Below are positions 1 to 39,501 of a stretch of 39,501 bases of DNA, piece after piece. Origin of the DNA: Parcubacteria group bacterium Greene0416_36. GTDB lineage: Bacteria > Patescibacteriota > Patescibacteriia > VMEV01. The number at the start of each line of letters is the position of its first letter. Position 1 is the first letter of the stretch. The position numbers and the translations under genes are program-made. The DNA is taken from NCBI GenBank assembly GCA_007375725.1, contig VMEV01000002.1, forward strand, positions 1 through 39,501, given 5' to 3'. The notes beneath the pieces were generated by a model. It saw only the letters and a list, made by a program, of their open reading frames with translations, was not told the DNA's origin and ran no database searches.

Positions 1-1
1 C

Positions 2-1369
2 GAATTTGTAAAACAGTATCGCTACACCCCCGGCGGAAACCGAACTTGGGATTCGATTTTGGGGGATTATCAGTATTTAGATCCCTCGTACCCTCAAGCG
101 CTCACGAAAGCAGGGGATGTGGAATATGATTATGATGAATCGGGCCAACTGGAATCCAAAGGGGCCGAAGTTTTGAATTGGAATGAAAAGGGCCAAATCG
201 TATCTTGGAAGAAAGGCAATACCGAGGTATTCTACGGCTATGATGCTGGAGGGAATCGGGTGTGGAAGAGGAAGAAAGTGACGAGCGGGGAGGGAGAGAA
301 TCTCTCAGTCGTGGAAACGAAAACGATGTATTGGAGCGGGGATTATCGTATCTTGGAAAATGGCAATATAGAAAAAGAGTTTGAGTGGGGATTGGTGAGG
401 TGGGTGGATTTATCGCGCCATAGTCCCGCAACAGGCGGGACGACGGCGGATTTAAATGGCTCGTTGGAGACTTATTTCTTGGATCCCGCCAAGACCGTAT
501 TGGGCAAGTTTGATTCTACTGGGATATGGACGGATTTATCGCACCGTAGCTTCAGCGAAGGCGGAATTACGGCCTATGGCGAGAAAGCGAACTCCTCCCA
601 TGGCCCTCGTCCCTTCGCCGGCCACATCCACGAAGACGAAAGCGATCTCTTCTACATGAACGCGCGTTATTATGATCCGGCGATCGGCCGTTTCGTGAGC
701 CCCGACCCCCTGTTCTCCGGCTCGCTGGGCAAATTAGCCTTCGACACCGCCCAGGTCAACCTCTACTCCTACGCGAAGAATAACCCGAAGAGGTATACCG
801 ATCCGACGGGGTATGTTGGATTACCTGTCTTTAATATGTTAGTGAGTCGGCCGGGGTTACGATTTGGCTGGAGAATGTTGAGTGAGGGATATTTAGGGCA
901 GATGAATGGATATGATGTTTCAAGGCAATTGATGAATCATTCTTTACAAGACAACCCAAAACGTATTTTTGCAACAGATACTAATGAATATAAGCCGATT
1001 GTTGATTCTGTAAGAAAATCCCCTGAATATCAGTCTTTTGTTTCTGGTAAAATAAAAGCTTTAGAAAAATTAGGAAGAGACTATGCTTGGCAGATGTATG
1101 ACGGTCAGGATACTCTAGAATTCAACAAAAGTAGGGATTTACTTTTAGGTATTCATGGCACTCATTGGACGATATTTGAAGCTATGAAAAAAGATGGAAA
1201 TTGGAATATTCATATGTTCATTCATGATGAATATAATTTTGAGGCGAAATCATTGAAAGATAATCCATCTTTAGATACCCTGGCAAATAATATAGCCTCT
1301 TTGAGTGAGGATGCTGGTGTAATCAAGCCTTACGCCATAGATATAAGATTTAACGATAAAACCAAATGA
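2..1369 (+). CDS. RHS repeat-associated core protein, C-terminal part with variable toxin-like tip (5' end cut by window edge)
   Basis: Frame is open to the window edge (EFVKQYRYTPGGNRTWDSILGDYQYLD...). YD-repeat motifs (YDYDESGQLESKG, FYGYDAGGNRVWKRKK) and RHS core motif ARYYDPAIGRFVSPDPLF...NLYSYAKNNPKRYTDPTGYVG, followed by an AT-richer unique C-terminus. Confidence 0.9.
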   Translation, partial: EFVKQYRYTPGGNRTWDSILGDYQYLDPSYPQALTKAGDVEYDYDESGQLESKGAEVLNWNEKGQIVSWKKGNTEVFYGYDAGGNRVWKRKKVTSGEGENLSVVETKTMYWSGDYRILENGNIEKEFEWGLVRWVDLSRHSPATGGTTADLNGSLETYFLDPAKTVLGKFDSTGIWTDLSHRSFSEGGITAYGEKANSSHGPRPFAGHIHEDESDLFYMNARYYDPAIGRFVSPDPLFSGSLGKLAFDTAQVNLYSYAKNNPKRYTDPTGYVGLPVFNMLVSRPGLRFGWRMLSEGYLGQMNGYDVSRQLMNHSLQDNPKRIFATDTNEYKPIVDSVRKSPEYQSFVSGKIKALEKLGRDYAWQMYDGQDTLEFNKSRDLLLGIHGTHWTIFEAMKKDGNWNIHMFIHDEYNFEAKSLKDNPSLDTLANNIASLSEDAGVIKPYAIDIRFNDKTK

Positions 1370-1920
1370 AAAATATAAAAATTTATTTACTTGTTGTTTT
1401 TTCGTTTTTGTTTACGCTATCTGTTTTTATTATCGGATATAATTTATTCAGGTTTTATTTTCCAGCAACAGAAAAAAAATGTCCTAGCTTAGGGTGGGAT
1501 GGATCTGGCAATTATATTGAATGTATTGGCATACTTGCTGTCAGATTTGATGATGGAATTTTTATTCGTAACCTAGAGACTTTGGATAATATTATTACTG
1601 ATATTGAAAGTTATTCTTTGGTAGATAGTAATATTTTTGTCTTAGGTAAGCCAGTAACATTCCATTTTGGAAATGAAGATAAGTATATTTTTCGGTTTAC
1701 GAGAGATAGTAATTGGCATGAATTTGTTGATGAATCTTCAATCCCTCAGTTTATGGTAATAAATTCATCGACCGGCGACGGCTACCTCTATAAAACCAAA
1801 GAAGAAATGACCCCTGAAGATCGAGTGGTTTTTGAGGAGGTGGAGTTTTTGAAGCCACAATTTGATCAGTTGAAGGCGGAGTTGAAAGTGAAAACTGAGA
1901 ATAGGTCCAAAAGCCGCTAA
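1366..1920 (+). CDS. Candidate cognate immunity protein, N-terminal membrane anchor
   Basis: ATGA overlap with the RHS gene; AT-rich like the toxin tip; N-terminal hydrophobic helix (IYLLVVFSFLFTLSVFIIGYNLF). Confidence 0.55.
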   Translation: MKNIKIYLLVVFSFLFTLSVFIIGYNLFRFYFPATEKKCPSLGWDGSGNYIECIGILAVRFDDGIFIRNLETLDNIITDIESYSLVDSNIFVLGKPVTFHFGNEDKYIFRFTRDSNWHEFVDESSIPQFMVINSSTGDGYLYKTKEEMTPEDRVVFEEVEFLKPQFDQLKAELKVKTENRSKSR

Positions 1921-1923
1921 TTC

Positions 1924-1955
1924 AAAAAATCCCACCGTAAAATGTGGGATTTTTT
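1924..1955 (+). terminator. Rho-independent terminator
   Basis: AAAAAATCCCAC-CGTAAAAT-GTGGGATTTTTT. Confidence 0.85.
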
Positions 1956-2067
1956 GTCATATAAAAAAGTAATCCAGAATCAATCCAGCTTCTGGATAGT
2001 TTTTGTTTTGTGGATTTTCCGCTAAAATAAAAGGAAGTAGAATGTTTATTATTTATTTTCTAAAAAT

Positions 2068-2694
2068 ATGGGAGAAATATGGACAGCCCCTCAAAAAGAG
2101 CCTAGAAGAAAAGTTGTTTTACCTGTTTTATCAAGAGAAGCATTAGACAATATTGGAAATAGTCCGAAGGCAGAGCCTAAATCAAAGATTCACCAGATGC
2201 CGAAAGGGGTGGGAAAAATGGGGGTAGAGGTAAAGAGCAAAGAGGATCAGGCGGCGAAGTTCAGAAGACTTGAAATGACCATGGGGGTGCCTACGGGTAC
2301 ACTAATGGGGATGTCGGAGGAACACCAGAAAGAATTTTTGGGATTGTCCCCTAAGGAGAGGGTGGAATGGGTCGCAAATATGCCGTCGCAGGCAAGGCTA
2401 GAAAAAAATGAACGTAGTGAAAAGAAAAAAGTAGGAGGACTAGGAGATCAGAAAGAATTTGGGGGAGTGATTGTTGAGGATGAATCCAAGACCCCGGATC
2501 AAGCTACTACAGTGTTGGGTGGAGTAGATAATGGGCCTGTAGATGCACCTATTCCTAAGATAGAAGGGATTTCTAAAAAGACATCGAAATTTTATACAGA
2601 GGAAGGTAAATTAAAAGGTGTCAAAGATAAAGATAAACCAAAATCGGTGATAGGCGATCTCTTTGAGGATTTTAAAAAAGCCAGTAAAAAATAG
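2068..2694 (+). CDS. Hypothetical protein, charged and low complexity
   Basis: 208-aa ORF followed by a terminator; no recognised family. Confidence 0.6.
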   Translation: MGEIWTAPQKEPRRKVVLPVLSREALDNIGNSPKAEPKSKIHQMPKGVGKMGVEVKSKEDQAAKFRRLEMTMGVPTGTLMGMSEEHQKEFLGLSPKERVEWVANMPSQARLEKNERSEKKKVGGLGDQKEFGGVIVEDESKTPDQATTVLGGVDNGPVDAPIPKIEGISKKTSKFYTEEGKLKGVKDKDKPKSVIGDLFEDFKKASKK

Positions 2695-2714
2695 GGGGTA
2701 GTTTGCGTGATTGG

Positions 2715-2745
2715 AAAAGCCACTAATGTTTTTATAGTGGCTTTT
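2715..2745. terminator. Bidirectional terminator between convergent genes
   Basis: AAAAGCCACTA-ATGTTTTTA-TAGTGGCTTTT; the minus-strand gene's stop lies directly beside it. Confidence 0.85.
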
Positions 2746-3429
2746 TTAGATCATTTTTTTTATTTTATAAAGATTTTCTAACATTGTTGTGGTTGTTTGG
2801 TTACTTATTTTGGATTGGATCCCGTACTGTAGGAGAATAATGGCATCGAAATGTCTATCAAGTCGTGTGAGGGTATGTGATATCTGATGGATATCAGATG
2901 CGTGAGTGGGGTCAAGAAAGAAGCTAGTCAATTGGTAATTGAGACCTTTACAGCCATTTGTATGGGGATCTGAAGATTTTTGGTAACATAGAGCTTTTCC
3001 AATTAAATTCAGGATTTTACGAATATCTGTTTTCAGAGGATCACTCCATCGATTATCTAAAATAATTAGGGTTTCATTACAAGTACTCAAGGCCCCTTGG
3101 AGACATTCTTCGGATATGAATCCTCTGCTCCAAAATTTAACATATTTTTGGTAGATTCCTTCCGTAAACATTTCGTGTTCTCCATCTATTTCTATAGAGG
3201 GTAGTTGTTTGTCAAAGGCATCCAGTTGTTCCGTCAATGAATTGAGAGCTTCTTCGGAGTTTCCTTGCAAGTAATTGATTTCAGCTGTAGTGAATTCTCC
3301 ATAGAAGGAATCGCATTCCTTTTGTTCGATTTTTCGTTTGGCTTGTTTGAACCATTGTTCACTATCCTGGGGGCTTTTGCTCACTTTTCCTTTTTGGATA
3401 AGAGAGTCGATTTTCGGGTATTGTTGCAT
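2746..3429 (-). CDS. Hypothetical helical, TPR-like protein
   Basis: Start moved to MQQYPKIDSL, which has AAAGGAG upstream on the minus strand; the longer ORF start at 3486 sits in the probable promoter. Helical, TPR-like composition. Confidence 0.6.
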   Translation of the reverse strand: MQQYPKIDSLIQKGKVSKSPQDSEQWFKQAKRKIEQKECDSFYGEFTTAEINYLQGNSEEALNSLTEQLDAFDKQLPSIEIDGEHEMFTEGIYQKYVKFWSRGFISEECLQGALSTCNETLIILDNRWSDPLKTDIRKILNLIGKALCYQKSSDPHTNGCKGLNYQLTSFFLDPTHASDIHQISHTLTRLDRHFDAIILLQYGIQSKISNQTTTTMLENLYKIKKMI

Positions 3430-3499
3430 GACACTTCTCCTTTGTTTGTTGGTAATGAACAAATTTACTTGAGGATAATATCTCATGTTGATTGTCTCT

Positions 3500-3515
3500 A
3501 AGTCAATATTGACTT
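3500..3515. promoter_or_regulatory. Perfect palindrome overlapping a -35-like TTGACT
   Basis: AAGTCAATATTGACTT upstream of the minus-strand gene. Confidence 0.4.
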
Positions 3516-3632
3516 TGTTTTATTTTTTATGTGCGGTGATTATATAAATTTCGGAGGGCATGATTGTAAATTTAGTGGTTTTTTATTTTACCCAATTTCC
3601 GCTAAAATGGGGGAAATATTTTAGATTTTTCT

Positions 3633-4358
3633 ATGAAACTTCATCGTTTTTATATCGACCATCCACTAGATCAAGAATTTTTTGAGATTATAGACGAAGA
3701 GATTTTGCATCAAGCGAAAGATGTTTTTCGGTTTGCCTCGGGAGATAATTTTGTTTTATGGAATGGCCGAGGCAGGGAGATTTTGGCGGTATTGGATGAC
3801 TACACGAAAGGAGCCCTGTCCGTTCACTCCGTGCAGTCGATTGAAAATAAAAATGAACTTCCGGTTCGATTGGTTTTATATTGCGCGGTTCTCAAAGCCG
3901 ACCATTTTGAATGGGTGGTGGAAAAAACAACGGAAATTGGGGTGTCCCTGATTGTGCCTATTCTTAGCGAGCGCACGGTCAAAATGAATCTGCGCGCCGA
4001 TCGCCTTGCCAAAATTGCCAAAGAAGCGGCGGAACAATCGTGCCGGGCTAAAGTTCCAGGAATTGCTGTTCCTATATCACTGGATAAGGCGATTGCTGAA
4101 TTTGGCGAGGGGATGAATTATGTCTTCCATTCTGGGCCTAATCTTCAATCAATTCAATTGAATAAAAAAAGTGATCAGGGATCTGTAGGCCTCTGGATCG
4201 GACCCGAAGGCGGCTGGAGTGAGGCGGAAATAAAGAAATTTGAATACCTCGGTTCATCGAGAAAAGATTTTTCTTTTGCTTCTCTTGGCAAAACGATTCT
4301 GCGCGCTGAAACTGCCGCCATTTGCGCCTGTTTTTCTATCGCCCAAAAATATAATTAA
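3633..4358 (+). CDS. rsmE: 16S rRNA (uracil-1498-N3)-methyltransferase
   Basis: LYCAVLKADHFEWVVEKTTEIGVSLIVPILSERTV and LWIGPEGGWSEAEI...SLGKTILRAETAAICA are RsmE (SPOUT) motifs. Confidence 0.93.
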   Translation: MKLHRFYIDHPLDQEFFEIIDEEILHQAKDVFRFASGDNFVLWNGRGREILAVLDDYTKGALSVHSVQSIENKNELPVRLVLYCAVLKADHFEWVVEKTTEIGVSLIVPILSERTVKMNLRADRLAKIAKEAAEQSCRAKVPGIAVPISLDKAIAEFGEGMNYVFHSGPNLQSIQLNKKSDQGSVGLWIGPEGGWSEAEIKKFEYLGSSRKDFSFASLGKTILRAETAAICACFSIAQKYN

Positions 4359-4416
4359 GGCGCTTTTCTTGTTTGGCGAGAAATTATGTTAAAATAAATC
4401 ATGAATGATTTTTGTA

Positions 4417-4453
4417 ATTTTGCGCCAGAGGCGCATCAGCCTTTGGCTGAGTA
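4417..4453 (+). repeat. Double-hairpin element, copy 1
   Basis: TTTTGCGCCAGAGGCGCATCAGCCTTTGGCTGA: stems GCGCC/GGCGC and CAGCC/GGCTG; same architecture as 10602-10635. Confidence 0.6.
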
Positions 4454-4467
4454 ACTTGTGATTTATT

Positions 4468-5607
4468 ATGTCCTTATTTTCCTCCAAACCCAATAGCTAC
4501 TTAGGGATTGATATCGGAGGGCAAAGCATCAAGGTGGTGGAGATTCAAAAAGAACGCGGAAAAGCAATGCTCCGTACTTTTGGCATTGCCGATCGGCCCT
4601 TTTCTCCCAAAAGGTTGGAATCCGAGGAAGATCCGGTCAAATTGGGTCAGTTAATCAAGGATTTATGCGCCAAGGCCAAGGTCTCGAGCGACCGCGTGAT
4701 CACAGCGCTTCCCACCTTTGATGTATTCAGTTCCATTATCAATTTGCCCCTCATGTCCGAAAAAGATCTGCCCGGAGCTGTGAGCCGTGAGGCCAAGAAA
4801 TTGATCCCTCTGCCGCTGGAAGAAATGTCGTTTCACTGGAAAAAACTGGATGTGGAAGTGGGGGCAACGGTCGGAGTGGTGGACTCAGATGACAATGGAA
4901 CGAATATTAAAATCGCCAAGAAGAAACAAGATTTTATCAAGGTATTGCTCACTGCCGCACCCGCTTCGCTCGTCCTCCGATATGTCACGATTTTCAAACA
5001 TGCGGGGCTTAATTTGCTCAATCTCGAGCCAGAAATTTTTGCCATGATCCGGTCTTTGGTGGGAAGGGATCCGGCTCTTGCGATGCTGGTCGATTTGGGT
5101 GCGGTGAATACGACGATCTCTCTCGTAGAGCAGGGGGTTCCGATTCTCAACCGCGGAGTAGATTCCGGGGGGAAAAACGTCTCGCGAGTAATCGAGAGAG
5201 TGCTGGGCATTGAAAGTGGGCAGGCTGAGCAGTTTAAGAAAGATTTCTCAGAATTTGTGGCGCTTTATCATAAGGAATCTTCCCAGCTGCCCAAGGATGT
5301 CGAATTGTCGGTGGCTCCAATCGTCAATGAAATAAAGTATATTTTTTCTTTAGTGGCCAATCAGGCAGGAGAGATCACTTTATCTGGCAATGCGTCTTCT
5401 CGAATCGAGAGAATTGTACTCACAGGAGGCAGTGCGACCTTGGCTTATCTTGCACCGTATCTGGAGAAATTGTTCGATACTAAGGTTTATGTGGGAGATC
5501 CGTGGGCGAGAGTTTTATATCCTGAAGACCTTCGATTTTTACTGGAGGAAATCGGGCCGCAACTGTCGATTTCCATTGGATTAGGGATGAGAGAAATAAC
5601 CAGCTAG
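4468..5607 (+). CDS. pilM: Type IV pilus assembly protein PilM (actin-like ATPase)
   Basis: YLGIDIGGQSIKVVEIQ...LEPEIFAMIRSL...VDLGAVNTTISLVEQGVPILNRGVDSGG...IVLTGGSATL. Confidence 0.93.
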   Translation: MSLFSSKPNSYLGIDIGGQSIKVVEIQKERGKAMLRTFGIADRPFSPKRLESEEDPVKLGQLIKDLCAKAKVSSDRVITALPTFDVFSSIINLPLMSEKDLPGAVSREAKKLIPLPLEEMSFHWKKLDVEVGATVGVVDSDDNGTNIKIAKKKQDFIKVLLTAAPASLVLRYVTIFKHAGLNLLNLEPEIFAMIRSLVGRDPALAMLVDLGAVNTTISLVEQGVPILNRGVDSGGKNVSRVIERVLGIESGQAEQFKKDFSEFVALYHKESSQLPKDVELSVAPIVNEIKYIFSLVANQAGEITLSGNASSRIERIVLTGGSATLAYLAPYLEKLFDTKVYVGDPWARVLYPEDLRFLLEEIGPQLSISIGLGMREITS

Positions 5608-5617
5608 TCCTTTTTTC

Positions 5618-6400
5618 ATGCTAGTTCCACAAAATACAAACAAAAATATAACAAAAAAAGAGGCTGACGCTTCGCAGGGGAAAAAATCCGCCGAAGAGGT
5701 GTTTGTTTTTGGACAGACAGGCAAGGTTCAACGGAAAAAGAAGGCCAAGACCCTTGTATCTGAAAAAATAATTGGGGAAGGTCTGGATGTTAATTTAATC
5801 CCTCAGAATTTGAGGGAAATTTCTCCCGTGGAGCAAAAAGCCATTATTATTCAATTGATATTGCTTTTGGTTATTTTGTTTTTGGGACTGGGTGCCTTTT
5901 TTTTGGGACTAGATTATTACTCCAATCGCCGAGCGCGTGAACTGGCCAATATTGAGTTCAATCTGAAGGAAATCGAGTCCGAGATCAAGGTATACGACGA
6001 AACCGCCAAAAAAACGGCCTCTCTCCAGTCGCGTTTGGCAATTTCAAAGAGCATTTTATCTCATCATGTGTACTGGACGCATTTGTTCAAGATTTTGGAA
6101 GATAATACGCTCCCCACTATTTATTATCAGAATTTTGCCGGGTCCTTGGGTTCTTCGGCCGTTATTTCGGGATATGGATTGGATTTTGAATCCGTGGCCA
6201 GACAATTATTGGCTTTTGAAAATTTGCCCATGGTCAAGAAAGCAGCGGTATCCGGCGTGAAAGTCGCCGAACTTTCCGCTGAAGAATTATTGTCTCCTGA
6301 TTTCCCGAAAAATGTGGTTCGGTTTGAGATGTTGGTTGAAGCGGATCCTAAAATCTTTGTGTCGGTTCCCGATAAGGCCTTGGCATCTCCTGCTAAGTAA
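5618..6400 (+). CDS. pilN: PilN-like pilus assembly protein
   Basis: Between pilM and pilO; DVNLIPQNLRE motif, single TM, coiled segment. Confidence 0.8.
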   Translation: MLVPQNTNKNITKKEADASQGKKSAEEVFVFGQTGKVQRKKKAKTLVSEKIIGEGLDVNLIPQNLREISPVEQKAIIIQLILLLVILFLGLGAFFLGLDYYSNRRARELANIEFNLKEIESEIKVYDETAKKTASLQSRLAISKSILSHHVYWTHLFKILEDNTLPTIYYQNFAGSLGSSAVISGYGLDFESVARQLLAFENLPMVKKAAVSGVKVAELSAEELLSPDFPKNVVRFEMLVEADPKIFVSVPDKALASPAK

Positions 6401-6403
6401 TTT

Positions 6404-7039
6404 ATGGCTCATACATTATCTACTATCAAAATATTGGAGAAGCTCAGAATTCACCGGGTCTCGATTTTTATATCCCTGTCTTTGATTGTGATCGGGTTGT
6501 TTTATGCCTTTGTTTTTTCACCCCAATGGACGCGGATCTTGAAAATGAAAGAAGATATTCGCTTGGGCACTATTCGCTGGGAAGAATCGGAGAAATATCT
6601 GCGTGATTTGAAGATTCAGCATGCTTCTTATCAGAAATATTCCGAAATTCTCAATAGAAAAATGGATATTCTATTGCCCGGTAGCGTGAGGTCTTCCGAT
6701 TTGATTGTGTCCCTAGAGGCTATTGCCCGCGAGAATGGAATGAGGCTTCTAGGGATTGATGTTGCTCCGGAGGCGGAGGGGGCGGGATCCAAGAAATTTT
6801 CTCCGGGGATCAGTGGTTTTTATCCATCGGTATTTACGGTTCCTGCTCTCGGAGGGGGCGAGGCAACGCCGGCTTTGGCTAATATTACCTTGACCTTGGC
6901 GGGGGCGGATTATGGATCCCTCAAGCGATTTTTCCAGGCTTTGGAAAATTCTCTGCGAGTTCTGGATGTGGTCAATTTTAGTTTTTCCCCTAAAGCTAGA
7001 GAACTGCGCTTTGTGATTCGAACTTATTACTTAAAATAA
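6404..7039 (+). CDS. pilO: PilO-like pilus assembly protein
   Basis: Single TM plus coiled-coil and ferredoxin-like domain (LANITLTLAGADYGSLKRFFQALENSLRVLDV). Confidence 0.8.
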   Translation: MAHTLSTIKILEKLRIHRVSIFISLSLIVIGLFYAFVFSPQWTRILKMKEDIRLGTIRWEESEKYLRDLKIQHASYQKYSEILNRKMDILLPGSVRSSDLIVSLEAIARENGMRLLGIDVAPEAEGAGSKKFSPGISGFYPSVFTVPALGGGEATPALANITLTLAGADYGSLKRFFQALENSLRVLDVVNFSFSPKARELRFVIRTYYLK

Positions 7040-7067
7040 TCGTCTTTTTCTAGAAAGTCATCTGGAT

Positions 7068-7361
7068 ATGTTGATCAAAAAGAAAGCATCCTCTTCAAAA
7101 AATACGGTACTAGTACTCCTCTTTGTCTTGGTTTTTGGAGCTTTGGGGTATCTTTTGTATACGAATTTTTTATCTCCAGTGAATGTGGATATTTCAGAGA
7201 GTGAGACTGGTTCTGGGGCTACAGTCACCCGACGAAAGCTGAACACGGAAATTGATCAGGCTTTTCTTGAGGAAAAAAGCGCCTTGCAAATGAGGGTTTA
7301 TGGCGATGTGCCAGTTCGTGTTCGGGCTTTGGGGAAGCAGGATCTTTTTGGACTTCAATAA
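7068..7361 (+). CDS. Small single-pass membrane protein of the pilus operon
   Basis: 97 aa, N-terminal TM (TVLVLLFVLVFGALGYLLYTNFL), between pilO and pilB. Confidence 0.65.
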   Translation: MLIKKKASSSKNTVLVLLFVLVFGALGYLLYTNFLSPVNVDISESETGSGATVTRRKLNTEIDQAFLEEKSALQMRVYGDVPVRVRALGKQDLFGLQ

Positions 7362-7367
7362 TTTTTT

Positions 7368-9107
7368 ATGATCACGCCCGAGATGCTTGAAAAAATGATT
7401 GCCGGGAAAAAAATATCCCGCGCGGATGCCCAAGAGGCTCTCCAGATATCCCAGAGAGATAAAGTGGATCTGGAGCGTGTTTTGACTGAAAAAAATTGGG
7501 TAAACGCGGAAGTTCTGACTGCTTTTTGCGCCGCGGAATACGGCTTGGCCTATATCAATTTAGCGGACCGGAAAATCGAGAATTCGGTCCTGAATTTAGT
7601 TCCGGAAGAAACATCCCGCACCTATGGGGTAGTGGCTTTTGGAAGGAAGGAGAATAAAATTGATTTGGCTTTGGTGGACCCCAAAAATTTCAAAGCTGTG
7701 GAAGCTATGGAATTTTTGGCCAAGAAAAATGGCTGGACCCTCGTGTATCACATGATCTCTCCGGCTTCTTTCGCCTTGGCTCAAAAACGGTATCGGGTGC
7801 TGGGAGAAGAGGTCGGAGAAGTGCTAGAATTTGCCAAGGAAAAATACCGCCAGGAAGAGGATTTGGCTGAAGAAGATCTTGATGCCTCCAATCTCGAGCA
7901 GGTAATCAAAAGCGCGCCGGTGTCAAAAATAGTGTCGGTCATTATTAAGTATGCAGTAGATGGGGGGGCGTCAGATATCCATATTGAGCCGACAGCCGAA
8001 GGGTCCAAGGTTCGTTTTCGCGTCGATGGTATTTTGCGCGTGGCCTTGGTTCTGCCTTCCTATATTCATTCCGCCGTGATTTCTCGCATCAAGGTTCTAG
8101 CCAATCTTAAGCTCGACGAGACGAGGAGGCCCCAGGATGGGCGAATCAAAATGAGGCTGGGCAAGCTGTCCGCGGATTTACGCGTGTCCATTTTGCCGCT
8201 GGTGGAGACAGAAAAAGTGGTGATGCGTCTTTTGGATACAAGCGGGGTCGTTCTCACCCTCGAGCAGTTGGGATTCCGGAAGAAATTTGTCGAACTGATC
8301 GCCGGCGCCATACAGAAATCCCACGGCGAAATATTGGTCACCGGTCCTACGGGATCAGGGAAATCCACCACACTCTATTCTCTCCTCAATATGCTCAATG
8401 GGGAGGATGTCAATATCGTCACCCTTGAAGACCCGCCGGAATATTTCATTCCCGGCATCAATCAGTCTCAGGTCAATGCGGATGTGGGATTCACTTTTGC
8501 CTCAGGACTCCGTTCCCTTCTCCGTCAGGATCCGGACGTGATCATGGTAGGCGAAATCCGCGACACGGAAACCGCGGAATTATCCATTCACGCCGCGCTC
8601 ACGGGCCACATCGTATTCTCGACCCTCCACACCAACAGTGCGATTGGCGCCATTCCGCGCCTGATGGACATGCATGTAGAGCCGTTTCTCATTTCCGCGA
8701 CCATGGAGGCGATCATTGGTCAGCGATTGGTCAGGAAGATTTGCGAGCATTGCAAAAAGCCCAGTCCCATTCCGGGTGATCTGATGTCCGAGATGATCGA
8801 GAATTTGAAAATCCTCAAAAAAGAGGATTGCCCCTTTGATTTTGTCAATACTGCATCTCTCTCTTTTTATCGGGGGACCGGATGTTCGAAATGCGGCAAT
8901 TCTGGCTATAAAGGCCGAACCGTGATTGCGGAAGTACTCATGATCGAAGGCCCTCTCAAAGATATGCTGGCCAGTTCTTTTTCGATTGAAAAATTTTCTA
9001 ATGCTTTGGCGGATCATGGTTATATCACCATGAAACAAGACGGCTTCCTCAAGGCTCTCGAGGGAAATACGACGATTGAGGAAGTGCTAAGGGTGATGAG
9101 AACGTAG
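7368..9107 (+). CDS. pilB: Type IV pilus assembly ATPase PilB/GspE
   Basis: N-terminal GspE/MshEN-type domain; Walker A GPTGSGKSTT; GEIRDTETAE; tetracysteine CEHCKKP...CSKCGNSGYKGR. Confidence 0.96.
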   Translation: MITPEMLEKMIAGKKISRADAQEALQISQRDKVDLERVLTEKNWVNAEVLTAFCAAEYGLAYINLADRKIENSVLNLVPEETSRTYGVVAFGRKENKIDLALVDPKNFKAVEAMEFLAKKNGWTLVYHMISPASFALAQKRYRVLGEEVGEVLEFAKEKYRQEEDLAEEDLDASNLEQVIKSAPVSKIVSVIIKYAVDGGASDIHIEPTAEGSKVRFRVDGILRVALVLPSYIHSAVISRIKVLANLKLDETRRPQDGRIKMRLGKLSADLRVSILPLVETEKVVMRLLDTSGVVLTLEQLGFRKKFVELIAGAIQKSHGEILVTGPTGSGKSTTLYSLLNMLNGEDVNIVTLEDPPEYFIPGINQSQVNADVGFTFASGLRSLLRQDPDVIMVGEIRDTETAELSIHAALTGHIVFSTLHTNSAIGAIPRLMDMHVEPFLISATMEAIIGQRLVRKICEHCKKPSPIPGDLMSEMIENLKILKKEDCPFDFVNTASLSFYRGTGCSKCGNSGYKGRTVIAEVLMIEGPLKDMLASSFSIEKFSNALADHGYITMKQDGFLKALEGNTTIEEVLRVMRT

Positions 9108-9116
9108 AATGAATGA

Positions 9117-9231
9117 AGGATGAAAAATTAAGAATGAAGAATTAAAAAAGAAGCTTCTTTGTGTAGCATGAGGATCGCCATGAAAAATGAGCCTTAGGCT
9201 GTTCCATTCTTAATTCTTAATTTTTCATTCT
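9117..9231. repeat. AT-rich inverted repeat between pilB and pilC
   Basis: GATGAAAAATTAAGAATGAAGAATTAA (left) against TTAATTCTTAATTTTTCATTC (right). Confidence 0.6.
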
Positions 9232-9241
9232 TAATTTTCTT

Positions 9242-10450
9242 ATGTTGTTCGACTACAAAGGAACTGAAAAAGACGGGGCGGAAATTTATGGGGTGGTGGA
9301 GGCGGGATCCGAGGAAGAGGCCTCGGTACTTCTGGAAGATGAAGGTATTTTTGTCGTGTCCATTACGCCGCGCGGTTCGAATATATTGTCGCGGCTGGTG
9401 GGGTTTGAGTTTCGCGCGAAAGTCGGCAGAAAAGACGTGGTGATTTTTTCGCGACAGCTCTCGGTGATGATCAGCGCTACCCTGCCTATTGTCAAAGCTC
9501 TTCGCATTCTTGTGCGGCAGACAGAAAGCGTGGGCCTCAAGCGCATTGTTTCTGAAATCGCTGATGATATTGAGGCCGGAAGCAAATTGAGTCTGGCTTT
9601 TGCCAAACATCCCGGGGTATTCGACAATTTTTACGTCAATATGGTCCGTTCCGGAGAGACGTCTGGAAAATTGGGGGATGTTTTGTCATTTCTCGCGGAT
9701 CAGCAGGAGAAAGATTATGATCTCATGAGTAAAATCAAGGGCGCCATGATTTATCCTGTTTTCATTTTGACCGGCCTTTTTGTAGTGGGCATCATCATGA
9801 TGGTGTGGGTGGTGCCCAAAATCACCGAGCTGGTCCGAGATTTGGGAAGCGAGCTGCCTTTATCCACACGTATTCTTATTTCCGTGAGTGATTTCATGGT
9901 GAGCTATTGGTGGGTGGTGGTGCTGCTTGTCGTCGGCGGGATTGTAGGGGCGCGGTTTTATTTTAGGACCCAAGAGGGTCAGAGAAATAAAGATTGGCTG
10001 CTCTTGCGTATTCCGATTTTCAAGAACATGTTTCAGAAAATTTATTTGGTGCGATTCACGAGAGGCCTTTCCACTTTGATCGTGGGCAAGGTCCCGCTCA
10101 CCTTGGCTCTGACTGTCGTGGCTGGTCTTGTGGGAAACCGTATTTATGAAGAACTTATTTTGAATACGATTAAAGAAGTCGAGGATGGCAATTCCATTTC
10201 TACGGTTTTCGCCAAGAGTCCGGTGATCCCCAATATGCTTACCAATATGCTGAGTGTGGGAGAACAGACTGGGCGACTCGAAGAAGTGCTCGATAAAATG
10301 ACGGATTTTTATGGCCGCGAGCTCGATAATATGATTGCGAATCTGGTTTCTCTCATTGAGCCTCTCATCTTGGTGATCATGGGGGTAGGAGTGGGAGGCA
10401 TGGTGGCGGCTGTGCTCATGCCGATGTTTAATTTGGCAAGCCAGCTGTAG
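9242..10450 (+). CDS. pilC: Type II secretion/type IV pilus inner-membrane protein PilC/GspF
   Basis: VVIFSRQLSVMISATLPIVKALRIL..., MLSVGEQTGRLEEVLDKMTDFYGRELDNMIANLVSLIEPLILVIMG. Confidence 0.95.
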   Translation: MLFDYKGTEKDGAEIYGVVEAGSEEEASVLLEDEGIFVVSITPRGSNILSRLVGFEFRAKVGRKDVVIFSRQLSVMISATLPIVKALRILVRQTESVGLKRIVSEIADDIEAGSKLSLAFAKHPGVFDNFYVNMVRSGETSGKLGDVLSFLADQQEKDYDLMSKIKGAMIYPVFILTGLFVVGIIMMVWVVPKITELVRDLGSELPLSTRILISVSDFMVSYWWVVVLLVVGGIVGARFYFRTQEGQRNKDWLLLRIPIFKNMFQKIYLVRFTRGLSTLIVGKVPLTLALTVVAGLVGNRIYEELILNTIKEVEDGNSISTVFAKSPVIPNMLTNMLSVGEQTGRLEEVLDKMTDFYGRELDNMIANLVSLIEPLILVIMGVGVGGMVAAVLMPMFNLASQL

Positions 10451-10541
10451 GCAACAAATCCCCCTCAATCCCCCTTTGACAAGGGGGAAGCTGTGTTACT
10501 CCCTCCCTTGTCAAAGGGAGGGTTGGGGAGGGATTTGTTGC
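10451..10541. repeat. GC-rich dispersed palindromic repeat (family A), copy 1
   Basis: GCAACAAATCCCCCTCAATCCCCCTTTGACAAGGGGGA...TCCCTCCCTTGTCAAAGGGAGGGTTGGGGAGGGATTTGTTGC; starts directly after the pilC stop codon. Confidence 0.9.
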
Positions 10542-10601
10542 TCTCTCTTGAAAGTTTTATTGAATTATTCATGGGCATTTTTTATAATAAATAATAGAAA
10601 T

Positions 10602-10635
10602 TTTGCGACAAAGGCGCATCCGCCTTAGGCGGGAA
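10602..10635 (+). repeat. Double-hairpin element, copy 2
   Basis: TTTGCGACAAAGGCGCATCCGCCTTAGGCGGG: AAGGCG/CGCCTT and CCGCC/GGCGG pairings; matches copy 1 at 4417. Confidence 0.55.
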
Positions 10636-10697
10636 ATTTAAATATTTTAATCTTTAATTTTTTTCATTTCATCTTTGAAATGAAAGGGGGTGATATT

Positions 10698-11183
10698 ATG
10701 AAAGTGAATCAAAAGGGTTTTACACTCGTTGAATTGCTGGTGGTGGTATCCATTATTGGACTACTATCTACTTTAGCCATTGTGGCTTTGGGATCCGCTC
10801 GAGTCAAAGCGAGAGACGCCAAGCGCGTATCGGATATCCGCCAGCTGCAAACAGCCGTAGAATTATTCTACAGCGATAAAAATGGGTATCCGCTCGTGGC
10901 TGCCGGAGGATTGGTATTGGGGGCTGGCGCAGGATCCGTTTTATCAGAAGATGGATTCGTGGCTGCTGCTGATCCAGCTCTCAAAAGCGTTTATATGGGC
11001 AAAGTCCCCAAAAATCCATTGCCAGGAGGCAAGGATTATAAGTATACGGGTCTGAAAGCTGATCGCACCGAATGTGCGGTATTGGGGGAGTGTGTCGCTT
11101 ATAAGTTGGAATTCAAGCTTGAAACGAACAGCACTGGACTGGATGCTGGAGATCGCGTTGCGACTCCAGAAGGAATCAACTAG
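10698..11183 (+). CDS. Major-pilin-like prepilin (GspG/PilA type)
   Basis: Class III signal QKG|FTLVELLVVVSIIGLLSTLAIVALGSARVKARDAKRVSDIRQLQTAVELFYSDKNGYP; SD-like AAGGGGGTGAT upstream. Confidence 0.93.
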   Translation: MKVNQKGFTLVELLVVVSIIGLLSTLAIVALGSARVKARDAKRVSDIRQLQTAVELFYSDKNGYPLVAAGGLVLGAGAGSVLSEDGFVAAADPALKSVYMGKVPKNPLPGGKDYKYTGLKADRTECAVLGECVAYKLEFKLETNSTGLDAGDRVATPEGIN

Positions 11184-11195
11184 TCTTCCCTATTC

Positions 11196-11237
11196 CATAA
11201 AAACGCTTCTTTCTTTTTTGGAAGAAGCGTTTTTATG
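11196..11237 (+). terminator. Hairpin/terminator between pilin and prepilin peptidase
   Basis: CATAAAAACGCTTCTT-TCTTTTTTGG-AAGAAGCGTTTTTATG, 16-bp arms. Confidence 0.8.
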
Positions 11238-11252
11238 TTACTATTTCATCAT

Positions 11253-12032
11253 ATGTTCAGTCTATTTTTTTTTATTTTAGGCACCTGTATTGGCAGCTTT
11301 GTGAATGCCTGCGTGTGGAGGGTTCACAATGGGAAAAATTGGATCATGGGGAGATCTATGTGTCCGGAGTGCCATCATTATTTGGGGATTCTTGACTTGA
11401 TTCCTCTTGTCAGTTTTTTCTTTTTGCGTGGACGCTGTCGTTATTGCCAGAAAAAAATCGCTTTGGAATATTTTGGAGTCGAGCTTGTCTGTGGAATATT
11501 GGCATTTTTATTTTCTCTACGTTATCTCGATGGTATGTTAGGCGCTGGCATGGAAGGCCCACTATTATTTTTGATGAGAGATCTTTTAGCCCTGGGTGTT
11601 TTAGTTTTTATTTTTCTCTACGATTTAAAGTATTATCTGATTTTGGATAAAATAACCTTGCCCAGTATTGTTTTCTTTTTTTTCGTTAATATATTTTTGG
11701 GGTTTTCTTGGGGTGATCTTTTATTGGGCGCTGCGATCGCGGGTGGATTTTTCGCTTTACAATTTATCATTTCCCGCGGCCGCTGGATCGGAGGGGGAGA
11801 TATCAGGATGGGCGTATTGATGGGGGTAATGCTCGGGTGGAAGGGGACGCTCGTCGCTTTGGCTTTGTCCTACTGGACGGGCGCGCTCTTCGGCATACTG
11901 CTCATCGCTCTGGGGAAAAAACAGCTTTCCAGCGCCGTGCCTTTCGGGACTTTTCTGTCCGCTGCGACCATCATGGTTCTGCTCTGGGAAAGCCGATTTT
12001 TAGAATTATGGGGACAATTTATTGCTGGTTAA
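11253..12032 (+). CDS. pilD: Prepilin peptidase (type IV leader peptidase)
   Basis: LGTCIGSFVNACVWR, CPEC...CRYC zinc motif, GGGDIRMGVLMGVMLGW. Second Met (11253) preferred over 11235, which lies in the hairpin. Confidence 0.92.
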   Translation: MFSLFFFILGTCIGSFVNACVWRVHNGKNWIMGRSMCPECHHYLGILDLIPLVSFFFLRGRCRYCQKKIALEYFGVELVCGILAFLFSLRYLDGMLGAGMEGPLLFLMRDLLALGVLVFIFLYDLKYYLILDKITLPSIVFFFFVNIFLGFSWGDLLLGAAIAGGFFALQFIISRGRWIGGGDIRMGVLMGVMLGWKGTLVALALSYWTGALFGILLIALGKKQLSSAVPFGTFLSAATIMVLLWESRFLELWGQFIAG

Positions 12033-12584
12033 ATGTTTATGTTTACGAATGAAAAAGGCTTTTCTCTTTTGGAATTAATGGTATCGATTACTATTTTTGC
12101 CATGATTTCAACTTTGTTTTTGGCGAATTTCCGGGGAGGCGAGAATCAGCGAGTGCTCAAATTGTCAGCCCAGAATGTGGGGGAGATATTTCGTAAAACT
12201 CAGTTTTGGGCCCAGCATGGAAAAACCTGGTTCGTAGAGGGCATCGATCAGGTTCCCAGTGGGGGATACGGTATTTTCCTGGAGGTATGCGCGGTATCGC
12301 CTTGTCAGATTACGGTATTTGGGGATCTCGACGGCGAGCTGGATTTTGACGGAGTGGAAGAAATGCGGGGAGAGGAATACATTCTTCCGGAGGACATCAT
12401 CGTCGAGTCCGTGTCTCCCATTTCTCCGACCGAGGTCGTATTCAAGCCGCCGCTGCCCTCGGTGTGTGTCAACCGCGATTGTTCGAATATCGGATTTGTC
12501 AGTGTGCTGCTCCGCAATTTGAAGAATAATTCCACGGCGACCATTAGGCTGGATCAGAAGACGGGGCAGATAAGTGTGAATTAA
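12033..12584 (+). CDS. Prepilin-like protein (GspH type)
   Basis: NEKG|FSLLELMVSITIFAMISTLFLANFR. Confidence 0.85.
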   Translation: MFMFTNEKGFSLLELMVSITIFAMISTLFLANFRGGENQRVLKLSAQNVGEIFRKTQFWAQHGKTWFVEGIDQVPSGGYGIFLEVCAVSPCQITVFGDLDGELDFDGVEEMRGEEYILPEDIIVESVSPISPTEVVFKPPLPSVCVNRDCSNIGFVSVLLRNLKNNSTATIRLDQKTGQISVN

Positions 12585-12692
12585 ATTAATAATTAAAAAT
12601 TCAAAATTAAAAATGTAACGGCCTTTTTTTAAAAAAAATTAGTTTTTCATTTGTTGTTTCATTTTTAATTATTAATTTTTCATTTTTAATTT
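12585..12692. repeat. AT-rich inverted repeat between prepilin genes
   Basis: ATTAATAATTAAAAAT (left) against ATTTTTAATTATTAAT (right), second copy of the motif around a T7A8 centre. Confidence 0.5.
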
Positions 12693-12698
12693 GTATTT

Positions 12699-13208
12699 AT
12701 GACGGGTCAAGGAATGCTCGAATCTCTTATTGCTATTTCGGTGATCACGGTTGGGGTATTGGCTGTGATGGCGTGGGTGGTGTCCAATGTGAGTGCGTCG
12801 AATTCTTCGGCTCTCCGGATTGGAGCTGCCTCTTTGTCGTGGGAAGGAATCGAGGCGGTTCGAGAGCTCCGAGATAGCGCGTATTTGAGGGGGGCGGCGT
12901 GGGATACGGATATTGCCGGAGCGGATAATACGGCTATTTTGGTTTTCGATGAGGCGGGGAATAACTTTTCGTTTGATTTTGGAGTCAATGCGTTGGATGA
13001 GGCAGGAGCTATTTTGTGGAGGAAGGGGCGTTTGTTTTTGCAATCCTCTTCCCAGCCGGTCGGTTCGGTCGCGACTCCGTATCGGCGCCTCATTCGGATA
13101 GAGAATATCAGCGCGAATGAGAAAAAAGTCCTCTCTGAGGTCCAGTGGATCGATCGAGGCAAGCCTTCTTCGATCATTTCGGAAGAACGTTTATTTGATT
13201 GGCGATAG
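12699..13208 (+). CDS. Prepilin-like protein (GspI/PilV type), very short leader
   Basis: MTGQG|MLESLIAISVITVGVLAVMAWVVSNVSAS. Confidence 0.8.
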   Translation: MTGQGMLESLIAISVITVGVLAVMAWVVSNVSASNSSALRIGAASLSWEGIEAVRELRDSAYLRGAAWDTDIAGADNTAILVFDEAGNNFSFDFGVNALDEAGAILWRKGRLFLQSSSQPVGSVATPYRRLIRIENISANEKKVLSEVQWIDRGKPSSIISEERLFDWR

Positions 13209-13221
13209 CGCCCAGCTTATT

Positions 13222-13812
13222 ATGAAAAACGGATTTACGCTCATCGAAATACTCATGGCGGTGTCGCTTTTTGTCTCGGTCATGACGATCGGCACCACGG
13301 TGTTTTTGTCGTCTAGCCGGGCCCAGCAGAGGGTGGCTCTCGGGGGGAAAATACAGTCAGACGCGCGGTTTGTGTTGGGGAGTCTATCGGAATATATTCG
13401 CAGCGGCACGATTGATTATTCTTTTGCTGAATACGGCGCGGCAATTCCGGTTCCGGTCGAGACCTTGGCGATTCTAGACCGCCAAGATAATCCCATTATA
13501 TTCTCGTCCAAAAACGAGCTCGCCGAGCCCGGGATTTGTCCGGACGCGGAAAGTTCGCCTTGTTTGGCTTTGTCTCTAGATGGGGGCGCCACATGGAACA
13601 GCATCACCTCGAGCGGGGTGCGCCTTGAGAGTCTCAAATTTTATATTCGCCCCTCGCAGAATCCGTATGAAAGTTTCGGCGGATCATTCCTGTCGAATAT
13701 TCAGCCGTCCGTCACTATCGTTTTGAGCCTTGAATCGTCTCATCCCAATCCTGATTTCCGCAATTTGACCTTCTTGCAAACCACGGTAACCAGCCGTTTA
13801 TATAAACGATAA
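13222..13812 (+). CDS. Prepilin-like protein (GspJ/PilW type)
   Basis: MKNG|FTLIEILMAVSLFVSVMTIGTTVFL; start moved in frame from 13117. Confidence 0.85.
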   Translation: MKNGFTLIEILMAVSLFVSVMTIGTTVFLSSSRAQQRVALGGKIQSDARFVLGSLSEYIRSGTIDYSFAEYGAAIPVPVETLAILDRQDNPIIFSSKNELAEPGICPDAESSPCLALSLDGGATWNSITSSGVRLESLKFYIRPSQNPYESFGGSFLSNIQPSVTIVLSLESSHPNPDFRNLTFLQTTVTSRLYKR

Positions 13813-13816
13813 TGAT

Positions 13817-14548
13817 ATGGGCACTATTTTTAACAATCAAAAAGGGACCTTACTGCTCATGTCGCTCTTGATCGTTTCATCTATTTTGGCGACGTCTATT
13901 TTGGTGGGGTCCTTGGTTTTACGTGAAATAAAATTTTCCAAGGACCTGGAAAATGCGACTTTGTCTTTTTTTGCCGGTGAAAGTGGCTTGGAAGAGGCTT
14001 TATTTCAATTGCGCAAGCAGGGAGCGGATCCAATAGATCTGAATGGTGCTACCTTGCAGCTGGACAATGGCGCTTCTTGGAGTCGCACGGTCCAGGATCA
14101 GACGCAGGAATTTTTCTTGGATCTTTTACCACTCGATCATTCCGTTTCTATTGGGATTTATGATCGTCTGGTTCCGGGAGATGCGGGTGGCGCGGGATCC
14201 GTGGAAATCCGTTGGGCCGCGGGGTCGGTGATGAAGGTGATTTATGACGAGTGGGACGGCGCCTCTTTCATCCAGACTCGCACCGAGATTCACAATTGCT
14301 CCAATAAACCCTGCGATCCACTCGTGCTCCAGAGTCTGGACACCGCCCATGCCTATCGCATCCTGATCCAAGCCTTGGGCGATGATATCAATAATATGAA
14401 AATCAAAGCCTTCTCTACTCCCGCTCCGTCAGAAGGCTCCGAAGTGACCATTCCACTACCCATTACGGTCCGTTCTTTGGGGTCTTTTTCGACGGGCAGG
14501 CAGGGACTGGAGATCACCTTGCCGGTGGTGGAGCCTTGGGATTTGTAA
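13817..14548 (+). CDS. GspK/PilX-like minor pilin
   Basis: NQKG|TLLLMSLLIVSSILATSILVGSLVLREIKFS...FFAGESGLEEALFQLR; lacks Glu5, as GspK-type proteins do. Confidence 0.8.
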   Translation: MGTIFNNQKGTLLLMSLLIVSSILATSILVGSLVLREIKFSKDLENATLSFFAGESGLEEALFQLRKQGADPIDLNGATLQLDNGASWSRTVQDQTQEFFLDLLPLDHSVSIGIYDRLVPGDAGGAGSVEIRWAAGSVMKVIYDEWDGASFIQTRTEIHNCSNKPCDPLVLQSLDTAHAYRILIQALGDDINNMKIKAFSTPAPSEGSEVTIPLPITVRSLGSFSTGRQGLEITLPVVEPWDL

Positions 14549-14613
14549 AAAAATGGACCCTTGAAAGAAATCTAAAAATCTATATAATAAAAAACTGCTT
14601 ATGTTGCTAGACT

Positions 14614-15357
14614 ATGCTCGAAATCTCGCTAAAAGCTGAAGAACTCTTCCTTATAGGATCCTTTCCTGTAACCAACTCCTTACTGACCGGGTTTGTTTTT
14701 TTGTGTTTGGTGACTCTCTTGACCATGGGTCTTCGGCGTCACTTTTCTTTGGTTCCAAAAGGGATACAGAATTTTCTCGAATGGATAGTCGAGAGTATTT
14801 TGGGGATGATGGACGGGATTTTGGGGGGGAGGGCGGTTTCGGCTCAATATTTCCCAATCGTCGCGACGATTTTTCTGGGGATACTCGGCATGAACTGGAT
14901 GGGGCTTCTGCCCGGAGTCGGGTCTATTGGAATCTGGGAGAGTCATGGCCATGAATCGGTTTTGGTGCCGCTCTTCCGCGGGGCATCAGCGGATCTCAAT
15001 TTTACCTTGGCTTTGGCGGTATTTGCGGCTTTGCTCATCCAGGTGGCTGGAGTGATTTCATTGGGATTCATGAAGTACAGCCATAAATTTTTTAATTTTA
15101 AGAACCCTATTTATACTTTCGTGGGATTTCTCGAATTGATTTCTGAATTCACTCGTGTGATTTCTCTTTCTTTTCGTCTCTTTGGCAATATTTTCGCGGG
15201 CGAAGTCTTGCTTATGGTCGTGGCCTTTCTGGTGCCGCTCGTGGTTCCGCTCCCTTTTATTTTTTTGGAAATTTTCGTAGGCTTTGTGCAGGCATTAGTA
15301 TTTTCATGTTTGACTCTTGTGGCTATTGCTATGGCGAGAGCAGATGAGGCGCACTGA
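14614..15357 (+). CDS. atpB: F-type ATP synthase subunit a
   Basis: Multi-TM; ISLSFRLFGNIFAGEVLLMVV and EIFVGFVQALVFSCLTLVAIAMA. Confidence 0.95.
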   Translation: MLEISLKAEELFLIGSFPVTNSLLTGFVFLCLVTLLTMGLRRHFSLVPKGIQNFLEWIVESILGMMDGILGGRAVSAQYFPIVATIFLGILGMNWMGLLPGVGSIGIWESHGHESVLVPLFRGASADLNFTLALAVFAALLIQVAGVISLGFMKYSHKFFNFKNPIYTFVGFLELISEFTRVISLSFRLFGNIFAGEVLLMVVAFLVPLVVPLPFIFLEIFVGFVQALVFSCLTLVAIAMARADEAH

Positions 15358-15361
15358 TTGC

Positions 15362-15428
15362 TGTCATCCTGAGCCTGTCGAAGGATCTCCCTGATGCGGG
15401 ATGATGGTTCGACAAGCTCACCATGACA
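15362..15428. repeat. Dispersed palindromic repeat (family B)
   Basis: GTCATCCTGAGCCTGTCGAAGGATC...GATGGTTCGACAAGCTCACCATGAC; arms pair imperfectly, with CC/GG blocks swapped. Confidence 0.75.
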
Positions 15429-15463
15429 ACCATTTTTATTTAATAATCTTAAGTTTTATTTAT

Positions 15464-15691
15464 ATGGAAGCAGAATCAATGAAATTTTTGGCCATTGCTA
15501 TTATTATGGCTGGCAGTGCGATCGGCCCGGCTATTGGTATCGGTATGATCGGCGCCAAGACTAATGAGGCTCTTGGAAGAAATCCTGAAGCCGCAGCCAA
15601 ACTCCAGACCAATATGATTTTGGCTATTGCTTTCACCGAAGCCTTGGCTATTTACGGATTGGTTATGGCTCTGATTTTGAAATTTGTTTAG
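15464..15691 (+). CDS. atpE: F-type ATP synthase subunit c
   Basis: AIGPAIGIGMIGAKTNEALGRNPEAAAKLQTNMILAIAFTEALAIYGLVMALILKFV; start chosen at MEAESMKF. Confidence 0.95.
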   Translation: MEAESMKFLAIAIIMAGSAIGPAIGIGMIGAKTNEALGRNPEAAAKLQTNMILAIAFTEALAIYGLVMALILKFV

Positions 15692-15780
15692 CAACAAATC
15701 CCCCTCAGTCCCCCTTTGACAAGGGGGAGGTTTGTTACCCCCTCCCTTGTCAAAGAGAGGGATGGGGAGGGATTTTTTGC
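15691..15780. repeat. GC-rich dispersed palindromic repeat (family A), copy 2
   Basis: GCAACAAATCCCCCTCAGTCCCCCTTTGACAAGGGGGAGG...CCTCCCTTGTCAAAGAGAGGGATGGGGAGGGATTTTTTGC; shares the last base of the atpE stop codon. Confidence 0.9.
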
Positions 15781-15788
15781 TCTCAATT

Positions 15789-16289
15789 ATGGAAGAATTT
15801 GTTTCCAAATTAGGTTTGGATTGGCGATTATTCACGGCCCAGCTGGTGAATTTTTTGCTATTGCTTTTTATTTTGAAGATCACAGTCTATAAGCCCGTTT
15901 TGAACATGCTCGCGGATCGATCGAGAAAAATAGAGCAGGGCATCAAAGACGCGGAAGCATCGACTAAAAGGCTCTCCGAAATCAATCAATTAGAACAAAG
16001 CCGTCTTGCGGAGGCGACCGCGAAGGCTGAAGAATTGATGAGGAATATGGAAAAGAATGCCGTGGCAAAGGAAGTGGCTCTCGTGGCCAAGGCCGAAGCC
16101 AAAGCCGCGGATTTGGTTCGAAATGCCGAAGCGCGGATGCTGGCCTCTCAGAAAGAATCCGAGGCTCTCCTCTTGGGTCAGGCCAAAGAATTGATTCGTT
16201 CGGTCGTGTTTAAGATTGCCAAAAAAGACCCCGAGGCCTTTGACGCTCGCCTCGTCGAAGAAGCTTTTAGCGAGCTAAAGAAGAAATAA
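15789..16289 (+). CDS. atpF: F-type ATP synthase subunit b
   Basis: MEEFVSKLGLDWRLFTAQLVNFLLLLFILKITVYKPVLNMLADRSRKIEQGIKDAE; in-frame start after the repeat. Confidence 0.93.
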   Translation: MEEFVSKLGLDWRLFTAQLVNFLLLLFILKITVYKPVLNMLADRSRKIEQGIKDAEASTKRLSEINQLEQSRLAEATAKAEELMRNMEKNAVAKEVALVAKAEAKAADLVRNAEARMLASQKESEALLLGQAKELIRSVVFKIAKKDPEAFDARLVEEAFSELKKK

Positions 16290-16290
16290 T

Positions 16291-16668
16291 ATGAAATATC
16301 GGGTGGATCAATATGTGTCTTCTTTGCTCGATTTGATGGCTCAGTCTCCTAAGGAGGCTACTTATTTGATGAATAATTGGGTCAAAATTCTTTTTCGGGA
16401 CGGAATGCTGGGAAAAAAACAACAGATTATTCGTTCGTTTCGATCTCAGCTATTGGCTCGAGAAGGCTTGCATCATATTAAGATTATTTCAGCCAGAGAG
16501 CCTGATTCTAAATTATTAGCCATTTTGAAAAAACGTTTTGGAGAAGAGTCCATTGTCGAGGTGGAATTAAAGCCCGAACTTGTATCTGGCATCCAAATCG
16601 TGGTGGATGGAGAAGCAATGATCGATGGCAGCTTGGGTTATCAGCTGTCTCGCCTTTTAAATTATTAG
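16291..16668 (+). CDS. atpH: F-type ATP synthase subunit delta, short form
   Basis: Operon position; KIISAREPDSKLLAILKKRFGEESIVEVELKPELVSGIQIVVDGEAMIDGSLGYQLSRL is the delta C-terminal signature. Confidence 0.85.
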   Translation: MKYRVDQYVSSLLDLMAQSPKEATYLMNNWVKILFRDGMLGKKQQIIRSFRSQLLAREGLHHIKIISAREPDSKLLAILKKRFGEESIVEVELKPELVSGIQIVVDGEAMIDGSLGYQLSRLLNY

Positions 16669-16710
16669 GATCATTCTATTTTTAATGAATGTCTTTCTAA
16701 TAAAAAATAC

Positions 16711-18252
16711 ATGTCAAAAGCAATTATCGAACAACTGAAAAAAAATATTGATGCCTTTTCTGTGGAAGTACAAAGCCAGTCCATGGGCGTGGTGGAAGAA
16801 CTGTCCGATGGTGTGGTCAAGATTTCTGGGCTCCGCAATGTGCAGATGTCTGAAATGCTCTCCATCGAAACAGAAAAAGGGCCCGTGACCGCGACGGTTT
16901 TCAATTTGGAAGAATATGGAGTCGGCGCCGTAGTGCTGGGCTCTTTTGCTGCGGTTCGCGCGGGCCAAAAAGTCACTCCTAGGGGTCAGATTTTGTCGGT
17001 TCCTGTTTCCGAGTCTGTCATCGGCCGAGTGGTCAATGCTTTGGGTGAGCCTGTTGATGGCAAGGGCATGATTCCGAAAGATGGGAAGACCCAGGAGCGA
17101 CTGGTGGAATATCCTTCTCCCGGAGTGCTTGACCGCGAATCTGTGAAAGTTCCATTGCACACCGGCATTAAGGCCATTGACGGCATGATTCCCATTGGCC
17201 GTGGACAGCGACAGTTGATTATTGGTGACCGCCAGACCGGCAAAACGTCCTTGGTTCTGGACGCCATTATCAATCAGCAAAATGATACTCGTCACCCCCT
17301 CCCGATTTGTATTTACGTGGCCATTGGTCAGAAGCAGTCGACCATTGCCCGCGTCGCTCGCACCCTCGAAGATGCGGGAGCTTTGAAATATACTATTATC
17401 GTTGCCGCCAGCGCCACCGATGCGGCTCCTCTTCAGTTTTTGGCGCCTTACGCGGGTGTGGCCATCGGCGAATATTTTATGGAAAAAGGACGCGATGTGC
17501 TCATTGCCTATGATGATTTGTCCAAACATGCGGTGGCTTATCGCCAGATTTCACTGCTACTCCGCCGTCCACCAGGACGCGAGGCTTATCCCGGAGATAT
17601 TTTCTATCTGCATTCTCGGCTTCTCGAGCGCGCGGCTAAACTGTCAAAGGAAAAAGGATCCGGTTCCATCACTGCTCTTCCAATCATTGAAACCCAGCTG
17701 GGCGACGTGTCCGCCTATATTCCGACCAATGTGATTTCGATCACGGACGGACAGATTTATCTTGAAGCTGATTTGTTCCATCAGGGGATCCGGCCCGCGG
17801 TGAACGTGGGTTTGTCCGTGTCTCGCGTGGGATCTGCGGCTCAGACCAAGGCCATGAAAAAGGTGGCCGGGAAAATCCGTCTGGAACTCGCTCAGTTCCG
17901 CGAACTCCAGGCTTTCGTGCAATTTGCTTCTGAACTTGATGAAGCCACCACTAAGCGAATCAAGCGAGGAAAACTTCTCACTGAAGCATTGAAGCAAACC
18001 AACGGCGATCCGCTCGGATTTCAGTTTCAGGTGATTTTGTTTTATGCCGCGACTAATGGCTTTATGGATGGCATTCCAGACAATCACGTTCGAGACACGG
18101 AAGCGAAACTCTATCAATATTTCAAAGATTTCAAGCAGAAAGATATTTTGGATCCTATTGCGGCCGGAGGAGAGATCACTCCCGAAATCGAAGCCAAGAT
18201 CAAGGAGGCTTTGACGGCTTTTATTGCGGGTCTTGCCACAAAAGCTAAATAA
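16711..18252 (+). CDS. atpA: F-type ATP synthase subunit alpha
   Basis: GDRQTGKTSLVLDAIINQQ, AVAYRQISLLLRRPPGREAYPGDIFYLHSRLLERAAK, RPAVNVGLSVSRVGSAAQ. Confidence 0.98.
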   Translation: MSKAIIEQLKKNIDAFSVEVQSQSMGVVEELSDGVVKISGLRNVQMSEMLSIETEKGPVTATVFNLEEYGVGAVVLGSFAAVRAGQKVTPRGQILSVPVSESVIGRVVNALGEPVDGKGMIPKDGKTQERLVEYPSPGVLDRESVKVPLHTGIKAIDGMIPIGRGQRQLIIGDRQTGKTSLVLDAIINQQNDTRHPLPICIYVAIGQKQSTIARVARTLEDAGALKYTIIVAASATDAAPLQFLAPYAGVAIGEYFMEKGRDVLIAYDDLSKHAVAYRQISLLLRRPPGREAYPGDIFYLHSRLLERAAKLSKEKGSGSITALPIIETQLGDVSAYIPTNVISITDGQIYLEADLFHQGIRPAVNVGLSVSRVGSAAQTKAMKKVAGKIRLELAQFRELQAFVQFASELDEATTKRIKRGKLLTEALKQTNGDPLGFQFQVILFYAATNGFMDGIPDNHVRDTEAKLYQYFKDFKQKDILDPIAAGGEITPEIEAKIKEALTAFIAGLATKAK

Positions 18253-18255
18253 AAT

Positions 18256-19170
18256 ATGGCTTCTCGACATGAAACCAAACGCAGAATGAAGGCGGTATCC
18301 AGCACACGGCAAATAACCAAGGCCATGGAAATGGTGGCTGCCGTCAAAATGAGAAAAAGCCAGGCTTTATCTTTGGTTTCTCGTCCGTATGCTCGGGAAG
18401 CTTTGGGGCTTTTGGATTATTTATTGTCCAAAACCACGACTCTGCCTAGTCTCATGGTCGTGCGTTCCGTATCCAGAAAATTGGTTGTGCTCATTGCTTC
18501 TGACCGCGGTTTTGCAGGGGCTTTTAATACCAATGTGTTCCGTGCCTTTGATGCCTTTCTAGCCAAAGAATCCGATGTGTCCGCTTTAGTATTTGCGGCG
18601 GTTGGGAAAAAAGCGCGAGAATATTTGGAACGCCGAAAATTGCTGGTGTCCGTTTCTTTTTTCCGATTTGGCGATTTCGTGGATCGAGACCTCATGACAC
18701 CTTTGTTCGATTGGGTTGTGGGTGGCTATACCCAGGGACAATGGGACCGGGTAACGGTTGTGTCGGGTCACTTCCGTACCACGCTCAAGCAGAGATTCGA
18801 AGCCCTAGATGTATTGCCGCTGGGACGAGAGTCTATCCAGAAATTCATGGATACCATCATTCCTGAGTCTGGCAAGTTTTCTGAATATGAGAGTCCCGCC
18901 GCGAGCCATACCTTTCCTTTTGAGTTCAAAATCGAGCCTTCTGCGGAGATACTACTTGAATCGATCAGCCGCAATTTGGTGGATCTGAGTCTTTATTATC
19001 TGATTCTCCATGCCAATGCCGCGGAACATTCCGCCCGCGTTCTGGCCATGAATCAGGCCTCGGAAAATGCCAAAGAGGTGGGGAGAGAGTTGTCACTTCA
19101 ATATAATAAAATGCGCCAAGGAGCGATTACCCAAGAAATTATGGAAATTGTGGCGGGCAGTATGAACTAA
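18256..19170 (+). CDS. atpG: F-type ATP synthase subunit gamma
   Basis: RRMKAVSSTRQITKAMEMVAAVKMRKSQ...SDRGFAGAFNTNVFR...YNKMRQGAITQEIMEIVAGSMN. Confidence 0.97.
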   Translation: MASRHETKRRMKAVSSTRQITKAMEMVAAVKMRKSQALSLVSRPYAREALGLLDYLLSKTTTLPSLMVVRSVSRKLVVLIASDRGFAGAFNTNVFRAFDAFLAKESDVSALVFAAVGKKAREYLERRKLLVSVSFFRFGDFVDRDLMTPLFDWVVGGYTQGQWDRVTVVSGHFRTTLKQRFEALDVLPLGRESIQKFMDTIIPESGKFSEYESPAASHTFPFEFKIEPSAEILLESISRNLVDLSLYYLILHANAAEHSARVLAMNQASENAKEVGRELSLQYNKMRQGAITQEIMEIVAGSMN

Positions 19171-20607
<1,437 letters not shown>

Positions 20608-20610
20608 TTT

Positions 20611-20859
20611 ATGATATTTCGTATTTACACACTCAAAAAACAATATCTCGAAAAAGAACTGGTCCGGCTGACCTTGGGGACGGATATTGGCCAATTAACT
20701 GTGCTCGATCATCACGTTCCGTATCTGACCGCCGCTCGGGGAGGGATGGTGGAATTAGAGACCTCGGATGGATTGGTCGAGAAATTGGAGGTCACCAGAG
20801 GAGTCCTCGAAGTGCTTCCCGGCAGTCGAGTGAATTTGCTCGCGGATTTGCGTGTATAA
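20611..20859 (+). CDS. atpC: F-type ATP synthase subunit epsilon, beta-sandwich domain only
   Basis: LGTDIGQLTVLDHHVPYLTAARGGMVELETSDG; 82 aa; last gene of the operon. Confidence 0.88.
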   Translation: MIFRIYTLKKQYLEKELVRLTLGTDIGQLTVLDHHVPYLTAARGGMVELETSDGLVEKLEVTRGVLEVLPGSRVNLLADLRV

Positions 20860-20881
20860 TTTTTGGTTTTTCGTATCTGAA

Positions 20882-20941
20882 AATCCTCTTGGCTGACGAT
20901 GCCCCTGGCATGAGTTTCTGACTCGGCGAGGGTTCTTTTTT
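20882..20941 (+). terminator. Branched (three-way-junction-like) terminator candidate after the atp operon
   Basis: Outer stem AATCCTC/GAGGGTT enclosing ATGCC-CCT-GGCAT and GAGT-TTCTG-ACTC, followed by CTTTTTTT. Confidence 0.55.
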
Positions 20942-20982
20942 TGTGTTAGAATAGAGGAAAAATTAGAGAATAATTTTGTTTT

Positions 20983-22416
20983 ATGGATAATGGAAAACAA
21001 ACATTGTTGGAGATTTTATCAATTCCGAGTGAAACTCGAACGATAGAATTTAAAAGAATGGGAAGTCGTCATGAATCGATTGAGAAAGTTTTAGAATCCA
21101 TTGTGGCTATGGCTAATACGGATGGTGGGATTTTATTTTTAGGAATTGATGATCCTGAAAAAACAAAATTGAATGGTTTTGATCGTATTTTTGGTATAGA
21201 AGAGAATTTGGAATTTTATGATGAATTAGGGCAAAATGTAAAAAAGATTTCTCCTCCGATTCCTTCTATTTGGCCACCAGAATTGATGCGGGTTGTTGAA
21301 AAAAAAGTTCGCATTGCTCAACTTATTGTTCCAAAAGTAGTAGATGGTTTTCGTGCAGTTGAAAATCATGTATTCATTAGAGGAGAAAAAGGAAATAGGC
21401 GATTATCTCCGCAAGAGATTGTTCATTTTGCCTATATTAAAGGTTTTGAGCATGCAGATACAGAGCCTGTTGATGTTTCTCTGAGGTTGTTACAAACTCA
21501 ATATTATGAATCTTGGAGGAAGAAGAGGGGCATTCCAGAGGATAAAATTGAAATTATTTTAGAAAAAACTGGGTTGGCTAATCTAGGTAATAAAGGTGAG
21601 TATCGTCCTAAGAGAGCTGCTGTTCTTTTATTTGCTGATTATCCTAATGATTTGATGGATACAAAATGTTCGATTCGTATTTTTCAATATTCAGGAAAGA
21701 TTGAAATGATACGTGAGACTTTAAATCTCATAGGTACTCCTAAAATATTCAATGGTCCTATAATTAAACAGATTATTGAGGTTCATGAATATGTGTTGAA
21801 CCTATTAAGAAATGGAATAAAAATTCCTTCTGGTTTTGTGACCCAATATCAGATACCAGAGAGAGCAATCAAAGAAGCAATTACAAACGCAGTAATACAT
21901 CGTGATTATCATACAAAAAGAGATATAGAAATTAAGATTTTTGAGGATCGAGTGGAAATTGATAGCCCTGGATTATTGCCATTTAATATTACTCCTTCAA
22001 ATATTGGCGTAGCTCGTGCTACTGGGTATCGTAATGATTTATTGGTTAAACATTTAAGAGAATTTCCAGATCCTCCAAACTTGGATCAGAGTGAGGGAGT
22101 TCGAGCTATGCGACAGACTATGAATGCTGTTGGTTTATATCCTCCTGTCTTTTTAACCTATCCAGTACTACAAGATTCTTTAAGAGTCATATTATTGAAT
22201 GAGAAAGCCCCAGGCGAATGGGATAAAGTATTCAATTACTTGACACAAAATAAATATATAAATAATAAAGAAGCTCGTTCTGTTCTTGGTATAGAAAGTG
22301 AGGTCAAAATGTCTAAGTTATTTAATAGATGGGTCAAAAAGAATTTACTTACAAAAATAGTTCCTCGTTCAAAATCAAAACGCAATATTCGTTATCGATT
22401 GCCATCAATTGGATAA
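20983..22416 (+). CDS. AlbA_2/Schlafen-type ATP-binding transcriptional regulator-like protein
   Basis: ETRTIEFKRMGSRHESIEKVLESIVAMANTDGGILFLGIDD and AIKEAITNAVIHRDYHTKRDIEIKIFEDRVEIDSPGLLPFNIT. Confidence 0.85.
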   Translation: MDNGKQTLLEILSIPSETRTIEFKRMGSRHESIEKVLESIVAMANTDGGILFLGIDDPEKTKLNGFDRIFGIEENLEFYDELGQNVKKISPPIPSIWPPELMRVVEKKVRIAQLIVPKVVDGFRAVENHVFIRGEKGNRRLSPQEIVHFAYIKGFEHADTEPVDVSLRLLQTQYYESWRKKRGIPEDKIEIILEKTGLANLGNKGEYRPKRAAVLLFADYPNDLMDTKCSIRIFQYSGKIEMIRETLNLIGTPKIFNGPIIKQIIEVHEYVLNLLRNGIKIPSGFVTQYQIPERAIKEAITNAVIHRDYHTKRDIEIKIFEDRVEIDSPGLLPFNITPSNIGVARATGYRNDLLVKHLREFPDPPNLDQSEGVRAMRQTMNAVGLYPPVFLTYPVLQDSLRVILLNEKAPGEWDKVFNYLTQNKYINNKEARSVLGIESEVKMSKLFNRWVKKNLLTKIVPRSKSKRNIRYRLPSIG

Positions 22417-22419
22417 TGG

Positions 22420-22450
22420 ATTCATTTACCTAGGGTAAAGGTAAATGAAT
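22420..22450. terminator. Hairpin downstream of the AlbA_2 gene
   Basis: ATTCATTTACC-TAGGGTAAA-GGTAAATGAAT; no poly-T tract. Confidence 0.5.
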
Positions 22451-22517
22451 TGAAAAATCCTTTACACTAGCCATTTTATATGCAGTTTGTTTACCTTTTG
22501 TCCTTATTTTTGAATGA

Positions 22518-24563
<2,046 letters not shown>

Positions 24564-24611
24564 TCATTTATCACGCTAGAGCCTGTCTTAGGGCGGCGAA
24601 ATAAAAAACAT

Positions 24612-26432
24612 ATGGAGAATTATGGAGAGGGATTTTTGCATAAACAGAATCCAAAACTACATGTTTCCGATTCAGTAGAACATGAGGCGAAAAGAAGAAA
24701 AATAAAGGGAGAAGAAGTGTCTCAAAAACCGGCAGAGAGAATCGCCGATTGGTTGGAAGTGATAAAAAAAACGCATACCGGGCATCGAGAGGATCCGCAA
24801 GTGATGGAGAGGATCAAAAATTATTATCATAAAGAGCATGTCATAAAAGAGGAAGAAATTCCGGAAAGTCACTACGAAACGCAAAGGAGAATCGCTCGGG
24901 AACAAGGGCATGGAGATATTGAAGTTACGGATGAAATGAAAAAACAATTGGCGGAATCCGTGATTCGTGATCAAGAGTCTACTTTAGACAATTGGGTGAA
25001 TTATTTTAGCTCTCCGGATTCGGACAGTTATCCGATGTGGGTAAAATATTGGGCATTCAAAGGGATGTTGAAGCTTTCCACTTTCGATAAGGAAAAACAT
25101 GTTTTTGGGAAACGAGATAAAGGGACGGTAGCGCCTTTTCCGGACCTGAATCGTGAAGCCTTGGCGTATGTGACGGATGTTTTGGCTAAACAAGTGAATA
25201 AGGAGAAGATAGAGGCGGATCCGGAAAACCCTGAACTCAAGAAATTACTGGCCGAAGCTAATTTTGGAAAGCTTTATGCTTACGCGATTGAGAAAGTGAC
25301 GCCCACGGGAGAAAGTGAATTGGAGAATACGCAAGGCGAGTGGATGAAGTACCCCCAGAATTCGGATCATATGCCGCTGGTCAGATCGCTCCAAGGACAT
25401 GGAACTGGCTGGTGCACGGCGGGAGAGTCGACGGCCCAAGCGTAGCTGCAAGGCGGAGATTTCTATGTTTATTATTCGATGGACAAAGAAAATAAGCCTT
25501 CTATCCCTAGAGCCGCTATTCGAATGGAAAACGGCGAAATCGCCGAGGTGAGAGGGATAGCCTCCGAACAGAATTTGGATCCCTATATCGGCAGTGTTGT
25601 GGATCAGAAATTGGGGGAATTTGCAGATGGAAAAGGTTATCAAAAGAAATCGGAGGATATGAAAAGGCTGACGGAAATAGATCGAAGGGAAAAGAATGGA
25701 GAATCATTGACAAAAGAAGATTTGAAATTTTTGTATGAAATCGAATCGAAGATTGAGGGATTTGGGTATGAGAAAGATCCTCGAATCGAAGAGATATTGG
25801 GGTATAGGGATGTTAGATCAGATCTTGTCTTGTCAACCGGTTATTCTCCTGAACAAATCAGTATGACGGAAGAGGAAGCTTTGTCTGGCGGAATTAAATT
25901 TCATTATGGGGATCTTAATCTTGGAGAGCTGGAATCAGCGGAAGGATTGGAGTTGCCGGAGAGCGTGGGAGGGGATCTTGATCTTAGTGAGCTGAAATCA
26001 GCGGAAGGATTGAAGCTGCCCGAAAGCGTGGGAGGGGGTCTTTATCTTTATAGATTGGAATCAGCGGAAGGATTGGAGTTGCCCAAAAGAGTGGGAGGGG
26101 ATCTTAATCTAAATGGATTGGAATCAGCGGAAGGATTGAAGTTGCCAGAGAGCATTAGAGGGTTTCTTGATCTTGGTGGGCTGAAATCAGCGAAAGGATT
26201 GGAGTTGCCGGAGAGCGTGGGAGGGGATCTTGATCTTAGTGAGCTGAAATCAGCGGAAGGATTGGAGTTGCCCAAAAGGGTGGGAGGGGATCTTAATCTT
26301 AGAGGGCTGAAATCAGCGGAAGGATTGGAGTTACCTGAAAGCGTGGGAGGGAGGCTTTATCTTAGTGGGCTGAAATCTGCGGAAAGGGAGGAATTGCAAA
26401 AGAAATATCCACAATTACGCATTGCCGCTTAA
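24612..26432 (+). pseudogene. Large hypothetical protein with LRR-like repeats, interrupted by one in-frame TAG (25443-25445)
   Basis: ORFs 24612-25445 and 25479-26432 share a frame with only one stop between them: ...GTGWCTAGESTAQA*LQGGDFYVYYSMDKENKPSIPRAAIRM... Confidence 0.75.
25935..26398 (+). repeat. 63-bp (21-aa) tandem repeats, seven full units plus a partial
   Basis: SAEGLELPESVGGDLDLSELK consensus repeated in frame; LRR-like spacing. Confidence 0.9.
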
Positions 26433-26452
26433 TTGAGAAGTTATTTTCCTTT

Positions 26453-26576
26453 GTGTCTTCCAAAACCGATTACGTCCTAGCCGGCGAAGAGGCGGGATCG
26501 AAATTGGAGAGGGCGAAGGGAATTGGGGGTGAATGTGATTGGGGAGGGGGAGTTGATGGAATTAATGAAGAATTAA
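26453..26576 (+). pseudogene. Degenerate second copy of the ligA 3' end (BRCT C-terminus)
   Basis: [22 protein letters not shown], then a 1-nt frameshift to ELGVNVIGEGELMELMKN*, against Lig[42 protein letters not shown]. Confidence 0.85.
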
Positions 26577-26586
26577 AAAAACATTT

Positions 26587-27673
26587 ATGTCAGAAAAAAA
26601 TTTTGAGGCTCAGATACGGAGAGAAGGAAAAAAAGCTGAAGAATCTGGCCATGTTGATTATCTTGTAGAAACGGGGAAGTTAGAGAAAAAAATGAAAGAT
26701 GAAGATATTGATATTGTTGAAAATCAAGAAGGACAAGAAGTGATAATGTGTCCAGTTTGTCATTCTGTGGGTTTGCATTGGGAAAGATGCCTCAAAAATC
26801 AGGAGAATTTGGGTGCGGAAGTAGCGATACAATTGATAGATATTGGTGGGGCAGTGACTGTAGCAGAGAATTTGGAAAAATTTAGAGGTTTGGATAAGAG
26901 AGATGCCTTATTGTTGAGGCATGAGATTCTTTCTCGAAGAATTCCTGGGAGGAGGCCAGATTCTCTTCTCGACCTTTCTCAAAAAATGACAGATTTCTTT
27001 GGTTTGGATGATAATAAACCGAAAAAAGTAAGATATTCGCTGGAAGATCATTTGGAATCCGAGGAGTATAAGAAATACTTGAGTATGTTGGAAGTGGAAA
27101 TTAAATTGGGATTGGAGCAAAGGCGAAGAAATATAAAGGAATTAATTGATCAGGAAAAATTATCTGATCGTCAGAAAATATCTTTAGAGAAAGCTCAGGA
27201 TTTTTGTGAAACTGTATCTGGAAGATTTGCAAAGGAGTTCGGTGAGATTCTGGTTCAGTATTCTCGTGAGCGGAAAGAGATTTCTAATGAGATGAAGAAG
27301 TTTTTACTGGATAAAAAATTTGATTTACCACAGTTTACTGTTGCAAATGGGGAAAAAGCATCAGAATTGTTGCGGGATTTAGGATTTTCTTCATCAGGTG
27401 ATCTCAATGATCAAGCCTTGCTTTTAGTTTTTCAGTTGCCGAGACCTTTGTCATTTTTTTGGTGGAAAGGGGGAGCGACATTCCTGGGGTTCTCATGCTG
27501 TAGATATAGAAGATAAGGCTATTGAATGGGGACATCTTTATCGTGAGTTAATGCCGATAGTATGGGAGACACAGGGTTTTTACGAACAGGAAGAGGGGAT
27601 GAATTTTAATAGGGTGAATGAGGTGGGACAACATGATCCAGCGAAATATTATTACGTGTGGGAGGTGAGTTGA
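26587..27673 (+). pseudogene. Hypothetical Cys-motif protein, frameshifted near 27469-27473
   Basis: ORF 26587-27516 ends out of frame; the +1 frame continues ERHSWGSHAVDIEDKAIEWGHLYRELMPIVWETQGFYEQEEGMNFNRVNEVGQHDPAKYYYVWEVS*. Confidence 0.7.
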
Positions 27674-27706
27674 TATGTATTTACTAGATTAGGGCTTTGG
27701 TTGTGG

Positions 27707-27746
27707 TTTTTTGTAGAGACGCGCCATGGCGCGTCTCTACAAAAAA
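27707..27746. repeat. Perfect palindrome (family C), copy 1
   Basis: TTTTTTGTAGAGACGCGCCATGGCGCGTCTCTACAAAAAA, 40 bp. Confidence 0.95.
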
Positions 27747-27900
27747 TTACTGGAAAATAATAGATTTGTAGTCTGGATTGGGGGATTCGTATAGTACGAT
27801 ATACTAATAACACCAGTATTCGTATACTATGGTTTACTAAACAGAAAATATTCGATAACTTGTATTTATTGAAATACTTACTGTATTTAAAGTATTGTTT

Positions 27901-28188
27901 ATGTTAAATCGCGAAGAAGTAAAACACATCGCCAAGCTCGCCCGCATCGATATTACTCCCGAAGAATTGGATCGTTTTACCGGTCAGATATCGGGTATTT
28001 TGGAGTATGTGGGAGTGCTGGATAAGCTGGAGATTCTAGAGCCAAAAACGACGTATTCGTGGGATGATTTTAAGAATTCTTTGCGGGAGGATGTTGCGGT
28101 GGATTGCGACAGGCCCGTGCAACAAAAAATCATCGATGCCGCCCCCGAGAAGCAATGGGGGTATGTTAAAGTTAAGTCCGTGTTTTAA
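27901..28188 (+). CDS. gatC: Asp-tRNA(Asn)/Glu-tRNA(Gln) amidotransferase subunit C
   Basis: MLNREEVKHIAKLARIDITPEELDRFTGQISGILEYVGVLDKLE. Confidence 0.93.
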   Translation: MLNREEVKHIAKLARIDITPEELDRFTGQISGILEYVGVLDKLEILEPKTTYSWDDFKNSLREDVAVDCDRPVQQKIIDAAPEKQWGYVKVKSVF

Positions 28189-28198
28189 ATAGTGTTTT

Positions 28199-28254
28199 GG
28201 TTGTAATTTTTTGTAGAGACGCGCCATGGCGCGTCTCTACAAAAAATTACAACC
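28199..28254. repeat. Perfect palindrome (family C), copy 2
   Basis: GGTTGTAATTTTTTGTAGAGACGCGCCATGGCGCGTCTCTACAAAAAATTACAACC, 56 bp. Confidence 0.95.
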
Positions 28255-28270
28255 CACTCACTAGTTCCAT

Positions 28271-29776
28271 ATGAATGAACTATTTAAAAAAAACATCGTC
28301 GGCCTGCATAAAATGCTGGTCGAAAAAGAAATATCGGCTATTGAACTGGCCGGTGCATTTTTGAATCGGATCGCGGATAAAGACAAATCCGTGAGGGCTT
28401 TTGTGTCGGTGACGGAAGAAGAAGCCAAGAAGTCAGCTTTGGCAGTGGATCAGAAAATTGCCAAGGGTCAATTCATCGGCCTTTTGGAAGGCATTCCTGC
28501 GTCGGTCAAGGATGTGCTCGCCACGGCCGGTACGAAAACCACGGCAAGTTCTAATATGTTGGCCAATTACGTTCCGCCGTATGATGCCACATCGGTGGAA
28601 AAGTTGGGGCGTGAGGGACTTGTCATGCTGGGAAAAACCAACTGCGATGCCTTTGCTCACGGAGCTTCCACCGAAAATTCGGATTTTTTCCAGACTCATA
28701 ATCCGTGGGATCTGGATCGTATTCCGGGTGGATCGAGCGGGGGAGCGGCGGCATCGGTGGCGGGGAGTATGTCGGTATATGCTTTGGGGACGGATACGGG
28801 GGGATCTATTCGTTCTCCGGCGAATTATTGCGGGATCGTGGGGATCAAACCCAGCTATGGCCGGGTTTCTCGCCATGGGCTCTTTGCCATGACTTCGTCC
28901 AATGATACGGTCGGCGTGATGGCCAAAAATGTGGAAGACTGTGCCTTGGTTTTGGGTGCTATGGCCGGAGAAGACGCCAAAGACGCCACGACTCGGCGCA
29001 CCAAGGTTCCCAATTATCATGAAGAAATCAAGAAATTCAATTTTAAAGACAAAAAAATCGGCATTCCCAAAGAGTATTTTGGGGAGGGGATGCATGGAGG
29101 CGTAAGATCGGCCGTAGAGGGAGCGATTGCCAAAATGGAGTCACTGGGCGCGAAGATTGTGCCGATTTCATTGCCTCATACTCAGTATGCGGTGGCGATC
29201 TATTACATCGTGACTCCGTCGGAAGTGAGTTCCAATTTAGCTCGTTATGACGGCATCAAATATGGCTATTCCGTGATGTCGGATTTATCCCGAAAAGACC
29301 AGATCAAAGACTTGCTCGATGTGTATACCCAGTCCCGAAAATACGGTTTTGGCGCCGAAGCCAAACGTCGCATCATGATCGGCACCTACGCGCTCTCGAG
29401 CGGGTATCACGATGCGTATTACAAGAAAGCTACTGCCGCGCGTCATTTGCTCGCGGATGATTTCAAGACCGCTTTTAAATCGGTGGATTTCATTGCCACG
29501 CCGGTTGCTCCCACTTTGCCGTGCAGGCTTGGAGAAAAGGTGAGTGATCCGCTGGCTTTATATCTCGAGGATATTTATTTGGCCGCAGTGAGTCTTTCCG
29601 GTCTTCCAGCCTTGTCCGTGCCTTGCGGATTTGCTCGAGACGGCCAGGGTGATACAATAGATCTGCCCGTCGGTTTGCAGTTGATCGGAAATTATTTCGA
29701 TGAGTCGACTATTTTGGGTGCGGCTTATCATTATGAGCAGTCCGAGGAGTGGAGACTCCGGTACCCAAATATTTAA
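28271..29776 (+). CDS. gatA: Asp-tRNA(Asn)/Glu-tRNA(Gln) amidotransferase subunit A
   Basis: Amidase signature [51 protein letters not shown]. Confidence 0.97.
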
Positions 29777-29794
29777 AAAAAGCTTGCTTGTCTT

Positions 29795-31288
29795 ATGTAC
29801 AAATTTTTCACACATCTACTTTTAGCGGGGAGTCTGTTATTGGCCCCCTTTGTCGCATTGGCCAATCCTTTTGATTTATCGATTGTGTCCAATGATATTG
29901 TCCTTCAATTCTCCAAACAATTATTCGTTCCTGGAGACGTGGTGCGTATTTATGCAACCATTCAGAATCTCACGAGCGTGGATACTTTGGGGAGAGTGGT
30001 ATTTTATCAAGTAAATGTCTCTACTGGGCAAGAAATAGTCATTGGCACGCCCCAAGTCCTTTCTTCCAAAGGCACCGGTCTTTCCGAACAGGTTTTTGTG
30101 GATGCGCTCGTTCCCGATGGGGCTTTTCGTTTTGCCGTGGAAGTATTTCTCGACAGCGTGACGGACGTGAATTTGAATAATAATAAGGCATATACCGGTC
30201 TTTTCACGCCCAATCCTGATTTCGATCATGACGGAGATCCCGATGTGACGGATCCGGATGACGACAATGACGGCTTGCCGGATACCAGCGAGCCACCTCT
30301 TGGCACTAATCCTTCCAATCCTGATTCTGATGGAGACGGCATTGTGGATGGCGCGGATAATTGTCCCGTCATTCCCAATCCCGGACAGGAAGATTTCGAC
30401 GGTGATCATATTGGCAATGCGTGCGACGAGGACAATGACAATGACGGGCTTACTGATACTAAAGAAAATCAAATAGGGACGGATCCTCTCAATCCGGACA
30501 CGGATGGCGATGGCATCAAAGACGGCGCGGATAATTGCCCGCTTTTCATCAATGCGAATCAACAAGATACTGACGGAGACGGCGTGGGTGATGTTTGCGA
30601 TGCCACTCCCGCCGGGAGTGGCGGATCTGGAGGAGGTTCAGGATCTGGAGGAGGTTCAGGATCTGGAGGAGGTTCAGGATCTGGAGGAGGTTCAGGATCT
30701 GGAGGGGGTTCAGGATCCGGAGGAGGTTCAGGATCCGGAGGAGAGTCGAATCCGATTACGGGAGGAGAGCCGAATGGGGAATCGAGCAGTTTTGCATTGT
30801 CCAATGAGTCCGGGAATGGAGATGCTTTTTCAACTACGAGAGTCATTGCTTCCGGCGATTCATTCGAGAGCAGCCGAGACCGCAGTGGTTTATTATCTTT
30901 TTTAAATTTATCATCATGGGGCGGTATCAATCTGGGGGGCGGCAATACGGCTAATTCTAGTTTTTCATCCATTAATTTTTCATCACTAGCCAATGTCGGA
31001 TCAGATGAAGTGATTTCAATTGGAGGCAGTTTATTCCCCAAGTTTTTGGGTACTCCGGTTTTCGCGGGTACGGCGGACATGAATTTTAGTTCCGCGAATT
31101 CATCGTTTTTTCTATTTGACCGCGGATATTGGGGATTCCAAGCCATACTCATTTTGTTTTTTTTCTTATTGGGCATGGTTTCCATTCTTCTTCGCCGTGT
31201 GTATGGGGAACTTGCCCGAGAGAAGTCGATTCAATTATCTGAAGTGGAGGAAATTATGGAGCCTGAAGATGAAAAGTCTCAAAAATAA
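29795..31288 (+). CDS. Membrane-anchored surface protein: CARDB-like domain, thrombospondin type 3 Ca-binding repeats, Gly/Ser linker, C-terminal TM
   Basis: Signal-like N-terminus; [22 protein letters not shown]...[15 protein letters not shown]...[35 protein letters not shown]; (GSGGGS)n; C-terminal hydrophobic helix. Confidence 0.85.
30623..30745 (+). repeat. 18-bp in-frame tandem repeat encoding a Gly/Ser linker
   Basis: GGATCTGGAGGAGGTTCA, six full copies plus a partial. Confidence 0.92.
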
Positions 31289-31302
31289 ACATAAAAATTT
31301 TT

Positions 31303-32496
31303 ATGATTCGTCCATTGGAATTACTTTTTTCTTTTTCATTTCTATTTTTTCCTCTTTGGGCCGAGGCAGCCGGGCCGGATTTTGCGGTCGGGCAAGCAGA
31401 TATTTCAGTATCTGCCGAAAAATTGGAGATAGGGAAGTCTTTTCGGGCCTATGCCACTATTCATAATAAAGGGGAGGCAGATGCCAAAGGATACGCGGCT
31501 TTTTTTATCGGCAATGTTGCCATTGGCACGGAACAGCCCCTCTCTATTCGTGCGGCTGGCTCGGATGAGGCCTTTGTCGATGGAATTGTGCCCGCGACGG
31601 GTTTCACGATCAGTGTAAAAGTGGTATCCGAGGGGGAATCCGATGCCAATCCTGAGAATAATTCTGCTGAGAGCAAAAGTTTCGAGGTAGTGCCTAGCTT
31701 GGTAATACCCCCGGTTACCGAATCGGTGCCGCTAGCGGAGGTTTCCACGGATACGCCCGCCAAATCACCCCTCGAAGAACTGGCGGCTGAGTTGTCCGAT
31801 GTCGATTCAGGGTCGCTATTCACCGACCAAACCCAATTGATTATCCACTATCAGCAAAAAGCTTGGAATGAATTTTTATTCACATCCAAAGTGGATGTCT
31901 CGGAGCCGGAATCTCTTATTTATAAATGGGATTTTGGCGATGGATCCAAAGGCTTTGACTCTCAAATTTTTCATGCCTATTCTGGAAGCGGCGATTTTGT
32001 GGTGAATGTGGAGGTACTTGATTCCAAAGGGAATAAAATCGAGGCGGCTTTGCCGATTGTGGTTTCTTTTTTCAATGCTGGCAATACCAAATTTTTATTT
32101 TTAGTCTTAGGTTTATTTCTCTTTTCTATTCTGATGACGGTATTGGGAGTCCTCTTGCCTCGCCTTCTGACCTCCAAAGAATCAGAGGCGTCTCCCGTTT
32201 CTCCCAAGGAAACGGAAGAAGAGCTGGTCTTATCTGAGACTTCAGATGATTTGCAAGAGACTGATTCTCGAGAAATATCGTCTGATTCTACTCTCGAAGA
32301 TCCCTCCTCCCCTCAATCAGAAGAACCTGTAGTTGAGATCATGCCCCTCTCAAAATCGAAAAAATCTTCTCCTCTCGCCAAAAAGAAAAAAGCGGAATCA
32401 GTGCCTGCTAAATCTTCCAAAAAACTGACGTCGCCCTCGGTTGTGATTGAAGATGAGCTGGATTTATTGGAGGCTTCGGACGCGGATACGAAATAA
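31303..32496 (+). CDS. Membrane-anchored surface protein: CARDB-like and PKD domains, TM, long charged cytoplasmic tail
   Basis: Signal-like N-terminus; YKWDFGDGSKGFDSQIFHAYSGSGDFVVNVEVLDSKGN (PKD); TM LFLVLGLFLFSILMTVLGVLLP; Lys/Ser/Glu-rich tail. Confidence 0.82.
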   Translation: MIRPLELLFSFSFLFFPLWAEAAGPDFAVGQADISVSAEKLEIGKSFRAYATIHNKGEADAKGYAAFFIGNVAIGTEQPLSIRAAGSDEAFVDGIVPATGFTISVKVVSEGESDANPENNSAESKSFEVVPSLVIPPVTESVPLAEVSTDTPAKSPLEELAAELSDVDSGSLFTDQTQLIIHYQQKAWNEFLFTSKVDVSEPESLIYKWDFGDGSKGFDSQIFHAYSGSGDFVVNVEVLDSKGNKIEAALPIVVSFFNAGNTKFLFLVLGLFLFSILMTVLGVLLPRLLTSKESEASPVSPKETEEELVLSETSDDLQETDSREISSDSTLEDPSSPQSEEPVVEIMPLSKSKKSSPLAKKKKAESVPAKSSKKLTSPSVVIEDELDLLEASDADTK

Positions 32497-32502
32497 TCGC
32501 GT

Positions 32503-33282
32503 ATGATTCCTTATTTCTACTGGAATACTTTTTATGTAGGGGGTATCACATTTTATATGTGGGGGACTCTGGTTGCCTTGGGGATTCTCGTTGGGATTTT
32601 GGCCTGTAGCTGGGCCGCGCGAAGGAATAAGGAGGTCGTCCATGCTATTTGGAATGATTATTTTTGGGTGATTGTGGGAGGTCTCATCGGGGCAAGGATC
32701 GCGCATGTTTTCCTCTATGATTGGGCGTATTATTCTCAACACCTCCCCGAAATTTTCCAGATCTGGAAAGGCGGATTTTCTTCCATAGGCTCTATTGCCG
32801 GAGGATTATTCATTTTTTTCCTTCTGGGGCATTGGAGGAAATGGAATATCCCTCAAATGGCTGATTATTTCATATTCGGATTGCCTCTTGGGATTGGGAT
32901 TGGACGATTGGGATGCTTTTTTATCCACGATCATCCGGGAATTGAGACTTCATTTTTCATGGGAGTGCGATTTCCTGATGGGATCATTCGTCATGATTTG
33001 GGGCTTTATTTATCGATACAGGGTTTCTTGATTTTTATTGTTTTTTTATTTCTTTATCAGAAATATCAGGATAAAAAAGCGGGTCTGTATTTAGGGGCGT
33101 TTGCTCTGCTTTATGGAATCTCCCGTTTTTTCCTGGATTTTTTGCGGATCTCCGAGTCCTTGGGAGGGGATATTAGATATGGGTTTCTGACTCCGGCGCA
33201 GTGGGGGAGCCTCGTTTTATCGGTCGCGGGTGTTTATTGGCTGTTGCAAATTTCCAAATCGCATTCTATAGTAAAGGAATAA
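32503..33282 (+). CDS. lgt: Prolipoprotein diacylglyceryl transferase
   Basis: GLIGARIAHVFLYDW...GGFSSIGSIAGGL...GIGIGRLGCFFIHDHPG...YGISRFFLDFLR. Confidence 0.93.
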   Translation: MIPYFYWNTFYVGGITFYMWGTLVALGILVGILACSWAARRNKEVVHAIWNDYFWVIVGGLIGARIAHVFLYDWAYYSQHLPEIFQIWKGGFSSIGSIAGGLFIFFLLGHWRKWNIPQMADYFIFGLPLGIGIGRLGCFFIHDHPGIETSFFMGVRFPDGIIRHDLGLYLSIQGFLIFIVFLFLYQKYQDKKAGLYLGAFALLYGISRFFLDFLRISESLGGDIRYGFLTPAQWGSLVLSVAGVYWLLQISKSHSIVKE

Positions 33283-33298
33283 TTTTTTTTGTTTTTTT

Positions 33299-34099
33299 AT
33301 GATTCAAAATAACGTACCGTTCTGGAAAATAGGAATGTGGATGATTATCTTGGCTCTGTCTTTGGCTAATATTTCTCTCTTATGGAGTCTCGGAGGAGAG
33401 GCGACGGTCGCGGATAATAATGTCAATGAAAAGAAACCTATGTCCTTGGATCTGACCTATATCAAGGATCCTGGATGTCCCGATTGTTTTAATATTGAAT
33501 TGGTGGAGTCTGAACTGGGGCGTTTAGCTGTGGCTATTGGAGATAAAGAAATTTTGGAATCTACTTCCAGCGCCGGCAAAAAATTGATCGAGAAATACGC
33601 CATCACAAAATTGCCGACGGTGATTATCGAAGGGAAAATCAATGAGAATGCGACCTTGGCTGAGCTGTGGCCTCGAATCGGCAAGGTGGTGGACGGCGTG
33701 TTTATCCTGACCGATGTCCAGCCCCCGTATATGGATTTGGAAACCGGCACTAAGCGCGGAGATTTTGGAATTGTCCTACTCACGGATTTGTCCTGCAAGG
33801 AATGTTATGACGTGACTCTCCATCAAAATGCGCTCGAAGGTTTGGCCATGGTGACCGATAAAATCGAAATTTACGATGCGGCCACTCCCAGCGCAAAAAA
33901 ATATATCAAGGATTATAAAATTGTGAAATTACCGACTCTCATTGTCACGGGCGACGCGGATGCCTATCCCGGATTCAAACAGGTTTGGCCCGGCGTGGGA
34001 ACCAATGAGCCGGATGGCGCTTATGTCTTCCGGTCCGTCGAGCAAATGGGTACTTATCGCGATCTGGAAACCGGAAAAGTTGTGGTTGTAGCAAAATAA
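33299..34099 (+). CDS. Membrane-anchored protein with two thioredoxin-like domains (CPDC and CKEC)
   Basis: Internal duplication: DPGCPDC...KYAITKLPTVIIEG...WPRIG...DLETG and DLSCKEC...DYKIVKLPTLIVTG...WPGVG...DLETG. Confidence 0.75.
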   Translation: MIQNNVPFWKIGMWMIILALSLANISLLWSLGGEATVADNNVNEKKPMSLDLTYIKDPGCPDCFNIELVESELGRLAVAIGDKEILESTSSAGKKLIEKYAITKLPTVIIEGKINENATLAELWPRIGKVVDGVFILTDVQPPYMDLETGTKRGDFGIVLLTDLSCKECYDVTLHQNALEGLAMVTDKIEIYDAATPSAKKYIKDYKIVKLPTLIVTGDADAYPGFKQVWPGVGTNEPDGAYVFRSVEQMGTYRDLETGKVVVVAK

Positions 34100-34132
34100 A
34101 TTGTTTTAAAAAAAATTATTCAATACAAAAAT

Positions 34133-34846
34133 ATGGAAGTGAAATTCAATCTCAATCGCCAAACAATCATGGAGGTCTTGGTGATACTTCAATTGATTCT
34201 TTTGGTGGTATTTGGGATCAAGTTGTGGGGTTTGTCCAGTAAGCTCGAAGATGCTTCCATTGGAGGCAAAGTAGCGGTGAACAAAAACGTGCCCACGCCA
34301 GCGGGTGATCTGCCCAATACACCTCCTGCCAAAGTGGATATTAAGATTGACGATGAGGATTATGTTTTGGGAGATCCCAATGCTCCCGTGACCTTGGTGG
34401 AGTTTTCCGATGTCGAGTGTCCTTTCTGCGGACGCCATCATCCGACCATGAAACAGATCATGGAGAATTACCCGGGAAAGGTGAAGTGGGTCTATAAGCA
34501 CTATCCATTGCCTTTCCACCCTATGGCTGAGCCGGGTGCTCTCGCCGTGGAGTGTGCGGGTGAACAGGGGAAATTTTTTGAATACCTAGATATTCTCTTT
34601 ACCAATCAGACCACCCTTTCGGCCGATAATATGAAGAAATGGGCCAAGGATCTGAAACTCAATACCACAAAATTCAATTCCTGCTTTGATTCCAAGAAGT
34701 ATCTCTCTAAAGTGCAAAAAGACACCCAAGAAGGCGCGCAATACGGCGTCGAGGGTACCCCCGCCACCTTCGTCAACGGCCAGCTCGTCTCCGGTGCCGT
34801 TCCCTACAGCCAGTTCTCGGCTTTGATTGAGGGGTTGATCAAATAG
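34133..34846 (+). CDS. DsbA-like thiol:disulfide oxidoreductase, membrane anchored
   Basis: VTLVEFSDVECPFCGRHHPTMKQIMENYPGKVKWVYKHYPLPFHPMAEPGALA...YGVEGTPATFVNGQLVSGA. Confidence 0.92.
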   Translation: MEVKFNLNRQTIMEVLVILQLILLVVFGIKLWGLSSKLEDASIGGKVAVNKNVPTPAGDLPNTPPAKVDIKIDDEDYVLGDPNAPVTLVEFSDVECPFCGRHHPTMKQIMENYPGKVKWVYKHYPLPFHPMAEPGALAVECAGEQGKFFEYLDILFTNQTTLSADNMKKWAKDLKLNTTKFNSCFDSKKYLSKVQKDTQEGAQYGVEGTPATFVNGQLVSGAVPYSQFSALIEGLIK

Positions 34847-34858
34847 GGATTTACTAAA

Positions 34859-34900
34859 CAAAAAAGTAAGGGCGTATTGCAATACGCCCTTACTTTTTTG
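34859..34900. terminator. Perfect palindrome/bidirectional terminator
   Basis: CAAAAAAGTAAGGGCGTATTG|CAATACGCCCTTACTTTTTTG. Confidence 0.85.
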
Positions 34901-34921
34901 TTTGATTTTTTTAGATGCATA

Positions 34922-34948
34922 ATATATAATATATGAAATATTATATAT
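34922..34948. promoter_or_regulatory. AT-only inverted repeat, candidate TA operator
   Basis: ATATATAATAT-ATGAA-ATATTATATAT just upstream of the antitoxin start (34959). Confidence 0.55.
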
Positions 34949-34958
34949 AGATTCATAT

Positions 34959-35207
34959 ATGTTTAAAATCGTGACCGTGTCCGAGGTGCAGAAAAAAATA
35001 GGCCAAATGGCCAAAAATGTTAGATATAATGAGATTTTAGTTACCAGCAGGGGAAAAGGCAGCATGCTTATTCTTCCTTATTTTGAAGGCTGCGATGATT
35101 TTGTGTCAGAATATCGTGAGAATTATGAGATGTCTGTCAATCGGGAGAATTTAAAGAGAAAATATAGAGAATCTATGAAATCCGGTAAAGGTACATTGGT
35201 AATTTAA
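34959..35207 (+). CDS. Phd/YefM-like antitoxin candidate
   Basis: VSEVQKKIGQMAKNVRYNEILVTSRGKGSMLILPYFE; 82 aa; upstream of a RelE/ParE-like ORF. Confidence 0.7.
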   Translation: MFKIVTVSEVQKKIGQMAKNVRYNEILVTSRGKGSMLILPYFEGCDDFVSEYRENYEMSVNRENLKRKYRESMKSGKGTLVI

Positions 35208-35210
35208 AAT

Positions 35211-35483
35211 ATGGTTGTTTTTTTATTTACCAAAAAATCAGAGAAGATTTTTGAATCTCTTCCTGAATGGGTACAGACACGAATGGCGAATAAGCTCGTG
35301 TCCCTTAAAGATCACGAAGAAATTTTTAAGATTTTAAAGCCTCTTGTTGATTATGATTTGGCTACTCACAGATTGAGAATAGGTGATTATCGTCTGATTT
35401 TAAGTTTGAAAGAGAATCGAAAATATCGTGCCGAATTTTGGGTTTTGGATGTTGGCCACCGTAAGGATATTTATAAGAGTTGA
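35211..35483 (+). CDS. RelE/ParE-family toxin candidate
   Basis: LFTKKSEKIFESLPEWVQTRMANKL...LRIGDYRLILSLKENRKYRAEFWVLDVGHRKDIYKS. Confidence 0.85.
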   Translation: MVVFLFTKKSEKIFESLPEWVQTRMANKLVSLKDHEEIFKILKPLVDYDLATHRLRIGDYRLILSLKENRKYRAEFWVLDVGHRKDIYKS

Positions 35484-35525
35484 TTTGCCGGAATTTTTTT
35501 TGTAATATCAGGTCATCGTAACTTT

Positions 35526-35611
35526 GGAGAGTTCGCATAGTGGCCTAGTGCATACGCTTGGAAAGCGTACAACCCTAATAAGGTTCGAGAGTTCGAATCT
35601 CTCACTCTCCG
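35526..35611 (+). tRNA. tRNA-Ser (anticodon GGA, 35560-35562)
   Basis: Acceptor GGAGAGT/ACTCTCC; anticodon stem-loop TACGC-TTGGAAA-GCGTA; long variable arm; T arm GAGAGTTCGAATCTCTC. 3' CCA not encoded. Confidence 0.95.
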
Positions 35612-35616
35612 CCTTC

Positions 35617-35694
35617 GCCCCGCAAAAATGCGGGGCTACGGCGAGACACAGTCCGCCTTCGCCTCGCCGAAGCGCGCCTTAGCCGGCGGGGCCA
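35617..35694. repeat. GC-rich palindromic/hairpin cluster downstream of the tRNA
   Basis: GCCCCGC-AAAAAT-GCGGGGC, then GTCCGCCTTCGCCTCGCCGAAGCGCGCCTTAGCCGGCGGGGCC. Confidence 0.6.
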
Positions 35695-35798
35695 AATCCT
35701 TATTGACTTATTACTCCAGATGACCTATAATGGAGTTAATTGTTGCTGCAAAGTAGCAAGCAAAGTCGATTTTTTAAGACACAAGTAATCTCACAACT

Positions 35799-36002
35799 AT
35801 GACAGGTACTATCAAGACCTTGACTGCGAAGGGATTTGGATTCATTGCTCGCCCAGGCGAAGCAAAGGATTTATTCTTTCATTCGAAGGAACTCCAGGGT
35901 GGAGTGACTTACGAAAGCCTCCAAGTAGGCCAGACAGTCTCTTTTGAAGTGACTGAAGGTCCCAAAGGCCCAGCCGCTACCAATGTGCAGCTCGTTGGCT
36001 AA
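35799..36002 (+). CDS. Cold-shock domain protein
   Basis: TGTIKTLTAKGFGFIARPGEAKDLFFHSKEL...VGQTVSFEVTEGPKGPAATNVQ. Confidence 0.95.
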   Translation: MTGTIKTLTAKGFGFIARPGEAKDLFFHSKELQGGVTYESLQVGQTVSFEVTEGPKGPAATNVQLVG

Positions 36003-36023
36003 TATTAGCCAGCCGCACTAGGA

Positions 36024-36059
36024 AAAATCGCCCCGACGTGTGTCGGGGCGATTTTTTTA
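36024..36059 (+). terminator. Rho-independent terminator after the cold-shock gene
   Basis: AAAAATCGCCCCGACGTGTGTCGGGGCGATTTTTTT. Confidence 0.92.
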
Positions 36060-36069
36060 AGAAAATCCT

Positions 36070-36645
36070 ATGAAGATATCATCCGCGAAATTTATAAAAG
36101 GCATGGTGGGGCCGGATCCACTGATGAAGGATGGCAAGCCTCAAGTGGCTATTATTGGCAGATCTAATTCAGGGAAATCCAGCTTGATCAATTCGTTAGT
36201 CGGTGTGGAGGGACTAGCCAGAACCAGCGCTTATCCTGGGCTCACTCGTGAGCTTAATCTTTTTTTGATCAATAAATCTTTTTATTTGGTGGATTTGCCG
36301 GGGTATGGTTTTGCCAAAGGCTCCATGGAAGACAAGGAAAAGATTCATTCTTTGATTGGCGGCTATTTATTTGAATCGGGATATGTGCAAAAACGAGTGG
36401 TGTTGGTAATCGATTCTGCCATCGGCATGACCGAGAGCGATTTGGAAATGTTGGGTGAACTCACACGAGAAAAAAAGCATGTCGTGATCGTGGCCAATAA
36501 AATCGACAAAATCAAAAAATCCGACTATGCCCGGCAGATGAGGCTGATCCAAGATCAGGCACAAGGAAATAAGGTTATTCCTTATTCCTCGTTTACGAGA
36601 ATCGGACAGCCTCAGCTTTCGGATGAACTGTTTAGTCAGGACTAG
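36070..36645 (+). CDS. engB: Ribosome biogenesis GTPase YsxC/EngB
   Basis: IIGRSNSGKSSLINSLV, SAYPGLTRELNLFLINKSFYLVDLPGYGFAKG, VVIVANKIDKIKKSD. Confidence 0.93.
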   Translation: MKISSAKFIKGMVGPDPLMKDGKPQVAIIGRSNSGKSSLINSLVGVEGLARTSAYPGLTRELNLFLINKSFYLVDLPGYGFAKGSMEDKEKIHSLIGGYLFESGYVQKRVVLVIDSAIGMTESDLEMLGELTREKKHVVIVANKIDKIKKSDYARQMRLIQDQAQGNKVIPYSSFTRIGQPQLSDELFSQD

Positions 36646-36672
36646 AATATTGAAAATGAGGGGTTATTTTGT

Positions 36673-36693
36673 TACGATAACAATATTATCGTA
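36673..36693. promoter_or_regulatory. Inverted repeat touching the start codon of the LysE-family gene
   Basis: TACGATAA-CAATA-TTATCGTA; last base is the A of the ATG. Confidence 0.4.
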
Positions 36694-37319
36694 TGATCCT
36701 CGCCTTATTTTTAGGATTCCTGATCGGTTTATCGGTCTCAGCTCCCATTGGTCCTGTGAGCGTTTTGTGTATCAGGCGAACTCTCGAGTATGGCCGCATG
36801 TCGGGGATGATGTCGGGAATTGGCGCGGCATTGGCCGATACTCTTTATGCGATGGTCGCCGCTTTTGGTCTGACTTGGATATCAGACTGGTTCATCGGTC
36901 ATCAAAATCCTCTGCGAATTTTCGGCGGGATTTTTTTATTATATTTTGGCATTCGCATGTTTAGAACGGACCCCTGTGCCCAAAATCAATGCGAGCTCAA
37001 AGTTCATGTGGCGGAGGATTTTTTCTCGACTTTCATGATCACTCTTACTAATCCGGTTACCATTCTATTTTTCGGCTTCATTTTCGCAATTCTGGGATTT
37101 GGAGTCGCTCATGTGACTTTTTCGTCCGCTTTTTTATTGGTTTTGGGTGTGTTTTTGGGATCTGCCGGCTGGTGGATTTTTTTAAGTGTATTTGTATTTC
37201 GTCTGCGCGATAAAATGGGCCAGCAATTGTTTATGCGAGTGAATCAATGGTCCAGTATTGCTGTTATTTTATTTAGCCTAGGAATTATTGGGAGTGTTTT
37301 AGTCAATTTATTGAAATAA
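36693..37319 (+). CDS. LysE/RhtB-family exporter
   Basis: LFLGFLIGLSVSAPIGPVSVLCIRRTLEYGRMSGMMSGIGAALADTLYAM...ITLTNPVTILFF. Confidence 0.88.
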   Translation: MILALFLGFLIGLSVSAPIGPVSVLCIRRTLEYGRMSGMMSGIGAALADTLYAMVAAFGLTWISDWFIGHQNPLRIFGGIFLLYFGIRMFRTDPCAQNQCELKVHVAEDFFSTFMITLTNPVTILFFGFIFAILGFGVAHVTFSSAFLLVLGVFLGSAGWWIFLSVFVFRLRDKMGQQLFMRVNQWSSIAVILFSLGIIGSVLVNLLK

Positions 37320-37341
37320 AAAAAATATTTAAATTTTTTTT

Positions 37342-38490
37342 ATGAAAATACTCATCGTCGGCGCCGGAATTACCGGACTCGCGCTCGCTTGTTTTTTGAG
37401 AAGAGATCCGACTTTTCAAGTTGATATCATCGAAAAATCCACGGATTGGTCCGGGTTTGGGTTCACCATTGGCATTTTGGGAGTGGGGCGGCGGATGCTC
37501 GGCAAATTGGGATTGGAGGGGGATTTTGACCGGTTGGGATATGAAATCAATTCTATTTATTTTTCCGATACGGGAAGCGAACATCTAGAAAAACTCGGTC
37601 ATTTTGATTCTTTTTATAAAAAATACGAAAAAGCCTATACCCACATAAGTCGCAAAGATTTGCATCGGATACTCCTGGATCATGCGGGGGTCAAGATTCA
37701 AATGGGAATGACGCTTGAAAATATCACCCAAACCGCGAGTGGGGCTGAGGTTATTTTGTCCGACGGCACCCGCCGGAATTATGACTTGGTTGTGGGTGCG
37801 GATGGAATCAATTCCAAGGTCCGAGAGCTCGTGTTCCCGAGTGAAAAAGTCACATATACGGGTAATCGCGTGTGGTTCGCGTGGATTCCGCGCAAATTTG
37901 TCCCGCACCAGACCATGACGGAAATAGTTCGAGGTGGGAGGGTATGCAATCTTTTCGATGATCCGACTGAGTCCTGCATGGTGCTGACTTCGCGGGAGAC
38001 GCCCAAGGTATTTGATGATCCCAAAACTAGAATGGCTCGCCTAGGAGAAAAGTTCGCGGATTTCGGGCCTCCCTTGACGGATATTTTAAATCATTTAAAA
38101 GGCGAGAATTTCACGGCCATTGATTTGGGCCGAGTGGATTCTTCGTGGTGGGTCAATGGCCGCGTTTTGGTCATAGGCGACGCGGCCCATGCCATGGAGC
38201 CTTTCGCGGGCCTCGGCGCGTCCATGGGCATGGAAGACGCCTATGTTCTCGCCGACGAACTCTCCCGTGCAGATACTTCGTCTTTTGCTGAAGTCGAGAA
38301 GGCCCTGTCTCGCTACTCCGCGCGCCGTCTCCCTCGCGTCCGCGCCGCCATGCGCCAGACCCGCCTCCGCCACCTCTGGCTCTCTTCCTCGATCACGGGC
38401 CTCTCCTGGCTCCTCCGTCGCATGAGTCGATTCGTCCCGATTCGATGGTTTATTAGGGATTATGAGGAATTGTTTGAGAAGGAACCGTAG
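37342..38490 (+). CDS. FAD-dependent monooxygenase (PHBH/UbiH-like)
   Basis: KILIVGAGITGLALACFL; ISRKDLHRILLD; DLVVGADGINSKVRELV; VLVIGDAAHAMEPFAGLGASMGMEDAYVLADEL. Confidence 0.93.
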   Translation: MKILIVGAGITGLALACFLRRDPTFQVDIIEKSTDWSGFGFTIGILGVGRRMLGKLGLEGDFDRLGYEINSIYFSDTGSEHLEKLGHFDSFYKKYEKAYTHISRKDLHRILLDHAGVKIQMGMTLENITQTASGAEVILSDGTRRNYDLVVGADGINSKVRELVFPSEKVTYTGNRVWFAWIPRKFVPHQTMTEIVRGGRVCNLFDDPTESCMVLTSRETPKVFDDPKTRMARLGEKFADFGPPLTDILNHLKGENFTAIDLGRVDSSWWVNGRVLVIGDAAHAMEPFAGLGASMGMEDAYVLADELSRADTSSFAEVEKALSRYSARRLPRVRAAMRQTRLRHLWLSSSITGLSWLLRRMSRFVPIRWFIRDYEELFEKEP

Positions 38491-38579
38491 GGATAGGGCA
38501 TTTGAGTGAAAAAGGCTTTAAAGAAATTAGTAATAGAACTGGAAAAATCTTTCAAAAAAACGTATATTTGATTTAACAT

Positions 38580-38981
38580 ATGCGCAATCAGATACAACAA
38601 CTGAAAGAGAAACTTGGGGCTATTTTTCAAGCTGACAATCAGCTGGGGATTTTGTATTTATTTGGATCTCAATTGGATGGAGATATTCATGCGGGGAGTG
38701 ATTTTGATTTTGGGGTTTTTTCTCTGGAGAGTGATCCTCTCCAGCGGTTTTATCATGGCCTTAGAGTACAGGACACTATTGAAAAGGTGCTCCCAAATGA
38801 TAAAATTGATGTCAAAATTTTAAACGATATTACGACCACGGAACTGCAATTTCAAATCATTCAAGGCGAGGTTTTATTTGAACGAGAATCTTATCGAATT
38901 TTGATTGAGCCAAAAATTCGCATGCACCATGAAGATTTCATGTATGGGCTTAAGAAATATGGCCTGACTAAAGCAATATGA
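38580..38981 (+). CDS. MNT-type nucleotidyltransferase (MntA-like antitoxin)
   Basis: LYLFGSQLDGDIHAGSDFDFGVFS = GSX10DXD motif. Confidence 0.88.
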   Translation: MRNQIQQLKEKLGAIFQADNQLGILYLFGSQLDGDIHAGSDFDFGVFSLESDPLQRFYHGLRVQDTIEKVLPNDKIDVKILNDITTTELQFQIIQGEVLFERESYRILIEPKIRMHHEDFMYGLKKYGLTKAI

Positions 38982-39391
38982 GCAATCCTCAAATTTTAGA
39001 AAATAAAATCAGTTATATTCAAAAACATTTAGATATTATCAAAAAATATCAAACCTTGAATTTGGAACAATTGTCTAGTGATTTTGAGAAAAAGACCATA
39101 GTTGAGCGAGAATTGTATTTACTTTGTCAGGCTGTTATCGATTTAATGGAGGCTTTCATTGCCTATCGAAAGTTTCGCAAGCCCCTCAATATGAAGGATG
39201 GTTTTGAGATATTGTTGGAGCAAAAAGTGTTGCCGCCGAAATTTATTGTGGAATTTAAAAAAATTGTGGGGTTTCGCAATGCTCTCGCTCATGACTACGA
39301 AGAAATTGACCTCCGCACGGTCGTGGATGTACTACAAAATAAGGTGGCGGATATGCAGTTTTTCATTGGGGAAATCAAAAAAGGGATTTAA
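38978..39391 (+). CDS. HEPN-domain protein (HepT/DUF86-like toxin)
   Basis: GFRNALAHDYEEID = RX4HXY motif; ATGA overlap with the MNT gene. Confidence 0.88.
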   Translation: MSNPQILENKISYIQKHLDIIKKYQTLNLEQLSSDFEKKTIVERELYLLCQAVIDLMEAFIAYRKFRKPLNMKDGFEILLEQKVLPPKFIVEFKKIVGFRNALAHDYEEIDLRTVVDVLQNKVADMQFFIGEIKKGI

Positions 39392-39449
39392 ATGAAGTCA
39401 CGTAATACCATTTTCAATTAACCAATCATCAAAACATCTGAATGCTCCA

Positions 39450-39501
39450 GCAACAAATCCCTCCCCAACCCTCCCTTTGACAAGGGAGGGCGCTGTTTCC
39501 C
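39450..39501. repeat. GC-rich dispersed palindromic repeat (family A), copy 3, cut by window edge
   Basis: GCAACAAATCCCTCCCCAACCCTCCCTTTGACAAGGGAGGGCGCTG... Confidence 0.88.

Follow-up and report, generated by a model that had tools for sequence, protein, structure and literature searches.

The repeats described below behave like the Rickettsia palindromic elements (RPEs), among them RPE-1, RPE-4 and RPE-6, short palindromes of a small genome that lie in frame in unrelated protein genes. RPE-4 and RPE-6 are described as CGTC-tagged, with stems of 8–9 bp and a CCA tail, and GTAG REPs are located within genes of several bacteria, most of all in Opitutus terrae (PMC3733652). MITEs and the elements derived from IS200-IS605 are likewise non-coding, hairpin-bearing and dispersed.

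The stretch of DNA analysed here (the window, 39,501 nucleotides of Parcubacteria group bacterium Greene0416_36) begins within an RHS gene in which the first-pass annotation had reported two palindromic repeats, apparently inserted in frame and reminiscent of RPEs. It had also related to them a hairpin cluster at 35617-35694. The features on which the present analysis bears are as follows.

2..1369, forward strand: C-terminal part of an RHS/YD-repeat protein frame (open frame of 455 aa, cut by the contig start)
406..412, forward strand: left GGATTTA of the direct repeat around copy 1 (direct reading)
409..450, forward strand: element copy 1 in the RHS frame (covariance model, E=9.3e-9; absent from the paralogue)
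448..454, forward strand: right GGATTTA of the direct repeat around copy 1 (direct reading)
535..565, forward strand: element copy 2 in the RHS frame (covariance model, E=3.7e-7; paralogue 21 nt shorter here)
35526..35611, forward strand: tRNA-Ser, anticodon GGA (Rfam tRNA match; ARAGORN on locus L011)
35608..35650, reverse strand: element copy 3, its GGCGGA end overlapping the tRNA-Ser 3' end (covariance model, E=1.3e-8 for 35607-35651)
35651..35697, reverse strand: degenerate palindrome with a GCGAAGGCGGA end as in copy 3, head to tail with it (direct reading)

Both RHS repeats are present in the open frame, whose domain matches (TEN_YD-shell and RHS_repeat) are weak and below curated cut-offs, and both are translated in the same frame, as WVDL-SRHSPATGGTTADL-NGSL for copy 1 and WTDL-SHRSFSEGG-ITAYG for copy 2, just as had been noted. 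Their extents had been drawn too generously, the conserved unit covering 409-450 and 535-565 and the preceding GGA belonging to the flank. Copy 1 reads TTTATCG-CGCCATAG-TCCCGC-AACAG-GCGGGA-CGACGGCGGA, that is 42 nt or 14 codons, and copy 2 reads TTTATCG-CACCGTAGCTTCAGCGAAGGCGGA, 31 nt. The relationship of the cluster at 35617-35694 to these repeats was borne out as well, since it comprises a full copy on the minus strand and the degenerate palindrome; a direct repeat of 77% identity, at 35603/35647, links the two.

A paralogue of the RHS gene on contig C11 of the same genome, with 89% identity over 268 residues and a length reduced by 63 nt, is precisely empty at site 1, where it is devoid of the 42 nt (WVD[LSRHSPATGGTTAD]LNGSLE in the window versus WVD-SNSSLE). 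In five other genomes of the phylum the RHS homologues lack the copy 1 segment, in a stretch that is length-variable, one of the five having an unrelated Pro-rich stretch at this site. As judged from the alignments, these comparisons show copy 1 to be a clean 42-nt insertion relative to the paralogue. The GGATTTA repeat that flanks it may be due to chance, because it equals the element's own end plus its start. At site 2 the difference amounts to 21 nt (WTDL[SHRSFSE]GGITAYGE in the window versus WADLGGITAYGE in the paralogue), or 7 codons, and distant homologues are intermediate in length. Exceeding the paralogue in length but not reaching that of the window, they fit a gain in the window as well as a loss in the paralogue, and the site 2 difference could represent either. 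The proposal of in-frame insertion therefore stands for site 1, with its empty paralogue and with unrelated host genes elsewhere, and is left with two readings for site 2. Positions 1-99 of the window are identical to positions 2144-2242 of the paralogue's locus (L182), whose contig ends where the RHS contig starts. As the contigs meet at the same base and the first 99 bases are identical, the assembly breaks at the RHS repeat, and the N-terminal part is missing from both RHS genes.

The genome-wide search that had been suggested returned the exact 5' half, GGATTTATCGCNCCNTAG, only at the two RHS sites of the 1.03-Mb genome, and looser forms revealed further copies. The general form CCGCCNTCG-N8-32-CTANGGCG gave eight matches, versus none for the reversed pattern, and a covariance model built from 30 copies gave 27 matches at E<=0.1, 20 of them below 0.01. 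Counted by these searches, the genome harbors about 20 copies. The consensus is YTTRTC-N(0/1)-CGCCRTAG-[variable stem-loop]-CGAMGGCGGA, in which YTTRTC, an optional base, CGCC and R-T-A-G precede the variable stem-loop, and C-G-A-M and GGCGGA follow it. The outer stem CGCC/GGCG hardly varies, nor do the pairs T-A and G-C, and there are conserved mismatches of R opposite M and of A opposite G; RTAG, located within the outer stem, is invariant in alignment A2. R and M co-vary across copies (G with A in 78, A with C in 38, A with A in 18 and G with C in 1; Fisher p=1e-18, a value to be read with the relatedness, hence non-independence, of the copies in mind). The inner stem is variable in length and varies with compensation, with 28 double-change cells (0 of 500 shuffles), a signal that is lost when the partner is slid. 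The edges are sharp: information falls to background beyond YTTRTC and the final A, and in 47 copies from the phylum conservation runs from about position -6 before CGCC to one base past GGCGG. The element has short inverted ends, TCCGCC/GGCGGA. A search of Rfam 15 returned no family covering it, the tRNA being the only match within the window, and a literature search covering few subscription journals found no description of its sequence, of its encoded peptides or of such elements in the Candidate Phyla Radiation (CPR).

Other genes of the same genome carry copies as well. The leucyl aminopeptidase on contig C14 (PF00883) has one in frame, translated SSRRSPATRGTEADK, within a 16-residue insert that is absent from 9/9 homologues, and in a two-domain glycosyltransferase (C12:102174) a copy occupies, again in frame, the linker separating the domains. 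In the RNase P RNA gene (rnpB, L198) a copy directly follows GAGGAAAGTCCGAAC, where relatives of the class have unrelated hairpins. It is identical at 41 of 44 positions to an intergenic copy at C12:76544 and the flanks are unrelated, a near-identity such as spread inside the genome would predict. The hairpin after GAGGAAAGTCCGAAC differs in nearly every class member (L191-L220), and new helices of RNase P may originate from mobile hairpins. Three further copies in this genome (L004, L009 and L014, at C13:263, C8:10814 and C17:2816) lie within degenerate 7-nt arrays of the GCCTAAA type. The short form of the element, CTTGTCCGCCGTAGCTTTAGCGAAGGCGGA, is stop-free in four of the six frames by direct reading, and the encoded peptides (LSRHSP..., SAFAKATADK, RRSFSEGG and LSAVALAKA) look like hydrophilic linkers. 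These two properties probably explain why the element is tolerated inside genes; frame-shifting or gene-disrupting insertions are presumably removed by selection.

Beyond this genome, a strict pattern matched 73 times in 39 of 380 genomes of the phylum, versus about 10 times for the reversed control. A scan of named genomes yielded at least 114 loci, with about three expected by chance under an assumed uniform base composition, a figure that serves as a guide only. Hosts among the matches listed are Patescibacteria, Babeliales, Verrucomicrobia, Lentisphaerae, Kiritimatiellae, Planctomycetes, Bradyrhizobium, other Alphaproteobacteria, Deltaproteobacteria, Bacteroidetes, Acidobacteria and others. 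Relative to two solved TopA sequences, the TopA protein of a phylum member (G103) has a 16-residue insert at the element. A DinB-type polymerase (G035) likely carries an in-frame copy in the region that separates its thumb from its C-terminal domain. In Verrucomicrobia, SelD-like and peptidase-like proteins, identified solely by eye, are likely further cases. Many of the long frames that run over copies in GC-rich genomes are probably spurious.

Some copies are nested in other palindromes. That of the glycosyltransferase interrupts a palindrome of a second family exactly at its centre, between GTAGGGGCACAGCGCG and CTGTGCCCCTAC. This family is found uninterrupted at 18-19 places in the genome (reversed control, 0), and at C3:17910 an element whose inner stem differs interrupts one of its members at that very point. 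Other palindromes often have the element between their arms in Bradyrhizobium and Verrucomicrobia. Outside Patescibacteria and Bradyrhizobium, 14 of 73 sites are hairpin tips, versus about 4 for random positions; in Patescibacteria tips are not enriched (3 of 26, versus 1.7 expected). Because of the latter result, the targeting of hairpin tips was rejected as a general rule and kept as a partial one.

Perfect palindromes of the second family (GTAGGGGCACAGCGCGCTGTGCCCCTAC) fill the genome, and one of them sits exactly in the middle of a longer palindrome that is also perfect (C16:23983-24025). In Verrucomicrobia (L057) and Verrucomicrobia subdivision 3 (L162), the element lies between the arms, GAGAGGGTGGCCGA and AGGCCGGGTGAGG, of another type of repeat. 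Both are apparently cases of double nesting, one repeat inside another and the two inside a gene, in long frames and in frame.

At eight loci, including that of copy 3 (L011, window 34109-37143, with L044, L045, L047, L052, L072, L098 and L108), the element and the 3' end of a tRNA have a few bases in common, and in 8/8 the tRNA is tRNA-Ser. There, the TCCGCC end of the element coincides with the last acceptor bases, the discriminator and the CC of the tRNA. Several of these copies are preceded by GCGGACTKTGTC, as in a tandem arrangement.

The fixed ends, the fixed outer stem, the paired but variable inner stem, the scattered surroundings and the clean insertion of copy 1 argue that the repeats probably belong to a mobile palindromic element of about 30-50 nt that is non-coding and present at dispersed sites. 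A reading without mobility, in which convergent hairpins (terminators, tRNA trailers, RNA structure) or a piece of the RHS core would be kept for the sake of the stem, would account for the strong covariation of the stem, and a conserved trailer or terminator might explain the eight copies at tRNA-Ser 3' ends of different bacteria. It is nevertheless highly improbable for the family, as identical fixed ends are found in rnpB and in coding genes that are unrelated, the genome itself has an empty site, and near-identical copies have unrelated flanks. This reading is contradicted for RHS copy 1 and could apply to the tRNA-Ser subset. The inverted ends TCCGCC/GGCGGA might also denote a very small MITE, mobilised by a DDE transposase that duplicates about 7 bp of the target, and direct repeats of 7 bp do flank 12 of 97 copies, versus 1.8 expected. 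This weak excess would fit a duplicating mechanism; some of the 12 cases lie in pre-existing repeats or palindromes, and the 7-nt arrays at three copies may inflate the signal. The clean pairs of empty and filled sites (RHS site 1 and the GTAGGGGC palindrome) show no target duplication, and 30-50 nt is far below known MITE sizes, which makes a MITE a poor candidate.

That the element might be a classical REP, with RTAG as its GTAG tag, moved by a RAYT (a Y1 HUH transposase) that the lineage has since lost, is a more serious proposal, which we nonetheless consider unlikely. GTAG or ATAG does occur beside an imperfect hairpin, at the foot of the inner one, and Opitutaceae are among the hosts in the matches listed, O. 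terrae being rich in intragenic GTAG REPs (PMC3733652). Y1_Tnp matches are found in 177 of the 380 genomes of the phylum, with a slight bias toward carriers of the element (24/39 versus 153/341 of the others; Fisher p=0.06). Against this, Y1_Tnp (PF01797) is absent from the present genome, rated 100% complete, despite its about 20 copies; the strict element pattern was found near 0 of 20 Y1 loci of the phylum, with flanks of up to 1.5 kb; and the GTAG of the element is inside the outer stem and not at a terminus. With no PF01797, a weak co-occurrence and no flanking copies, Y1/RAYT is unsupported as the mover in this host. Targeting by similarity to the element's own ends was also rejected as a general rule: the left flanks show a slight similarity (10 flanks with at least 4/6 matches, versus 4.2 expected) and the right flanks none. 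RHS site 1 (GGATTTA) and tRNA-Ser (TCCGCC) look like instances of such targeting.

For the movement of the hairpin, we tentatively envisage a single-strand mechanism. The hairpin itself would be the mobile unit: folded as a single strand, it would be copied or excised, probably in the course of replication, and mobilised by an enzyme acting in trans. It would then be inserted at a second site exposed as a single strand, in some cases a further hairpin's tip, with no consistent duplication of the target. A broader and rather speculative proposal is that a single family of mobile hairpins, present in about ten phyla, inserts at exposed single strands, including the centres of palindromes, which gives rise to nested repeats, that it decorates proteins, RNase P RNA and tRNA-Ser ends, and that it spreads without a Y1 transposase.

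The likeness to RPEs thus holds for behaviour, as in-frame insertions are matched by empty homologues for RHS site 1, leucyl aminopeptidase and TopA, and does not extend to the sequence or architecture of RPE-4 and RPE-6. In contrast with these two, described as CGTC-tagged (PMC3733652), the element has the ends YTTRTC/GGCGGA, a variable inner stem and a CGCCRTAG...CGAMGGCGGA frame. Its hosts include Patescibacteria and members of many other phyla, and the present host is not a Rickettsia. With GTAG REPs, including the intragenic ones of O. terrae, it shares a location in coding sequences and Opitutaceae hosts, and may share a GTAG tag next to an imperfect hairpin; it differs from them in that its GTAG is within the outer stem and in the want of a Y1/RAYT in the genome or of its strict pattern near the 20 Y1 loci. 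It might be identical to one of the 24 GTAG families of the same work (PMC3733652). From MITEs and IS200-IS605 derivatives it differs in that it is far shorter than MITEs and in that no partner IS, consistent target duplication or target tetranucleotide was found for it. The element behaves like RPEs or intragenic REPs and is unusual in its host range, its nested insertions and its setting in Patescibacteria.

To our knowledge, how gene-invading palindromes such as RPEs move has been an open question since their discovery. In the present family, boundaries are fixed, a single genome has both the empty and the filled version of a gene, and the stem covaries. Its hosts belong to many phyla and include the culturable Bradyrhizobium, and it is inserted at the centres of palindromes whose uninterrupted forms occur in the same genome. 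Finally, segments derived from such repeats can be part of annotated proteins and of RNase P RNAs in Patescibacteria.
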